Positions 1 to 64,000 of a stretch of 64,000 nt of DNA are shown here, piece after piece. The stretch covers positions 1,658,930 through 1,722,929 of the forward strand of contig NZ_KZ614146.1 of NCBI RefSeq assembly GCF_002886185.1, read 5' to 3'. Position numbers and translations under genes: made by a program. Origin of the DNA: Salipaludibacillus neizhouensis (lineage in GTDB: Bacteria; Bacillota; Bacilli; Bacillales; Salisediminibacteriaceae). The notes beneath the pieces are model-generated. The model was given only the letters and a program-made list of their open reading frames with translations. It made no database searches and had not been told where the DNA came from. Position 1 is the stretch's first letter, and every line of letters starts with the position of its first letter.

Positions 1-472
1 GTTTACCAGCTGCAAGATTGTCTGTACCGATATAAGAAATTCGTTTGCTTTCAGGTGCATCTGTATCAAAACATATCACATTTATTCCAGCATCTATTGC
101 TTGATTAATATAAGGGGTCAATGCAGAAGAATCAGTTGGTCCAACAGCTATACCGTCAACTTTTTGCTGAATCAGGTTTTCCATTATTTGAATCTGTTCT
201 TCAACACTAGCTGCCGCGGGGGCACGAATAAGAATATCAATTCCTTTCTCGACATTTTCAGCTGTTTCTTTTGCACTTAATGTGACTCCTTCAAAGAAAG
301 GGTGTGCCACAGGGTATACAATGGCAAAAGTTAGTCTTTCTTCGTCTTTAATTGATTGCTCTGCCTCCGGTTCTATAGAGACAGGTTTTTCAGTCGACTC
401 AAGGGGATTACAAGAACTCATTATGATGATTCCGCATAATCCTGTCATTACAGTAAACAACATTTTCATCAT
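1..472 (-). CDS. sugar-binding lipoprotein, partial (three-component sensor subunit)
   Basis: The reading frame starts at the ATG ending at 472 behind a GGGGG Shine-Dalgarno sequence and runs off the left edge, so only about 157 N-terminal residues are seen. The N-terminus is a lipoprotein signal with lipobox-like IMSSC (Cys about residue 21). An acidic linker follows, then a Periplasmic_binding type 1 fold start (LTFAIVYPVAHPFFEGV, then a DGIAVGPTDSSAL-like segment) typical of pentose or ribose binding proteins. It lies 11 bp after the response-regulator gene and is the last visible gene of the kinase-regulator operon. In clostridial XylFII-LytS-YesN systems such a protein is the extracellular sugar sensor that works with the kinase. 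I infer that role here because the transporter across the divergent promoter has its own binding protein. The ligand is unknown. Confidence 0.8.
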   Translation of the reverse strand, partial: MMKMLFTVMTGLCGIIIMSSCNPLESTEKPVSIEPEAEQSIKDEERLTFAIVYPVAHPFFEGVTLSAKETAENVEKGIDILIRAPAAASVEEQIQIMENLIQQKVDGIAVGPTDSSALTPYINQAIDAGINVICFDTDAPESKRISYIGTDNLAAGK

Positions 473-483
473 GGTAATCCCCC

Positions 484-2046
484 TTAAACATAGGACTCCA
501 GTGACATATCCTTTGTTTTGAATTCTTTGGTGGTCATGCCCGTATCTTTCTTAAACAGTTTACAGAAATAATGTGCGTCACTATAACCAACTTTATGAGC
601 AATCTCATATGTTTTGTCATTCGTTGTTTTTAGAAGTTCTTTTGCCTTATCAAGACGTACCCTAGTTAGATATTCACTTAAGGTTTGATTCGTTTCCTGA
701 CTAAACATATGACTGAAATACGAGGAACTGACGTTAACTTCACTGGCTATCATTTGAAGAGACAAATGCGCTTCATTAAAATGTTCCTCAATATATTCCT
801 TTGCCTTTTGTATAATAGGATAAAATCTACTATTAGAATCTTCACGATTTTGAATGACGATACAAAGTATCTCATTCATATATTCCAATACTTCCGAAAG
901 TTCGCTGACACGGGAAATTCTATTTTCTTGCACTGTAATTTCTTCTATTATGCTTTTAGGAGGCTGCACATGTTCTTTCATATATTCTGACACAGTTATC
1001 GTAAAATCTATTAAAAAATAATAGTAGTAAAAGGATGTTTGACTTCTTGGTTTATCAAGGTGAGCAGAGTAGTATTCACAAAACTGAGCGATGTTTTTTA
1101 GGTCACCAAATTTCAAAAAATGGATTAATTCTTTACGATTAACATGCTGGATATCTTTTTTAGATAAAACATCCTCGCCGGATTTTAATAAATGATATTT
1201 GTTTACAATACAATAAAATATTTTATCCTCATTTGCTTCTGAGAAGGAGAGAGCAATACCTTGTACTCGACTTCTTACTTTTCCAAGCCCAAAAACCACC
1301 GGATTGTCCGGATCAGTATTTGATAAATGAATTAATCTATGTTTGATTAATAGTGCCTGGCTTTCCAGATGATTTCTGGAGTTACTTCTCATTATATATA
1401 CTGTTTCCTTGAGATTGCTTTTAAAACTAATCGTAGAAATATCATCCGTTAACCATTCCTCTAAATCGCCGGGAATATCTTCTAACTTTAATATTAAAAC
1501 TAGGTAGTAGTTCGAAATAATGTCTATACGATGGTTCGCTGCTTCATTAATCGCATCAGAGGTGGAGTAAGATCCTTCACACAGTTCCTTTAAAAAATCT
1601 ATCTGGGAACGTGATACATTTTGTGACGCTTGATCTTTTAAATTCTCCAGTAATTTTTCGTCTTGTTTCTCAAGGTCAATTTGTGAAATCACTTTAGTTA
1701 AGATGTTTAAAAGGTCATTTGAACTGATAGGTTTTAGACAGTATTCATTTATTTGGATACGCATAGCCTCTCTAGCGAATTCAAATTCATCGTGTCCACT
1801 TAGAATAATTATTTTAATAGATGGCATTTTCTCTTTTAGGATGCGACTTAACTCTAAACCATCCATGAAGGGCATTTTAATATCCGTGATAACGATATCA
1901 GGATTTAATTTTTCTATGAGAGGTAGTGCAATTTCTCCGTCAGGTGCATCACCACAATAAACGAGGCCTTCGCTTTCCCAGTCAATACAGTTGCGTATTC
2001 CTTCACGAACAACAATCTCATCGTCGACCAGAAATATCTTTTTCAT
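484..2046 (-). CDS. YesN-like AraC-family response regulator
   Basis: A 520-residue two-component response regulator. Residues 1-120 are a receiver domain with acidic pair D8/D9, phospho-acceptor D55 (in VITDIKMPFMDG) and a conserved K in CLKPIS. A middle region of about 280 residues has no clear motif, as in many YesN proteins. The last 100 residues are an AraC/XylS double helix-turn-helix (SSSYFSHMFSQ, then GYSDAHYFCKLFKK). Its start is 4 bp after the kinase stop, so the two are translationally coupled, and the sugar-binding lipoprotein follows. By analogy with YesM/YesN and XylFII-LytS-YesN systems it probably activates the divergent furanose transporter and perhaps the GH43 genes. That target is inferred from position. 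Confidence 0.92.
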   Translation of the reverse strand: MKKIFLVDDEIVVREGIRNCIDWESEGLVYCGDAPDGEIALPLIEKLNPDIVITDIKMPFMDGLELSRILKEKMPSIKIIILSGHDEFEFAREAMRIQINEYCLKPISSNDLLNILTKVISQIDLEKQDEKLLENLKDQASQNVSRSQIDFLKELCEGSYSTSDAINEAANHRIDIISNYYLVLILKLEDIPGDLEEWLTDDISTISFKSNLKETVYIMRSNSRNHLESQALLIKHRLIHLSNTDPDNPVVFGLGKVRSRVQGIALSFSEANEDKIFYCIVNKYHLLKSGEDVLSKKDIQHVNRKELIHFLKFGDLKNIAQFCEYYSAHLDKPRSQTSFYYYYFLIDFTITVSEYMKEHVQPPKSIIEEITVQENRISRVSELSEVLEYMNEILCIVIQNREDSNSRFYPIIQKAKEYIEEHFNEAHLSLQMIASEVNVSSSYFSHMFSQETNQTLSEYLTRVRLDKAKELLKTTNDKTYEIAHKVGYSDAHYFCKLFKKDTGMTTKEFKTKDMSLESYV

Positions 2047-2050
2047 AAAA

Positions 2051-3793
2051 TCACCTCTTAGCAGGAATAGTTAAGCAAACAGTTGTACCTGTACCATAAA
2101 TGCTGTCAATCGTTAAACCGAATGGTTCCCCGTAAAACAACTTGGTTCTTTCCTGGATGTTATACATACCGAATCCTCCGTCAGCTTTGTTTAACGTTTG
2201 TCCCTTATCTAAATGATCGCGTATATTTAACAAGTCTTCTTCTTTAATTCCTATGCCATTATCTAAAATACAGAAACAAATGTGACCATTCGAATCATAA
2301 TCAGCATCAATTTGTACATGACCTTTTCGGCGTTTATTTTTTATACCATGGTATATCGCATTTTCCACAAGTGGCTGAAGAGTGAGTTTTAGGATGATGA
2401 AATTCAGAATTTCTTCGTTTATTGTGATCGTTACATCCAATATATCTCGATATCTGTTTTTTTGAATGATTAAGTAGTTTTCTACATGTTTGACTTCTTC
2501 TTCTATCGTAATTAAGTCTCTTCCTTTACTCAAAGATATCCGAAAAAAATGGGAGAGGGCCTTCGTGATATTAATGACGTCTTTTCCTTTATTTGCTTCT
2601 GCACTCCAAATAATCGTATCCAACGTATTATAAAGAAAATGTGGGTTTATTTGAGCTTGTAATGCACGTAATTCTGCAATTTTTAGTTTTTTCTCTTCAT
2701 CAATACTGTTCTGAAGCAACGATTTAATTTTAGTGATCATCCTATTAAATGAGATTCCAAGATCAGCTATTTCATCCGAACTCTCACTTATAACTTTGAC
2801 ATCAAGATCACCTAGGGAAGCTTGCTTCATTTTTTCTTTCAAGTTACGTATCGGACGGATAAGTCTAGAACTAATAAAATAGTAAAGCGTAATTGTGAAC
2901 ATAATACTGCTTAAAACACTAACTATAATAAGGCTTCTAATATCATTAGCATCTTTCATAATTTCTTTTTTAGGAGCTGCACCAACTATGTTCCAACCAG
3001 TAACATCGGATGTGTGGCTAACAGTAAAGATAGATCGGTCAGAAAAATCCTCTTGAAAACTAGCAATCTTTAATGAAGAGTTATCATTCTTAGAAGATGA
3101 GAATGAATCACTCATGTATGGAAATATAAATTGCTCATCCGCACTTGATGTTATGAAAAATGAACCAGTGGTTCCTATTAGAGCATTTTCTACCTTTTCC
3201 TGAACGACTGTTGAATCAAGAAGTATCGTAATATAGCCAATGACTTCATAAGTAATATCCCAGATTATCGGTCTCGTAATCGAAATAACAGGTATATTAT
3301 TGACAATTATCGTTTCGATTTTAATATCATTAGATGTGCCATTTACTTCTTTCTCCACAAGATTTACTAGTTCTGATTGATCTTTTTTGAAAACACCTTT
3401 ACTTTCACTTATCGTTTTTCCTTCATGATTCGTTATGCTTACATCCAGAATATTTTTACTCGAGGGGATAATTTCACGATAGAAAGCAAACAGACTTAAA
3501 ATTGTTTTCGCTTCCTCATATGTGTCAACACCAGTTCTGTTCAAAAATCTCATCGTATCTTCTTGCTTACCAATTTCTGTGAACCGAAGGGCATCCTGAA
3601 AGATAACATCTATTTCCTGACTTAACTGGGCCGCTTGAAGTTCAGCAGCAGTAAAAGCGTTCTCGGAAATGAGTTTTTCTGACTTACCATAAGAAATCAT
3701 TCCTACAAAAATCAGTGGGAATACTGTTAAAAGAATAAACATAATAAGAAGTTTTGAACGCAAACTGGAAACTAAAAGCGCTATTATTTTCAT
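2051..3793 (-). CDS. YesM-like sensor histidine kinase
   Basis: A 580-residue membrane kinase of the LytS/YesM class. An N-terminal membrane segment (about 13-33) is followed by an extracytoplasmic sensor region to about 285 of dCache type. A second membrane helix (about 287-310) and a HAMP segment come next. The His_kinase domain carries the phospho-acceptor in INPHFLYNTLD (His about residue 388). The HATPase module has an N-box (LQPLVENAIYHGI) and G-boxes (ILDNGIGI, GGFGMYNIQER). It is the first gene of a leftward operon with the YesN-like regulator and a sugar-binding lipoprotein. The extracellular domain would contact the lipoprotein if this is a three-component system (inference). A cre-like site lies 46 bp upstream of the start. 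Confidence 0.93.
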   Translation of the reverse strand: MKIIALLVSSLRSKLLIMFILLTVFPLIFVGMISYGKSEKLISENAFTAAELQAAQLSQEIDVIFQDALRFTEIGKQEDTMRFLNRTGVDTYEEAKTILSLFAFYREIIPSSKNILDVSITNHEGKTISESKGVFKKDQSELVNLVEKEVNGTSNDIKIETIIVNNIPVISITRPIIWDITYEVIGYITILLDSTVVQEKVENALIGTTGSFFITSSADEQFIFPYMSDSFSSSKNDNSSLKIASFQEDFSDRSIFTVSHTSDVTGWNIVGAAPKKEIMKDANDIRSLIIVSVLSSIMFTITLYYFISSRLIRPIRNLKEKMKQASLGDLDVKVISESSDEIADLGISFNRMITKIKSLLQNSIDEEKKLKIAELRALQAQINPHFLYNTLDTIIWSAEANKGKDVINITKALSHFFRISLSKGRDLITIEEEVKHVENYLIIQKNRYRDILDVTITINEEILNFIILKLTLQPLVENAIYHGIKNKRRKGHVQIDADYDSNGHICFCILDNGIGIKEEDLLNIRDHLDKGQTLNKADGGFGMYNIQERTKLFYGEPFGLTIDSIYGTGTTVCLTIPAKR

Positions 3794-3838
3794 AGTTTTA
3801 CACCCATCCAGTAAAAGGTTTGCTTCATTATATCACAT

Positions 3839-3854
3839 TTGTAAGCGCTTCCTT
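3839..3854. promoter_or_regulatory. cre-like catabolite-response element (weaker)
   Basis: The sequence contains TGTAAGCGCTTCCT. It fits the Bacillus CcpA consensus (WTGNAARCGNWWWCAW) except at two positions in the right half. It sits 46 bp upstream of the kinase start codon, where CcpA could repress the sensor operon. Confidence 0.5.
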
Positions 3855-4098
3855 ATTAAAATTTCAGCATTTTTACAATACAATATAATAATCTCCACCA
3901 TTCATGAGTATCGTTCTTTGGTAAAGAAATCATTATCTATTTTATTTTACATCAAATTTATACGGCTTTAGTACATAAACAGTCACTATAATAAAATAGT
4001 CTATTATTTTTAAAAGATATTACACTTTTACATTAACTACGAACAGAAGAATCCATAAAAAATGAACAATTCTCGAAAGAAAATCTATTACCTCTTTA

Positions 4099-4114
4099 AT
4101 GTAAGCGCTTTAAA
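4099..4114. promoter_or_regulatory. cre-like catabolite-response element (strong)
   Basis: ATGTAAGCGCTTTAAA matches the CcpA cre consensus WTGNAARCGNWWWCAW at all but one defined position. It is about 50 bp upstream of the ATG of the sugar-binding protein. This is a typical place for glucose repression of a sugar transporter operon. The binding is inferred from the match. Confidence 0.65.
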
Positions 4115-4165
4115 ATTAAACTACGCTTATAAAATCACAAGCGAAATTTAAGGAGGTAATAATCA

Positions 4166-5272
4166 ATGAAAAATATATCGGGGGCAAAGTTTCTACTATT
4201 TATAGGGATGGCGTTATTGTTCATTTTGACAGCATGTGGAAATTCTAATGATGAAGCAAGTGGAACAAACAACACTAATAATACCAGCACCACTACTGAA
4301 ACGAACAATACTTCTGAAACTGATGCCAATAATAGTAACGAAGCAGAAACAAATGAAGAGGGAAATGCAACGGAAGAAGAGGCTACAAGTGAAAAGCTAG
4401 TGATAGGATTTTCTCAAGTTGGAGCAGAAAGCGAATGGAGAACAGCAAATACTACTTCTATTCAAGATGCTATTACAGATGCTGGACATGAATTACAATT
4501 TTCAGATGCACAGCAAAAACAAGAAAATCAAATTTCAGCGATTCGATCTTTTATATCTCAGGAAGTAGATGCCATTGTGTTCTCACCAGTAGTTGAAACT
4601 GGTTTTGAAACTGTATTGCAAGAAGCTAAAGATGCAGATATTCCAGTTTTTTTAGCTGACCGTGCTGTAGATATAGAAGATGACTCATTATGGGTAACAT
4701 TTTTAGGTTCAGACTTTATTGAAGAAGGACGCAAAGCGGCAGAATGGTTAGTTGATGATATGGCTGACCATGAAGGTGACATTAATATCGTTGAGTTACA
4801 AGGTACTGTTGGTTCCGCACCAGCAATTGATAGAAAAGAAGGATTTGAAGAGATTCTTGCAGATCATTCACAATTTGTTATCACACAGTCTCAAACGGGT
4901 GACTTTACAAGAACAGATGGAAAAGAAGTTATGGAGTCATTCTTAAGATCTGATGGAGATAATATCGACGTTTTATATGCGCATAACGATGATATGGCGA
5001 TTGGTGCTATTCAAGCAATTGAAGAATACGGTCTAACTCCCGCTGAGGATATTAAGATCATTGGTATAGATGCAGTTAAAGGTGCATTTGAAGCGATGGC
5101 TGCCGGAAAAATGAACGTTACAGTAGAATGTAACCCACTATTTGGACCGCAATTAGTTGAATTAATTGAAGCCCATATGGCTGGTGAAGAGTTAGAGAAA
5201 CGAATAGCAGTTGAAGAAGATATGTACACGATGGATCAAGCTAAAGAATTATTAGATTCTCGAGAGTACTAA
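4166..5272 (+). CDS. ytfQ: YtfQ-like furanose ABC transporter, substrate-binding lipoprotein
   Basis: A 368-residue lipoprotein: hydrophobic signal with lipobox LTAC (Cys about residue 23), a low-complexity Asn/Thr/Glu linker (about 25-72), then a type 1 periplasmic-binding domain. Segments such as IGFSQVGAESEWR, QQKQENQI, VELQGTVGSAPAIDRK and YAHNDDMAIGAIQAIEEYG resemble E. coli YtfQ, the galactofuranose/arabinofuranose binding protein, much more than RbsB or XylF. The start has AAGGAGG nine bases upstream. It heads an operon with one dual ATPase and two permeases, the YtfQ-R-T-YjfF arrangement. With three GH43 enzymes next door the likely ligand is an arabinofuranose-type sugar. That specificity is inference. 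Confidence 0.9.
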   Translation: MKNISGAKFLLFIGMALLFILTACGNSNDEASGTNNTNNTSTTTETNNTSETDANNSNEAETNEEGNATEEEATSEKLVIGFSQVGAESEWRTANTTSIQDAITDAGHELQFSDAQQKQENQISAIRSFISQEVDAIVFSPVVETGFETVLQEAKDADIPVFLADRAVDIEDDSLWVTFLGSDFIEEGRKAAEWLVDDMADHEGDINIVELQGTVGSAPAIDRKEGFEEILADHSQFVITQSQTGDFTRTDGKEVMESFLRSDGDNIDVLYAHNDDMAIGAIQAIEEYGLTPAEDIKIIGIDAVKGAFEAMAAGKMNVTVECNPLFGPQLVELIEAHMAGEELEKRIAVEEDMYTMDQAKELLDSREY

Positions 5273-5300
5273 AGTATAAAAAACTAAACTCTTAAATGCG

Positions 5301-5342
5301 ATGAAAGCCACTCTATGTCCTTTCTAATAGAAGTGGTTTCAT
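5301..5342 (+). terminator. intercistronic hairpin (attenuator) between binding protein and ATPase genes
   Basis: ATGAAAGCCACT and AGTGGTTTCAT form a stem with one bulge around an 18-nt loop, with no U-tract after it. Such hairpins after ABC binding-protein genes usually stabilise the upstream mRNA and lower expression of the downstream ATPase and permease genes. Confidence 0.5.
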
Positions 5343-5366
5343 TACATAAAAAGAGAGTGAGGATGT

Positions 5367-6896
5367 ATGAATATGATAGAAAAAGCTCCTATACTTGCAA
5401 TGGATGGTATTACAAAAGTATTTCCAGGAGTTAAAGCATTATCAAATGTGTCTTTTCAATTGTTCTCAGGAGAGATTCATGCATTAATGGGAGAAAATGG
5501 AGCAGGTAAATCTACACTTATTAAAGTATTAACAGGAGTTTATCCATTAGACAAGGGTACTGTCAAATTGGAAGATGTGCCAATTGTGGTACAAAGTCCA
5601 CTCCATGCCCAAGAATTAGGGATTAGTACAGTATATCAAGAAGTGAATTTGTGTCCAAATTTGTCGGTAGTAGAAAATATTTTTATAGGCCGTGAAATCA
5701 TGAAGAACGGTCGTATTGACTGGAAAAAAATGAATGATCGTGCGGAGGAACTGTTATCAAGATTAAAATTAGATATCGATGTGACAAAGGAATTATCGTC
5801 ATACTCGGTTGCCATACAACAAATGATAGCAATAGCGCGTTCGTTAAACGTATCTTCAAAAGTGCTCATTCTCGATGAACCTACTTCCAGTCTGGATGTA
5901 AATGAAGTAAACCAACTTTTTGAAGTTATTAACAATTTAAAAAAAGCGGGAATAGCAATTATTTTTATTAGCCATTTTCTTGACCAAATTTATGAAATAT
6001 CTGATCGTATTACTATTTTGCGAAACGGTGAGTATATTGGTGAACACAAAACGAAAGACCTTCCACGACTTAAACTAGTTTCACTGATGATCGGTAAGGA
6101 ATTAGAGGAGTTCGATGCACAGTCAGAAAATAAAGATACAGGATCCGAACACGGTGATAAAAAAGAAGTGTTTTTAGAAACGGAAGAATTAACTAAAAAA
6201 GGTAGTATTGAACCATTTGATTTAAAATTGCATGCAGGTGAAATTTATGGTCTTGCGGGACTACTTGGTTCAGGAAGAACAGAGTTAGCAAGACTACTTT
6301 TTGGTGCAGATAAAGCTGATTCAGGAACACTAAAAATCAAAGGAAAGACAACTAATTTGAATTCACCAAAACAAGCGATACTCAATGGGGTGGCATTCTG
6401 CTCCGAAAACCGAAAAGCAGAAGGTATTATTCCGGATATCTCTATTAGAGAGAATATGATTCTAGCCATCCAAGGAATTAAAGGCTGGTTTAATTACATT
6501 CCAATAAGAAAACAAATAGAAATCGCAGACAAATACGTGAGTTTGTTGAATATTAATCCACCGAATCCAGAACAATTAATGAAAAATTTAAGTGGTGGCA
6601 ATCAACAAAAAGTACTTTTGGCTAGATGGTTAATTACGAATCCAGATTTATTAATTTTAGATGAACCGACAAGAGGTATTGATGTTGGCGCTAAAGCCGA
6701 AATTCAAAAACTTATGCTTTCATTGAAAGATAATGGGAAATCAATTTTATTCGTTTCCTCAGAGTTAGAAGAAGTAGTGCGTTGTTGTGGGAAAATTGCC
6801 GTTTTGAGAGATCACAAAAAAGTGTCAGAAATAACGAATGATGGGAAAATTGACCATCAGTATATTATGCAAGAGATTGCTGGAGGGAATTTATGA
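5367..6896 (+). CDS. ytfR: furanose ABC transporter ATP-binding protein (dual NBD, YtfR-like)
   Basis: A 509-residue sugar ABC ATPase of the RbsA/AraG/YtfR type with two fused nucleotide-binding domains. The first (about 7-235) has Walker A GENGAGKST, a degenerate signature region (SSYSVAIQQM) and Walker B VLILDEPTSSLD. The second (about 260-505) has a non-canonical Walker A region (GLAGLLGSGRTEL), signature LSGGNQQKV and Walker B LLILDEPTRGID. This asymmetry is normal for the family. It energises import through the two permeases downstream. Its TGA stop overlaps the ATG of the first permease, indicating translational coupling. Confidence 0.93.
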   Translation: MNMIEKAPILAMDGITKVFPGVKALSNVSFQLFSGEIHALMGENGAGKSTLIKVLTGVYPLDKGTVKLEDVPIVVQSPLHAQELGISTVYQEVNLCPNLSVVENIFIGREIMKNGRIDWKKMNDRAEELLSRLKLDIDVTKELSSYSVAIQQMIAIARSLNVSSKVLILDEPTSSLDVNEVNQLFEVINNLKKAGIAIIFISHFLDQIYEISDRITILRNGEYIGEHKTKDLPRLKLVSLMIGKELEEFDAQSENKDTGSEHGDKKEVFLETEELTKKGSIEPFDLKLHAGEIYGLAGLLGSGRTELARLLFGADKADSGTLKIKGKTTNLNSPKQAILNGVAFCSENRKAEGIIPDISIRENMILAIQGIKGWFNYIPIRKQIEIADKYVSLLNINPPNPEQLMKNLSGGNQQKVLLARWLITNPDLLILDEPTRGIDVGAKAEIQKLMLSLKDNGKSILFVSSELEEVVRCCGKIAVLRDHKKVSEITNDGKIDHQYIMQEIAGGNL

Positions 6897-7933
6897 CAAA
6901 ATCTAGATTATTTTGGCCATTAGTTGTCTTAGCAATATTACTTTTAATAAATTTGATTTATGATCCTAGCTTCTTTGTAATTGATATAAGAAATGGGCAT
7001 TTAACAGGGAGTCTAATAAACATTTTGAATCGGGGTGCCCCACTTATTTTAATCTCGATAGGAATGACACTTGTCATCGCGACTAAGGGTATTGATCTAG
7101 GTGTCGGTTCCGTCATTGCAATGTCGGGTGCGATGGCTGCCTTTATAGTGGATGGAAATCTTGGAGATTCAGAGAGATTATTTCCATTGTTTCTTGCTAT
7201 TGCCCTTGCAATTGGACTATCTGCAGCAACTGGGTTGTGGAATGGCATGCTAATATCTCGAATCGGTATACAACCAATTGTTGCTACATTGATTTTGATG
7301 GTAGCAGGAAGAGGTGTAGCCCAACTTATTACTGGGGGGCAAATCACTACAATTTATTATGAGCCCTATTCATTCATTGGTGGAGGCTATTTGTTTATGC
7401 TACCGTTTTCCATTTACATTGTGGCTTTTGTTCTCTGCGTAGCATTATATGTGACTCGAAGAACAGCTCTTGGTTTATTTATTGAATCAGTCGGAGGAAA
7501 TCCACTAGCAAGCCGTTTATCAGGGATTAGTTCAAAAAATATTGTATTGATGGTCTATATGTTCTCTGGTTTGTGTGCCGGCATTGCGGGATTAATATTA
7601 AGTTCTAACGTCGCTAGTGCTGATGGAAATAATGCAGGTCTTTGGTATGAATTGGATGCTATATTAGCAGTAGTAATAGGTGGTACATCTTTGATGGGAG
7701 GAAGATTTTTCTTAATGGGTACGGTGATTGGTGCATTGATCATTCAAACTTTGACGACAACTATATATTCTGTAGGTATTAATGCAGAAGTTATACTTCT
7801 TGTCAAAGCTGTTGTTGTGTTAATTGTATGCCTTTTGCAATCTCCAGAATTCAGAAAAAAGATTTCGGGTTTATTTTCTTCTTCTCGGAAAACGCCAAAA
7901 GATGAAGGAGTGAATCATCATGAATCGCTTTAA
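6893..7933 (+). CDS. ytfT: furanose ABC transporter permease (YtfT-like)
   Basis: A 346-residue BPD_transp_2 family permease with about 8-10 hydrophobic segments and the family motif TKGIDLGVGSVIAMSG near the N-terminus, plus AVVIGGTSLMGG in the C-terminal half. It overlaps the ATPase stop by 4 bp and the next permease by 14 bp. Two non-identical permeases with one dual ATPase is the YtfQRT-YjfF pattern, in which the two probably form a heterodimeric channel. The hydrophilic C-terminus is typical. Confidence 0.9.
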   Translation: MTKSRLFWPLVVLAILLLINLIYDPSFFVIDIRNGHLTGSLINILNRGAPLILISIGMTLVIATKGIDLGVGSVIAMSGAMAAFIVDGNLGDSERLFPLFLAIALAIGLSAATGLWNGMLISRIGIQPIVATLILMVAGRGVAQLITGGQITTIYYEPYSFIGGGYLFMLPFSIYIVAFVLCVALYVTRRTALGLFIESVGGNPLASRLSGISSKNIVLMVYMFSGLCAGIAGLILSSNVASADGNNAGLWYELDAILAVVIGGTSLMGGRFFLMGTVIGALIIQTLTTTIYSVGINAEVILLVKAVVVLIVCLLQSPEFRKKISGLFSSSRKTPKDEGVNHHESL

Positions 7934-8936
7934 ACTAAACGATAGAATGATACCTGTAATGATCACTCTCATGTTATTTGCTTTTATGTATTCATTTGGG
8001 ATGTTCAGGTATTCCAACTTCACCTCTCCACAAGTTTTCTTCAATTTGTTTATTGACAACTCTTTTTTAATTATAGTTGCTGTTGGAATGACGTTTGTTA
8101 TCTTGTCTGGAGGTATTGACCTTTCTGTTGGGTCAGTAATTGCCTTAACTAGTATGGTAGCAGCAAGCTTACTCTTGGCGGGACTTTCTCCAATAATAGT
8201 CATTCCAATTGCTTTATTGGTAGGTCCTGTGCTTGGGTTTCTCATGGGGTGTTGTATTCACTTCTTTAATTTACAACCTTTCATTGTCACGCTGGCGGGG
8301 ATGTTTTTCGCTAGAGGACTAAGTTTTTTAATAAGCGTTGAAACGGTATCGATTAATGATGACTTTTTTCGATTTATGGCAAGCACAAGGATACCCATTG
8401 GAAACTATTTTATTTCCACAAGTGTAATCATTGCGATTATTGTTGTATGTGTTGCAATATTTGTGGCCCATTACACAAAATTTGGTAGAAATGTATATGC
8501 AATTGGTGGAAGTGAACAATCAGCATTGTTAATGGGCCTTCCTGTAGGGCAAACGAAAATTCTAGTGTACACCGTGAGTGGTTTCTGTGCATCACTTGCT
8601 GGATTAGTTTTTACTTTTTATATGCTGTCTGGATACGGTTTGCACGCAAACGGATTAGAACTCGAAGCCATTGCTGCAGTAGTTATAGGTGGTACGTTAT
8701 TGACTGGTGGAGTTGGATATATGGTCGGAAGTGTGATCGGCGTACTTATGTTAGGTACAATACAATCCCTTATAGCTTATGAAGGATCACTAAGCGCTTG
8801 GTGGACAAAAATTGCAATTGGATTATTATTATTACTGTTTATTGGGCTTCAAAGGGTCATTGTTCATAGAAATGATAAAAAGAAGAATACAATATCTCTA
8901 AAAGATACAGAAGGCTCAGATCAGATCGCCCGATGA
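7920..8936 (+). CDS. yjfF: furanose ABC transporter permease (YjfF-like)
   Basis: A 338-residue second BPD_transp_2 permease with motif SGGIDLSVGSVIALTS and AVVIGGTLLTGGVGYMVG. It resembles YjfF, partner of YtfT. The ATG lies inside the end of the preceding gene behind GAAGGAGTGAATC. The stop is 51 bp before the first GH43 gene, with no terminator between them. Import and extracellular hydrolysis therefore look co-transcribed. Confidence 0.9.
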   Translation: MNRFKLNDRMIPVMITLMLFAFMYSFGMFRYSNFTSPQVFFNLFIDNSFLIIVAVGMTFVILSGGIDLSVGSVIALTSMVAASLLLAGLSPIIVIPIALLVGPVLGFLMGCCIHFFNLQPFIVTLAGMFFARGLSFLISVETVSINDDFFRFMASTRIPIGNYFISTSVIIAIIVVCVAIFVAHYTKFGRNVYAIGGSEQSALLMGLPVGQTKILVYTVSGFCASLAGLVFTFYMLSGYGLHANGLELEAIAAVVIGGTLLTGGVGYMVGSVIGVLMLGTIQSLIAYEGSLSAWWTKIAIGLLLLLFIGLQRVIVHRNDKKKNTISLKDTEGSDQIAR

Positions 8937-8987
8937 TTTAAATTTAAAGAATAATCTATATGAATCTATATTAATGGGGAGGAAAGT

Positions 8988-11900
8988 ATGATTACAAAAA
9001 ATAGGATGAAATCTATGTCGATGTTTTTACTAGTTCTCATGATATTCAACTCCTTTTCTGGGATATTTCCAGAAGTGTCATATTCAGAAGGAGATAATCT
9101 GATTCTACATTATGATATGAAAACGAGGGAGGAAAAAGGGGGACAAACCCTAGTTAAAGACGTTTCAGAAAGTGAAGTTTCGTTCGACGGTGTGTTTAAA
9201 AACCCGGAGAATGGTCAATTCGTTCATAATAGTGAAGCGGGATTTGTTGGTTTCGATGGTGGAGGTTCCAATTCTGATAGCGGGTACATCGAAATTCCCA
9301 AAGGTACGGACGGTGAAGATCTGTTAAATAACTTAGAAGATGTCACGGTTTCTACCCTTGTCAACTGGGATAATGATGGTCAAAATCGGTGGATTTTCGG
9401 GTTAGGAAGAGTAGATAGCGATATTGAGTACGGTAACGGTTATCTTTTTGCTACACCGAGACATGGTATTGATAATAGTAACGTTGTTGCGACAGGCATA
9501 TCAGAAAGTGGTTGGAGAGGGGAGACCCTTATAAGAGGACCCGCAAGTTTACAACCAAGAGATTGGGAGGTCATTACTGTAGTCTTTTCAGGATCTGATG
9601 ATACGTTAACGTTATATATTAACGGTGAAGAGGTAGCTTTAGGATCTGCTGGGGAAAAAGCGCTAACCAATATTATAGATTCATCTGCGGATTTTTCAGG
9701 TTTTATAGGAAAATCGATATTCAGTAACGATCCTTATTATAAAGGATTGGTAGGAGACTTTCGGGTTTATGATAAAGCTCTGACCGATGAAGAAGTAGAT
9801 GTTTTGTTCGAAGAAACGGTTCAAGAGGTGGATAAAATTGGTGATTTAGTTATAAACGATGCTAGAGATTCTTTAACGATCTCAGACTATTTAGCAGAAG
9901 GGGATCAAAATTTAGATGAGATTACTAAAAATTTAGCACTTCCATCAACAGGGAAACATGGTGTAGCCATCTCATGGAGTTCTAGTGATTTAGACGTGAT
10001 TAAAAATGACGGCACCGTAACACGTCCGAATGTCAATGATTCGGACGCTATAGTAGAACTTACTGCGAATCTTTCATATGAAGAACATACTTTAGAAAAA
10101 GTATTTAGTCTAGTCGTTCTAAAAGAGTTTGGGGATGAGCAACTTGTAAATGAAGATGCAGCTAAAATAGTTATTTACAATCAAGATCAGGTGAAAGGAA
10201 ATCTGAGATTGCCTACAACTGGTGAACATGACACGATGATTACTTGGAAATCATCAAATCCAGAAATTATTAAAGGGTCAGAACAAGCTAAAGATGACCA
10301 GCAACAACTTGGTTGGGTAATACGGCCAGATTCGGATACTGATGTAACTTTAACTGCAACTGTAACAAGAGGAACTGAACAGGTAGAAAAATTATTTGAT
10401 CTTCAGGTGTTAAAAAACCCTGGTGAAATAGATTATGATGCTTATTTCTTTTCTTACTTTACTGGAGAATATGAAGGAGGAGAGGAAATTTCCTTTGCTA
10501 CAGCTGAAGACCCTTTATACTGGAGAGCATTAAATAACGGAGAATCTGTCATTCAATCAACCATGGGTGAAGAAGGTTTAAGAGACCCATTTGTTATGAG
10601 ATCTCCTGAAGGTGACAAATTTTATATGATTGCAACTGATTTAAAAATGGGAGAAAGCACTAACTTTGACGAAGCTCAAATTACGGGAAGTCATTCTCTA
10701 ATGATTTGGGAATCCGATGATCTTGTGAACTGGAGTGATCAAAGAATGGTTGAAGTTGCACCAGAAAATGGTGGCAATACGTGGGCACCAGAAGCCTATT
10801 ATCATGAACCTACAGGGGAATACGTTGTCTTTTGGGCATCTTCGATGAAAGTTGAGGATACTTATGGTCAGTATCAAAATGGTAGACCCTCAGGTCAGTA
10901 CAATGTTATGTATTATGCTACTACGAGAGACTTTCATTCTTTTTCTGAACCGAAAGTAATGATCGATGATGGTTTCCCTACAATCGATACAACGTTTATT
11001 GAGAATGAGGGTACACTTTATCGATTCACTAAATCGGAAGTGGGATACAAAGTCTATTACGAGAAAGCAGATGACTTTTATTACGATGAAGATGGAATTG
11101 AGGAAAATGGTTTTCAATTTGACCCTGTTCTAGGCACACAAAATGGGAACCGGGGATTAATAGGACATGGGGGTAACAATGAAGGTCAGACTATATTTAA
11201 AGACATTCACGCAGATAAAGATTTGTGGTATTTGTTTTTAGATTCGTGGCCGTATCATGTTCGTTGGACGGATGATTTAGAAGATGGACAACAATTAGTT
11301 AATAATCTCATAGAAGATTCTGAATACGCACTTCCTCCAGGACCCCGTCATGGAACCGTCTTGCCGATTACACGTGCGGAGTATAATGCCCTACAAAAAA
11401 AGTATGCATTACCTGCACCAGAAGTTTCCGAGAAGCCTGTTGTTCATTATTCGTTTAATCCTGAAAATATTGACGGATCTACGATAAAAGATGTTTCAGG
11501 AAATGGATTTGATGCTCAATTAATGGGTGGCGCAGAAATTACAACCGAGGATACCGTAGGTGAATCAGGTGGAGCAGTTGAACTTGATGGAGAGTCAGGT
11601 TATGTGGAACTACCAGAGAATTTAATTAGTGATTTAGATTTGGAAAGCATGACAATGTCTTCATGGGTCAAAGTAAAAGAAAATCAAACAAATCAACGTA
11701 TTTTTGACTTTTCTTCGGACACTGGTAGAAGTGTCAACCGTAATACTATGTATTTAAGCACTCAAGGGGATTCCGGTAACTTAGAGTTTGCAATCGTAAC
11801 TCCATTTACCGAAAAATTCGCTAACCAAAATTCTATTTTAGGGAATAATTACAAATATGCCTTAAGAGATGCGAGGTTACCTACTACTCAATGGCAACAT

Positions 11901-12548
11901 GTAGCGGTAACGATTGAAGGATTCGATGCTGTCCTTTATGTCAATGGGGAAGAGGTTTCAAGAAACTCGACCTATAATGTTGAACCAAGAATGCTATTAG
12001 AAACAACATTGAATTATTTAGGGAAATCCAGAAGAGATTCCCATCATTTATTTAATGGTATGTTCGATGATTTCCAAGTATATAATCGTGCGCTTTCAAG
12101 TGCTGAAATTGAATTATTAGCGGATGAATATTATACAGCACCAGTTGATGAACGTAATGTAACAGGAGTAACGTTAGATCAGGAATTAGTTAAATTGGCA
12201 AAAGGTGAAGAAGTAATGCTGACTGCAACAGTCACACCTGAAAATGCAGGGAATAAGAATGTTGTCTGGTCTAGTAGCAATGAAGATGTAGCGATAGTGG
12301 ACGAGGGTGGGAAAGTAACTGCACTTGGAAAAGGAACAACAGACATTACTGTTACTACAGTTAACGGAGGTTTTATGGCAGTTAGCGAAGTTATTGTCTA
12401 TGAAGAAGATGATGAAGACACTACGTCACCGGGCAACAAAGGTAAAGGGAGTGATAACGGAAAAGGCAAAGGGCTAGATAAAGAAAAGGGTGAAGGCAAA
12501 CAAAATGGCATAGGTAAAGGGTTAGACAAAGAAAAAGGTAAAAGGTAA
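8988..12548 (+). CDS. secreted modular GH43 glycosidase (LamG-Ig-Ig-GH43-LamG-Big2-tail)
   Basis: A 1186-residue secreted enzyme. Modules: signal peptide (1-33), LamG/concanavalin-like domain (about 36-270), two atrophied bacterial Ig-like domains (about 290-480), a GH43 five-bladed propeller (about 482-790), a second LamG (about 814-1045), a Big_2 Ig domain (about 1055-1140) and a Gly/Lys-rich tail. Proposed GH43 triad: base Asp in GLRDPF (about 533), pKa-tuning Asp in TIDTT (about 666), acid Glu in NNEGQ (about 731), with RHGTVLPIT near the end. Probable activity is alpha-L-arabinofuranosidase, arabinanase or xylosidase; I cannot set the subfamily. It follows the transporter by 51 bp with GGGGAGG at the start. 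Compared with its paralogue, the tail has one extra A in an A-run at 12540-12543, which shifts the frame and ends the protein early (KGKR instead of ...GLD). Confidence 0.9.
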   Translation: MITKNRMKSMSMFLLVLMIFNSFSGIFPEVSYSEGDNLILHYDMKTREEKGGQTLVKDVSESEVSFDGVFKNPENGQFVHNSEAGFVGFDGGGSNSDSGYIEIPKGTDGEDLLNNLEDVTVSTLVNWDNDGQNRWIFGLGRVDSDIEYGNGYLFATPRHGIDNSNVVATGISESGWRGETLIRGPASLQPRDWEVITVVFSGSDDTLTLYINGEEVALGSAGEKALTNIIDSSADFSGFIGKSIFSNDPYYKGLVGDFRVYDKALTDEEVDVLFEETVQEVDKIGDLVINDARDSLTISDYLAEGDQNLDEITKNLALPSTGKHGVAISWSSSDLDVIKNDGTVTRPNVNDSDAIVELTANLSYEEHTLEKVFSLVVLKEFGDEQLVNEDAAKIVIYNQDQVKGNLRLPTTGEHDTMITWKSSNPEIIKGSEQAKDDQQQLGWVIRPDSDTDVTLTATVTRGTEQVEKLFDLQVLKNPGEIDYDAYFFSYFTGEYEGGEEISFATAEDPLYWRALNNGESVIQSTMGEEGLRDPFVMRSPEGDKFYMIATDLKMGESTNFDEAQITGSHSLMIWESDDLVNWSDQRMVEVAPENGGNTWAPEAYYHEPTGEYVVFWASSMKVEDTYGQYQNGRPSGQYNVMYYATTRDFHSFSEPKVMIDDGFPTIDTTFIENEGTLYRFTKSEVGYKVYYEKADDFYYDEDGIEENGFQFDPVLGTQNGNRGLIGHGGNNEGQTIFKDIHADKDLWYLFLDSWPYHVRWTDDLEDGQQLVNNLIEDSEYALPPGPRHGTVLPITRAEYNALQKKYALPAPEVSEKPVVHYSFNPENIDGSTIKDVSGNGFDAQLMGGAEITTEDTVGESGGAVELDGESGYVELPENLISDLDLESMTMSSWVKVKENQTNQRIFDFSSDTGRSVNRNTMYLSTQGDSGNLEFAIVTPFTEKFANQNSILGNNYKYALRDARLPTTQWQHVAVTIEGFDAVLYVNGEEVSRNSTYNVEPRMLLETTLNYLGKSRRDSHHLFNGMFDDFQVYNRALSSAEIELLADEYYTAPVDERNVTGVTLDQELVKLAKGEEVMLTATVTPENAGNKNVVWSSSNEDVAIVDEGGKVTALGKGTTDITVTTVNGGFMAVSEVIVYEEDDEDTTSPGNKGKGSDNGKGKGLDKEKGEGKQNGIGKGLDKEKGKR

Positions 12549-12559
12549 ACAAAATGGTA

Positions 12560-12980
12560 TTAGCAATGGTTTAGACTAAAAAAATTAAATGCCGAGTTTG
12601 TTTGTAGTGTATTACTAGCTTTCAAGCATATTTTTGCTTGAAAGCTAGTAAGTAGAAAAAACGAATATAACTACAAGTTACATTATATTTATTAATTTAA
12701 TAGCTTCTTATTTAGGGGGTGATGTTAATGTAACATACATTAGTTACACAAAGTTACATGAAGATGATGCCACACAAGACTGTAATGTATCTGTAGTTAG
12801 GAGTTGAATGCTCTTTATGGAGTTAATGTTTCAACCAATTTTGCAACCCCTACCATAGACTCCAATCTATTTGAAGTAACGTTTGCAAAGTACCTTAGTT
12901 ATTTAATTCGTGCACAGGTCTCGTAAACAAGATTAGAGAAAGATAGTGAGTCAAAACTTCAATAAACTAAGGAGAATAAA
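12560..12980 (+). repeat. duplicated 5' region, copy 1 (upstream of second GH43 gene)
   Basis: This gap is nearly the same as 17440-17859 (long identical blocks, small indels). It contains the post-gene hairpin and several TGTAAC/GTTACA hexamers (around 12676-12765). A conserved GGGGGTGATGTTAATGTAA segment is followed by the AAGGAG ribosome site before the ATG at 12981. No coding sequence of useful length lies here. A weak cre-like half-site is on the minus strand near 12880-12895. It is probably the promoter and leader of the second GH43 gene, copied with the gene. Confidence 0.75.
12613..12650 (+). terminator. conserved long hairpin after first GH43 gene (copy 1)
   Basis: A perfect 16-bp stem (12613-12628 with 12635-12650) with loop TATTTT. 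There is no U-tract, so it may be a weak terminator, an mRNA 3'-end stabiliser or a processing site. Copies follow the other two GH43 genes. Confidence 0.7.
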
Positions 12981-15900
12981 ATGAAAAAACCTACAAAAAT
13001 ACTTTTCTTATTATTATTTCTTCTAGCTTTTACCTCAATGGCAAGTTTATCTTTTGCAGCAGGTGAAAATCAAATTCTTCATTATGAGATGAACAATATT
13101 GATGGTACAACCGTACCAGATACGACTGGTAACTTTGATGCCGATTGGATAAACCCAGAAAATTCTCAGTGGATTAATGGTGGAAATGTGGGAGCTATTA
13201 ACTTCGAAGGGGGCAGTACTTCTTCTTATATTGAAATGCCAGAAGGGGTATTAGATGATTTAGAAAGTGTAAGCGTTTCAGCAATAGTTAATTGGAAAGG
13301 AAATCAATCTGCGGAATGGTTATATGCATTAGGTCAAGACAGCGATAAATATACCTTTTTCACTCCGCGTAATGGAGCAGGAGTTGCACGTCTTGGATTA
13401 GGGATTACAAGCTGGCGAAATGAGGCCAATGCAACGTCATCTTCAGATGCATTAACATCTGGTGATTGGAAGCTTGTGACAACAGTTATTGACGGAGAAG
13501 AGGAAACGTTAACACTCTATATTGACGGTGTTGAAAAAGCAACAGGTTCTACAAATGGTTATACATTAGAGGAAATCAATAATACAAATGGTAGAAGTGG
13601 ATTTATTGGGAGGTCCTTCTACTCTGGTGACCCATACTTCGGAGGAATGATTGCTGACTTCCAAGTACACAATGGTGCGTTATCTACATCAGAAATAGCA
13701 GCCTTAATAGAGGCGAGTGAATCAAAAATAGAAAATCTAGATGGATTAACACTAAATTCTGTTTTAAGTCAATTAGATTATACCGATTTTATTAATCAAA
13801 ATGGAAGCAAAGACGAAATTACAACCGACTTATCTTTGCCTAGTACTGGTTCCTACAGTACGACGATCACTTGGGAATCGCTAAATCAAGAAGTTATTAC
13901 AAATAAGGGACAAGTAAACAGACCTTCTTATGAAGAAGGAAGTCAAGAAGTTGTTCTGATTGCAACCGTATCAGATGGAAACACTTCAGTATCGAAAGAG
14001 TTCGAAGTTACTGTATTGAGAGAATTATCGGATTCAGAAGTTATTATATATGATATGGAAGAATTAATGGTTCATAATATCGATAATGTTCTAGGGAATT
14101 TAACTTTACCAACAACAGGGGAGTATGGTTCAACAATTTCATGGGAATCTGAGGATTCTTCTATTATTACATCGACGGGGGAAGTAATTCGACCTTCGTA
14201 TGGTGATGGTAATACATCTGTAAAACTGACAGCAACGCTTAGCAGAAATGATGAAACTATAATAAAAAAATTCACTGCTGAAGTAAAAGAATTGCCTTTA
14301 GAAGAAGATTTTGAAGGCTATTTGTTTACGTACATGCCTGGTGAAGGCTTTCCGAACGGGGAACAGATTTATTTTGGCTTAAGTGAAGGAAATAATCCTT
14401 TAAATTGGAATGCATTAAACAATGGGGAAGCAGTTATTTCATCAGTATTAGGTGATGAGGGGGTGAGGGATGCACATATTATTCGTTCCCCTGAAGGTGA
14501 TAAATTTTATATGATCGCTACAGATTTGCGTATTCGCAATAACACAAGTTGGGGTCAATCAGTACGTAATGGTAGCAGATCTATTATGGTTTGGGAATCT
14601 ACTGACTTAATACATTGGTCTGAACAAAGAATGGTGGAAGTAGCACCTCCTGAAGCTGGAAATACATGGGCTCCAGAAAGTTTTTATGATGAAACAACAG
14701 GCGAATATATTGTGTTTTGGGCTTCAAGTTTATATGAAAATGAGGAACAAAGAGCCAATGGAAATAGTTATCACAGAATGATGTATGCAAAAACAAGAGA
14801 TTTTCATACATTTACAGAGCCAGAAGTGTATATGGACTTTGGCTATTCTATTATTGATACAACTATGATCGAACATGATGGAGGTATCCACAGAATTACG
14901 AAAGGTGGTTATTCATCAGACACAAGACCTGTTAATGACTTTGTTTTTCAAGAGGTTGGTGATTCTGTTCTAGATCCTGATTTCGAATTCATTAAGGAAG
15001 GAATCGGAATAGGAGACATAGACCGCGGAGAAGGTCCAGCAATATTTAAATCAAATACAGAAGAGAAATGGTATTTATTAATTGATGAGTATGGTGGCAG
15101 AGGATATATCCTATTTGAAACAACAGACTTGATTTCTGGTGATTGGAAATTATCTGAAGATGTTAATTTACCAAATCGCGCCAGACATGGTACCGTCTTA
15201 CCAATTACTCAAGAAGAGCACCAAAGGTTACAAGAGTATACTCCTGGAGTTAAAGAACCATCTCCATTAGATCCAATTGAACCAAGTGAAAAGCCAATTC
15301 TCAAGTACAACTTTGAAGAAACAAGTACAGATAATTCGATTCAAGATGGCTCAGGAAATGATTACACAGGTACATTACATGGAAATGCTGCTTATGTGAC
15401 AGATGAAGAAAAAGATTCACAAGTGTTATATTTAGATGGAACGAACAATACATTTGCAGCCTTCCCAACAGGTTTTTTTGATGGGAAAGATACTGTAACT
15501 ATTTCCATGGATATTAAGGCGGAAACAGTATCAGGAAACTTCTTTACCTTTGCTATAGGAAGCAATAACCAAAGGTACATGTTCTTACGAACACGAGATA
15601 CTGCAATTCGAAATGCCATTACGGTTGATGGGTGGCAAAACGAAGAGGTAGTTAGCGCTAATACTGCTTCTATTGAAAACGATTGGATAAATGTCAATCT
15701 TGTGATCACACCAACAAGTATGGCAATGTACAAGGACGGCATACTTGTTGATGAAAATAACAATGTTACAACGTCTATTTCAGACCTTGGTACAGATTTA
15801 TTAGGGTACTTAGGAAGATCTTTTTACACTGGAGACGCATTCTTCAGAGGTTCTTTCGATAACGTAGAAGTATTTAATCGTGCTCTTTCAAAGGAAGAAA

Positions 15901-17447
15901 TTCAAGAAAGGGAACTTTCATCAACTGGAATTGCCAATTTTGAAATACCTGAGCAAAGAGGTCAAACAGAAATAGACAGCAATGCAAGTACTATTAAAGT
16001 TGCCTTTAAAGGACGAAATGTTGATGTTACAAATTTAACACCATCAATCTCTGTTTTATCTAATTCAACAGTAACTCCAGCTTCAGGCGAAGCACAAGAT
16101 TTCACCGATCCAGTCATCTACACGGTTACTGATGAGGATGACAATACCCAAGAATGGACTGTAAGTGTTGAGGTTTATCCTTCTGCTACATTACCAGGTC
16201 TCTATGCCGACCCACAAATCCATGTTTCTGGCGATACTTTTTATATGTATCCAACAACAGACGGGTTTGAAAGTTGGTCTGGAACACAATTCAAAGCATT
16301 TTCATCTAAGGATTTATTAAATTGGGAAGATCATGGTGTAATTATTGATCTTGCTACTGATGATGTAGAGTGGGCAACAGGTAATGCGTGGGCCCCAGGT
16401 TTTGCAGAACGTGATGGATATTATTATCACTATTTCTCTGCGAACCAACAAATAGGAGTATCAAAATCTTCATCACCTACGGGTGGATTTGAAGATGCGC
16501 TGGACGAGCCTCTAATTCCAAGGGGACAATATGCCGGACAGGCGATTGATCCCTATGTATTTACAGATGATGATGGGGAGTCATATTTTTACTGGGGAAA
16601 TGGCGCTCTTTGGGGAGCTAAATTAAATGAAGATATGATTTCACTTGCGGAAGAACCAGTAAACATGACTCCGGAAAACTTCAGAGAAGGGGTTGTTGTT
16701 TTCAAGCGTGAAGGAACCTATTATCTCATGTGGTCAGAAAATGATACGAGAGATGAGAATTATCAAGTTGCTTACGCAACTGGTCCATCCCCAATGGGAC
16801 CATGGACGAAAAATGAAGTAATTTTAAGTAAAGATACAGAAAAGGGAATTTTGGGAACAGGGCATCATTCCATTTTACAGATGCCAAATTCAGACGATTT
16901 TTATATTGTTTATCACCGTTTCGCTATTCCAGACGGAAATGGAACTAACCGTGAAACAATGATTGATAAGATGGAATTTAATGAAGATGGAACGATTAAA
17001 AGAGTTGTGCCAACTTTAGAGGGGATTACTGAACCAGTATATTTAATTCCAGATGATTCAAGTGAAACCACAACTGAAGAGCTCCAAAGCTTACTGGACA
17101 CAGCAAAATCCTACACAAATGAAGGAAAATATACAGAAGAATCGTTTGCTACATTAGAGTCAGGGATTGCAGCAGCAGAAGAAACGCTTGAAAATGAAAA
17201 AGCAACGCAAGAGGACATTGATGCAGCTGTGACAGCCTTGCAAGCAGCAATTGATCAACTAGAAGAAGCAACGGAACCAGACCCAGACACTACGTCACCG
17301 GGCAACAAAGGTAAAGGGAGTGATAACGGAAAAGGCAAAGGGCTAGATAAAGAAAAGGGTGAAGGTAAACAAAATGGCATAGGAAAAGGGTTAGACAAAG
17401 AAAAAGATGAAGGTAAACAAAATGGGATTGGCAATGGCTTAGACTAA
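12981..17447 (+). CDS. secreted bifunctional double-GH43 glycosidase
   Basis: A 1488-residue secreted protein with two GH43 catalytic domains. Order: signal peptide (1-26, cleavage near SFAAG), LamG (about 28-250), two Ig-like domains (about 255-435), GH43-A (about 441-760), LamG (about 770-980), a cadherin/DUF5018-like strand domain (about 983-1065), GH43-B (about 1070-1355), a FIVAR helical domain (about 1365-1430) and a Gly/Lys-rich tail. GH43-A: base Asp in GVRDAH (Pro replaced by Ala), IIDTT, acid Glu in RGEGP. GH43-B: base in LYADPQ, IDPYVF, acid Glu in FREGVV. The two domains belong to different GH43 subgroups, so complementary linkages are likely. It probably trims arabinan or arabinoxylan side chains outside the cell (inference). 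AAGGAG precedes the ATG. Confidence 0.9.
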   Translation: MKKPTKILFLLLFLLAFTSMASLSFAAGENQILHYEMNNIDGTTVPDTTGNFDADWINPENSQWINGGNVGAINFEGGSTSSYIEMPEGVLDDLESVSVSAIVNWKGNQSAEWLYALGQDSDKYTFFTPRNGAGVARLGLGITSWRNEANATSSSDALTSGDWKLVTTVIDGEEETLTLYIDGVEKATGSTNGYTLEEINNTNGRSGFIGRSFYSGDPYFGGMIADFQVHNGALSTSEIAALIEASESKIENLDGLTLNSVLSQLDYTDFINQNGSKDEITTDLSLPSTGSYSTTITWESLNQEVITNKGQVNRPSYEEGSQEVVLIATVSDGNTSVSKEFEVTVLRELSDSEVIIYDMEELMVHNIDNVLGNLTLPTTGEYGSTISWESEDSSIITSTGEVIRPSYGDGNTSVKLTATLSRNDETIIKKFTAEVKELPLEEDFEGYLFTYMPGEGFPNGEQIYFGLSEGNNPLNWNALNNGEAVISSVLGDEGVRDAHIIRSPEGDKFYMIATDLRIRNNTSWGQSVRNGSRSIMVWESTDLIHWSEQRMVEVAPPEAGNTWAPESFYDETTGEYIVFWASSLYENEEQRANGNSYHRMMYAKTRDFHTFTEPEVYMDFGYSIIDTTMIEHDGGIHRITKGGYSSDTRPVNDFVFQEVGDSVLDPDFEFIKEGIGIGDIDRGEGPAIFKSNTEEKWYLLIDEYGGRGYILFETTDLISGDWKLSEDVNLPNRARHGTVLPITQEEHQRLQEYTPGVKEPSPLDPIEPSEKPILKYNFEETSTDNSIQDGSGNDYTGTLHGNAAYVTDEEKDSQVLYLDGTNNTFAAFPTGFFDGKDTVTISMDIKAETVSGNFFTFAIGSNNQRYMFLRTRDTAIRNAITVDGWQNEEVVSANTASIENDWINVNLVITPTSMAMYKDGILVDENNNVTTSISDLGTDLLGYLGRSFYTGDAFFRGSFDNVEVFNRALSKEEIQERELSSTGIANFEIPEQRGQTEIDSNASTIKVAFKGRNVDVTNLTPSISVLSNSTVTPASGEAQDFTDPVIYTVTDEDDNTQEWTVSVEVYPSATLPGLYADPQIHVSGDTFYMYPTTDGFESWSGTQFKAFSSKDLLNWEDHGVIIDLATDDVEWATGNAWAPGFAERDGYYYHYFSANQQIGVSKSSSPTGGFEDALDEPLIPRGQYAGQAIDPYVFTDDDGESYFYWGNGALWGAKLNEDMISLAEEPVNMTPENFREGVVVFKREGTYYLMWSENDTRDENYQVAYATGPSPMGPWTKNEVILSKDTEKGILGTGHHSILQMPNSDDFYIVYHRFAIPDGNGTNRETMIDKMEFNEDGTIKRVVPTLEGITEPVYLIPDDSSETTTEELQSLLDTAKSYTNEGKYTEESFATLESGIAAAEETLENEKATQEDIDAAVTALQAAIDQLEEATEPDPDTTSPGNKGKGSDNGKGKGLDKEKGEGKQNGIGKGLDKEKDEGKQNGIGNGLD

Positions 17448-17859
17448 AAAGATTAAATGCCGAGTTTGATTGTATGTGTATTGCTAGCTTTCAAGCATAT
17501 TTTTGCTTGAAAGCTAGTAAAGAAAAAACGAATATCAAGATATAACTACAGTTACATTATATTTATTAATTTAATAGTTTCCTTATTTAGGGGGTGATGT
17601 TAATGTAACAAACATTAATTACAGACAAAGTTATATGAAGATGATGCCACACAAGCCTGTAATGTATCCGTAGTTTGAAGCGAAGACTCTTTAAGGAGTT
17701 AATGTTTCAACCAATTTTGTGACCGCTACCATAGACTCCTATCTATTTGATGTAACGTTTGTAAAGTACCTTAGTTATTTAATTCGTGCGCAGCAGTCTC
17801 GTAAACAAGATTAGAGAAAGGTAGTTAGTCAAAAACTTCAATAAACTAAGGAGAATAAA
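17440..17859 (+). repeat. duplicated 5' region, copy 2 (upstream of third GH43 gene)
   Basis: This is the second copy of the 12560-12980 region: the same order of hairpin, TGTAAC-type hexamers, GGGGGTGATGTTAATGTAA and AAGGAG before the start codon. Differences are scattered substitutions and short indels. No other gene is seen in it. It shows that the third GH43 gene arose by tandem duplication that included the promoter and leader. Confidence 0.75.
17484..17517 (+). terminator. conserved long hairpin after second GH43 gene (copy 2)
   Basis: Stem CTAGCTTTCAAGCA with its perfect complement, loop TATTTT. The outermost pairs of copy 1 are lost (TTG at the left foot), but the 14-bp core is kept. 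No U-tract follows. Confidence 0.7.
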
Positions 17860-20538
17860 ATGAAAAAAACTTCAATAATACTTTTCTTATTAATATTTCT
17901 TCTGACTTTTACCACAATGGCAAGTCTATCTTTTGCAGCCGGTGAAAATCAAATTCTTCATTATGAGATGAACAATATTGATGGTACAACCGTACCAGAT
18001 ACGACTGGTAACTTTGATGCCGATTGGATAAATCCAAAAAATTCTCAGTGGATTAATGGTGAAAATGTGGGAGCTATTAACTTTGAAGGTGGCAATACTT
18101 CTTCGTATATTGAAATACCAGAGGGTGTTTTTGATGGGCTAGAAAGTGTAACTGTCTCCACATTAGTTAACTGGAAAGGAAACAGTCAAGCAGAATGGAT
18201 TTTCGCATTAGGTCAAGATAGCAATAAGTATATGTTTGCAACACCTAGTCGTAATTCTGGAGACAACTCTGCACGTCTCGGCCTAGGTACTACAAGCTGG
18301 CGAAATGAAGCCGCAGCTAATTCAATAGAAGGGGCAATGGATTCAGATGAGTGGAAGCATGTGACAACAGTAATGAATGGTGAAGAGGAAACATTGACTC
18401 TTTATATTGATGGTGAGGAAGTAGGATCAGGATCTACAAGAGGTTATACATTAGAGGAAATCAATAATACAAATGGTAGAAGTGGATTTATTGGGAGGTC
18501 ATTCTACTCTGGTGACCCGTACTTCGGAGGAATGATTGCAGACTTTCAAGTATACAACGATGCATTATCTGCATCAGAAGTAAGAGATTTAAAAGAGGAT
18601 ATGGGTGAGAAGATTGAAGAAATGGATGGGTTTATAGTCGAGCATGTTGCAAATAAACTTGATTACGAGTTTTTTATCAATCAAAATGAAAAGAAAGATG
18701 AGATAAAAACCAATTTATCTTTCCCGACGAACGATGACTATAATACGACATTAACATGGAAATCGAGCAATCAAGACCTTATCTCAAATGAAGGCACAGT
18801 GACTAGACCCTCTTATGAGGAAGAGAGCCAGGAAATTGTCATCACAGTAACTGTAGCTAATGGTACAAATTCGATTACGAAAGAATTTACAGTAACAGTC
18901 TTAAGAAAGCCCTCAGATTCTGAAGCTGTCACCGAAGATGCTAAAAACTTGATCATTTATAACATCAATGATGTACGAGGGAACCTGACGTTACCTACGA
19001 TGGGAGAAAATGGATCAACAATTACCTGGGATTCCAGGAATTCTTCTGTGATTACACCAACAGGGGAGGTTGATCGTCCAACTCATGGCAGTGGAGATGA
19101 GATAGTTAGATTAACGGCTTCAATCACCTTGAATGATGAAATGATTACAAAAGCATTTTTAGCATCAGTAAAAGAAATGCCAGAAGAAGAAGATTATGAA
19201 GGATACCTCTTCAGCTATATGAGAGGGGAAGGTCGTTCCGACGGAGAACAAATTTTCTTTTCTTTGAGTGAAGGGAATGATCCGCTTAGCTATCAGCCTT
19301 TAAATAATAATGAACCTTCGATTATTTCAGAGTTAGGAGAAGAAGGATTAAGAGATCCGTTTATTATTCGTTCACCAGAGGGTGACAAGTTCTATATGAT
19401 AGCAACTGATTTGAAAATTTATGGAAATCATGACTGGCACGGAGCCCAGACTACAGGGAGTAGATCGATTATGGTTTGGGAATCTAACGATCTGGTAGAA
19501 TGGTCTGAACAACGAATGGTAGAGGTTGCTCCACCAGAAGCCGGGAACACATGGGCACCGGAAATATTTTATGACGATACAACGGGCGAATATGTTGTTT
19601 TCTGGGCGTCTAAACTTTATGAAGATGAAACTCAAAGAAGTTCAGGTGCCACACATAACCGAATGATGTATTCAAAAACAAGAGATTTTAATACATTTAC
19701 GGATCCTGAAATTTATATAGACTATGGCTACTCTGTCATTGATACGACGATGATAGAACATGAGGGCAAAATCTATCGATTCCATAAAGATGAAAGAAAT
19801 AATTCCACTGATGCACCACATGGAAAATACATTTTCCAAGACGTAGGAGATTCGGTTTTAGACGAGAATTTTGAACTTATTAAAGAAAGTGTAGGGCGTG
19901 ATCATGTAGGTCATACAGAAGGACCGATCATTTTTAAATCAAACATAGAAGAAAAGTGGTACCTATTTGTAGATGAGTTTGGCGGAAGAGGTTATGTACC
20001 ATTGGAATCACCAGACTTAAACTCTGGCGAGTGGACAGCGCCGGATAACTATAGCTTTCCGTCAGGTATCAGACATGGATCTGTGTTACCAGTTACAAAA
20101 ACAGAACATGAAAGCTTATTGTCAAACGTGCCTAGTATTGAGGAGCCGAGCACAGAAATCGGTGTAACTGGTGTAACGCTTGATCAGGATCTAATAGAGC
20201 TGTCAGAAGGCAAGGAAGTCAAGCTTATTGCGACTGTCATACCTGAAAATGCATTGAATAAGAATGTTGCCTGGTCTAGTAGCAATGAAGATGTAGCGAT
20301 AGTAGACGAGGATGGAAAAGTAACAGCACTTGAAAAAGGAACAACTTACATTACTGTTACTACAGTTAATGGAGGTTTTATGGCAGTTAGCAAAGTTATT
20401 GTCTCAAAAGAAGATGACTCAGACACTACGTCACCGAGAAACAAAGGTAAAGGGAGTGATAACGGAAAAGGCAAAGGGCTGGATAAAGAAAAGGGTAAAG
20501 GTAAAGAAAATGGGATAGGTAAAGGCTTAAATAAATAA
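17860..20538 (+). CDS. secreted modular GH43 glycosidase (LamG-Ig-Ig-GH43-Big2-tail)
   Basis: An 892-residue secreted GH43 enzyme, the shortest of the three paralogues. Signal peptide (1-26), LamG (about 28-250), two Ig-like domains (about 255-437), GH43 (about 443-755), Big_2 domain (about 767-850) and Gly/Lys-rich tail. Triad: base Asp in GLRDPF, pKa Asp in VIDTT, acid Glu in HTEGP; RHGSVLPVT is the terminal propeller motif. The N-terminal third is close to that of the second enzyme. Its Big_2 domain and tail are close to those of the first enzyme at nucleotide level, so the gene looks like a mosaic of the other two. It lacks the second LamG. The same AAGGAG leader as the second gene precedes it. 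The substrate is presumably an arabinofuranosyl glycan. Confidence 0.9.
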   Translation: MKKTSIILFLLIFLLTFTTMASLSFAAGENQILHYEMNNIDGTTVPDTTGNFDADWINPKNSQWINGENVGAINFEGGNTSSYIEIPEGVFDGLESVTVSTLVNWKGNSQAEWIFALGQDSNKYMFATPSRNSGDNSARLGLGTTSWRNEAAANSIEGAMDSDEWKHVTTVMNGEEETLTLYIDGEEVGSGSTRGYTLEEINNTNGRSGFIGRSFYSGDPYFGGMIADFQVYNDALSASEVRDLKEDMGEKIEEMDGFIVEHVANKLDYEFFINQNEKKDEIKTNLSFPTNDDYNTTLTWKSSNQDLISNEGTVTRPSYEEESQEIVITVTVANGTNSITKEFTVTVLRKPSDSEAVTEDAKNLIIYNINDVRGNLTLPTMGENGSTITWDSRNSSVITPTGEVDRPTHGSGDEIVRLTASITLNDEMITKAFLASVKEMPEEEDYEGYLFSYMRGEGRSDGEQIFFSLSEGNDPLSYQPLNNNEPSIISELGEEGLRDPFIIRSPEGDKFYMIATDLKIYGNHDWHGAQTTGSRSIMVWESNDLVEWSEQRMVEVAPPEAGNTWAPEIFYDDTTGEYVVFWASKLYEDETQRSSGATHNRMMYSKTRDFNTFTDPEIYIDYGYSVIDTTMIEHEGKIYRFHKDERNNSTDAPHGKYIFQDVGDSVLDENFELIKESVGRDHVGHTEGPIIFKSNIEEKWYLFVDEFGGRGYVPLESPDLNSGEWTAPDNYSFPSGIRHGSVLPVTKTEHESLLSNVPSIEEPSTEIGVTGVTLDQDLIELSEGKEVKLIATVIPENALNKNVAWSSSNEDVAIVDEDGKVTALEKGTTYITVTTVNGGFMAVSKVIVSKEDDSDTTSPRNKGKGSDNGKGKGLDKEKGKGKENGIGKGLNK

Positions 20539-20574
20539 AAAGTTTAAGTGAAAGGAAAAGCAAGACTAAATTAA

Positions 20575-20612
20575 TTACTAGCTTTCAAGTCTATATACTT
20601 GAAAGCTAGTAA
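20575..20612 (+). terminator. conserved long hairpin after third GH43 gene (copy 3)
   Basis: A 16-bp perfect stem (20575-20590 with 20597-20612) with loop CTATAT. Loop-proximal pairs differ from copies 1 and 2 (AAGT/ACTT instead of AAGCA/TGCTT) yet still pair, a compensatory change supporting a maintained RNA structure. AAAAATAAT follows. Confidence 0.7.
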
Positions 20613-21197
20613 AAATAATATGTTCCGTTGTACAGTTCTTATTAGTATTGTTATAGTAAATTCACTTGAGAATGAGAATGAGTTATAAGGGAGTAAATTG
20701 TGTGAATATTTAACATAAAGAAATGGCAAACTGTTTCCTTTTGTTATTTAATTTAAAGTGACAAATAAACCTCATAAAAATGCTTTGTACTCTTCCCTCA
20801 CTATTTTCGTCATCTAAGATTACGTTAATTCACATAAATTATTAAAACACTAGTGTTGTGAGGTTTAGACTATCCCTTTAGGCATCTAAAGCAGGACTAA
20901 GTTTATAAGATGGACAGGAACTATATAGCCTATCGCAATAATAAGGACAATAATGAGTGAATTATAAAAAACACTGGGAATTTGGATTGCAAAGTAACTA
21001 TGATGGATTGAAATCATTCGACGTCTACCGGGAAACTACGATAATACTCCCGTTCATTCAGACCTTAAAACGTATGGAGAAGACCATAACCATGAATGGA
21101 AACAATATTTTATTCGTGATGACAATACGACAGCTTCAGAATGCCCTTTTCACCGAAAAAATAAAAAGGACTCATAAACATTTTTTGTTTTTCAATA
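20613..21197. other. gene-poor region with a possible decayed reading frame
   Basis: No convincing gene is present. An open frame without a start codon, 21004-21177 (+), encodes about 57 residues including NYDNTPVHSDLKTYGEDHNH and ends ECPFHRKNKKDS. It looks protein-like (many charged residues) but I cannot name it, and upstream frames are broken by stops. A GAGAATGAGAATGAG tract at 20668-20682 is Fur-box-like but has no gene to serve. I read the stretch as the remains of a decayed gene. Confidence 0.35.
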
Positions 21198-22220
21198 TTA
21201 GGTCTCATTCACTGAAATGGATCTGTCATGAAGCCATTTTTCCAGGAAGTAAGGTAATTCACCTTTAAGGGCAAGAGAAATGTGGCCCCCTTTTACTCTT
21301 TTATACGTTTTATCTATGCTCGAAACTTTGTTCATAATTGGATAAGTGAGTTTTTCAGGAACAATAAGATCATCAGTAGTAGAAATAACAAGCAAATTTG
21401 CTTTTAAATTTGAAAGGTATACCGTTTGCCCTTGAATTTTCAGTTTATTTTCCATTAATTTATTCTTTCCACCAAGGTCATCCATAAGTTGTCTTAAAGT
21501 TAGAGCAGAAAACGGGATATGACTGGACAACCATTCGTTAACGAGTTGACGCTTTACATTCGTCTTCTCACTTCGGGATGGGGTCAGTGAGGCTAACTTA
21601 GAACTGATTGTAAAGGGGGAAGTCGCCAATCGTAAACCAGTATTAATAAATTTGGATGGAATCATTCCGTAATCGTTCAATAATTGATCAACGCTACTTG
21701 AATCATTCTTCAAAACTTGAAACCAGTTAGGGAAAACATCGTAGGAGCTAAAGTCTAGAGGAGGAGCAAATAAGATGAGATTTTTAATAGACTCATTAAT
21801 GATAGCTGTATAAATAACCGCCAAAGTTCCTCCAAGACAATAGCCAACCATACTCATCTCCGTTGTTTGAGCATGTCGCAGGGCCCTATCTACACCAGTT
21901 TTGATGTAACTCATAATATAATCATCAAGGGACACATCTTTATCTTCATAACCCGGTCTGCCAAAATCAAGCAAATAAACGTCATATCCTTGGTCTGTAA
22001 ACGTCTCAATCATACTCATACCAGGAGCTAAATCAAGTATATACGCTTCGTTAATCAAAGAATAAACCAAAAATAAAGGCGTACGATAGACTTTTTTAGA
22101 AGCAGGGTAATACCATAGTACTGTTTTATTCCTCTTCCATACTACTTCTCGCGAAGATACTCCGACTTTCCTTTTTCTTTTTATACTTTTTTCTTTTTTA
22201 TCACCCTCGTCTCTCCGCAT
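21198..22220 (-). CDS. phaC: class IV poly(3-hydroxyalkanoate) synthase subunit PhaC
   Basis: An alpha/beta-hydrolase polymerase that joins 3-hydroxyacyl-CoA units into PHA granules. The lipase-like box is GYCLGG with the nucleophile Cys. The Asp is in STTDDLIV and the His in VKGGHISLA, completing the Cys-Asp-His triad. Blocks such as TPLFLVYSLINEAYILDL and DVYLLDFG are typical of class III/IV PhaC. I start it at the ATG ending at 22220 (MRRDEG), because AAAAAGGAG lies just upstream. An in-frame ATG further upstream (22277) lies inside phaR and lacks a site. The 340-residue product is close to the usual 350-360. The start overlaps the phaR stop by 20 bp, so translation is coupled. Confidence 0.9.
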   Translation of the reverse strand: MRRDEGDKKEKSIKRKRKVGVSSREVVWKRNKTVLWYYPASKKVYRTPLFLVYSLINEAYILDLAPGMSMIETFTDQGYDVYLLDFGRPGYEDKDVSLDDYIMSYIKTGVDRALRHAQTTEMSMVGYCLGGTLAVIYTAIINESIKNLILFAPPLDFSSYDVFPNWFQVLKNDSSSVDQLLNDYGMIPSKFINTGLRLATSPFTISSKLASLTPSRSEKTNVKRQLVNEWLSSHIPFSALTLRQLMDDLGGKNKLMENKLKIQGQTVYLSNLKANLLVISTTDDLIVPEKLTYPIMNKVSSIDKTYKRVKGGHISLALKGELPYFLEKWLHDRSISVNET

Positions 22221-22602
22221 ATCCTTTCTTCTCCTTTTTAAAAGTTTTCGGTTTTGCAGGCATTTTAACGATTTCATACGTTTGTTGTTTTTCTTCTTTT
22301 TGAGCTTTTAACTGATGTATTTCTTCTTCGATGGTGTCTAGCTTTTCTTCTAACTGCATACAAAGTCTAGCAACGTTTGCTACATCATCCTTGGTAGGAA
22401 TGTTTAGTTGTAGAGCTAAAATTTCACTGTACTCATGTAGCTTTCCTAAAATAGAAGAATGCTTTTCCATAAATTTGTGCGCTCTTTTTATTGTTTTAGG
22501 ATCATCCAATAACTCTTGAACACGTTCATTTAATCGCGCATCTGTTTGGGAGGCGAGTTCCGATAGATAATCACGTAACATTATTTTTTTATCATTGCTC
22601 AT
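22201..22602 (-). CDS. phaR: PHA synthase accessory subunit PhaR
   Basis: A 133-residue, mostly helical protein with the segment LNIPTKDDVANVARLCMQLEEKLDTIEEEI, here cited as its first part TKDDVANVARL and a coiled-coil continuation, typical of Bacillus PhaR, the obligate partner of class IV PhaC. The C-terminal 40 residues are Lys/Glu rich. It is shorter than B. megaterium PhaR. It is directly upstream of, and overlaps, phaC. AAAGGATG lies before its ATG. phaP, phaQ and phaB are not in the window. Confidence 0.82.
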   Translation of the reverse strand: MSNDKKIMLRDYLSELASQTDARLNERVQELLDDPKTIKRAHKFMEKHSSILGKLHEYSEILALQLNIPTKDDVANVARLCMQLEEKLDTIEEEIHQLKAQKEEKQQTYEIVKMPAKPKTFKKEKKGYAERRG

Positions 22603-22860
22603 GTGAATACATCCTTTCGCTTTTCGATCATTTGAAAGAGTTGAGATGCACTCTTTTTATACTATACACATTCGAACAAGCATTGGTTCACAATTTAGTT
22701 GTTTGTCTTCCAACAGGAGTATTTCATACAGTTAACTATAACCATGATAAACTTCCACTTATTCACTGATTTATCTTAATCTCCACTCATATACATCCCT
22801 TCTTCGATAGATTTACATAGAATGACTAAGTCACCATCTTAGAAGGAGGTAGAAAAATCA

Positions 22861-24228
22861 ATGTTAAATAGAGTTAGGAAACGAAACCAGCCTCCTGGAC
22901 CAAAAGGGAAGGTAATAAAAGGCAGTTTAAACGATTTTCAAGCTGGACCTCTACCATTTTTATTCAAAACAGCAAAGGAATACGGACCAATTAGTTGCTT
23001 TCGATTTGGACCTTTCCAAAATGTTTACCTTGTAAATGAACCAGACTTAATAAAAGAAATACTTGTTACAAAACAAAAGTCATTTGTGAAATCACGGGAT
23101 ATCCAAACACTTAAAGCTGTGGTGGGTGAGGGACTGTTAACAAGCGAAAAAGACATGCATATGCAGCAGAGAAGAATGATACAACCCTCTTTTAAAAAAT
23201 CGCATATTTCAAGTTACGCACAAGATATGATAGATACAACACATTCTTTTATTTCAAAATGGAAGAATGAAGAAGAAAAAGTGATCACTGACGACATGAT
23301 GGATATTGCACTTGGCATCATCACAAAAACAATGTTTAGTATGGATTTCGAAGAGGGTGCCAAAAAACTAGGGGAACCGATGGATGCAGTAATGAAGATT
23401 GGGGTTAAAAGAATGAGGTCACTTATTCAACTACCTCTCTGGCTTCCAACAAAAAACAATCGTAAATTAAAAAAAGCTGTATCCAAACTTGATCAAGAGA
23501 TTTATCAGATTATTGAAAGGCGTCGACAAGAGCCAGGTGTTCACTCTGATCTATTAGGTGTTTTAATGGAAGCAAAAGACGAAGATGACGGAGAAGGGAT
23601 GTCTGACTTGCAGCTTCGAGACGAACTAATGACGATTTTTCTCGCGGGTCATGAAACAACGGCTAATTTGTTATCCTGGACGCTTTACTTACTGTCTCAA
23701 AATCCAAAAGCGGAGAAAAAACTCTATGATGAAATCGTCGGTGTCACTGGCGATAATCAAGTAACTCCTGAGAACTTTGCTGACCTTCCCTATACTCAAT
23801 TTGTTATCTGGGAATCCATGCGTTTATATCCACCTGCATATGTTATTGGGCGACAAGTCGACAAGAAAGTGAACATTGGAGGATATCATTTTAAAAAGGG
23901 TGAAATGGTGTTAATGAGTCAATATGTCATGCATCGAAATTCTGATTACTTTGACAATCCTGAGGAATTTATCCCCGATCGATTTGCCGATAATTTTATG
24001 AAGAAACTACCAACTTATGCCTATTTTCCATTTGGAGGAGGTCCCAGAGTTTGTGTTGGAAATCATTTTTCATTAATGGAGGGAGTCCTCGCATTAGCTG
24101 TAATGATGAAAGAGTACAGTGTGAAAATGGCACCAAATCATGGAGAAATTAAACCACAACCTCTTGTTACTCTTAGACCTAAGTATGGGCTTCGAATGAT
24201 TATAAAAAGGCGGGCAAGCAATTCATAA
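22861..24228 (+). CDS. cytochrome P450
   Basis: A 455-residue soluble P450 monooxygenase with all family signatures: proline-rich start (PPGPKG), I-helix oxygen-binding motif AGHETTANLL (about 260), ExxR motif ESMR (about 318), PERF-like motif FIPDRF, and haem-ligand loop FGGGPRVCVG (Cys about 398). No reductase domain is fused and no ferredoxin gene is adjacent, so redox partners lie elsewhere. The sequence style is like Bacillus CYP197/CYP102-haem-domain relatives; I cannot assign the subfamily or substrate. AGAAGGAGG lies 13 bases before the ATG. It is a single-gene unit ended by the terminator at 24241. Confidence 0.92.
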   Translation: MLNRVRKRNQPPGPKGKVIKGSLNDFQAGPLPFLFKTAKEYGPISCFRFGPFQNVYLVNEPDLIKEILVTKQKSFVKSRDIQTLKAVVGEGLLTSEKDMHMQQRRMIQPSFKKSHISSYAQDMIDTTHSFISKWKNEEEKVITDDMMDIALGIITKTMFSMDFEEGAKKLGEPMDAVMKIGVKRMRSLIQLPLWLPTKNNRKLKKAVSKLDQEIYQIIERRRQEPGVHSDLLGVLMEAKDEDDGEGMSDLQLRDELMTIFLAGHETTANLLSWTLYLLSQNPKAEKKLYDEIVGVTGDNQVTPENFADLPYTQFVIWESMRLYPPAYVIGRQVDKKVNIGGYHFKKGEMVLMSQYVMHRNSDYFDNPEEFIPDRFADNFMKKLPTYAYFPFGGGPRVCVGNHFSLMEGVLALAVMMKEYSVKMAPNHGEIKPQPLVTLRPKYGLRMIIKRRASNS

Positions 24229-24240
24229 CAGCAATAGAAA

Positions 24241-24278
24241 AGGGTGTTTCAAAAGGTAAAGACTTTTTGAAAAACCCT
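24241..24278. terminator. bidirectional terminator between P450 and FrnE-like genes
   Basis: AGGGTGTTTCAAAAGG pairs with CTTTTTGAAAAACCCT around a short loop with two imperfect pairs. It lies between two converging genes, so it can serve both. Confidence 0.65.
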
Positions 24279-24292
24279 CAATTTCATTCTAT

Positions 24293-25000
24293 TTAATTTT
24301 TAGAAGGTGGCTCGCAGCCATCTTCATCACAAATAGCACCTGTCGGACTATTCGCTGCTTGAGAAAGTTCATCTTGGTCGATAATTTGTTGTAAAGATTG
24401 TACCAATGCATCCGTTGGTTGAGCACCTGTAATTGCGTATTTTCCGTTAATGAGGAAAAAAGGAATACTTTGTATACCATGATCCTGTGCTTTTTGTTCG
24501 TCTGCACGAACTTCTTCACTCATATCATTACTTGCAAGCATTTCAGCAACATCATCGCGATTTAAACCAACCTCTTCGGCTAACTTTATGAGCATATCGT
24601 GATCACCAATATGCTTTGATTCAGAATAATGTGCACGTAGAAGTCGATCAGTCATTTCATGCATTAGGCTATGTTTTTTGGCGAACATCGTTAAACGGTG
24701 TGCATCAAATGTATTGGTTAATACTTGCGTCTCAAATTGAAAATCCAAACCAGCCTCTTGGGCCATTTGTTCCATATTATTACAATTGGATTTAGCCTGT
24801 TCCAAACTCATTCCATATTTTTCTGCTAATTTCTCGTAAATATTATAATTTACGTCCCGTTCCATGTTGGGATCCAACTCAAAGGATCTATAATTTACAG
24901 TAACAGGATGGTCTATTTGTTGAAGGGCGTCTTCCAGACGCTTTTTGCCAATATGGCAAAATGGTCAAGCGAAATCCGTCCACATATCAATGAATAGCAT
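24293..25000 (-). CDS. FrnE/DsbA-family oxidoreductase with in-frame UGA at the active-site Cys (candidate selenoprotein)
   Basis: A thioredoxin-fold, DsbA-family (FrnE) thiol oxidoreductase of 235 codons, the usual family length. The ATG at 25000 has GGAGG seven to eight bases upstream and the frame reads MLFIDMWTDFA-UGA-PFCHIGKK. UGA (24967-24965) stands exactly where homologues have the first Cys of CPFC. The rest (YRSFELDPN, then IQSIPFFLINGKYAITGAQ with cis-Pro) is intact to a TAA. Downstream of UGA, mRNA hairpins GCGUCU-GGA-AGACGC (loop 29 nt after UGA) and an 8-bp stem at 24943-24961 could act as a bacterial SECIS. Alternatives: a nonsense mutation or sequencing error, or re-initiation at TTG 24877 giving a form without the motif. 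Which applies cannot be settled here. Confidence 0.75.
24927..24941 (-). promoter_or_regulatory. SECIS-like hairpin candidate downstream of the FrnE UGA
   Basis: On the minus strand GCGTCT-GGA-AGACGC is a perfect 6-bp stem with a 3-nt loop beginning with G. The loop starts 29 nt after the UGA. Published bacterial SECIS features are a stem-loop with G among the first two loop bases and the loop roughly 16-37 nt from UGA, so the geometry fits. A second perfect hairpin (24943-24961) lies between it and the UGA. Short hairpins also arise by chance. Confidence 0.4.
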
Positions 25001-25205
25001 AGTTAAAACCTCCATCTATTTTTCTTACACAGTTAGTATATCTATTATGATTTAATTTGACCAATTATTTGCTCTTTACTATTGAAAATAATTCTATCTT
25101 CAAGAAGGTAATAAATTCATGCATGGGGATGCCTCAAAATTCAATCATGATATAATTAACTTCGTTCGATCACAATATAGAGGAAACAAAGGAGGGACAT
25201 TACAT

Positions 25206-26147
25206 ATGTTAATAAATAATATTTTATTTGCCAGTCCTATGCACAATGAACTTGAAATACTTTTGAAAGATAAAGAAGTATACCAGAGGAAACAATTCCG
25301 ATTCTGCTCAGAGGAAAATGTAACTACGGAAGATTATAAATGGGCTGATGCTTTCGTTTCATTCAAAAGGCCAGGAAATTTCCTGTTCGAAAATATAAAA
25401 TGGGTTCATTCTTTAGGTGCAGGTGTAGATAAGTTGCTAGATGATTCAGAATGGAAAAAAGATGTTTTATTAACAAGAACAATATCTTCTTTTGGTCAAA
25501 AAATCAGTGAATACTGCTTAAGCTATATTTTACGTGACACTCAAAACCACGAGAAGTATTCTGAAATGAACGTAAAAAATGATTGGAATCCTATACCTCC
25601 AATTCCTATGCATGAAAAACACGTGGTTATATATGGAACCGGGGTCATCGGCCAAGAGGTAGCAAAGTCACTATCCTATTTTGGAGTGAAGGTTGATGGG
25701 GTTTCCCTTAGCGGAAATGCCAATGAACATTTTAAAAACGTATATTCTTCAAAATCCGATTACTTTCGTGTTTTATCAAAAGCAGATTATATGATTAATA
25801 CAATGCCTTTAACGAAAGATACGAAGCTGCTGTTTAACACATCACTTTTCAGCCAATGTACAAACACAGTTTTTATTAACGTCGGAAGAGGGGAGTCTGT
25901 TGATAATCATGCTTTACTTGAAGCCTTGGACAGTGGAAACATAAACTCAGCCATTTTAGATGTGTTTCAAGAGGAGCCTCTTCCAAAAAAAGATATGTTT
26001 TGGACTCATTCAAGAGTTATTGTAACGCCACATATATCCGCGGTAACAACGCCTGAGGAAGGACTAGATTGTTTTCTCGACACATTATATACTATCGACA
26101 CCGACAGAATACCTTCTAACATAGTAGATGTAGAAAAGAGATTTTGA
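25206..26147 (+). CDS. D-isomer 2-hydroxyacid dehydrogenase (NAD-dependent)
   Basis: A 313-residue member of the D-2-hydroxyacid dehydrogenase family. The Rossmann motif is VIYGTGVIGQEVA. The catalytic set appears as Arg in NVGRGESVDN, Glu in FQEEPLP and His in VTPHISAVT. I start at ATG 25206, preceded by AAAGGAGGGACATTAC; the upstream in-frame ATG (25119) has no ribosome site. The N-terminal catalytic half is short and diverged, as in GhrA/YGHR-type glyoxylate/hydroxypyruvate reductases, which is my best guess at substrate class. It is transcribed alone and ends at the terminator at 26165. Confidence 0.87.
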   Translation: MLINNILFASPMHNELEILLKDKEVYQRKQFRFCSEENVTTEDYKWADAFVSFKRPGNFLFENIKWVHSLGAGVDKLLDDSEWKKDVLLTRTISSFGQKISEYCLSYILRDTQNHEKYSEMNVKNDWNPIPPIPMHEKHVVIYGTGVIGQEVAKSLSYFGVKVDGVSLSGNANEHFKNVYSSKSDYFRVLSKADYMINTMPLTKDTKLLFNTSLFSQCTNTVFINVGRGESVDNHALLEALDSGNINSAILDVFQEEPLPKKDMFWTHSRVIVTPHISAVTTPEEGLDCFLDTLYTIDTDRIPSNIVDVEKRF

Positions 26148-26164
26148 CATTTGTAGCTCTATAA

Positions 26165-26194
26165 AAAAAACGAAAGCAAATGCTTTCGTTTTTT
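26165..26194. terminator. bidirectional rho-independent terminator
   Basis: A perfect 14-bp stem AAAAAACGAAAGCA / TGCTTTCGTTTTTT with a 2-nt loop, A-run on one side and T-run on the other. It sits between the converging dehydrogenase and flavohaemoglobin genes. Confidence 0.9.
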
Positions 26195-26212
26195 AAAATG
26201 ATGCTGCATCTA

Positions 26213-27442
26213 TTAATTTAATTGTTCTGCTGGTCCAAAAAATTCAAAATGATACTTATTTTCAGGTACTTCCCACTCGGTTAATGCATCTTTTACAGCC
26301 TTCATAAAAGGTAATGGACCACAGAAATAAAACACTTTATTGTTATCAGATAAGATAGATTTTAACCACTCTAGGTCAAGGTAACCTTCTTTTTGAAATG
26401 TTTTGTTTTTTTGATCTAACTCGCTTGGCTTTTCATAGCAAACATAGTAATCTACCGTATTATATTTGTTGGCCATCTCTTTTACATGGTCATCCATTGC
26501 ATGAAAACCGCTGTTTATTGCAGCATGAATAAATGTAACTTCCCGTTCAGGCTGCTGTTCGACTATTGTATTCAACATACTAATCATCGGAGTTAACCCC
26601 ACACCTGCGCTAATTAGTACAACTGGCTCAGACTGCTCCAAGTCTAATATAAAATCTCCTGCAGGTGATGTGATTTCAACAATATCGCCTTCATGAACAG
26701 ACTTATGCAAGTAATTAGATACTAAACCATCAGGAACATCATTGTCGGTAGTTTCTTTTTTCGGAGTAATGCGGAAATAGTCTTTCCCTGGAGAATCAGA
26801 TAAGCTATACTGTCTGATTTGGGAATATTCTCCGTCTCGTATCGTACAGCGAATACTAATATATTGACCGGGAACAAACGTTGGAATTGCCCCTCCATCT
26901 TTTCGTTTCAAATAGAATGAGGTTATAGCATCTGTCTCCTTCACTTTATTTTGGACAACAAATTGTCTAAAGCCATCCCATCCACCTTTAAGAGCAGACG
27001 CTTCTTCATACATATCTTTTTCAACTTGAATAAACACATCAGCAATCACGCCATACGCTTTACCCCAGGCGTCAGTAATATCATCTGTATCTGCATCTCC
27101 TAAAACATCTTTAATTGCTAGTAACAAATACTTTCCAACAATTGGATAATGCTCCGGCTTAATTTGTAAACTTCTATGTTTATGTGCAATCTGCTTCACG
27201 ACAGGAACGATCGTTTCTAGATTATCAATGTATTGTGCAGCGGCATAAATCGTATTAGCTAAAGCTCTTGGTTGGGTACCTTTTTTCTGATTCGTTTGGT
27301 TAAAAATATTTAATAGTTCAGGATGATTGTCGAACATCATTTCATAAAATCGTTTTGTAATAGTTGCTCCATGCTCTTCTAATACTGGGACAGTTGATTT
27401 TACAATTTCAATTGTTTTAGCATCTAATTGTTCCGTTGACAT
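26213..27442 (-). CDS. hmp: flavohaemoglobin, nitric oxide dioxygenase
   Basis: A 409-residue flavohaemoglobin that converts NO and O2 to nitrate using NAD(P)H. Residues 1-135 are the globin (proximal His in [11 protein letters not shown]). About 150-255 is the FAD-binding barrel ([12 protein letters not shown], then GDFILDL). About 262-405 is the NAD-binding domain ([15 protein letters not shown] and [13 protein letters not shown]). Length is normal. AAAGGGG precedes the ATG. It diverges from an nsrR gene across a 217-bp gap with NsrR-like inverted repeats, so NO-dependent derepression is expected. Confidence 0.96.
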
Positions 27443-27478
27443 TTCTAAAACCCCTTTTTTATTGTAATCACAGCGTTA

Positions 27479-27501
27479 AACATATATTCTTAATACATGT
27501 T
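27479..27501. promoter_or_regulatory. NsrR-type operator upstream of hmp
   Basis: AACATATATT-CTT-AATACATGTT is a 23-bp inverted repeat with 9 of 10 pairs matching and a 3-bp centre. It is 37 bp upstream of the hmp start. Size, AT-rich arms and place fit the NsrR box of Bacillus hmp. Binding is inferred. Confidence 0.7.
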
Positions 27502-27527
27502 ATATTATACTTGCACACGACAACTAA

Positions 27528-27550
27528 AAGCAATATATTTAATACATGTT
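27528..27550. promoter_or_regulatory. second, half-conserved NsrR-like site
   Basis: The right arm AATACATGTT is identical to that of the upstream site. The left arm (AAGCAATATA) matches only partly. It is nearer to nsrR and could serve autoregulation. Confidence 0.45.
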
Positions 27551-27659
27551 TAACGGAATGTTCACAATTCAAAATAATATTTCCCTGTTCATTCTTATGT
27601 TATAGTAAAATTTAATGATTATTTTTTCATATTTTATGATGAGGAAACAAGGTGATGTC

Positions 27660-28094
27660 ATGCAATTAACTTCATTCACGGACTATACGTTACGTGTTCT
27701 TATATACCTAGGAGTGCAACCGGAAGACAAGCGATCAAATATAAAAGAAATCTCTGATTTTTATAGCATATCCTTTAATCACTTAAGTAAAGTTGTCTAT
27801 GAATTAGGAAAGTTAGGTATGGTAGAAACAGTAAGAGGTCGAAATGGCGGGATCAAGATCGCTAAAAAACCTTCGGAAATCAATATTGGTTCATTAGTAC
27901 GCCATACCGAAAGTCCAATAGAAATCGTCGAATGTTTTAATGAAGAAAAAAATACATGCAAACTTAATTCGGCATGCCGATTAAAGGGAGCATTAAAAGA
28001 AGCACTTGAAGCTTATTTGAATGTACTTGACTCCTATACGTTGAGCGATCTTCTTGTAAATAAAGAGGATATAAAACAACTTCTTATGAAGTAA
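27660..28094 (+). CDS. nsrR: Rrf2-family NO-sensing repressor NsrR
   Basis: A 144-residue Rrf2 regulator. The start at 27660 (MQLTSFTDYTLRVL) has AAGGTGATG upstream and matches family N-termini; the in-frame ATG at 27615 lacks a site. The winged helix covers about 1-80. Three cysteines in ECFNEEKNTCKLNSACRLK have the C-x7-C-x5-C spacing of the B. subtilis NsrR [4Fe-4S] cluster, which is destroyed by NO. It is divergent from hmp, the classic target. Confidence 0.93.
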   Translation: MQLTSFTDYTLRVLIYLGVQPEDKRSNIKEISDFYSISFNHLSKVVYELGKLGMVETVRGRNGGIKIAKKPSEINIGSLVRHTESPIEIVECFNEEKNTCKLNSACRLKGALKEALEAYLNVLDSYTLSDLLVNKEDIKQLLMK

Positions 28095-28162
28095 ATAAGA
28101 AAAATGCATAGTGTCTTTAAAGTAGAAGCAATTGCTTCCTTTTAACCCTGGATTTTTAAAAG

Positions 28163-28263
28163 CTCGAAGTAGCGAAAGTGGCTCCTGCTGCAAAACCAAT
28201 AGCCAAAGGAGTTGCTCTCGGAAAGCAGCTGCCGTGAGCTAACTCGAGCCCTCTGTTCGAAAG
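28163..28263. repeat. degenerate Bacillus intergenic repeat, copy 1
   Basis: The stretch begins CTCGAAGTAGCGAA and ends CCTCTGTTCGAAAG. The same borders and similar interior occur at 50144-50242. The pattern recalls the small GC-richer non-coding repeats scattered in Bacillaceae genomes. No ORF lies within. It occupies most of the 490-bp gap after nsrR; the rest of the gap holds the terminator at 28279 and AT-rich sequence. Confidence 0.6.
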
Positions 28264-28278
28264 AAAACACAGCCGCTA

Positions 28279-28324
28279 AAAAAAGATGGTACTCAGACAA
28301 AATAACGTCTGTACCATCTTTTTT
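28279..28324. terminator. strong hairpin terminator after the repeat
   Basis: AAAAAAGATGGTAC pairs with GTACCATCTTTTTT, with a second inner stem CAGAC/GTCTG. The flanking A and T runs make it active in both directions. Confidence 0.8.
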
Positions 28325-28584
28325 GATAGATTACTTCACAATATTTGCAAGAGAACAATATGTCAACTAATTAAATATATCACTCGTTACAAAAAAAATG
28401 ACAAAGCCTCTTACCTCTAAATATTAAAGGACCATTTCTTTAGCAAGTTCCTCCTCCAATTCTAAATGACCCTCCACCTGTAAATCACATTTATAAAATT
28501 CCAAGAACTAATTTAACACCTATCGGGCTATAGGTGAATATGCATAATTGCATACAATAGAATATTTGCGTAGGAGAGATAGAG

Positions 28585-29280
28585 ATGCTCATTAAGATCG
28601 TTCAAGGAAATGACAAAGAACTGGAATTCTCAGATGTGAATGTTGTCATTGATGTGATACGAGCATTCACATTTGCACATCACGCTTTTATTCAAGGAGC
28701 TAAACAAATACTGCTAGTAAAAACAGTGGAAGAAGCCTTTGAATTAAAGAAAAGTAACCCATCATATTTATTAGCAGGGGAGGTGAAAGGCAGAGGTATA
28801 AAAGGCTTTGATCTAGATAACTCCCCTTCCTTAATTAGCAAATATAATTTAAATGGGCGATCATTAGTTCAAAAAACAACAAACGGAGTTAATGCAACTT
28901 TACATGCACTAAATACAGACATTGTTTTTGTAACAGGGTATTCAAATGCAAAAAATACAGCTGATTATGTGAAAAATTTATATTGTTCTATCAACCAAGA
29001 TAATTCCATTCATCTCGTTGCTTCACATCCAAGTGGTGATGATGATTTAGCATGTGCGGAATATATAAAGGGGATTCTAGAAGAAAATATCATTGAATCC
29101 GCAAAGATGGTAGAAAAGAGAATACAAGCTTCTCATGTAGCGGAGAAATTCTACGATTCTGAACGACCGGAATTTAAAGAAGAAGACATTGCTATATGCT
29201 TAAAAGAATTGGAAAGTGATTTTGTAATGATTGTGAATCAAACGAATCGCGTACCAAGGATCGAGAGGGTAGATATATGA
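28585..29280 (+). CDS. comB: 2-phosphosulfolactate phosphatase
   Basis: A 231-residue ComB-family phosphatase (B. subtilis YitC) that converts (R)-2-phospho-3-sulfolactate to 3-sulfolactate. Family-like segments include VVIDVIRAFTFAHHAF, GEVKGRGIKGFDLDNSP, QKTTNGVNA and ASHPSGDDDLACAEYI. AGGAGAGATAGAG precedes the ATG. Its TGA overlaps the comA ATG by 4 bp. In Bacillus the pathway makes sulfolactate, a compound stored in spores. Confidence 0.9.
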   Translation: MLIKIVQGNDKELEFSDVNVVIDVIRAFTFAHHAFIQGAKQILLVKTVEEAFELKKSNPSYLLAGEVKGRGIKGFDLDNSPSLISKYNLNGRSLVQKTTNGVNATLHALNTDIVFVTGYSNAKNTADYVKNLYCSINQDNSIHLVASHPSGDDDLACAEYIKGILEENIIESAKMVEKRIQASHVAEKFYDSERPEFKEEDIAICLKELESDFVMIVNQTNRVPRIERVDI

Positions 29281-30074
29281 GAGAATCAGGACTAAATTTA
29301 CCGATTAGAGAACCCAAACCAAGAGAAAACGGATTAACAATATTAATAGATAATGGTCTATCCACTCAACTGTTTAAAGACATGATAAACAGTTCTTCAG
29401 ATTTGATTGATTTCGTTAAATTTGGCTGGGGTACTTCTGTTATAACAAGACAATTAGAGGAAAAAATGCTGTGTTTACATGCACATGGGATTGAATTTTT
29501 TTTTGGAGGAACGTTGTTTGAAAAGTTTCTTAGTCAACATAAATTAGACGACTTTTATAATTATTGCAAAGAATTCGACTGTAAATATATTGAGATTTCA
29601 AACGGGACCATAGATATTACAAACAAAGAAAAGGCGTCTTACATTTCAGATTTTTCTTCGGATTTCCAAGTTTTTAGTGAAGTAGGCTACAAGGATTGTG
29701 ATAAATCTGAGTTAATTACCTCAACTGAATGGGTCGAATACATTCAAGAAGATTTCGAGGCTGGAGCAGCAAAAGTCATCACAGAAGCAAGAGAAAGTGG
29801 TACAAGTGGCTTGTGCACAAAGGATGGAGAGATAAAACTGCAATACCTTCAAGATATTTTGGCCGCTGACATTAATATGAAAAATATCATCTTTGAGGCT
29901 CCATTAAAAAAATTACAGGCATTATTTATAAAAATGATAGGTCCGGAAGTGAACCTCGCAAACATAGCTTTTCAGGATATTATTTCGCTTGAAACCTTAA
30001 GGCTTGGATTACGATCCGATACGTTTTATTTAGTTAATCTTGATTGGGGGAGTTTACATGAGAGACAAAAATAA
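29277..30074 (+). CDS. comA: phosphosulfolactate synthase
   Basis: A 265-residue TIM-barrel ComA (B. subtilis YitD) that adds sulfite to phosphoenolpyruvate to give 2-phospho-3-sulfolactate. Seen motifs: LTILIDNGLS, VKFGWGTSVI, FFGGTLFEKF, KYIEISNGTI, FSEVGYKD, KVITEARESG and IFEAPLKKLQALFI. The conserved Lys, Glu and Arg of the barrel are present. Overlaps both neighbours, giving a tight comB-comA-VOC operon. Confidence 0.92.
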   Translation: MRESGLNLPIREPKPRENGLTILIDNGLSTQLFKDMINSSSDLIDFVKFGWGTSVITRQLEEKMLCLHAHGIEFFFGGTLFEKFLSQHKLDDFYNYCKEFDCKYIEISNGTIDITNKEKASYISDFSSDFQVFSEVGYKDCDKSELITSTEWVEYIQEDFEAGAAKVITEARESGTSGLCTKDGEIKLQYLQDILAADINMKNIIFEAPLKKLQALFIKMIGPEVNLANIAFQDIISLETLRLGLRSDTFYLVNLDWGSLHERQK

Positions 30075-30456
30075 AGTATTCCACCTTGCTATACCTTGTA
30101 AAAATTTAGATGAGACAGTGAATTTTTATGAAAAACTAGGGTGTAAATTAGCTAGACGTTATCAAGACAGAGTCACATTTGATTTTTTTGGAGACCAGGT
30201 TGTTTGTCACCTTAATCCAGATGAGATTGATGAGATTCCTAAAATGTACCCAAGACATTCCGGTATTACGTTTACTAATAAAGGCGAGTATGAGACTTGT
30301 TTGCGATTAGCAATGGATGAAGAACTACCTTTTTTCCAAGAAGAAATGGTTCGCTTTAAAGGAAAACCTGAAGAGCATCTTACTTTTTTTCTGGTAGATC
30401 CTGCAAACAACCTATTAGAATTTAAATATTATCATGACATAACTATGGTTTACTAA
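30058..30456 (+). CDS. VOC-superfamily (glyoxalase-like) protein
   Basis: A 132-residue vicinal-oxygen-chelate protein: FHLAIPCKNLDETVNFYEKLG at the start and FFLVDPANNLLEFKYY at the end are the paired beta-alpha-beta-beta-beta modules, with His and Glu metal-ligand candidates (FHLA, LEFK). I start at ATG 30058 with GGGGGAG upstream; the gene overlaps comA by 17 bp. Substrate unknown. Co-transcription with comAB suggests a link to sulfolactate metabolism, which is inference. Confidence 0.85.
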   Translation: MRDKNKVFHLAIPCKNLDETVNFYEKLGCKLARRYQDRVTFDFFGDQVVCHLNPDEIDEIPKMYPRHSGITFTNKGEYETCLRLAMDEELPFFQEEMVRFKGKPEEHLTFFLVDPANNLLEFKYYHDITMVY

Positions 30457-30576
30457 AAATATTTTTGACACATGACAGGTTGGGCAATTCGTTCAATCTG
30501 TTTTTACGTTCATTTGTACTGGGGATCACATCGAATTAAATTGGTAGATAAAAGGTACATAAATGAATGAAAGTAA
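30457..30576. other. spacer before the riboswitch promoter
   Basis: AT-rich sequence between the VOC gene and the promoter at 30577. I see no gene or clear terminator in it. Confidence 0.4.
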
Positions 30577-30605
30577 TTGACAGAATAATAAAAATCAATT
30601 ATAAT
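30577..30605 (+). promoter_or_regulatory. perfect sigma-A promoter of the Mn riboswitch transcript
   Basis: TTGACA, a 17-bp spacer and TATAAT: both hexamers match the consensus exactly. The riboswitch begins about 25 bp downstream, so this is its promoter. Confidence 0.9.
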
Positions 30606-30629
30606 GACTGTATATAATTGAATACATCT

Positions 30630-30727
30630 CCTTAAAGGGGAGTAGCTTTTACAACATAGTCGTCATCTCGGAGTCTTGTACTCTCGGCTTTGTTGGCAAC
30701 CGAAACGTTGTTAGCAAGACCTTTACC
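30630..30727 (+). ncRNA. yybP-ykoY manganese riboswitch
   Basis: The conserved start CTTAAAGGGGAGTAGC, the internal AGTCGTCATCTCGG and CTCGGCTTTGTTGGC segments, and the end TAGCAAGACCTTTACC match the yybP-ykoY family in order and spacing. The RNA binds Mn2+ and usually turns on Mn exporters (TerC/YkoY, MntP, P-type ATPases). Downstream lies a terminator whose 5' arm repeats the aptamer's CCTTTACC, and then a kinase-like gene, not a known Mn exporter. Confidence 0.9.
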
Positions 30728-30757
30728 GGAAAGTGGTGAAGGAATTTTTTGTTTATA

Positions 30758-30787
30758 AACCTTTACCATAGTTGGTAAAGGTTTTTT
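30758..30787 (+). terminator. riboswitch expression-platform terminator
   Basis: AACCTTTACCA pairs with TGGTAAAGGTT, followed by U-run. The 3' arm can instead pair with ACCTTTACC at the end of the aptamer, so the two folds exclude each other. This is the usual logic of a transcriptional Mn switch. Confidence 0.85.
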
Positions 30788-30904
30788 CTATATTATTTTT
30801 AGGTTTACGGCTATCCTGACTGAAGAAAAAATTGTCATAACATTGTGACAAGCGCTTTTGTACTGGATAGAAAGGCGTAGGATTAAGTAAAAGGGAGGCC
30901 TTCA

Positions 30905-31555
30905 ATGAAGTCATTCAGCGAATTGGCTTACAGTGTAAAATATGAAATAACCGGCTCGAGAACAAGAGTTAAAGATAAAGATCCAGCATTAGAATTAATT
31001 GGTGAAGGCAGAAGTGCTTTTGTGTTCAGAATTAACTCTACAAATAAAGTAATAAAAGTATTTTTCGCGCCTTTTTGTCATCTGGCAAAAGAGGAGGCTG
31101 AAATATACAAAAAACTAATCGGCATTCCATCTTATCCGGAATTATATGAATTTGGAGCAAATTATTTAGTTATTGACTATGTAGACGGAAACACGTTATT
31201 TAACTGTCTAGTTAAGGGAATAATGGTCACAAGCGACCATATAAAAGAAATTGACTCTGCTCTTTTACAAGCAAAGAAAAAGGGACTAAATCCGTCAGAT
31301 ATTCATCTAAGAAATATTATGATCACGTCTCATGGAGACATAAAAATAATTGATGTTGCTCGTTTTAGACAAACAAAAAAGTGTTCACAGTGGATAGACC
31401 TGAAAACAGGATTTTATCACTATTATAAATATCGGATTTTCCCTAAAAAAATACCTGCGTTTCTTTTAAATACAATAGCATTCTTTTATAAGAAAAAATT
31501 AATTCATCGTTTTTTTATTAAGAAATCAAATTTAAAAAATAAAATGGTAGGTTGA
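30905..31555 (+). CDS. protein-kinase-like (RIO/YrzF-type) protein
   Basis: A 216-residue protein with a minimal kinase fold: glycine-rich-like LIGEGRSAFVFRI (about 36), Lys in KVIKVFF, hinge YLVIDYVDG, catalytic-loop-like LNPSDIHLRNIMI (Asp then Asn) and DFG-like IKIIDVARF. Such small Bacillus proteins (YrzF and relatives) are annotated as putative serine/threonine kinases without known substrate. The C-terminus is basic and hydrophobic and may lie on the membrane. GGGAGG precedes the ATG. It is the only gene downstream of the Mn riboswitch within this transcription unit. Confidence 0.75.
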   Translation: MKSFSELAYSVKYEITGSRTRVKDKDPALELIGEGRSAFVFRINSTNKVIKVFFAPFCHLAKEEAEIYKKLIGIPSYPELYEFGANYLVIDYVDGNTLFNCLVKGIMVTSDHIKEIDSALLQAKKKGLNPSDIHLRNIMITSHGDIKIIDVARFRQTKKCSQWIDLKTGFYHYYKYRIFPKKIPAFLLNTIAFFYKKKLIHRFFIKKSNLKNKMVG

Positions 31556-31634
31556 TTTCAAGGGGAACTAAGTAGTAAATTAATCATTCTAATAAATTGT
31601 GATTTCAAAAACTGCTAGCCATTGAATACTTTAG

Positions 31635-31666
31635 ACAGTGAAAGAAATTCTTTCGCTGTTTTCTTT
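31635..31666 (+). terminator. rho-independent terminator of the kinase-like gene
   Basis: ACAGTGAAAG / CTTTCGCTGT stem (one G-U pair) followed by TTTTCTTTT. Confidence 0.75.
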
Positions 31667-31762
31667 TCGTTGCTCAGTTTTTCATAATGGAAGATACTAT
31701 CGTTATTATTATGTTAAAGTATTTGAGAAGTTAGAAATACATTCGGTGGGGAGAGTTTCCAT

Positions 31763-32509
31763 ATGTCAAAACCAATGATTGCCGTTTTACCACTCTATGA
31801 CAAGGCCAAAGAAAGTTACTGGATGTTACCAGGGTATATGAAAGGGATTGAAGAAGCAGGGGGGATTCCGGTCATAATGTCCTTGACTGCAGATGAAGAA
31901 GATATTTTGGCAATAGCAGAGAATTTTGATGGATTTCTTTTTACAGGAGGTCAGGATGTAAATCCAAATCTCTATGGTGAGAAAAATGAGAATTATTGTG
32001 ATGAAATCTGTGAAAAACGAGATTTTATGGAGGGGATTCTCTTTCATCATGTTTTGCGCCTAAATAAACCTGCATTTGGAATTTGTCGTGGATTGCAACT
32101 TTTTAATGTTTTATTAGGTGGTACACTATACCAGGACATTGCTGCACAACGGCCTGGAGAAAATCAGTTAGAGCATAAACAAACTGTCTCTTATGATCAA
32201 GCAGTCCATCATGTATACATACAGAAAGACAGTACTTTTTATAACATAATGAAAAAAGAAGTAATCATGGTCAATAGTCTACACCATCAAGGAATTAAAC
32301 ACTTAGCTGACGTATTAGTCCCAGGCGCTAAATCTGAGGATGACCTTATTGAGGCTGTATATATGCCAGGGAAAAACTTTGTTTTAGCAGTGCAATGGCA
32401 TCCGGAATTTAATTATCACATTGATGAAAACAGCGCTAAGTTATTTCTCGAATTTGTAAAATCAAGTGAGCTGTCATTAAAAATTACGAAACCTGTGTCC
32501 AAAATATAG
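31763..32509 (+). CDS. peptidase C26 / gamma-glutamyl-GABA hydrolase family protein
   Basis: A 248-residue class I glutamine-amidotransferase-like hydrolase (PuuD type). The oxyanion segment is FTGGQDVNP, the nucleophile Cys is in FGICRGLQLFNV, and the His-Glu pair is in AVQWHPEF. PuuD-type enzymes hydrolyse gamma-glutamyl amides such as gamma-glutamyl-GABA. Bacillus paralogues are poorly characterised, so the substrate is open. GGTGGGGAGAG precedes the ATG. Transcribed alone, ended by the terminator at 32533. Confidence 0.88.
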   Translation: MSKPMIAVLPLYDKAKESYWMLPGYMKGIEEAGGIPVIMSLTADEEDILAIAENFDGFLFTGGQDVNPNLYGEKNENYCDEICEKRDFMEGILFHHVLRLNKPAFGICRGLQLFNVLLGGTLYQDIAAQRPGENQLEHKQTVSYDQAVHHVYIQKDSTFYNIMKKEVIMVNSLHHQGIKHLADVLVPGAKSEDDLIEAVYMPGKNFVLAVQWHPEFNYHIDENSAKLFLEFVKSSELSLKITKPVSKI

Positions 32510-32532
32510 AATAATGAAGGGAATTATTGTAA

Positions 32533-32578
32533 AAAAGGGTACGAAAAAAGTTAAAACCGCTTTTTTCAGTACCCTTTT
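32533..32578. terminator. long bidirectional terminator
   Basis: AAAAGGGTAC pairs with GTACCCTTTT and an inner GAAAAAAG with CTTTTTTC. It lies between the amidotransferase gene and the small minus-strand gene, which converge. Confidence 0.85.
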
Positions 32579-32631
32579 GCGAAAATGGAATATCAAGTTC
32601 TCCATACATTGAACTGGAAAAATACAGATAA

Positions 32632-32769
32632 TTATATTTTTTTATTGTGAGGTTTTTCAATTTCGCGATTATGTGACTCCGGGTGTTCGATTTCATGATC
32701 AGGGAGACTTTCAGTAGGGGTTTGATTGTTGGTTAACGTTTTATTTTTATTCGGATTTCGTTTTTTCAT
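32632..32769 (-). CDS. small hydrophilic protein, 45 residues
   Basis: An ATG at 32769 follows AAGGAGGAAAAA, a very strong ribosome site. The frame encodes 45 residues beginning MKKRNPNKNKTLTNNQTP, rich in Lys, Asn, Glu, Pro and His, with no hydrophobic stretch, ending NKKI before TAA. It converges on a strong terminator at 32533, as a real gene would. The composition resembles small spore or cytoplasmic basic proteins of Bacillus, but I do not recognise a family. Confidence 0.6.
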   Translation of the reverse strand: MKKRNPNKNKTLTNNQTPTESLPDHEIEHPESHNREIEKPHNKKI

Positions 32770-32899
32770 TTTTTCCTCCTTGAAGTAATTAATAAAGATA
32801 GTTTAAGTAAGTTTTAGAAATCTATACGATAAAGTTTTTATAAGTTAGAGGATAGAAACAAAATAAATAGACACCTTATTAATTGGAGGTGTCTGATTC

Positions 32900-33412
32900 A
32901 TGAAAAAAAGTAAAGAAGTATCTTTTCTAAGGATTACGACAATGGTTGCATTATTTCTCTTACCTTTTGCAATCTATAAACGTTCATTCAAAGATTGGAT
33001 AATAATTTATCTAGTTAGTTGCATCGGGAATACATTTGCCGACCGCACTCTCGTTTCCAAAGGCTATGTCAAATATAAAATAAGACCGAAATCAAAAATA
33101 TTTTCTGTACATCTTCCATTTGATCTAATCCAGTATCCTTTAGCCTTACTTTATTATAATCAGTGGACACTAAACAGCAAAATTACCGGGATATTCCTAA
33201 AACTTTTAGTTTTTGTTATACCACAGATTATTATTGAAACAATAGCTGAAAAAAAGACAGATTTAATTACCTTTAAAAAGGGTTGGAAATGGTATCATTC
33301 TCTTCTGTCGATGGCTATGAAGTTTTTGTTATGCCGCCTTATAATTGCTTCTATTAGAAAACTAAATACTAAGAATGAAACCATCTTAAGTGATGCCCAA
33401 TCTCAAGAGTAA
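32900..33412 (+). CDS. CBO0543-family membrane protein
   Basis: A 170-residue membrane protein with four to five hydrophobic helices. Segments such as FKDWIIIYLVSCIGNTFADR and SKIFSVHLPFDLIQYPLALL fit the CBO0543 family of uncharacterised firmicute membrane proteins. GGAGG lies nine bases before the ATG. Function unknown; no operon partners. Confidence 0.75.
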   Translation: MKKSKEVSFLRITTMVALFLLPFAIYKRSFKDWIIIYLVSCIGNTFADRTLVSKGYVKYKIRPKSKIFSVHLPFDLIQYPLALLYYNQWTLNSKITGIFLKLLVFVIPQIIIETIAEKKTDLITFKKGWKWYHSLLSMAMKFLLCRLIIASIRKLNTKNETILSDAQSQE

Positions 33413-33488
33413 TACCTGAGAAAAGTTTGAGCACTAATTCTACAGGGAACATGAGGAAAGATGAAGAGAAAAAGGAGTTGATCTTTAA

Positions 33489-34133
33489 ATGAAAGTATTA
33501 ATTGTAGGTGCAAACGGTAAAGTTGCGAGACGTAGTTTACAACACTTTAAAAATTCAAGTAAACATGACGCTGTAGCGATGATTCGAAAAGAAGAACAAG
33601 CATCTGAGTTGAAAGAATTGGGTGCTGCTGAAACGGTCATTGCAGATCTTGAAGGAGATATTTCCGAAGCATTTAAAGGAATAGATGCTGTCGTATTTGC
33701 AGCTGGATCCGGACCTAGCACCGGAGCTGACAAAACAGTTCTCATTGATTTATGGGGCGCTATGAAAACGATAGACGAAGCAAAAAAGAATGGCATTAAA
33801 CGTTTTGTTATGGTTAGCGCTATAAATGTGGATGAACCGGAAGCAGCACCTGAAAAAATGCGTCATTACGTCGTAGCTAAAAAATTGGCGGATGATCACC
33901 TGAAAGCTAGTGGTTTGGATTATACGATTGTAAGACCAGGTTCTCTAAATAACGAAGATCCAATAGGCAAAATCTTGCTAGAAGAAAAAATTGGACATCG
34001 AAATGCCGAAATTACTCGTGCAGATGTTGGGCATATAGTTTTTGAAACATTGGATAAGACTAATACTTACGGTAAAATCTTTGAGGTTTTAAACGGTGAG
34101 ACGCCTATTGAAGATGCTATTAAGAAAGTTTAA
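33489..34133 (+). CDS. atypical SDR, NAD(P)-binding (YhfK-like)
   Basis: A 214-residue atypical short-chain dehydrogenase/NmrA-like protein. The dinucleotide motif is VLIVGANGKVARR, and AAGSGPSTGADK and DYTIVRPGSLNN are typical of the YwnB/YhfK group. It has Y and K in MRHYVVAKKLAD where extended SDRs keep YxxxK. Probable role is redox or quinone-related stress, unproven. AAAAGGAG precedes the ATG. Confidence 0.85.
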   Translation: MKVLIVGANGKVARRSLQHFKNSSKHDAVAMIRKEEQASELKELGAAETVIADLEGDISEAFKGIDAVVFAAGSGPSTGADKTVLIDLWGAMKTIDEAKKNGIKRFVMVSAINVDEPEAAPEKMRHYVVAKKLADDHLKASGLDYTIVRPGSLNNEDPIGKILLEEKIGHRNAEITRADVGHIVFETLDKTNTYGKIFEVLNGETPIEDAIKKV

Positions 34134-34142
34134 AGAAGCCCT

Positions 34143-34176
34143 GTAGCGAACAGCGACTAAAACTGTTCGCTACTTT
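34143..34176. terminator. terminator between converging genes
   Basis: GTAGCGAACAG / CTGTTCGCTAC perfect 11-bp stem, then TTTGCT. It lies between the SDR gene and the minus-strand hypothetical gene. Confidence 0.75.
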
Positions 34177-34185
34177 GCTAAATTG

Positions 34186-34566
34186 TTACATCGTTTTCTT
34201 TCCTTCTACTACATTAAAGGTTATTGCAGTATGTTCAGTCTCTACTTTTAGTTCTTTATTAAAAAATCCTTCAACAGCCCACTTAATCCAGAATTCCATG
34301 AAAGAATCCACTATATCTCCATTGGGAAGTGATGCTTTTTCTTTTACAGCACCTTCTTCAAATTCATATTCATATTCTAGTTCTAAACTATTGTAATCAA
34401 ATTCTACTAAAATTTTATCTTTACTATTTTTAACTTCAATATTAGAAATATCTATAGGGGTACATTTGATATAAGTCTCTGCTATCGAATCAAAGGCACT
34501 TTCAAATCTCTCAAATAGTTTTTCAGAATTATATAATATACTTATAGTGACAGTGTTTTTCTTCAC
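34186..34566 (-). CDS. hypothetical protein, 126 residues
   Basis: I do not recognise this protein. I start it at GTG 34566, eight bases after GAGGAG; a longer frame to 34620 lacks a site. The product alternates beta-like segments (NTVTISILYN, KILVEFDYN, TAITFNVVEG) with acidic stretches, with FMEFWIKWAVEGFFNKEL near the C-terminus. It has no signal or membrane segment and is probably a small cytoplasmic alpha/beta protein. Confidence 0.65.
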   Translation of the reverse strand: MKKNTVTISILYNSEKLFERFESAFDSIAETYIKCTPIDISNIEVKNSKDKILVEFDYNSLELEYEYEFEEGAVKEKASLPNGDIVDSFMEFWIKWAVEGFFNKELKVETEHTAITFNVVEGKKTM

Positions 34567-34620
34567 AACTAACTCTCCTCGATTTATATTTGCATTTAAT
34601 CTACGATTAATTTTTAACAC

Positions 34621-34887
34621 TATTTCATATTCTACTTCTAGTGTATCTTAAATGTGCAATATAAGTACATTAATTTGCAATTAATATAGAAACCAAATAA
34701 ACGAACAAGAGTTATTTTTAGAATGATACTACTCGCTTCTAAAATCATTAATAATTAAATTAAACGAAAGATCACAGTACAATGGTAGTTTTACTGTATA
34801 AATAAGTATTTAAATGCTAAGATAATGGTACAATAGCTAATAGGAATTTTTTATCAAAAGTTTCAAATATGAAAGGGATTGAATAGT
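34621..34887. other. AT-rich divergent spacer
   Basis: A gap between two divergent small genes. It holds their promoters but I cannot identify defined elements with confidence. Confidence 0.3.
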
Positions 34888-35331
34888 TTGAGTAATAACG
34901 AAACAAAAGCACAATTACCAGAGAACTTTAATGAATTAAAAAAATCGGTTAATAGAATGTCTAATTGGAGAGCCCGTTTAGATGCGGTTGAAGAGTTAGG
35001 TCAGTGGAAACACCGCGAAGCAATTGAACTTTTACAGCACAGTATGAGTGGAGATCCTGTATATAGTGTCCAGGTTGCCGCCTACCGCAAACTCGAAGCT
35101 TTAGGTGAAGACGTAACAATGCCGAAACAAAAAGACGAGGATCCTATCAAAGGCACGAAAAAAATTCTAGTCAGAATTAAGAAAAGTCTGCCAGAAGATC
35201 ATTCTTATGAAGATTTCAAAGAAAAAGTGAAAAAAATGAGAATAGATGTCTACGATACGTATGAGGGTGAAAAAGGTACTGATTTTGATAAATGGCTGGA
35301 ACAAACATGGTCAGAATTACGCACAAGATAA
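34888..35331 (+). CDS. HEAT-repeat domain protein
   Basis: A 147-residue protein. I start at TTG 34888, eight bases after AAAGGGA. Residues about 20-75 form HEAT/PBS-lyase-like helical repeats (WRARLDAVEELGQWKHREAI, DPVYSVQVAAYRKLEALGED). A charged C-terminal half follows with WLEQTWSELR. Similar Bacillus proteins are annotated only as HEAT-repeat proteins, presumably binding partners. Ends at a strong terminator. Confidence 0.75.
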   Translation: MSNNETKAQLPENFNELKKSVNRMSNWRARLDAVEELGQWKHREAIELLQHSMSGDPVYSVQVAAYRKLEALGEDVTMPKQKDEDPIKGTKKILVRIKKSLPEDHSYEDFKEKVKKMRIDVYDTYEGEKGTDFDKWLEQTWSELRTR

Positions 35332-35334
35332 ATA

Positions 35335-35371
35335 AAGCATGCCCATCACGTTCATAGTGATGGGCATGCTT
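35335..35371. terminator. bidirectional terminator
   Basis: AAGCATGCCCATCAC and its exact complement form a 15-bp stem with a 7-nt loop between two converging genes. Confidence 0.85.
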
Positions 35372-35394
35372 CTTATAAGCTGGTTTATCACCAA

Positions 35395-35688
35395 TTACAA
35401 GGTTAAATTAATATCTCCATCTTCCGTAATTTCAACAGTGGAGTAACTTTCAAATGTTTCCATATTCGTAATTTCGTGCTCGATTGGTTTGGCGAAAGTC
35501 TCCATATACTGCTGATACCTTTCCTGATCTTTAATGATATGATAATAAAATACTTTTTTACCTTCAGATTCTCGCATGTCCATCAGTGAAAATCTTTCCT
35601 CAAATTGCTGTTTAAACCATCCCCTTGCTTGATCGTGATTTACAAAGTTAGGCATTTCATTACTCAGACTAATAAGATCTATGTTCAT
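35395..35688 (-). CDS. hypothetical protein, 97 residues
   Basis: A small cytoplasmic protein beginning MNIDLISLSNEMPNFVNHDQ with AAGGAGTGGGATA before the ATG. It has aromatic and acidic residues, no signal peptide and no motif I recognise. Similar short proteins are common in Bacillus genomes. It converges on the terminator at 35335. Confidence 0.7.
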   Translation of the reverse strand: MNIDLISLSNEMPNFVNHDQARGWFKQQFEERFSLMDMRESEGKKVFYYHIIKDQERYQQYMETFAKPIEHEITNMETFESYSTVEITEDGDINLTL

Positions 35689-35874
35689 TATCCCACTCCT
35701 TATCTAAGGTTTATTTTGTCCTCTTTCTTCAGGAAAATTCGGATTATTTTGTTCACTTTATTCAGGATAAAGCCGATTATCTAACAAATAATACACCTGT
35801 TAAGTATATCTATTCTGTTCAGAATCTTTTATTTAATATATAATAAATGAAATACATTACAGGGAGTGAAAGAA

Positions 35875-37116
35875 TTGGAAGAAGTTCCACTTAGTTTAAT
35901 TTTGTTATTTATCGTACTTCTATTTCTATCAGCATTTTTTTCATCAGCTGAAACGGCTTTTTCTAGTGCAAATCGTATTCGTTTAAAATCAATGAAAGAT
36001 AAAGGTAATAAAGGAGCAGGTAAAGCTCTTTATATAACAGATCATTTTGACCAGGCGCTTTCCACAATTTTGGTGGGTAATAACTTAGTAAACATTGCTG
36101 CAGCAACGATCTCAGCTCAGGTTGCCACTCGGATTTTCGGGCCGAATTTAGGCGTTTTTATTAGCACATTTGTTGTTACTATTCTTGTTTTAATATTCGG
36201 AGAAATATTACCAAAATCCCTAGCTAAGGAATATGCAGAAACCTTCTCTTCGAAAATATCAGGAATTTTACTTTTGCTAATTAAGATTCTCCATCCAGTG
36301 AACTGGATTTTTCTCCAAATTAAGAAGGGTGTATCTTTATTAATTGAGAAAAATGAAGAAAGCCCTTCAAATACGGAAGAAGAATTAAAAATGATGGTTC
36401 AAATAAGTGAAGACGAAGGGGTAATTGGTTTAAACGAAAAAGAACTTGTTCATCGCTCTTTCGATTTTAATGATATTATCGTTACTGAGGTGTTTAGACC
36501 TAGAACGGATATGATTGCTTTAAATGTAACTGATAGCATTGAAACAATTAAGAACAAGTTTTTTGAACAGCGCTTATCAAGAATCCCAATTTATGAGGGT
36601 AATATTGACAATATTGTTGGAATATTATCTGAACGTGATTTTTTAACATCATATATTAAAAACAACGTTGAAGTAAGGCAACTGCTTAGAGAACCAATTT
36701 TTGTTGTGGAGTCAATGAAAATAAATACTTTACTGCCACAACTACAAAAGGAAAGAACCCATATGGCCATTGTAATCGATGAATATGGTGGAACTAGCGG
36801 TCTTATTACACTTGAAGACATTCTAGAAGAACTTGTAGGTGAGATTTACGACGAACATGATAGCGAAGTGAAGCTGTTTAAACAAGTGGATTCATCTACC
36901 TATCTATTTCACGCCGACTACCCGTTGGACGGCTTTGCACGAGTGACTGGAGTAGAACTTCCGGATACAAGTTACCATACACTTGGCGGCTGGTTATCCG
37001 AAAAATTCCAGCGCATTCCTCATAAAGACGAAGAACTTCGGTATGAACATACACTACTTAAAATACATGAGTCGGATGAACGACGAATTCGTTCCATTAT
37101 GGTAAATACACAGTAG
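35875..37116 (+). CDS. CNNM/CBS-domain transporter (hemolysin C/CorC family)
   Basis: A 413-residue membrane protein of the YhdP/YqhB/YugS type. The CNNM (DUF21) domain covers about 1-185 with four membrane segments and SSAETAFSSANRIRL. Paired CBS domains follow (about 200-325; VFRPRTDMIAL, HMAIVIDEYGGTSGLITLED) and a CorC/HlyC domain (about 335-413; GWLSEKFQRIP). Relatives act in Mg2+ export or resistance. I start at TTG 35875, since the GTG at 35866 overlaps the Shine-Dalgarno GGGAGTG. Single-gene unit. Confidence 0.9.
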   Translation: MEEVPLSLILLFIVLLFLSAFFSSAETAFSSANRIRLKSMKDKGNKGAGKALYITDHFDQALSTILVGNNLVNIAAATISAQVATRIFGPNLGVFISTFVVTILVLIFGEILPKSLAKEYAETFSSKISGILLLLIKILHPVNWIFLQIKKGVSLLIEKNEESPSNTEEELKMMVQISEDEGVIGLNEKELVHRSFDFNDIIVTEVFRPRTDMIALNVTDSIETIKNKFFEQRLSRIPIYEGNIDNIVGILSERDFLTSYIKNNVEVRQLLREPIFVVESMKINTLLPQLQKERTHMAIVIDEYGGTSGLITLEDILEELVGEIYDEHDSEVKLFKQVDSSTYLFHADYPLDGFARVTGVELPDTSYHTLGGWLSEKFQRIPHKDEELRYEHTLLKIHESDERRIRSIMVNTQ

Positions 37117-37148
37117 TGATTGAACAAGAAAATATATAAGCATCCCAT

Positions 37149-37183
37149 AAAACTGCGTTCTCTTTCAGAAGGGATGCAGTTTT
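37149..37183 (+). terminator. terminator of the CNNM gene
   Basis: AAAACTGC / GCAGTTTT with further wobble pairs inward (GTTCTC with GGGAT), then GTTGTTT. The remaining gap to 37405 shows no gene. Confidence 0.65.
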
Positions 37184-37405
37184 GTTGTTTAAAGAAATAC
37201 TTCTGCTGCACACACCCACAAAAAAATTAATGACATATTGAGCATTTTGATGCCAGTTTCGGTATAATAAACAAAGTGCTTAAAGAGCGTATCAGCATAA
37301 TTTAATAAAACCTATTTCCATAAACGTTAGTTTTGGGGGATTTGCTTCTAATAACAACAAGCTTTAAGAAAGATTAAATCTAAGATGAAATATCAGGTGA
37401 AAAAA

Positions 37406-38785
37406 ATGAAACATGTAGAATTTAGAAAAGAAAAAATCCAATTATTTATAAGAATTTTATGGCCTATAATGATTACTCAAGTCGGGATGTTTGCCATGAA
37501 TCTAGTGGACACCATTATGTCCGGTCGAGTTGGAACGGATGACCTAGCAGGCGTTGCCATTGGTTCTAGCTTATGGATGCCTATTTTTACAGGAATAAAT
37601 GGCATATTATTAGCAGTTACAACAATCGTTGCTCAGCTGATTGGAAGTGGTCGCCGCGATAGAATATCAGAAACGGTGACTCAAGGTTTGTATTTATCGA
37701 TGGTGCTTGCATTTCTCGTAGTAATTAGTGGGATATTTTTGCTTGAACCTATTTTATCTGTTATGAATTTAACAGAGGCAGTAAATCATATTTCATTTCA
37801 TTATTTAATTGGTTTATCCTTTGGAATTGTACCACTGTTTTTAGCTAGTGTATTACGAAATTTCTTTGATGGACAAGGGTTTACACGAATAACGATGATT
37901 ATAATTCTTTTAGCAGTACCTTTTAATGTTTTGCTGAACTATGGATTTATATTTGGTAACTTTGGATTACCTGCTCTAGGGGGAATCGGCGCTGGATACG
38001 CCACTGCAGTTACGTATTGGATAATCTTGGTTTTCAGTATTTGGATGACGTTTAAGGTTTCAACAATCAAACATTACAAAATATTTGTAAAATGGATGAA
38101 ACCATCATGGACTACCTGGAAAGAACAGCTTTCAATTGGAATTCCTATCGGGCTTTCCATTTTCTTTGAGGCAAGTATATTTTCTGTCGTTACCTTGTTA
38201 ATGGGGATCCTGTTTACGACCGTTACGATTGCTGCGCATCAAATAGCACTAAGTTTCACCTCATTAATATTTATGATTCCGTTGAGTATTTCAATGGCTT
38301 TAACGATTGTGGTAGGTTTTTCAGTTGGTGGAGGTAAACTGGAAGCAGCAAAGCAATACGGCCGTCTTGGTGTATTTGGAGGAATTGGTTTTCTCGCAGT
38401 AGGGGCCGTCTTTCTTTATTTTTTCAGAGAACCAATTGCCTATATTTATACCGAGGACAGAGAGGTAGTGTTAATGGCTGGTCAATTCTTTATTATTGCG
38501 ATCATTTATCAACTTTCTGATGCTGCTCAAGCTTCTCTACAAGGTGTATTAAGGGGTTATAAGGATGTGAAGATTCCTTTTATTATTGCATTTACGTCTT
38601 ATTGGATTATCGGTATACCTGCAGGCTATTATTTAGCTGCATACACACGATTAGAACCTTTCGGACTCTGGGTTGGAATTACATTAGGGTTAACTTTTGC
38701 TGCAATCGGGTTTCAACTCCGACTACAAATAGTCCAACGACGTGCAGAATTAGAAATTGCAAAGAATACATTAAGCAGTAAGTGA
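37406..38785 (+). CDS. MATE-family multidrug/Na+ antiporter (NorM-like)
   Basis: A 459-residue, 12-helix MATE exporter: ILWPIMITQVGMFAMNLVDTIMSG at the start is the classic N-terminal MATE segment, with a repeat in the second half (GIPIGLSIFFEASIFSVV). I start at ATG 37406 behind AGGTGAAAAA; the ATG at 37385 has no site. It likely exports cationic compounds using a Na+ or H+ gradient. No adjacent regulator is seen. Confidence 0.9.
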   Translation: MKHVEFRKEKIQLFIRILWPIMITQVGMFAMNLVDTIMSGRVGTDDLAGVAIGSSLWMPIFTGINGILLAVTTIVAQLIGSGRRDRISETVTQGLYLSMVLAFLVVISGIFLLEPILSVMNLTEAVNHISFHYLIGLSFGIVPLFLASVLRNFFDGQGFTRITMIIILLAVPFNVLLNYGFIFGNFGLPALGGIGAGYATAVTYWIILVFSIWMTFKVSTIKHYKIFVKWMKPSWTTWKEQLSIGIPIGLSIFFEASIFSVVTLLMGILFTTVTIAAHQIALSFTSLIFMIPLSISMALTIVVGFSVGGGKLEAAKQYGRLGVFGGIGFLAVGAVFLYFFREPIAYIYTEDREVVLMAGQFFIIAIIYQLSDAAQASLQGVLRGYKDVKIPFIIAFTSYWIIGIPAGYYLAAYTRLEPFGLWVGITLGLTFAAIGFQLRLQIVQRRAELEIAKNTLSSK

Positions 38786-38795
38786 TGTCATGTCC

Positions 38796-38828
38796 AAACG
38801 ATAGTTAAATAACTATCGTTTTTCTTTT
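38796..38828 (+). terminator. terminator of the MATE gene
   Basis: AAACGATAGTT / AACTATCGTTT stem with short loop, then TTTCTTTT. Confidence 0.85.
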
Positions 38829-38925
38829 GTTACATTAATATTCCTTTCGAACCGAGGGGAGTATGTTATTATTACCTTTATTATATTAAAATTAAAGACG
38901 GCATATTGAAAAGGGGAATTGAAAA

Positions 38926-39819
38926 ATGGATTATAAGGCAGTAGATGATTTAGTGGAGTTAGTTAATCTTCTTATAGAAGGAACTATTTTTGTATCTCGG
39001 ACAACAGAAGAATCTCTTTCGATTGTTAAAGCAAGTGATGAAAGATTCTTTAAAGATGGTCAGTCGATTCCGATAGCTGATTCTTTTTGACATAATATTT
39101 ATTTTGGTGGTCGGGAACCACTTTTAATTAATGACACTCACAGTCATCCTTTAACTTTAGAAAAATCTGTCATATATAGTTCAAATATTCATTCTTATCT
39201 AGGTGTTCCGATATTATATAAAAATGGTGATATGTTTGGTGCCCTATGTGTCATGGATTCTATAAAAGGTGATTTTAAAGAAGAAGATTTTAAAATACTC
39301 GAAAAATTTTCCGCATTATTCACTAGTGTAATTGAATTGGAAAAACAAGTAACATTTGATTCTTTGACTGGACTTTATACTCGTAATTATTTTTATGAAA
39401 ATTTTGATAACTTTATAAATAAAGGTACATTAATGCTCCTCGACTTAGATGGCTTCAAACAGGTCAATGATAATAATGGACATGATGTTGGTGATATTGT
39501 CTTGAAAGAGGTAGCAGAGCGTATTACGGAAATTTTATCTGAAGATGGAATAGGAGTTAGAATAGGTGGTGACGAGTTTGTTATTTATTTTCCGAATTTA
39601 ATAGATACTTCTTCCATTAAAGATAAAGGAAAATCTATTAAGAACGCGTTGTCTGATTGGGAATCTATTCCTTATAACGTAAATATATCTGCTAGTATTG
39701 GAATTGTGAAATTTGAGAGTGATGAATTAAACTTATCCACTCTTTTAAAAGTAGCCGACACTGCAATGTATCATGCAAAAAACAAAGGTAAAAACTCCTG
39801 TCATTTTTTGAGTATCTAA
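38926..39819 (+). CDS. GAF-GGDEF diguanylate cyclase with in-frame UGA at a conserved Cys position (candidate recoded protein)
   Basis: From ATG 38926 (GGGGAATTG upstream) one frame of 297 codons is open except for UGA at codon 55 (39088-39090): SIPIADSF-UGA-HNIYFGG...PLLIND. Related GAF domains read DSFC or SFCxxxI followed by L(V/I)xD there, so UGA replaces a Cys. GAF covers about 15-150. GGDEF covers about 155-297 with LTGLYTRNYF and intact RIGGDEFVIYF (about 214), so it could make c-di-GMP. The RxxD inhibitory site is absent. A hairpin GTGGT-CGGGA-ACCAC starts 16 nt after the UGA. If UGA is a stop, the gene is broken; a GGDEF-bearing part could start only from an internal codon. No membrane segment is seen. 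Confidence 0.7.
39106..39122 (+). promoter_or_regulatory. SECIS-like hairpin candidate downstream of the GGDEF-gene UGA
   Basis: GTGGT and ACCAC pair around loop CGGGA, with one extra G-U pair outside. The loop starts 21 nt after the UGA and has G as its second base, inside the usual bacterial SECIS distance range. The stem is short, so chance occurrence is possible. Confidence 0.3.
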
Positions 39820-39897
39820 ACTACTCATAACATGAAAATTCTAATCAGAAATGACCTTCCAAATATCAGAAACTGCATACACTAGCTTTTTATACGC

Positions 39898-39935
39898 AAG
39901 CGAACGGCTTATTATCATAGCTGTTTGCTTTATTT
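39898..39935 (+). terminator. terminator of the GGDEF gene
   Basis: AAGCGAACGGCT / AGCTGTTTGCTT pair with two wobbles, followed by TATTT. The presence of a proper terminator argues the GGDEF gene is still a functional transcription unit. Confidence 0.7.
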
Positions 39936-40096
39936 ACCTTTGCGGATTTTCATGGTTAACAAGCGGCAATTCTTAAGATGTAGAGAAGCCTAATATTTAT
40001 TATATTGCATAATTAGTGGTAGTATATTATGAGTCGTTCGTATAATTTTAAATGGATTAAACGTAAGTTGAATATCTACAGAATGGAGATGTCGTT

Positions 40097-41536
40097 TTGG
40101 AAACGAAAGAAAATACAGAAGAAGTACCGAGTTATAACAGGAATTTAATAGTAATCGTTCTGCTAGCAGGCGGTTTTGTAGCGATCTTAAATCAAACCCT
40201 AATGGCTATAGCTGTCCCTCATATTATGGCTGACTTCCAAATCACGGAGAACACAGCTCAATGGGTGACGACCATCTTTTTACTTGTAAATGGGGTAATG
40301 ATACCTATTACGGCCTTTCTGATTGAAACTTTTACAACACGTAAATTATTCATCACTGCTATGACACTTTTTGGTATCGGTACACTCATTTGTGCTTGGT
40401 CCCCTACGTTTAGCGTCCTGATTGCAGGCAGGATTGTTCAAGCAAGTGGGGCTGGAATAATTCTTCCGTTAATGATGACACTCTTTTTAACTATATTCCC
40501 TGTTGAAAAACGAGGAGCTGCAATGGGGTTAGTAGGATTAGTTATATCCTTCGCACCGGCTATAGGTCCAACTCTCGCGGGGTACATTGTGCAAAATTAT
40601 GATTGGAGAGTGATGTTTTATATCATTTTTCCATTTATAATCATTGATATTGTACTTGCCTACCTATTATTAAAAAATGTAACGAAACGAACTTTTCCTA
40701 AAGTTGATTTTTCTTCCATAGCTCTATCAACCCTTGGATTTGGTGGATTGTTGTATGGATTTAGTAGTGCTGGAAACCAAGGTTGGCTTAGTGCTACAGT
40801 AAGTGGTTCGATTTTATTGGGTGCTGTTTCACTTACATTGTTCATCCTGCGCCAATACAAACTTAAACAACCGATTCTTGAATTCCGAGTCTTTCAGAAT
40901 AATACATTTACGCTGACAACGATCCTTGGTGTCATCGTATTCATTGGTTTAGTTGGTGCACAAACCATTTTACCGATATACATGCAAAACATGGCCAATT
41001 TCTCTGCTTTAGAATCAGGGATTATGATCTTCCCTGGTGCCTTATTAATGGGATTAATGTCTCCAATCACTGGTCGGATCTTTGATAAAATAGGAGCAAG
41101 AAAATTAGCGATTACAGGAATGGGACTAATGACATTAACTACATTTATGTTTACAAACTTAACTGAGACTACTTCATTAACTTATTTAACGATTGTATTT
41201 GCTATCCGAATGGCAGGAATGTCGATGGTTATGATGCCTGTAACAACGGCTGGTTTAAATCAATTGCCTTTAAGGTTAATTCCTCATGGGACAGCAATGA
41301 ATAATACGATGAGACAAGTAGGAGCATCTATCGGCACAGCTATATTAGTAACGATTATGACTACGACCGCACTTAACATAGGGAATAGTCCAACATCAAG
41401 TGATCTCATCCATGGTGTCAACATCACTTTTTGGGTCATCTCTTTCGTTACATTAGCGGGTTTTATCATGGCGTTCTTTTTAAAGGGAACAACCCCTGCA
41501 GAAGATAGAGCAGCTCAGCTGGATAGCAATAAATAA
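40097..41536 (+). CDS. MFS drug exporter, DHA2 family (14 TM)
   Basis: A 479-residue major-facilitator protein of the EmrB/LmrB type with about 14 membrane helices. Motif C-like APAIGPTLAGYIVQ and motif A-like GRIFDKIGARKL are visible. TTG start behind GGAGATG. Hydrophobic N-terminus LIVIVLLAGGFVAILNQTLMAIAVPHI. Probably a multidrug proton antiporter. Followed by a terminator and another DHA2 exporter. Confidence 0.9.
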   Translation: METKENTEEVPSYNRNLIVIVLLAGGFVAILNQTLMAIAVPHIMADFQITENTAQWVTTIFLLVNGVMIPITAFLIETFTTRKLFITAMTLFGIGTLICAWSPTFSVLIAGRIVQASGAGIILPLMMTLFLTIFPVEKRGAAMGLVGLVISFAPAIGPTLAGYIVQNYDWRVMFYIIFPFIIIDIVLAYLLLKNVTKRTFPKVDFSSIALSTLGFGGLLYGFSSAGNQGWLSATVSGSILLGAVSLTLFILRQYKLKQPILEFRVFQNNTFTLTTILGVIVFIGLVGAQTILPIYMQNMANFSALESGIMIFPGALLMGLMSPITGRIFDKIGARKLAITGMGLMTLTTFMFTNLTETTSLTYLTIVFAIRMAGMSMVMMPVTTAGLNQLPLRLIPHGTAMNNTMRQVGASIGTAILVTIMTTTALNIGNSPTSSDLIHGVNITFWVISFVTLAGFIMAFFLKGTTPAEDRAAQLDSNK

Positions 41537-41559
41537 AGGACACTATTTAGATCAGAAGA

Positions 41560-41603
41560 GGATGTGTCAAAAGGTGTTGTTACCCTTTTGATACATCCTT
41601 TTT
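41560..41603 (+). terminator. terminator between the two MFS genes
   Basis: GGATGTGTCAAAAGG / CCTTTTGATACATCC 15-bp stem with one wobble, then TTTTTC. Confidence 0.85.
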
Positions 41604-41760
41604 CTTGCAGTCTGATCAGCCACTTGTTTATTAAATAAAAGTACTTCTTGTTAGCAAGTCGTATAATTAGATACAATAGAAGTATGATTTAATTTTGATA
41701 GATAAAAACTCGAATTAATAATTAGTAAGATGGGGTAAATTGTGAAAGGGATGTACATAC

Positions 41761-43182
41761 ATGGATCATTATCAACGCAAGATTGTGATTGCCCTGCTGA
41801 TTGCGACTTTTTTATCTGCCATTGAGGTTACTGTAATTAGTACGGCAATGCCTAGTATCGCGAAAGATCTAGGAGGGTTTGATTTAATTAGTTGGGTATT
41901 TGCAATATATCTCTTAACATATGCGGTTACGACACCGATTTTCGGTAAACTAGCTGATATTTTTGGCAGGAAAAGGATATTTATTACTGGGGCATCTTTA
42001 TTTTTAATAGGTTCCGCTTTGTGTGGGCTTGCACAATCGATGGAACAACTCATTTTTTACCGAGCGGTTCAAGGAATTGGGGCAGGGGCATTATTGCCGA
42101 TGACGTTCACGATTGTTGGGGATGTTTTTAAGTATGAACAGCGAGCAAAAGCTCAAGCACTTATTGGTTCAATATGGGGAATCGCCGGGGTTTTCGGACC
42201 GTTAGTTGGGGGATTCTTTGTGGATTTTTTCACCTGGCATTGGATATTTTATATCAACATTCCATTTGCTCTCGTATCTATGTATTTAATAGGTAAAAAT
42301 CTAGAAGAAAAAATTGATAAAAGAAAACGTTCCATCGACTATTTTGGAGCTATTACCTTTATTATAGGGACAGGAGCGTTACTTTATGCTTTACTTTCAG
42401 GTGGGAATGAGATCGCGTGGAATGAGCCTACGATGTTTTATTTGTTTGGAATTGCGCTCCTTTTATTAGTTACTTTTGTTATTATTCAGTTAAAGGTGCA
42501 AGAACCAATGCTACCTTTCTATCTTTTTAAAAATCGTCATTTATTAATTGCTAATCTCTGTGGTTTGTTACTCGGATCTATTTTAATTGGATTAACTGCT
42601 TATTTACCCTTATGGGTGCAAGGAGTTCTTCTTTTGGCAGCAACTTCTTCAGGATTAACATTGATACCTATGTCTATCGGCTGGCCTTTAGGTGCTTTTT
42701 TCAGCAGTCGCTTTATTGTTAAAATAGGAACGAAACCACTTGCACTTGCTGGCGTTATATTTATTGCATTAGGCTCACTTTCACTTACCTTTATTTCAGT
42801 CGCAACACCAAATATCGTTTTAATTGTAATTATGTTTTTTGTAGGGTTAGGATTTGGTTTATCCATGACTGTTTTTACGGTGATTGTACAATCTTCCGTC
42901 GATTGGAACAACAGAGGAACCGCCGCATCGTCCAATGCATTTTTGCGAACGTTGGGCCAAACACTTGGTATTACTGTGTTAGGGACTGTACTTAATCAGC
43001 ACATTGGAGGTCAAACAAACAACGGTGCAGATGTTGCTCCCGAGCTTTTAGGAGCTGGACTTCACTCCGTCTTTATTATCTTAGTAATTCTAGCAGTTGC
43101 CTGTGTTCTCGTAACAAGTTTACTTCCCAAAGAATTGCCGGAATATGCGTATAAGGAAAACGAAGTTTCTAATGAATCTTAG
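41761..43182 (+). CDS. MFS drug exporter, DHA2/EmrB family (14 TM)
   Basis: A 473-residue second DHA2 transporter, distinct from the upstream one: ATFLSAIEVTVISTAMPSIAKDL is the typical first helix of the EmrB/MdtP group. GKLADIFGRKRIFI is motif A and IAGVFGPLVGGFFVD motif C. GAAAGGGATG precedes the ATG. It is 28 bp before the D-cysteine desulfhydrase gene with no terminator, so the two may be co-transcribed. That raises the possibility of export of a thiol or amino-acid compound (inference only). Confidence 0.9.
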   Translation: MDHYQRKIVIALLIATFLSAIEVTVISTAMPSIAKDLGGFDLISWVFAIYLLTYAVTTPIFGKLADIFGRKRIFITGASLFLIGSALCGLAQSMEQLIFYRAVQGIGAGALLPMTFTIVGDVFKYEQRAKAQALIGSIWGIAGVFGPLVGGFFVDFFTWHWIFYINIPFALVSMYLIGKNLEEKIDKRKRSIDYFGAITFIIGTGALLYALLSGGNEIAWNEPTMFYLFGIALLLLVTFVIIQLKVQEPMLPFYLFKNRHLLIANLCGLLLGSILIGLTAYLPLWVQGVLLLAATSSGLTLIPMSIGWPLGAFFSSRFIVKIGTKPLALAGVIFIALGSLSLTFISVATPNIVLIVIMFFVGLGFGLSMTVFTVIVQSSVDWNNRGTAASSNAFLRTLGQTLGITVLGTVLNQHIGGQTNNGADVAPELLGAGLHSVFIILVILAVACVLVTSLLPKELPEYAYKENEVSNES

Positions 43183-43210
43183 GATGATTGAAAATGGAAT
43201 GGAGGATCCA

Positions 43211-44203
43211 ATGAATATTAATCAGTTTCCACGAAATCGTTATACACTAGCGCCAACACCCATTGAACGAGCACCTCGTTTTTCCAAGGCACTCGCAGGT
43301 CCCAACGTATATATTAAACGTGATGACTTACTTGGTCTCACAGAAGGTGGCAATAAAACGAGAAAACTTGAATTTCTTATTGCAGATGCACAGGCAAAAC
43401 AAGCAGACACAGTTATTACAGCTGGCGGGATCCAATCTAACCATTGTCGACTTACTTTAGCAGCGTGCATTAAAGAAAATCTCTCATGTATTCTCATATT
43501 AGAAGAAAATGAAGTTGAACAATACGATACACAATCGAATGGAAATTATCTTCTTTATCAACTGTTAGGAGCAAACTCCATCAAACTTGTACTAAATGGG
43601 ACAGATATAGAAGCAGTGATGCAGAAAGTCGCGGCAGAAAAAAGGAAAGAAGGAAAACAACCATATGTCATTCCTGTTGGAGGTTCTAATGTTACAGGAA
43701 TAACAGGTTACGTGTCTTGTGCAGAAGAAATTGAGCAACAATCGAAAGACCTTGGGATTGCATTTGATTATATAGTGTGCGCCAGCGGCAGTGGTGGAAT
43801 GCATGCTGGTTTAGTTACCGGTTTCGGTGGTTTAAATAATAGAACTAAAGTATTAGGCATGAACGTGAGCCGAAAAAAAACAATCCAAGAAGAAGCAGTT
43901 TACCATCTTGTGCAAGAAACATCTCAGAATATTAATTTGGAAATTAATATCCCACGTGACGCAGTCACTTGTTTTGACTCTTATGTAGGGCCAGGTTATG
44001 CCCTACCCACAAAAGAAATGGTCGAGGCAGTAAAGCTTTTAGCAAGTACCGAAGCAATTATACTCGATCCAGTTTACACAGGAAAAGCAATGGCCGGATT
44101 GATTGACCTTGCACGGAAAGGATTCTTTACACCAAGTGATACCATTTTATTCCTCCATTCGGGTGGAACACCAGCCGTGTATGCTTATTCTCAAGTTTTT
44201 TAG
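43211..44203 (+). CDS. dcyD: D-cysteine desulfhydrase
   Basis: A 330-residue fold-type II PLP enzyme. The PLP Lys is in TEGGNKTRKLEFL, the substrate loop is AGGIQSNHCRL, and the phosphate-binding segment is CASGSGGMHAGL. These match D-cysteine desulfhydrase/ACC-deaminase-like proteins that turn D-cysteine into pyruvate, H2S and ammonia. Start at ATG 43211 with GGAGGATCC. Likely co-transcribed with the preceding MFS exporter. Confidence 0.9.
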   Translation: MNINQFPRNRYTLAPTPIERAPRFSKALAGPNVYIKRDDLLGLTEGGNKTRKLEFLIADAQAKQADTVITAGGIQSNHCRLTLAACIKENLSCILILEENEVEQYDTQSNGNYLLYQLLGANSIKLVLNGTDIEAVMQKVAAEKRKEGKQPYVIPVGGSNVTGITGYVSCAEEIEQQSKDLGIAFDYIVCASGSGGMHAGLVTGFGGLNNRTKVLGMNVSRKKTIQEEAVYHLVQETSQNINLEINIPRDAVTCFDSYVGPGYALPTKEMVEAVKLLASTEAIILDPVYTGKAMAGLIDLARKGFFTPSDTILFLHSGGTPAVYAYSQVF

Positions 44204-44220
44204 AAGAGATAAGAATTAAT

Positions 44221-44243
44221 AAAAGACGGCTATGCCGTTTTTA
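44221..44243 (+). terminator. terminator of dcyD
   Basis: GACGGC-TAT-GCCGTTTTT with A-run on the left; short stem with one bulge and U-tract. Confidence 0.65.
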
Positions 44244-44379
44244 TTATGAAAAGTAAACTGGATCAGAAGCTAATAATTGAAAAGCTTGGTACAAATAAAG
44301 GATTCTACTCCTTAACCTAGAATAGGATATAGATGACGTAAATATCAAAACATGATGATTAACTTTTAGGGAGGTTGCT

Positions 44380-45360
44380 ATGACATTACGTATTGGAATG
44401 GTTGGCACTGGCTCATTTAGCAAAATGCATGCAACGATTTTATCTGAAATGAAAGATGTAATCGTTCCATCTTTTTGTGGATCCAGTAAAGAAAAGGCAG
44501 ATAAAATGGCTGCAAGTTTCGAAGGTGCAAAAGGATACGGCCTATTAACCGAAATGATAAAAACGGAACAGCTAGATGCTGTTTATGTTTGTGTACCTCC
44601 GATGGCACATGGAGAAATTGAACAGCAATTAATAGATCATAAAATTCCTTTTCTAATTGAAAAACCACTAGCTGCAGAGGAAGAGACACCTCTCTCAATT
44701 ATAAATCAGCTTAAAGAAACATCTTTGATCACCTCAGTCGGTTATCATTTTCGTTATAAAGGCTCAGTCCAAAAATTAAAAGAAAGCTTAACAGATTCGC
44801 AAATTGGTATAGTCTCTGGTCAATGGATGGGTGATATGCCACAAGTTCATTGGTGGAGAAAACAAGAGGGTTCAGGTGGACAGTTCATTGAACAAACGAC
44901 TCACATTGTTGATTTACTCCGTTACATAGCCGGAGAAATTGAAGAGGTATATGCATCTTACGGAAATCTTGTGAATCACAAAAAATTTGATAACGTGACG
45001 GTAGCTGATGTAGGTACGGTCAGTTTAAAGTTAAAAAGTGGCGTTGTAGCTACGTTATCGAATACGTGTATATTGCCACCAGGCATGTCTCAAGTTGGCA
45101 TGAGTTTTTATACAGATAAATCAATATTCACTTGGGAACCAGATAAACTTGAAATTACACAAGCCATTGGTCTAAAACAGGAAGAATGGCAAGAAGATAA
45201 CGCTTATAGAAAAGAAACCGAAGCATTTCTGCATGCAGTCAGAACTGGCGACACTTCCCGCATTCTTTCCGACTACGCAGATGCATACTTGACCCACCAA
45301 ATTACTTGCGCTGCCTTGGAATCTGCACGTAAAGGCGTGCCCATTAAAATTAACTCGTAA
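44380..45360 (+). CDS. Gfo/Idh/MocA-family oxidoreductase
   Basis: A 326-residue NAD(P)-dependent dehydrogenase: Rossmann start IGMVGTGSFSKMHA, then AVYVCVPPMAHGE and the conserved EKPLA of the family. The C-terminal domain has GGQFIEQTTHIVDLLRYIAGEIEEV (here in two pieces of fewer residues: GGQFIEQTTHIVDLL and RYIAGEIEEV), with His for catalysis. Sugar or inositol derivatives are usual substrates; the real one is unknown. GGGAGG precedes the ATG. Monocistronic. Confidence 0.88.
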   Translation: MTLRIGMVGTGSFSKMHATILSEMKDVIVPSFCGSSKEKADKMAASFEGAKGYGLLTEMIKTEQLDAVYVCVPPMAHGEIEQQLIDHKIPFLIEKPLAAEEETPLSIINQLKETSLITSVGYHFRYKGSVQKLKESLTDSQIGIVSGQWMGDMPQVHWWRKQEGSGGQFIEQTTHIVDLLRYIAGEIEEVYASYGNLVNHKKFDNVTVADVGTVSLKLKSGVVATLSNTCILPPGMSQVGMSFYTDKSIFTWEPDKLEITQAIGLKQEEWQEDNAYRKETEAFLHAVRTGDTSRILSDYADAYLTHQITCAALESARKGVPIKINS

Positions 45361-45381
45361 TAACGCAGGAATCCATTGGAA

Positions 45382-46425
45382 CTAATAATTATTTTCATCG
45401 TCTTGCTTTATCTGTAAATAGTTTTTATCCTTCATAAATAATCGCCAAAAGACAACGAAGGCTGGAACTAATACAGCAAATCCACCTGCATAGCCATATA
45501 ATAACCATTTGAACATGGTCGGATCGGTAAAAGCATCAAATATTGTTAGATCTGGGTAAAGAATATAAGGCATGTGAGAAAGTCCATAGGCAAAACTAGC
45601 TAAGCCAAATTGCAAAATGATAAACACTACACCAATCCTGGGTCGCCCAGGATTGGCTTTTTTTGATGGCCACCAAAGCGCACTATAACCTATTGATGCA
45701 GCGACTAAAGACAAGGCGAATAAATACCAAATATCAATCATTGTATCAACCATCCACGGGGCCTCAGGGATTAATGTCCACAAGGCAGTAACTGCAAAAA
45801 ACAACGTAATGGGACCTAATATTATCGCATTTCTTCGGTATACAGCGTATGTTTGTTCAGAACCGGACTCACGAGCGTAATCACTTAGAAGCAGCGCTGC
45901 TAAAAAAAGCTCCGTTGCCAAGCCAAAACCTACATGAGTATACAAAGTCGGACTTGAAAGGACTTGATCAAATAAAATATACTGTTGCTCACCAGTACCA
46001 CCGATGAAACCACCGATAGAAATTGGTAATATTGCCACCATTAGTGCAGGGATTAAAAGCCCGGTTAAACCGGAAATAACTACAAGTGGTTTCGTATATC
46101 TTTGCACAGTAAAAGAAAAAACCATAAAGGCACTCCGAATGATTAATAACATTAAGACAAAACTGACCGGAAGAATCATTAACGTTCCCATATAGTAAGC
46201 TGCACCAGGGAAAAAACCAACAATGGCAATAACAAATAAAACGAGAAATACATTTGTAACTTCCCATGAAGGAGACAAGTACCGATTTGCAAGGATGGAT
46301 GCCTGCGTTTCTTTGTTTGAATAATACATCGCCCAAAAACCTGCGCCAAAATCAATAGAGCCTGCTATTGCGTAGATAAATAAGAACGCCCAAATAATCG
46401 AAATTGCTACATACGTTTCAGTCAT
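45382..46425 (-). CDS. cydB: cytochrome bd oxidase subunit II
   Basis: A 347-residue integral membrane protein with about eight to nine helices, partner of CydA in the bd-type quinol oxidase. Segments IWAFLFIYAIAGSIDFGAGF and SPSWEVTNVFLVLF are typical of CydB. It begins 15 bp after cydA with AGGTG overlapping the cydA stop. cydCD assembly genes are not adjacent. The start of the next gene is convergent (Gfo/Idh). Confidence 0.92.
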   Translation of the reverse strand: MTETYVAISIIWAFLFIYAIAGSIDFGAGFWAMYYSNKETQASILANRYLSPSWEVTNVFLVLFVIAIVGFFPGAAYYMGTLMILPVSFVLMLLIIRSAFMVFSFTVQRYTKPLVVISGLTGLLIPALMVAILPISIGGFIGGTGEQQYILFDQVLSSPTLYTHVGFGLATELFLAALLLSDYARESGSEQTYAVYRRNAIILGPITLFFAVTALWTLIPEAPWMVDTMIDIWYLFALSLVAASIGYSALWWPSKKANPGRPRIGVVFIILQFGLASFAYGLSHMPYILYPDLTIFDAFTDPTMFKWLLYGYAGGFAVLVPAFVVFWRLFMKDKNYLQIKQDDENNY

Positions 46426-46440
46426 AATTTAAATAAACAC

Positions 46441-47772
46441 CTACCCATTCATTACGGTTAAATCTTGCTGTACCGGATTCCGTGAAAAGTAAAATCGTAA
46501 AACTAAAGCTGTTAATACAAGTAGCATGATATAGAGTCCAATGAAAAGGAAAAATAACATTCCTACATTTCCTGATTGTGTAGCGGCGTCACTTGTTAGC
46601 TGAATTCCATATATGGTCCAAGGCTGTCTGCCAGTACAACTGAAAATCCAACCCATCTCAATTCCAAACATGGAAAGTGGACCTGTTGTAACTAATGCGA
46701 CCAATAACCAAGCAGGCAAATCTTTTTTTCTGAAAATAATAGCCCAAGCTAATGCAAAAACCGCAAGCCCAAGCAGAGTAAAGCCAATCCCTACCATAAG
46801 GTTAAAAAGCGTATGTACGAAAAGTGGGGGCCATTCATCTTGTGGAAAGTCATTCAAACCTTGAACAACGCCGTCGGTTGTCCCTGTTGCAAGCCAACTT
46901 AACATCCCTGGAATTTCGATTCCGCCCACAACCGTTTGAGCTTCAATATTCGGTGTCCCCATTATTGCTAACGGGGCATTGGCCTGCGTTTCAAAAAGAC
47001 CTTCCGCCGCAGCAAGTTTTAACGGCATTTCTTCATGCAACATACCAGCTGTAGCATGTCCATTCGACGCCGTATAAATGCTTGCAAGTAAAGCAATAAC
47101 CAGTGTTAACATTAACCCCTTTTTATGATAAGCACGTTCTTGCTCGGAGCTGGTTTTGCGCAGTAACCGATAAGCAGCAATAGAGACAAGTACAAATGCA
47201 CCTGTCATATAGGCAGTTGCTAAAACATGTTTAGACGTATAAGGCATACTTGGATTTAATACTGCTGCCCATGGATCCACATCCGTGACAATACCATCCG
47301 TTACTTCGAACCCGCGAGGTGTATTCATCCAAGAATGGGCAATATTTATTAACCAAGCAGAAGAAGACGCACCAAAAGCAACGAAGGTCACACTCACTAT
47401 CCTCATCATATGAGATAAGCGGTCTGCAGCATATACATAAATGGACATAAATACAGCTTCAAGGAAAAAAGCAAAAATCTCTATCTGAAATGGCACAGCA
47501 ATAACTTTTCCGACAATCTCCATAAAACCGGGCCATAACAACGAAAGCATCACCCCTACAATTGTCCCTGAAGGTATTGCAACTCCTAAAAGAATGGCGA
47601 ATCCTTTTGTCCACCTTTTTGCCATAAGTCCATAATCACTGTCTTTCTTAAACCAATGCATGAGCTCTGCAAACAAAATCATTAACGTTACTCCAACACC
47701 TAACGTTGCAAAAATGATATGAAATGCCATTGAAGTACCAAATAACATACGGGAAAGTATTACTGAGTCCAT
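46441..47772 (-). CDS. cydA: cytochrome bd oxidase subunit I
   Basis: A 443-residue CydA, the haem-bearing, quinol-oxidising subunit. Features: early His in SMAFHIIFA (haem b595 ligand position), GRQPW motif (CTGRQPWTIYG), conserved NIAHSWMNTPRGF and the short Q-loop of Bacillus-type enzymes. It gives high-affinity respiration at low oxygen or under NO stress, fitting the presence of hmp in the window. GGAGATG precedes the ATG at 47772. Bacillus cydA genes are usually controlled by Rex, ResD and CcpA; I could not confirm sites. Confidence 0.94.
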   Translation of the reverse strand: MDSVILSRMLFGTSMAFHIIFATLGVGVTLMILFAELMHWFKKDSDYGLMAKRWTKGFAILLGVAIPSGTIVGVMLSLLWPGFMEIVGKVIAVPFQIEIFAFFLEAVFMSIYVYAADRLSHMMRIVSVTFVAFGASSSAWLINIAHSWMNTPRGFEVTDGIVTDVDPWAAVLNPSMPYTSKHVLATAYMTGAFVLVSIAAYRLLRKTSSEQERAYHKKGLMLTLVIALLASIYTASNGHATAGMLHEEMPLKLAAAEGLFETQANAPLAIMGTPNIEAQTVVGGIEIPGMLSWLATGTTDGVVQGLNDFPQDEWPPLFVHTLFNLMVGIGFTLLGLAVFALAWAIIFRKKDLPAWLLVALVTTGPLSMFGIEMGWIFSCTGRQPWTIYGIQLTSDAATQSGNVGMLFFLFIGLYIMLLVLTALVLRFYFSRNPVQQDLTVMNG

Positions 47773-48212
47773 GTAACCACATCTCCATTCACCAGTTGTC
47801 TCTAGTAGAATGCTTCTTTTAGATAATAATATTCATTAATTTACCAATGGAGGTATTTTTGGGTGATTTTTAGGAGTTTAAATATTTCCCGTTAAAGAGA
47901 ATTACTTCATAAATATATCTTTCAATAGGTTGTACTATATGAGGTAAACTATTAGTCTATTCTATCAATTATTGATTTATGCCTAATTCCGCAAAAAATA
48001 TTACTATATTATAAAAACAAATTGTGATCATTTTTTAGGTGAAAAGAACGATAAAAAGAGAATTAAGTCGATTAAAAAAGAAAGAGTGAATCCATATATC
48101 AAAGTGATTACAGTTATATTTCAATTTACTTAAACTCTTTCATTCGGTCTTCTCTTTTCCTGCTTTTTAATATACTGTAATAGTAGATAGAAATTAAAAG
48201 GAGGCAACAACA
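47773..48212. other. AT-rich divergent region between cydA and the 3D-domain gene
   Basis: A 440-bp gap holding two divergent promoters. I see a single TTGTGA half-site (about 48024) but no complete Rex palindrome, no hairpin terminator and no small gene. The plus-strand gene is preceded by AAGGAGG at its end. Confidence 0.4.
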
Positions 48213-49346
48213 TTGAGAAATTTAATAATAGGATATAAAAAGAGTCATTTCATAGGTATTATATTGTTTGTGTTTGCAACCTTTTTCTTTATGAGCCCGG
48301 TATTAGGTGAAGCTAACGAGGAAGCTGAGTTTGGAGATCAGCTTTTAATAGAAGGAAAGAACAATGACCACGTTTCAGAGCTACAGGAACTTTTGAATGA
48401 GCGAGGATACATAAGTAATAGTGTATCAGAAGGCTTGTATGACAGCGCTACACGAGAAGCGGTAATAGATTTTCAAGAAACTGCAGGAATATATGTAGAT
48501 GGAATGGCTGGAACTCAAACCATTGGAGCACTTAGTATTCTGGAGAAGGGGGATGAGGGCAAAGCGGTATTAGCTCTTCAGCACTCCTTAAACAGCCTCG
48601 GATATTATAACGCTAAACTAGATGGTGTTTTTGGTCCAGTCACTCATGAAGCTGTAACCGGTTTTCAAAAATCAGAAGGATTAGTTGTTGACGGCTTAGC
48701 TGGCCCTAAAACATATGGGGCACTGCACAAGGCCATTAATATCCAGGGAAATTCAAGTTCAACCAGCGTAAAAGGAACCGAAACAACTGAAACTGCTGTC
48801 GCCGACACAAGTGAATCTTCTACTAGTGACGAAGCAAGCGAGCAAGAGACGAAAACCGAACCTGACGAATCTTCCAGTGAAGGAGAAAAAGCACCGGAAC
48901 CTTCTAGTAGTGAAGATGCAAGCGAGCAAGAGACAAATACCGAACCTGAGGAATCGTCCAGCGAAGAAGAAAAAGCACCGGAACCTTCTAGTAATGAAAA
49001 TACAAATTCTAAAACTGAAGAATCAACGGAAACAAGTCGTTCCAATCAGAGTGGCGGTAGAACAATGACAGTGGAAGCCACTGCTTATACAGCGTATTGT
49101 AATGGTTGTTCGGGAACTACTGCTACAGGCATAGATTTAAGAAATAATCCAGGAAAAAAAGTTATCGCAGTCGACCCAAGTGTTATCCCATTAGGTTCAA
49201 CAGTTGAAGTGGAAGGATATGGAACAGCCATTGCAGGAGATACAGGTGGGGCAATTAAAGGTAATAAAATTGACCTGTTCATGCCAAATCGAGAAGATGC
49301 GTTAAATTTCGGGAGACGAAGTTTACAGATCACCGTGTTAGAATAA
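48213..49346 (+). CDS. secreted peptidoglycan-binding 3D-domain protein (lytic transglycosylase-like)
   Basis: A 377-residue exported protein: signal peptide (about 1-32), two PG_binding_1 domains (about 42-100 and 105-170; HVSELQELLNERGYI, VLALQHSLNSLGYY), a Ser/Glu-rich linker with a 28-residue tandem repeat, and a C-terminal 3D domain (about 288-377) with three conserved Asp (AVDPSV, AGDTGG, KIDLFM). The 3D barrel resembles YocH/YuiC and MltA-type muramidases, so wall turnover is likely. TTG start behind AAGGAGG. Confidence 0.9.
   Translation: MRNLIIGYKKSHFIGIILFVFATFFFMSPVLGEANEEAEFGDQLLIEGKNNDHVSELQELLNERGYISNSVSEGLYDSATREAVIDFQETAGIYVDGMAGTQTIGALSILEKGDEGKAVLALQHSLNSLGYYNAKLDGVFGPVTHEAVTGFQKSEGLVVDGLAGPKTYGALHKAINIQGNSSSTSVKGTETTETAVADTSESSTSDEASEQETKTEPDESSSEGEKAPEPSSSEDASEQETNTEPEESSSEEEKAPEPSSNENTNSKTEESTETSRSNQSGGRTMTVEATAYTAYCNGCSGTTATGIDLRNNPGKKVIAVDPSVIPLGSTVEVEGYGTAIAGDTGGAIKGNKIDLFMPNREDALNFGRRSLQITVLE
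48834..49001 (+). repeat. 84-bp tandem repeat in the linker
   Basis: Two in-frame 84-bp copies (28 residues each, beginning ASEQET and containing EKAPEPSS) lie back to back with few differences. They form the Ser/Glu-rich hinge between wall-binding and catalytic domains. Copy number could vary between strains. Confidence 0.85.
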
Positions 49347-49364
49347 TTTTATAGTCTTATTCTG

Positions 49365-49395
49365 AAAAAGAGCCGAAAAATTGGGCTCTTTTTTT
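49365..49395 (+). terminator. terminator of the 3D-domain gene
   Basis: AAAAAGAGCC / GGGCTCTTTTT stem followed by T-run. Confidence 0.9.
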
Positions 49396-49492
49396 CATTT
49401 AGATTCCCTAAATATAAATCAATGTCACAGGCCAACCTGATCATTGCATAACTTACCACAGCATCGATTATCTTAGCCAAAGGAGGAAATAA

Positions 49493-50101
49493 ATGATGTA
49501 CCAATCCTATTACAATAGTAGTTATGAAGCATCAACTGCTTCCCTTTATTCATTTAATCGTCAACAGCGGGTGAGAGGAGAAGCAACTTGGACTGAGGGG
49601 GGAGAAGTAACGAAGTGTGGTATTCCATGGTCACACAGTCAATATATGACAGTTGCTGTAGCGGCAAATACACCATACAGGTGTGGGGAAACACTTATTG
49701 TCAAAAATTTGTCTGAACCCGAACAAGAAATAGCGGTGACAGTAGTCGATCAAATTGGTGAATCTGGTCAAGGGAATATTACATTGCATCGTAAAGCTTT
49801 TGAAGCCTTAGGAGCTGACGTGGAGGAGGGTATCATTCCTGTCGAAATTCTTCCATCTAACGATACCAACCAGGAGTCAAGAGCTACTTATCTGTTAAAT
49901 GTCATTCAATCCGCCTACCCAAGGTTCAATATAGTTAGCTATCAGTCTATAGATAACGAAGAGATCTTCCGGGATGAAGTGAAGGAAATATACGAATATT
50001 CTTTACTATCCCCTTCTTCGGAACAAGTTTTAGTGCGAACGAACCTAATCTTCAATCCATTCACCAATAAAATGATTTCAATTGATATAAAAGGATTGTA
50101 A
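49493..50101 (+). CDS. double-psi beta-barrel (RlpA/expansin-like) protein with DUF3889-type tail
   Basis: A 202-residue protein. Residues about 28-120 form an RlpA/expansin-like barrel (GEATWTEGGEVTKCG, TVAVAANTPYRCGETL, VTVVDQIGE). The rest (about 130-202; LNVIQSAYPRFNIVSYQSI) fits the DUF3889 family. No classical signal peptide is seen in the N-terminal 25 residues, so secretion may use another route or the protein is spore-associated. GGAGGAAATAA precedes the ATG. Adjacent to another wall barrel protein. Confidence 0.75.
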   Translation: MMYQSYYNSSYEASTASLYSFNRQQRVRGEATWTEGGEVTKCGIPWSHSQYMTVAVAANTPYRCGETLIVKNLSEPEQEIAVTVVDQIGESGQGNITLHRKAFEALGADVEEGIIPVEILPSNDTNQESRATYLLNVIQSAYPRFNIVSYQSIDNEEIFRDEVKEIYEYSLLSPSSEQVLVRTNLIFNPFTNKMISIDIKGL

Positions 50102-50143
50102 ATGTAAGCTAATCTCTTTGATTTTCTTTTTTTTAACGAATAA

Positions 50144-50242
50144 CTCGAAGTAGCGAATGCGGCGTCTCTTGTGGGAAATCAACGACTGAATACCCCGCGG
50201 CAAGCGTCCGCCCAAAGCGAAATCGATCCCTCTGTTCGAAAG
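50144..50242. repeat. degenerate Bacillus intergenic repeat, copy 2
   Basis: CTCGAAGTAGCGAATGCGGC at the left and CCTCTGTTCGAAAG at the right match the borders at 28163-28263. The interior is GC-richer than its surroundings (CCCCGCGGCAAGCGTCCGCC). It is non-coding and matches the general look of repeats common in Bacillaceae intergenic regions. Confidence 0.65.
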
Positions 50243-50393
50243 CATAAAAACAACTAGTGTTTATGCAGTGTTTTTATAATATAACAGGCAGTCTTTTTGA
50301 CTTAAAAATTTTCCTTTTGTATGATTAATAATCATACTACAAACACTATCCTTCATTTAGGATAATGAATCGGAACTTGGAGGGATCGATCAA

Positions 50394-51113
50394 ATGAGCC
50401 AATCATTAAAAGGAAAAACAGCACTCATTACCGGAGCAGGTAAAGGGATTGGTAAAGCAACGGCAATTGCTCTAGCAAATGAAGGTGTAAATGTTGGACT
50501 GTTTGCACGAACAGAGGAAGATTTGAAGAACGTAGCTTTGGAAATAAAAAAAACCGGTGTAAAAGTTGCCTATGCAACAGTTGATGTTTCATCATTAGAA
50601 AAAGTGGAGGCAGCTGTAGATCATGTGACAGACGAGCTAGGTCCCTTCGATATTTTAATTAACAATGCTGGTACTGCAAAGTTTGGTGGTTTTCTAGATT
50701 TAACTCCAGAAGAGTGGAAAAATATCATTGATGTTAACTTAATGGGAGTTTACTATGTGACTCGAGCGGTACTTCCTCAGCTTATCGAAAAAAATGGCGG
50801 AGATATTATAAACATTTCTTCTACAGCTGGTCAAAAAGGAGCACCAGTTACGAGTGCCTACAGTGCTTCTAAGTTCGGGCTTCTCGGTTTAACTGAGTCC
50901 CTCGCAATGGAAGTTCGCAAGAAAAATATTCGCGTGTCTGCTCTCACACCTAGTACGGTAGCTACAGATCTTGCGATGAGAGAAAACTTAACTGATGGCA
51001 ACCCTGAAAAAGTTATGCAGCCCGAAGATTTAGCAGAATACATCATCTCCCAACTAAAACTTCACCCTCGTGTTTTCGTGAAATCAGCAGGACTATGGTC
51101 TACGAATCCTTAA
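50394..51113 (+). CDS. short-chain dehydrogenase, 3-ketoacyl reductase-like
   Basis: A 239-residue classical SDR: cofactor motif [14 protein letters not shown], and catalytic Ser/Tyr/Lys in [21 protein letters not shown] (cited in parts: ISSTAG and SAYSASK). Close to Bacillus FabG-like 3-oxoacyl reductases of YhdF/YxbG type, probably not the housekeeping FabG. It might reduce acetoacetyl-CoA for PHA, but phaRC is 28 kb away and nothing else supports it. GGAGGG precedes the ATG. Confidence 0.9.
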
Positions 51114-51136
51114 ATTAATAAAGATATATTATAGAA

Positions 51137-51167
51137 AAGCTATTTAAGAAATCCTCTTAAATGGCTT
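51137..51167 (+). terminator. terminator of the SDR gene
   Basis: AAGCTATTTAAGA / TCTTAAATGGCTT stem with one wobble pair, followed by CTTTTCTTT. Confidence 0.8.
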
Positions 51168-51268
51168 CTTTTCTTTGATTTATATTTTAATGAGTTTACT
51201 TAATGTATGATCTCCAAGTCAGAGGCATATTTATAAATGTAACTACTAATAAAACTAATTTTGTGCAA

Positions 51269-51285
51269 TTTACAAAAAATTTACA
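51269..51285 (+). promoter_or_regulatory. candidate Pho box upstream of ppk
   Basis: TTTACA, five bases, TTTACA: two direct repeats 11 bp apart match the Bacillus PhoP-box unit TT(A/T/C)A(C/T)A. It is about 95 bp upstream of ppk. PhoP boxes usually have more repeats; I see only two. Confidence 0.45.
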
Positions 51286-51380
51286 CAAATATAATATTTA
51301 ATCAATTGTAAATAAAAACAAAGTCATATATTATCGAATTAAGGAAGAAATCGTGTTTATTTAATAGGGGGGCATTACAA

Positions 51381-53576
51381 TTGGATCAGAACCGAAAACT
51401 AAATGATCCAGTACTTTTTAACAATAGGGAAATAAGTTGGCTAGCTTTCAATCAACGAGTACTGGAAGAAGCCATGGATGAAAGAAATCTATTAATAGAA
51501 AGATTTAAATTTTTAGCTATTTTCAGTGCTAACTTAGATGAATTTTTTATGGTTCGCGTTGCAGGACTTACAGACCAAGTAAAAGTTGGTTTCAAAAAAC
51601 CAGACAATAAATCGGGATTAACCCCAAAACAACAGCTATCATCCATTGGCCAAAAAACGAAAGAACTAGTTGAAAAACAGTATTATACTTATAACGAAAA
51701 TCTTCTCCCTTATCTAAATGAGTTAGACATTGCCATCACCTCCGTTAATCAATTATCAGACTCTCAAAAAACTCAGATGGAAAAGTTTTTTGACGAAGAG
51801 ATTTTTCCCGTCCTAACTCCCAGAGCCATCGATAATTATCGACCTTTTCCTCAGTTTCTGAATAAGAGCTTAAACCTGGCGATTATCATTGACGATCACG
51901 ACGATTACGATTCTAATGAAGAACAATTCAAATTATTTAAAGGCAAAATGGCAATCGTACAAGTTCCGGGAGTGATCGATCGTTTAGTCGAAGTGCCTTC
52001 CTCTTCAACAAATAAGATATTTATACTACTAGAGGATCTCATTTCATTTTTTATTCATAAGTTGTTCAGTGGTTATAAGATCAAAAGTGTGACACCTTTT
52101 CGCATTACTAGAAACGCAGACTTAACAATTCATGAAGATGGGGCTGCCGACTTACTCAGCGTTATCGAGGAAGAATTAAAGAAACGTAAATGGGGAGCAG
52201 AAATTCGCTTAGAGATACAAGGACCTCATTATGATAAAAATCTTCTATTATATTTGCAGAAGAGATTAGAAATTCATAGAGGGGATACTTATATCGTAGA
52301 TGGCCCTTTGGATTTAACCTATTTATTTTCGTTTTATAAATGGATCGAAAATCATTACGAATCTTTAGTGGATAAACCTATGACTCCCCTGTTAAATCCT
52401 GAATTAGCTGGAGGAAAAGATATATTCACCGTTGCATTGAACCAAGATATTCTTTTGCATCATCCTTATAATTCTTTTGAACCGGTTAACGATTTTGTCT
52501 CAAGAGCTGCGACAGATCCTAGTGTTTTAGCAATAAAACAGACACTATATCGTGTCAGTAGAGACTCCACCATCATAAAATCGTTAAAACAAGCAGCTAT
52601 CAATGGCAAGCAAGTAACTGTCCTAGTTGAATTAAAAGCAAGATTTGATGAAGAAAACAACGTAAGTTGGGCGAAAGAACTAGAAAAAGAAGGCTGTCAT
52701 GTTATTTACGGAATGACCCACTTAAAAACCCATAGCAAGATTACCATGGTTGTCAGAAAGAAAAAGGGACGTATAGAAAGATTTGTTCATCTAGGGACCG
52801 GAAATTACAATGGTGCTACAGCAAAGCTTTACACTGACATTGGATTAATTACTACAAATGAAAAGATTGGTGTGGATGCTACTAATTTCTTTAATTATAT
52901 TAGTGGTTATTCAGAAAAACCAAAATATCACCATTTGTCAGTTGCACCATTTGATATTCGGGAAGAATTTATTAGATTAATAGATCAGGAAATGATGCAT
53001 CACAAGCTGCATAAAAATGGTCATATGATTTTAAAGATGAATTCATTAACGGATGATGTGTTAATAAAAAAATTCTATGAGGCATCTATTTTAGGCGTGA
53101 AAATTGAACTGATTATTAGAGGAATTTGTTGCTTAAGACCCGGAATTGAGGGGATAAGTGAAAATATTAAGGTAAGAAGTATCGTTGGAAGGTTCCTTGA
53201 ACATAGTAGAATTTTTTACTTTTTTCATAATGGAGAAGAAAGGCTTTATTGTTCTTCCGCGGATATGATGACTAGAAATATGGAAATGCGTATAGAAATC
53301 CTGTTTCCCGTCCTTGATAAAGTATTAAAACAAAAAGTAAAAGAATGGTTACTTTTATATTTGGCAGATAATGTGAAAGCTCGGGAGCAAGATGAAGAAG
53401 GTAATTATTATTATGTTAAGCCTGATGGCGATAGCTTGTTAATTAACAGCCAACTGGCAATCAAAGAAGCTATCGACAGGTCAGCTCCTAATACAAACAT
53501 ATCTAAATTAAATCCGGAACATTCTTTATTTATAAGATTTTTACTTAATCTAATGAAAAGTGCCAAGACTAAATAA
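51381..53576 (+). CDS. ppk: polyphosphate kinase 1
   Basis: A 731-residue PPK1 that makes polyphosphate from ATP. Domains: N-terminal helical (FNNREISWLAFNQRVLEEA), head, and two C-terminal phospholipase-D-like domains. The phosphorylated-His region is HLKTHSKITMVVRKK and the second catalytic His is in FYFFHNGEERLYCSSADMM (cited as FFHNGEE). VHLGTGNYNGATAKLYTDIG (as GTGNYN) binds nucleotide. The TTG start lies behind GGGGGG. Monocistronic; ppx is not adjacent. Confidence 0.95.
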   Translation: MDQNRKLNDPVLFNNREISWLAFNQRVLEEAMDERNLLIERFKFLAIFSANLDEFFMVRVAGLTDQVKVGFKKPDNKSGLTPKQQLSSIGQKTKELVEKQYYTYNENLLPYLNELDIAITSVNQLSDSQKTQMEKFFDEEIFPVLTPRAIDNYRPFPQFLNKSLNLAIIIDDHDDYDSNEEQFKLFKGKMAIVQVPGVIDRLVEVPSSSTNKIFILLEDLISFFIHKLFSGYKIKSVTPFRITRNADLTIHEDGAADLLSVIEEELKKRKWGAEIRLEIQGPHYDKNLLLYLQKRLEIHRGDTYIVDGPLDLTYLFSFYKWIENHYESLVDKPMTPLLNPELAGGKDIFTVALNQDILLHHPYNSFEPVNDFVSRAATDPSVLAIKQTLYRVSRDSTIIKSLKQAAINGKQVTVLVELKARFDEENNVSWAKELEKEGCHVIYGMTHLKTHSKITMVVRKKKGRIERFVHLGTGNYNGATAKLYTDIGLITTNEKIGVDATNFFNYISGYSEKPKYHHLSVAPFDIREEFIRLIDQEMMHHKLHKNGHMILKMNSLTDDVLIKKFYEASILGVKIELIIRGICCLRPGIEGISENIKVRSIVGRFLEHSRIFYFFHNGEERLYCSSADMMTRNMEMRIEILFPVLDKVLKQKVKEWLLLYLADNVKAREQDEEGNYYYVKPDGDSLLINSQLAIKEAIDRSAPNTNISKLNPEHSLFIRFLLNLMKSAKTK

Positions 53577-54022
53577 ACGTAATTACACCTTTAATTTGGG
53601 TATTAGTCTAACTATAAAGCAAACACTAGCATCTGAAAAATACCTTTCGGCAGCTAGTGTTTATTTGCGTTCTTGTTACGTTCGGTGAAGCTAGAAATAA
53701 TCAAGTTTACAATTGGGACTAATTCAGTGTTATGTATAGAAAAATTATGATAGTTTTTAGAGACAGGAATAAATACATTTAACAACTCATCACTTCACCT
53801 ACATGAAGTGAATTCTCAGGTTCATTTGTAAAAAGTATTTGACCGACTCAAATACATTTGTCATTTAAATCCTCATATCCAGTAACATACATAAATTCCC
53901 TAAAAAGCAATTAAAATACATTTTAAAAGAAGATTTAGAAAAAGCTTTATAAATCCACTAAAATTTTGTTTTAGGATTAGCCTTTTATCCATATAAATGT
54001 ACAAAGATTCGAGGTGATTTTA
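53577..54022. other. spacer between ppk and the sigma-54 activator
   Basis: The first part holds the ppk terminator (53621-53662). The remaining 360 bp are AT-rich, without ORFs or a recognisable sigma-54 promoter. The activator's own promoter is presumably here. Confidence 0.4.
53621..53662 (+). terminator. terminator of ppk
   Basis: AAACACTAGC / GCTAGTGTTT 10-bp stem with a 22-nt loop, then ATTTG. The U-tract is short. Confidence 0.65.
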
Positions 54023-55411
54023 ATGCAATTAAATAATTCTGAGACAAAACAAATGTTAGAGGATATATTAGCAAGTATTGATGAAGCCATTCACGTAATT
54101 AATGTGAATGGTATGACTATTTTTTATAATCAAGTAGCTGCGTCAAATGATGGTGTGAAAATCAATGATGTACTTGGTAGACACTTACTTGATGTATTTC
54201 CATCTTTAAATAGACAATCTAGTACACTATTAAAAGTCATTGAAAACGATAAACCAATTTATCAACAATCACAAACCTATAAAAATAATAAAGGACAATT
54301 AATCGATACAGTCAATACGACGTTGCCCATTAGAGTTGGAAACAAAATTGTGGGGGCAGTGGAAATCGCCAAAGATTTAACAACCGTTAAAAGACTTTCT
54401 CAATCTTTGCTTGAGCTTCAAGGAAAAGTAAATAATCAAAAAGCAAAACCAGTTTCTATATCAGGAGCAAAATATAACTTCGATGATATTATCTCGGCTT
54501 GTCCAGAAATGGAACATGTGAAAAATCTAGCTAGACGGGCTGCTCATACCTCATCTCCAGTCATGATTTACGGAGAGACTGGAACAGGTAAAGAGTTACT
54601 GATTCAATCCATCCATAATTCATCTCCACGTCAAAAAAACCACTTTATTGCGCAGAACTGTGCCTCCTTACCAGCTTCATTGCTTGAAAGCACATTATTT
54701 GGAACCAAAAAAGGAAGTTTTACTGGTTCTGTAGATAGAGCTGGTTTGTTTGAACTTGCTCATAAAGGCACACTGTTTTTGGACGAAATTAATTCAATGT
54801 CTCTCGATTTTCAAATGAAATTGTTACGGGTCCTTGAAGATGGGGTAATCCGCAGAGTTGGTGGAACTGACTCTTATTTAGTGGATGTTAGAATGATTGT
54901 CGCAATGAATGAACACCCATTATCTTGTATTGAGAGACAACAATTGCGTACTGATTTATATTATCGTTTAAATGTAATTTTCATTGAAATTCCACCATTA
55001 AGAAAACGAAAAAAAGATATTACATCGTTAGTTGAGAATTTTATAAAAAAATATAATTATCTATTTAATAAATTAGTTCTTGGTGTAGAAAAGGATGTTC
55101 TTAGGAAACTAAAAAGCCATGAGTGGCCAGGAAATGTTCGTGAACTTGAACACACGATCGAATACGCAATGAATATGACCGATGGCGATACGATTACGAT
55201 GGAACATATTCCAACTTATTTAAAAGAAATACCAGAAAAGCTAAATGAACAGGTAATTCTAGATTCTCTTAGAGTTACTTTAGAAAAAACAGAGATCGAT
55301 ATGATCAAAATGGCACTAAAAAAATCAAACAACATTCTCCAGGCGGCTAAACTTTTAGATATACCAAGACAAACACTTCAATATAAAATGAAAAAATATA
55401 AATTAAACTGA
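54023..55411 (+). CDS. sigma-54-dependent transcriptional activator (PAS-AAA+-Fis, RocR-like)
   Basis: A 462-residue enhancer-binding protein. PAS sensor about 10-120, AAA+ domain about 160-385 with Walker A GETGTGKE and Walker B GTLFLDEI, and Fis-type HTH at the end (NNILQAAKLLDIPRQTLQYKM, cited as ILQAAKLLDIPRQTL). The sigma-54 contact loop reads GSFTGS rather than GAFTGA. I start at ATG 54023 (GAGGTG before it). It is followed by ablB/yodP, and a strong sigma-54 promoter stands before kamA, so it should control lysine degradation. The PAS ligand may be lysine or a product (inference). Confidence 0.92.
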   Translation: MQLNNSETKQMLEDILASIDEAIHVINVNGMTIFYNQVAASNDGVKINDVLGRHLLDVFPSLNRQSSTLLKVIENDKPIYQQSQTYKNNKGQLIDTVNTTLPIRVGNKIVGAVEIAKDLTTVKRLSQSLLELQGKVNNQKAKPVSISGAKYNFDDIISACPEMEHVKNLARRAAHTSSPVMIYGETGTGKELLIQSIHNSSPRQKNHFIAQNCASLPASLLESTLFGTKKGSFTGSVDRAGLFELAHKGTLFLDEINSMSLDFQMKLLRVLEDGVIRRVGGTDSYLVDVRMIVAMNEHPLSCIERQQLRTDLYYRLNVIFIEIPPLRKRKKDITSLVENFIKKYNYLFNKLVLGVEKDVLRKLKSHEWPGNVRELEHTIEYAMNMTDGDTITMEHIPTYLKEIPEKLNEQVILDSLRVTLEKTEIDMIKMALKKSNNILQAAKLLDIPRQTLQYKMKKYKLN

Positions 55412-55424
55412 GGGGAGAATTTCG

Positions 55425-56279
55425 TTGAAAACACCTTCTGAAACAAAAATCCTAACAACTTCAAACTATACAGCAATGTTGACCTTAGATTTTTTTAATG
55501 AACGCCTTCGAGTCATTGATTTTCGTGGAAATGTCCTGAGCATTGTGAATGATATACAAGATCTATTTAATGAACATGCACTTTCAAAAATGATTTTTCA
55601 TTGTAGGCCTGAACATTGGAAATTATTGCTTTCATTCGGTTTTGAACTTGAAGCAATTTTTCAAGGTTTTTTTAATGGAACAGATAATTATGCAATGGCC
55701 TTATATAAATCAGTTGAAAGGAGAACGAATAATAATTGGATTAAAGAAGATCAAATTTTAACTTCTATTTTGAATACAGGTCGGAATCAAATAGCAATCA
55801 AAGATATTCCTGAAATTTACCAATACCGAAAAGCAATTGTTAGGGATGCTGAATCACTCGCTATGCTTTATGAACAAGTTTTTCCAATTTACCCGACACC
55901 GATGAATGACCCAAATTACGTAAAAAAAGTTATGATTGAAGGTGCAATTTTTTATATAGTCGAATGTAACAAACAAATTGTTAGTGCTGCTTCAGCAGAT
56001 GTTAACAAAACATATAATCATGCAGAATTAACGGATTGTGCTACTGCACCTGAACATCGAAAGTATGGATTAATGAAAAAGTTACTTATTATGCTTGAGG
56101 ATGATCTAAAAAACGAACAAATCTTTTGTGTATTTTCGATTGCAAGATCCCTGTCTTTTGGCATGAATGCTGCTTTTTATCAACTTGGATATGAATACAG
56201 AGGTAGAATGGCAAATAATTGTTACATTTATCATGCGTTAGAAGATATGAATGTCTGGGTAAAGGATTTATCAAAATAG
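55425..56279 (+). CDS. ablB: beta-lysine N-acetyltransferase (YodP/AblB)
   Basis: A 284-residue GNAT protein of the putative beta-lysine acetyltransferase family. The acetyl-CoA site region is LTDCATAPEHRKYGLMKKLL. It acetylates beta-lysine made by KamA, to N6-acetyl-beta-lysine (an osmolyte in archaea; a degradation intermediate in Bacillus). TTG start behind GGGGAG, 13 bp after the activator gene, so it is probably co-transcribed with it. B. subtilis yodP sits in the kamA operon too. Confidence 0.85.
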   Translation: MKTPSETKILTTSNYTAMLTLDFFNERLRVIDFRGNVLSIVNDIQDLFNEHALSKMIFHCRPEHWKLLLSFGFELEAIFQGFFNGTDNYAMALYKSVERRTNNNWIKEDQILTSILNTGRNQIAIKDIPEIYQYRKAIVRDAESLAMLYEQVFPIYPTPMNDPNYVKKVMIEGAIFYIVECNKQIVSAASADVNKTYNHAELTDCATAPEHRKYGLMKKLLIMLEDDLKNEQIFCVFSIARSLSFGMNAAFYQLGYEYRGRMANNCYIYHALEDMNVWVKDLSK

Positions 56280-56444
56280 AGATGCCAACTTTTTAATTAC
56301 TTTGCCAGAAATTCAGCACCACATGAAAGCAAAACTATATATTTTATTAAAAAATGCCAATAATTGAGCAGTTTTTTTGTTTTTAACCAACAGGAGAGTA
56401 CATCCACAGTTTAAATTAAAATAAAAAAATCCTGTAATAATAGG

Positions 56445-56484
56445 GGCCACTTAAAAAGGTAATTCTTCTCCTTTTTAAGTGGCC
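56445..56484 (+). terminator. long hairpin, probable terminator of the activator-ablB unit
   Basis: GGCCACTTAAAAAGG and its perfect complement form a 15-bp stem with a 10-nt loop, followed by TTTAAG. As a long palindrome just upstream of a sigma-54 promoter it might also bind the activator. Confidence 0.7.
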
Positions 56485-56592
56485 TTTAAGCAAAGCAAAG
56501 GTGAAGCCATTGCTGCTTCCTTGAATCTGTTAAAGGAACTTTTTCAGTGTCATTGTAATAAAGTAGGTTATCTTGTTTGTATCATTACGTTT

Positions 56593-56607
56593 TGGCACAA
56601 CAATTGC
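56593..56607 (+). promoter_or_regulatory. sigma-54 (-24/-12) promoter of kamA operon
   Basis: TGGCAC, five bases, TTGC: exact match to the -24/-12 consensus, with the extended TTGGCAC and TTGCA. It is 38 bp upstream of the kamA ATG. A sigma-54 activator gene is two genes upstream, supporting function. Confidence 0.9.
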
Positions 56608-56644
56608 AAGTATATTGGTAAGCTGTTAACTAGGAGGAAACCTA

Positions 56645-58066
56645 ATGAAAATGGATTTATATCAACCAAACCGTCACTGGAAAGAGATAGATATATGGAA
56701 GGATGTAACAGATGAACAATGGAATGACTGGATTTGGCAATTAACAAACACGATTAGAACTCTTAATGATCTAAAGAGAGTGATTAATCTAACTCTTGAA
56801 GAAGAAGAAGGAGTTAAAATATCTACTAAAACAATTCCGTTAAACATTACCCCATATTATGCAGCGCTTATGAATCCCGATGATCCACGATGTCCGATTA
56901 GAATGCAGTCAGTTCCTATTGATAGTGAAATTTATAAAACGAAATATGATTTAGAAGACCCCCTTGAAGAAGATGAAGATTCACCAGTTACAGGGTTAAC
57001 TCATCGCTATCCTGATCGTGTTTTATTTCTTGTGACGAACCAATGTTCGATGTACTGTCGTTATTGTACACGTCGACGGTTTTCAGGGCAAATCGGTATG
57101 GGGGTCCCTAAGAAACAACTTGATGGTGCCATTGAATATATCAGACAGACACCACAAGTTCGAGATGTTCTTCTCTCAGGAGGGGATGGTCTACTAATAA
57201 ATGATAGCATTCTTGAATATATACTCAAAAACCTTAGAGAAATTCCCCATGTTGAAATTATTCGAATTGGTACAAGAGCACCTGTCGTGTTCCCGCAACG
57301 TATTACAGAAAACCTTTGCAATATTTTAAAGAAGTATCATCCTGTTTGGTTAAATACACATTTCAACACATCCATTGAAATCACGGAAGAATCAAAAAAG
57401 GCCTGTGAGATGCTTGTTGATTCAGGTGTACCAGTAGGGAATCAGGCAGTAATTTTAGCAGGAATAAACGATAGCCTACCCATTATGAAAAAGCTTAATT
57501 ACGACTTAGTAAAAATAAGAGTAAGACCTTATTATATTTATCAGTGTGACCTCTCTGAAGGAATTAGTCATTTTCGAGCACCAGTTTCTAAAGGTTTAGA
57601 GATTATTGAGGGATTGCGGGGCCATACATCTGGTTATAGTGTACCTTCATTTGTTGTCGATGCTCCAGGCGGGGGAGGCAAAATTACTTTACAGCCAAAC
57701 TATTTAATTTCTCAAAGTTCAGAAAAAGTAGTTCTTCGAAATTTTGAAGGTGTGATCACTAGTTACCCTGAGCCAGAAAACTACGTTCCTGGTCGAGCAG
57801 ATGACTATTTTAATGGTATATATGAAAATTTCCAAGAAAACCACACGATTACAGGAATTTCATCTTTATTACAAGATAAACAAAAAACAATTGTTCCTAA
57901 TTCATTGGAACGATATGACCGTAGAAAAAACTATCAACAAATTGAAGGATATGAAACGTTAAAAGATAAACGGGAAAAACGTGATCAACTAAAAGAAAAG
58001 AAATATCAAGCGGAATTAAAAAAACAAGGTAACACTCCAAACTGTGAAGATTCGAAGGAGGTCTAA
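56645..58066 (+). CDS. kamA: L-lysine 2,3-aminomutase
   Basis: A 473-residue radical-SAM, PLP-dependent enzyme turning L-lysine into L-beta-lysine. The cluster motif is NQCSMYCRYCTRRRF (CxxxCxxC). The SAM region DVLLSGGDGLL and C-terminal PLP-binding segments (VDAPGGGGKI) are typical. The length matches B. subtilis KamA/YodO. GGAGGAAACCTA precedes the ATG. First gene of the sigma-54 operon. Confidence 0.95.
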   Translation: MKMDLYQPNRHWKEIDIWKDVTDEQWNDWIWQLTNTIRTLNDLKRVINLTLEEEEGVKISTKTIPLNITPYYAALMNPDDPRCPIRMQSVPIDSEIYKTKYDLEDPLEEDEDSPVTGLTHRYPDRVLFLVTNQCSMYCRYCTRRRFSGQIGMGVPKKQLDGAIEYIRQTPQVRDVLLSGGDGLLINDSILEYILKNLREIPHVEIIRIGTRAPVVFPQRITENLCNILKKYHPVWLNTHFNTSIEITEESKKACEMLVDSGVPVGNQAVILAGINDSLPIMKKLNYDLVKIRVRPYYIYQCDLSEGISHFRAPVSKGLEIIEGLRGHTSGYSVPSFVVDAPGGGGKITLQPNYLISQSSEKVVLRNFEGVITSYPEPENYVPGRADDYFNGIYENFQENHTITGISSLLQDKQKTIVPNSLERYDRRKNYQQIEGYETLKDKREKRDQLKEKKYQAELKKQGNTPNCEDSKEV

Positions 58067-58068
58067 AT

Positions 58069-58344
58069 ATGAGATGCAACTGGTGTGAAAAGGACGAAGC
58101 TAAATCAATTGTTTGTACAGTTTATTGGGAACTTCCTGATGGATTAAGAGCTATCGAAATTTTAGACACACCTGCAATTCATTGTTTATCCTGCGGAATG
58201 GAATATCAAACAGAAGATATTATTGAAGAACTAGAAGATCACCTGATGTTAATCGATACAGAAAAAATAGGAAAAAGCATCACTTATGACCAGCTAATGA
58301 GTCTTCCAAAGCTGTTGAAAAGAAACTATTTTCGTTTTAACTGA
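58069..58344 (+). CDS. yokU: YokU-family zinc-ribbon-like protein
   Basis: A 91-residue protein with CxxC near the N-terminus (MRCNWCEKDE) and a second CxxC (HCLSCGMEYQ), suggesting a zinc ribbon. It matches the YokU family of small Bacillus proteins. Only two bases separate it from kamA; GAAGGAGG overlaps the kamA end. The link to lysine degradation is by position. Confidence 0.8.
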   Translation: MRCNWCEKDEAKSIVCTVYWELPDGLRAIEILDTPAIHCLSCGMEYQTEDIIEELEDHLMLIDTEKIGKSITYDQLMSLPKLLKRNYFRFN

Positions 58345-58373
58345 ATGTTTTACGACAGGAAAGAGGTACCGCG

Positions 58374-59723
58374 ATGATGACACGTTCTTTATTAATTAAA
58401 CCAAACATGGATGATTTCTACCCAAAAGCAGTTCGTGGCTCAGGTATTTACCTTTTTGACGATAGTGGCAAACAATATCTCGATGGTTCATCAGGAGCTG
58501 TAACAGCGAGTCTTGGCCACACAGTTCCAGAAATTATTGAGGCCATGCATGAACAATCAAAAAAACTATCTTTTGTCTATCGTTCGCAATTTACATCGGA
58601 TCCAGCAGAGAAATTAGCAGAGAAATTAAATCAACTTGTTAATGCTGAAACTGATTATTGGTCATTTTTTGTTAACAGTGGTTCAGAAGCAACTGAAACC
58701 GCATTGAAAATCGCGATTCAGTATTGGCAAGAACGGGGGCAGGACAAAAAAAATAAAATTCTTTCTCGTTGGATTAGTTATCACGGGATAACAATTGGGG
58801 CGCTATCAATGTCAGGTCATGTAAAAAGGCGTGAACGATTTGTCCCGCTATTGGAAAATTATCCATCGATCTCGGCTCCCTATTGTTATCGTTGTCCATT
58901 TAATCTTGAGTACCCAGATTGTCAGCTTTTTTGTGCGAGCGAACTGGAAACAGCCATTCAGCGTGTTGGAGTCGATCATGTCGCAGCCTTTATTGCCGAA
59001 CCAATGATTGGAGCAGCTGGGGGAGTGATTGTTCCACCGAAAGGATACTATGAACAAATCAAAGAAATTTGTGATAGATATGACATCCTTTTTATTGCTG
59101 ATGAAGTGATGACAGGAATCGGACGGACTGGAAAAATGTTTGGACTTGATCATTGGAACGTGAAGGCAGACATTATCGCCCTAGGAAAAGGAATGAGTGC
59201 AGGATATAGCCCTATTGCTGCTGCACTTGCAAACGAAAAAGTGATGATGTCAATTGTTGACGGATCTAAATCAATCATGAGTGGTCATACGTATAGTGCG
59301 AACCCACAATCAGCAGCAGTTGCTTTAGCTGTAATTGACTATATTGAGAAAAATCAATTGGTGGATAGAGTTAAGGAATCTGGAACTGTTTTATTTCAAA
59401 AACTAGCAAACTTAAAAAATAACTATCCCATAATAGGTAATATCCGAGGAAAAGGACTCATGATAGGTATTGAGTTTGTTGCTGATTTGAAAAAAAAAAT
59501 ACCCTTTAACAAGGCAAAAACCTTAACAAAACTAATCGTTGAAACAGCGAGAAACAAAGGATTACTTCTCTATCCAGCCTCTGCAGGAAAGGATGGAATA
59601 GACGGTGATGCAATCATCATCTCACCACCATTTACTATAACAAAAGAAGAAATCGATTTGTTAGTCACTCTCTTTGAAGAGACGCTGCGTGATGTTCAAG
59701 CTCGATTGGAGGAAAACATATGA
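58374..59723 (+). CDS. yodT: aminotransferase class III (YodT)
   Basis: A 449-residue fold-type I PLP aminotransferase. N-terminal DGSSGAVTASLGHTVPE, VNSGSEATETALK, Asp in FIADEVMTG, PLP Lys in ALGKGMSAGY. Similar to B. subtilis YodT, proposed to remove the amino group of the acetylated beta-lysine intermediate. Overlaps the next gene by 4 bp. Confidence 0.9.
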   Translation: MMTRSLLIKPNMDDFYPKAVRGSGIYLFDDSGKQYLDGSSGAVTASLGHTVPEIIEAMHEQSKKLSFVYRSQFTSDPAEKLAEKLNQLVNAETDYWSFFVNSGSEATETALKIAIQYWQERGQDKKNKILSRWISYHGITIGALSMSGHVKRRERFVPLLENYPSISAPYCYRCPFNLEYPDCQLFCASELETAIQRVGVDHVAAFIAEPMIGAAGGVIVPPKGYYEQIKEICDRYDILFIADEVMTGIGRTGKMFGLDHWNVKADIIALGKGMSAGYSPIAAALANEKVMMSIVDGSKSIMSGHTYSANPQSAAVALAVIDYIEKNQLVDRVKESGTVLFQKLANLKNNYPIIGNIRGKGLMIGIEFVADLKKKIPFNKAKTLTKLIVETARNKGLLLYPASAGKDGIDGDAIIISPPFTITKEEIDLLVTLFEETLRDVQARLEENI

Positions 59724-60412
59724 AAGCAAACTCATTAAATAAAGTTGCCACTTTAGAAGAAGCCATTTCACATATAGACAATGGTTGCACTTTACTTTTT
59801 GGAGGATTTGGTGGAATCGGTAGTCCTCCCACTTTAATTAATGGAATCATCGAAAAAGATGTAAAGGATTTAACTCTTATTGGCAATGATACCGGTTTTC
59901 CTGAGATCGGAATTGGAAAAATCGTTAGTCAAGGGAGAGCAAAAAAAGTAATCGTCTCTCATATTGGCTCCAATCCAGTTGCAGGTCGTCTGATGGTTGA
60001 GGGTAAAATGGAAGTTGAATTTTCCCCTCAAGGGACACTAGCAGAACGTATTCGTGCAGGAGGAGTAGGTCTTGGTGGAATTCTAACAGACGTAGGACTT
60101 GATAGTATGATTGAGGAAGGAAAACAAAAAGTGATTGTTAATGGAAAAGAATTTTTACTGGAAACGCCATTAACTGCAGGGATAGCTATTGTTTATGCTA
60201 ACAAAGCAGATACGTATGGCAATCTTATTTATGAAACAAGTGCCCGTAATACGAATCCATTAGTAGCCATGGCGGGTACATTTACCATTGCAGAAGTAAA
60301 TGAAATTGTATCAATAGGTGAACTAGATCCAGGGGAAATTGAAACTCCAGGAATTTACGTTGATATGGTCATTGAAAGCAACGGAGTTGATTGGAAATGG
60401 CCATGGGAATAG
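59720..60412 (+). CDS. yodS: CoA-transferase subunit A (YodS)
   Basis: A 230-residue 3-oxoacid CoA-transferase alpha subunit with LFGGFGGIGSPPTLI as its CoA-binding loop, and ISHIGSNPVAG-like turn (VSHIGSNPVAG). Works with the downstream B subunit to activate the acetamido-keto acid of the lysine route (inferred from the B. subtilis yod cluster). GGAGG precedes the ATG. Confidence 0.9.
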   Translation: MKANSLNKVATLEEAISHIDNGCTLLFGGFGGIGSPPTLINGIIEKDVKDLTLIGNDTGFPEIGIGKIVSQGRAKKVIVSHIGSNPVAGRLMVEGKMEVEFSPQGTLAERIRAGGVGLGGILTDVGLDSMIEEGKQKVIVNGKEFLLETPLTAGIAIVYANKADTYGNLIYETSARNTNPLVAMAGTFTIAEVNEIVSIGELDPGEIETPGIYVDMVIESNGVDWKWPWE

Positions 60413-61059
60413 ATAGCCGAAATCGAATGGCCAAACGAGCTGCAGCAGAAATTAAAGACAGCATGATCGTCAATTTAGGAATAGGTATCCCATCACTTGT
60501 TTCCAATCATTTGCCCCCAAGTATCGATGTGATGTTTCACGCTGAGAATGGCATTTTAGGAATGGGTAAATCTCCTGAAAAAGGAGAAGAAGACCCTAAC
60601 TTATGTAATGCTGCTGGTTTTCCGGTAACGATTGTTCCGGGTGGATCTTTTTTTGACAGTGCTACTGCTTTTGGGATGATTCGATCGGGTTATCTCGATA
60701 TATCCATTTTAGGTGGATTAGAGGTAAGTGAACAGGGGGATTTGGCCAATTGGATTGTTCCTGGAAAAAGAGTCCCCGGGATTGGCGGTGCAATGGAACT
60801 TGCCAAAAAAGCAAAAAAAGTAATTGTCTTAATGAACCATACAAACAAAAATGGAAAACCAAAAATACTAAAGGAATGCACGATGCCCCTCACTGCTAAA
60901 CGTTGTGTTAACTTAATTATAACAGACATGGCAGTTATTGATGTGACAGAACGGGGGTTAGTATTAAAAGAGGTGATGGCTCCTTACACAATAAATGATG
61001 TTATTGAAAATACGGCATCCTCACTTCTTCTTTCTAATAATGTAACAACAATCACCTAA
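60397..61059 (+). CDS. yodR: CoA-transferase subunit B (YodR)
   Basis: A 220-residue CoA-transferase beta subunit; catalytic Glu in FHAENGILGMG, and NLGIGIPSLV, GGLEVSEQGDLANW are family segments. I start at ATG 60397, overlapping the A subunit by 16 bp (GGAG ten bases upstream); ATG 60403 is an alternative. Confidence 0.9.
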   Translation: MAMGIDSRNRMAKRAAAEIKDSMIVNLGIGIPSLVSNHLPPSIDVMFHAENGILGMGKSPEKGEEDPNLCNAAGFPVTIVPGGSFFDSATAFGMIRSGYLDISILGGLEVSEQGDLANWIVPGKRVPGIGGAMELAKKAKKVIVLMNHTNKNGKPKILKECTMPLTAKRCVNLIITDMAVIDVTERGLVLKEVMAPYTINDVIENTASSLLLSNNVTTIT

Positions 61060-61081
61060 TTAAAAATTGGGAGGATGAACG

Positions 61082-62362
61082 ATGGGGGAAAGAACAAATA
61101 TATTACAAAAGAACATTCATCAGTCAATCACAGCAAATCGAAAAGACGGAATCCACCTCCTTAAACGACTTGTTCAAATAGCTAGTACACAAGGAAAAGA
61201 AGCCGATGCACAACGAATTATATTGGAAACACTTTTTGATATGGGATTAGATGTTGATCTATGGGAGCCTAATGGAGAAGAATTACAAGCAAGTCCTTAT
61301 TTTGCTTCTTCTAGATACGATTTTAGCGGAAGTCCAAATGTGGTAGGGGTTTTGAAAGGAACGGGTGGGGGGCGTTCAATCATATTAAATGGACATATAG
61401 ACGTTGTACCGGCAGGAGACAGGAATCAATGGGAGGAAGATCCATTTAGTGGAATCGTAAAGAATGGAAAGATGTACGGTCGAGGGGTAACTGATATGAA
61501 GGGTGGAAATGTTTCTATGCTAGTAGCACTGAAAACACTTCAAACCTTAAATATTAGGCTAAAAGGGGATGTCATATTCGAAAGTGTGATTGAGGAGGAG
61601 AGTGGCGGATCTGGAACATTAGCAGCCATCCTTAGGGGATATCAAGCAGATGCAGCTCTCATTCCTGAACCAACCAACATGAAAATTTTTCCTAAGCAGC
61701 AAGGATCAATGTGGTTTCGAATTCATGTGAAGGGACGATCTGCACACGGTGGTACGCGATATGAAGGGGTTAGTGCAATCGATAAAAGTTTGATCGTTAT
61801 TAAGCATATTAAAGAACTTGAGGATCAACGAAATAAACGAATTACTGATCCTTTATATGCGAAAATCCCCATTCCGATACCAATCAATATTGGAAAAATC
61901 GAAGGGGGAGAGTGGCCATCGTCCGTTCCTGACTTTGTCATCCTAGAAGGGAGAATGGGCGTTTCCCCCGATGAACAGATGGAAGATGCTCGGTTGGAGA
62001 TAGAAACATGGATTGAAGGGTTAGGTGAAGTTGAACCGTGGTTTAATGTTCATCCTGCTAGTATTGAGTGGTATGGTGGCAGGTGGCTTCCAGGTTCAAT
62101 TGACAGCGATCACGAATTGCTTAGTTTATTGTCCGAAAATTATCGTTTTGTTTTAAATGAGGAAGCTATAATTGAAGCCTCCCCATGGGGTACAGATGGA
62201 GGATTATTGACTCAGGTCGGGAATATACCATCGATTGTTTTTGGACCAGGCGTAACTGACCAAGCTCATTTTCCAAATGAATATATTGAGCTAGATCGCG
62301 TATTTGAAGCAGCTGAAATCATTGTTTTAACACTGATTGATTGGTGTGGAGTTGAATATTGA
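61082..62362 (+). CDS. yodQ: M20-family deacylase (YodQ, ArgE/DapE-like)
   Basis: A 426-residue M20 metallopeptidase: LNGHIDVVPAGD (metal His), RGVTDMKGG (bridging Asp), SVIEEESGG (general-base Glu and metal Glu), and DQAHFPNEY (metal His). Probably removes the N-acetyl group late in the pathway, as proposed for YodQ. Last gene of the operon. GGGAGGATGAACG precedes the ATG. Confidence 0.9.
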   Translation: MGERTNILQKNIHQSITANRKDGIHLLKRLVQIASTQGKEADAQRIILETLFDMGLDVDLWEPNGEELQASPYFASSRYDFSGSPNVVGVLKGTGGGRSIILNGHIDVVPAGDRNQWEEDPFSGIVKNGKMYGRGVTDMKGGNVSMLVALKTLQTLNIRLKGDVIFESVIEEESGGSGTLAAILRGYQADAALIPEPTNMKIFPKQQGSMWFRIHVKGRSAHGGTRYEGVSAIDKSLIVIKHIKELEDQRNKRITDPLYAKIPIPIPINIGKIEGGEWPSSVPDFVILEGRMGVSPDEQMEDARLEIETWIEGLGEVEPWFNVHPASIEWYGGRWLPGSIDSDHELLSLLSENYRFVLNEEAIIEASPWGTDGGLLTQVGNIPSIVFGPGVTDQAHFPNEYIELDRVFEAAEIIVLTLIDWCGVEY

Positions 62363-62371
62363 TTACAAGGT

Positions 62372-62692
62372 TTGTTAACTAACAGCAAACAACCGCTATC
62401 ATTTGATACGGTTGTTTGCCAAATTTGGGCTCAGCTCGGGTATCATCATAAACCTTGTGCACTACTCAATATTAATGACTACTATACACCCATCGCTGCA
62501 TTGTTCGATCACATGGTTAGTCAGGGGTTTGTAAAGGTAAAGTATAGAAAAATGGTCGTCATGGAAAATGATGCAACAACACTAATTGACCGAATTACTA
62601 ATTATAAGGTGAGTAACTACATAAATCGTAAAATCGACTTTATTAATCGAGTATTTATTTTAAAGAGATGCTTTCCTTCAAAAAAGGAATAG
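62372..62692 (+). pseudogene. truncated LOG-family (TIGR00730) remnant
   Basis: About 100 residues match only the C-terminal third of LOG-type nucleotide phosphoribohydrolases (WAQLGYHHKPCALLNINDYYTPIAALFDHMVSQGF, here a long match, cited in parts: AQLGYHHKPCALLNIN and FDHMVSQGF). The Rossmann half with PGGxGTxxE is missing; sequence before SFDTVV is unrelated. It has a TTG but no Shine-Dalgarno. So I call a 5'-deleted gene fused to the end of the yod operon, probably by an old deletion. Confidence 0.7.
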
Positions 62693-62883
62693 CACTTTTT
62701 TTTATTAATATTAGATTCAAATTATATTGAAAATCATAAAGTTTTTAGCTTCAAATCGTTATGAACCCAAACAAATAAATTTAAGATGCATACTTTTATT
62801 GTAAGTCTTCCAAACAATTTAGATTTATCAGGTGATGCAAATTTTGAATTGTTGACTTCTACAATAGAAAGTAGGTGTTTACT

Positions 62884-63147
62884 ATGGCATTCGATAAAAT
62901 ATTTAAAAACATCCAGAAAAAATCAGGTGTAAAAATTACAGATATTATTAAATTAGCTAATTCTATTCAGGGAGCTAACTTTAAAGACGAAAAGACAGTA
63001 AGAGAAATAGTCCAAAAAGTTGCTGCCACTGCAAATAAATCTATAACTAAGGAAAAAGAAGATCAAATCGTCAAAATTATAACCGATGACCCAAACGCAA
63101 TAAATATAAATAAAATCTCTAACATGATGGATAATAAGAAACAGTAA
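62884..63147 (+). CDS. spoVIF: stage VI sporulation protein F-like (YjcC)
   Basis: An 87-residue protein starting MAFDKIFKNIQKKSGVK, with DIIKLANSIQGANFKDEKTV and a VRxxVxxVAxxANK continuation like SpoVIF/YjcC, a GerE co-regulator of late coat genes. Start at ATG 62884 with GTAGGTG. Followed by a terminator. Confidence 0.85.
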   Translation: MAFDKIFKNIQKKSGVKITDIIKLANSIQGANFKDEKTVREIVQKVAATANKSITKEKEDQIVKIITDDPNAININKISNMMDNKKQ

Positions 63148-63187
63148 ATTCTTATATCTAGTGTGATAACTGGGTTTATATTTCAAT

Positions 63188-63222
63188 CGAAAAGAATTTC
63201 TTACCCTCGAAATTCTTTTTCG
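63188..63222 (+). terminator. terminator of spoVIF-like gene
   Basis: CGAAAAGAATTTC / GAAATTCTTTTTCG stem with 8-nt loop, then TTATTTTTT. Confidence 0.85.
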
Positions 63223-63299
63223 TTATTTTTTCCAATAGAATGAACGGGGACTTATTTGGGAAAAGTACAATTTATATAAGGAAAGAATGGAGGTTTAAA

Positions 63300-63659
63300 G
63301 TGGACAAGCACATTAATGAATTATCAACATGGTTAGAATCGCATACAGGTGAAACAGTATTTATTCAAAAAGGAGAATTATCTACAGGATTAAAGGAACT
63401 CTTTGATATTGATCGAGTCACATTTCAACTTGAACATTTTTCTATTGAGTCAAACGAGGACACCTTTGATGATTACATTTCAAGCAAGGAATTAGTACTT
63501 CACGGAAACGGCATTGTTCAAATAACCGAAACCGAAGAAAAACAATTACCTCAAAACATTTATGAGATCCCACTTAACGGGAAAATAGTAACCTCGAGTA
63601 ATAAGAAAAACTTAAAAGTAGAAACAGAAAATGCTGTTTACGACATTCAGGTTCAGTAA
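63300..63659 (+). CDS. hypothetical protein, 119 residues
   Basis: Start GTG 63300 behind GGAGGTTTAAA. Cytoplasmic, acidic; contains ELSTWLESHTGETVFIQKGE and a C-terminal beta-rich part (LVLHGNGIVQITETEE). It resembles no family I can name with confidence; similar short Bacillus proteins of unknown role exist. Ends before a clear terminator. Confidence 0.65.
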   Translation: MDKHINELSTWLESHTGETVFIQKGELSTGLKELFDIDRVTFQLEHFSIESNEDTFDDYISSKELVLHGNGIVQITETEEKQLPQNIYEIPLNGKIVTSSNKKNLKVETENAVYDIQVQ

Positions 63660-63693
63660 CTAATTTAGTAAGCAAATGCAATAGTACATATAG

Positions 63694-63725
63694 AAGCTTG
63701 AAGAGGAATTTATTCAAGCTTTTTC
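63694..63725 (+). terminator. terminator of the hypothetical gene
   Basis: AAGCTTGAA / TTCAAGCTT stem with an 10-nt loop, then TTTTC. Confidence 0.75.
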
Positions 63726-64000
63726 GTATGCTTATTATTACATTTCTTTAAAAATCTCAACCTTTTTAAGGTTTCTAAGTGCCCCTTGGTTGTAAGCGTT
63801 TCACATTTATTCTCTAAAATGCTTTAGATTTAAGTGCTTAGATTTCCTTGTCAATTCATCTGACATAGTAGGAGATTTTATCACGAACAATCGTTAAGAT
63901 TAAAAGATATAATCATTAAATGAGCACTTATATACAAATATTATCAGTTTATGACCATGAACGGTATTAGAGGAATAAGCGATTAGATTCTTATCTGGAG
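63726..64000. other. right-edge non-coding sequence
   Basis: No gene is seen in the last 275 bp. It contains TTGTAAGCGTTTCACA (63789-63804), an imperfect cre-like sequence, presumably for a gene beyond the edge. Confidence 0.4.

Follow-up and report, generated by a model that had tools for sequence, protein, structure and literature searches.

The window, a 64,000-nt stretch of the Salipaludibacillus neizhouensis genome (C1:1658930-1722929 of an assembly of 5.5 Mb that is 99.95% complete), carries on its minus strand a gene for an FrnE/DsbA-type oxidoreductase, which we call Sec-frnE (Table 1). The frame runs from an ATG at 25000 through 11 codons to a UGA at 24967-24965, its sole internal stop, and then through 223 open codons to a TAA, giving a translation that begins MLFIDMWTDFA-UGA-PFCHIGKKRLEDAL... 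Re-reading confirmed what an earlier note had described here, namely a GGAGG site, a start at ATG 25000, and a frame of 235 codons that is open except for a UGA at the position of the nucleophilic Cys. The FrnE/DsbA identity claimed in the same note was borne out by matches to Pfam PF01323 (DSBA; product residues 4-204, E 5.1e-44) and, in the PDB, to Deinococcus radiodurans FrnE (5cnw; residues 3-230, E 1.6e-44). In alignments, the UGA codon falls at the position of the first Cys in CPWC of 5cnw and in CPFC of Cys-containing homologues. The FrnE subfamily is recognised by a cytoplasmic disulfide reductase/isomerase activity. FrnE proteins are described, in the available text of PMC8945050, as having CP(W/F)C at the active site and, in many cases, a C-terminal CXXXXC motif. 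In the window protein the DSBA domain spans most of the chain, the active site reads UPFC and the tail contains CDEDGC; among the homologues, the last 45 aa include a CX4C motif in 32/39 UGA rows and in 82/85 Cys rows. The product is probably a cytoplasmic thiol-disulfide oxidoreductase of the FrnE type. Sec-frnE seems to stand alone because the flanking genes are convergent (one ending at 24228, P450-like on reading) and divergent (listed from 25119). Promoter and terminator counts were within one standard deviation of those in shuffles. When the own genome was searched with the window protein, this gene was the single match at E <= 0.001, and a scan of the window for other frames interrupted by one UGA and carrying a redox-like motif yielded nothing convincing.

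Table 1. Positions of Sec-frnE and its elements in the window, and of Sec-related genes elsewhere in the host genome
Feature	Position	Strand	Basis
Sec-frnE gene, FrnE/DsbA-type oxidoreductase	24293..25000	minus	235 codons + TAA, one UGA read through; PF01323 and 5cnw matches
UGA codon 12, first Cys position of CxxC (UPFC), putative selenocysteine	24965..24967	minus	alignment with homologues
TGC codon 15, second active-site Cys, putative resolving role	24956..24958	minus	sequence, homologue alignment
GGAGG ribosome-binding site	25009..25013	minus	sequence
Codons of C-terminal CDEDGC (CX4C) motif	24314..24331	minus	translation
Candidate bacterial SECIS, stem GCGUCU/AGACGC, loop GGA	24927..24941	minus	folding; conserved, covarying in 50 distinct segments
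Further predicted stem, located between the UGA and the SECIS, UUUUGCCA/UGGCAAAA	24943..24961	minus	predicted folding only
selA	C1:1981953-1983335		534.4 bits, over curated cut-off
selD	C1:1984348-1985277		412.2 bits, over curated cut-off; in-frame TGA
selB	C1:1985647-1987503		369.9 bits, over curated cut-off
tRNA-Sec(UCA)	C1:1987768-1987860		59.2 bits, cut-off 47; ARAGORN tRNA-SeC(tca)
Rdx (SelW-like) candidate frame, 90 aa, CMQU (CxxU)	L022:5938-6210, C1 about 1983937-1984209	minus (L022)	PF10262 E 1.3e-19, UGA read as residue

Homologues were present at E <= 1e-20 in 15 of 35 genomes of the family, the own genome included, with UGA at codon 12 in ten and Cys in five. A selA gene over the cut-off accompanies nine of the ten UGA forms and three of the five Cys forms; the UGA-form genome in which selA was not found (G018) is 76% complete. 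At the level of the order (Bacillales, including Bacillus sp. CECT 9360, Priestia abyssalis and Virgibacillus litoralis), 351 of 397 genomes matched alignment A1 at E <= 1e-30, and the best 150 of these 351 were read, one row per genome: the active site is UGA in 54 and Cys in 96, with no other residue. TGA occurs in 55 of these 150 rows. The one in which it lies away from the active site, from genome G042, reads DFACPFC and was rejected as a UGA form, its TGA being elsewhere (L182). In L252, a second match proved antisense and the active site was read as Cys. Across the order, 181 of 397 genomes contain selA over the cut-off, and within the best 150 of 351 it is present in 54/54 UGA genomes versus 38/96 Cys genomes; we claim no p-value for this association because the genomes are related and not independent. 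A class-level search of 398 genomes gave a match at E <= 1e-90 in 72; TGA appears in 14 rows, five from genomes already counted, and the other nine all read UPFC. The family thus combines an in-frame UGA with Cys at the same position in homologues, the pattern by which Sec proteins are recognised. Matches in plasmids number 735 records, none reaching 60% identity, and a scan of named genome contigs with the single window protein gave no match. In the homologue from G026 (L023:1501-2199, minus) another in-frame UGA stands directly ahead of the C-terminal CX4C; either translation ends there, with loss of the tail, or this codon too may specify Sec.

Downstream of the UGA lies the hairpin GCGUCU-GGA-AGACGC, which had been noted earlier as a SECIS candidate and was found again at 24941-24927, with 29 nt from the UGA to the first base of the loop. 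Published rules, in the part of a 2026 review available to us (PMC13188914), give a 3–9 nt apical loop with G in its first two positions, an upper stem of 4–16 bp, and a loop 16–37 nt after the UGA; here the loop is GGA, the stem has six pairs and the distance is within that range. For the 50 nt from the UGA onward the folding energy is -15.6 kcal/mol, against a shuffle mean of -7.7 (z -3.3; 0/200 shuffles as good). When random synonymous codons were assigned to the window gene alone, 4540 of 20000 versions reached its pair count (6/7). Since synonymous shuffling matches that count not rarely, the hairpin in one gene is weaker evidence than its appearance suggests, and because this single-gene test is unexceptional the weight of the argument rests on conservation across relatives.

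Seven pairs are formed in 42 of 61 main-group UGA segments, six in 18 and five in one. The corresponding numbers are 0, 3 and 12 among 85 Cys homologues, and 2, 1 and 12 in a second Cys set of 91 order-level rows, where the three Cys forms with seven or six pairs are all without the CUG-GA loop context. The GGA loop is present in 47/47 distinct main-group UGA segments, the distance of the hairpin from the UGA is fixed across UGA forms, and compensatory changes are present. Covariation was assessed in 50 distinct segments, some of them from a sister subgroup with the stem CGGC-UGGAU-GCCG, against shuffles that do not preserve relatedness: 93.7% of stem cells are paired (89.9 in shuffles), three of the seven pairs are changed on both sides (0.7 in shuffles; 6/500 as high), and 21 cells are changed on both sides (2.0 in shuffles; 0/500 as high). 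Slid controls reached at most 67.4% paired cells. The number of pair types (7) in these 50 segments was not above shuffles (248/500 as high), and the outermost pair is unformed in 10/50 rows and the innermost in 7/50. Synonymous recoding of the 61 genes gave a mean of 4.62 pairs and a highest value in 300 rounds of 4.95, compared with 6.67 observed, and a Leu codon is CTG in 61/61 UGA forms, whereas CTG makes up 8.3% of the Leu codons in the rest of these genes. Judged by its conservation across relatives, the downstream hairpin is more than chance.

These data bear directly on two other accounts of the UGA. The first, that the gene is a pseudogene or the sequence is in error, the codon really being Cys or the gene having died by nonsense mutation, we consider very improbable: one base does separate TGA from a Cys codon, but the same UGA recurs in 54 order-level genomes (among the best 150 of 351) and in 9/9 further class-level rows, the frame stays open beyond it for its remaining 223 codons, and the SECIS stem covaries among relatives. 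The second, that translation really ends at the UGA and internal initiation, for example from the TTG at 24877, yields a shortened FrnE domain, is likewise very improbable. An ORF of 194 aa starting with TTG does exist, but its product would be without the whole active site, yet relatives conserve the residues that flank the UGA (MWTDFA and PFC-IG).

The own genome contains SelA, SelB, SelD and tRNA-Sec(UCA), the set by which Sec decoding is recognised, encoded some 300 kb from the window on the contig to which it belongs. By comparison, among 14 control genomes the cut-off was passed by tRNA-Sec in five, selB in two, selA in one and selD in two. That the UGA is read as Trp or Cys through an altered genetic code or by a suppressor tRNA can be dismissed almost entirely, for although the alternate residue in relatives is Cys, UGA acts as an ordinary stop in the window, where it closes 10 of the 39 open stretches of more than 200 codons (not all of them genes), and the genome has tRNA-Sec with selA, selB and selD. 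The host may have other selenoproteins besides the putative Sec-FrnE. The Rdx frame between selA and selD is a further candidate, and SelD is likely itself a selenoprotein, its frame (L022:6325-7380, plus) having an in-frame UGA (GUGCK). Formate dehydrogenase alpha gave three matches in the own genome, one of them over the cut-off (C2:553930-555975, C1:1725415-1727463 and C3:400359-402269); none of the three contains an in-frame stop or UGA, and a motif search detected U/C-H-x-P in a single locus of the three. A tyrosine integrase gene starts about 180 bp past tRNA-Sec (L022:9769-11059), with a gene for an Mrr-type restriction endonuclease beyond it (L022:11404-12555), and an island has possibly been inserted at the tRNA-Sec gene.

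We regard it as highly probable that Sec-frnE encodes a FrnE-type selenoprotein oxidoreductase in which Sec is inserted at UGA codon 12 by way of the downstream hairpin. That Sec is inserted had been proposed in the earlier note, together with checks for Sec machinery and for UGA or Cys in relatives; both checks came out in its favour (all four Sec genes present; UGA and Cys forms at 10 and 5 in the family, and at 54 and 96 in the best 150 of 351 for the order), and the covarying hairpin lends it further support. In the scheme that we infer from sequence for Sec insertion, catalytic role, resolving path, location and substrates alike, a ribosome would reach the UGA at codon 12 of the mRNA, SelB-GTP carrying Sec-tRNA(UCA) would bind the hairpin 29 nt downstream, and selenocysteine would be inserted in place of termination. 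The selenol of U12 would then be the attacking group of the enzyme and Cys15 its resolving partner, while the C-terminal CX4C pair may regenerate the active site, by analogy with what has been proposed for D. radiodurans FrnE.

A quick tree built from 124 rows unites the 37 full-length UGA forms of the main group in one clade among Cys forms (SH-aLRT 100). Both the active site and the residues coded by the SECIS lie in the first 32 columns of the alignment; with these columns removed, a second quick tree, of 67 rows, again placed 22/22 UGA rows in one clade (87), near Cys rows that are mostly from Paenibacillaceae. This would fit a single Cys-to-Sec change giving rise to the main-group UGA forms, followed by descent and perhaps transfer. 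A distant pair of UGA forms, L035 and L036, branches far from the main UGA clade in the 124-row tree; these two and a paralogue in Bacillus sp. CECT 9360 (L183) read UPFC with different hairpins, the predicted short hairpins of this distant DsbA-like group being of the CGGGA-CAG-UCCCG and GCGGA-GGC-UCCGC type. The distant group may represent a second, separate Cys-to-Sec origin. It is conceivable, but on balance unlikely, that Sec-FrnE is a single Bacilli-wide lineage with one origin from Cys-FrnE which, as a UxxC + CX4C redox enzyme that is a main Sec client, would together with SelD and Rdx be a reason to keep Sec decoding without a Sec-containing formate dehydrogenase.

Aerobic bacteria rarely keep selenoproteins, according to the part of the 2026 review available to us (PMC13188914), and Sec users are both aerobic and anaerobic in the available text of a 2016 survey (PMC5029168); a putative Sec client spread over Bacillales may bear on this aerobic retention of selenoproteins. 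Because standard gene calling ends the frame at codon 12, annotations of many Bacillales genomes may lack the enzyme or list it as a pseudogene. With UGA and Cys forms both well sampled, the family lends itself to asking what a disulfide enzyme gains from selenium, and its covarying SECIS is useful for the study of SelB recognition in Gram-positive bacteria.

A known DsbA-like UxxC selenoprotein (COG2761, which we take to be the FrnE group; 'DsbA-like protein form 1', PF01323) shares the Pfam domain of the window protein and, as here, has Sec for the first Cys. Proteins of this kind were reported in 2005 from Sargasso Sea data (excerpts of PMC1088965), and because UxxC DsbA-like selenoproteins have been known since then, Sec-FrnE belongs, as one branch, to an established selenoprotein family. 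In the portions of later sources available to us, a 2006 table lists four (PMC1794560), a 2016 table has the row '41, 45', presumably organisms and genes (PMC5029168), and a 2026 review places the DsbA-like selenoprotein among those predicted with high confidence (PMC13188914). The holders of COG2761 selenoproteins named in these portions, compared by description, are Anaeromyxobacter, Desulfovibrio, Desulfotomaculum, Asgard archaea and marine metagenomes, with no Bacillales among them. Nor did we find a report of a Bacillales DsbA/FrnE selenoprotein in the literature covered, which comprised mostly titles and the openings of abstracts. The statement in the earlier note that no case is established in Bacillaceae is uncontradicted by the consulted parts of PMC1088965, PMC1794560, PMC5029168 and PMC13188914, but is weakened by the second of these, a survey that counts three selenoproteins in three families for Bacillales without naming them; one of the three could be DsbA-like. 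Sec-FrnE is apparently more widespread in Bacilli than this literature, in the parts seen, suggests.

D. radiodurans FrnE (DR_0659; PDB 5cnw and others) resembles the window protein in sequence, in its CxxC and in its C-terminal CXXXXC, as far as the available text of PMC8945050 describes it, but has Cys (CPWC) at the first active-site position, where the window protein probably has Sec. The Cys-form FrnE proteins of Bacillaceae and Paenibacillaceae (CPFC) share the same motifs and up to 50% identity with the window protein at 80 named loci, which were found by the CPFC pattern and are therefore Cys by selection, the 96 order-level Cys rows being free of such selection. They differ from Sec-frnE in having TGT or TGC at the active site, and in them the hairpin is rare.
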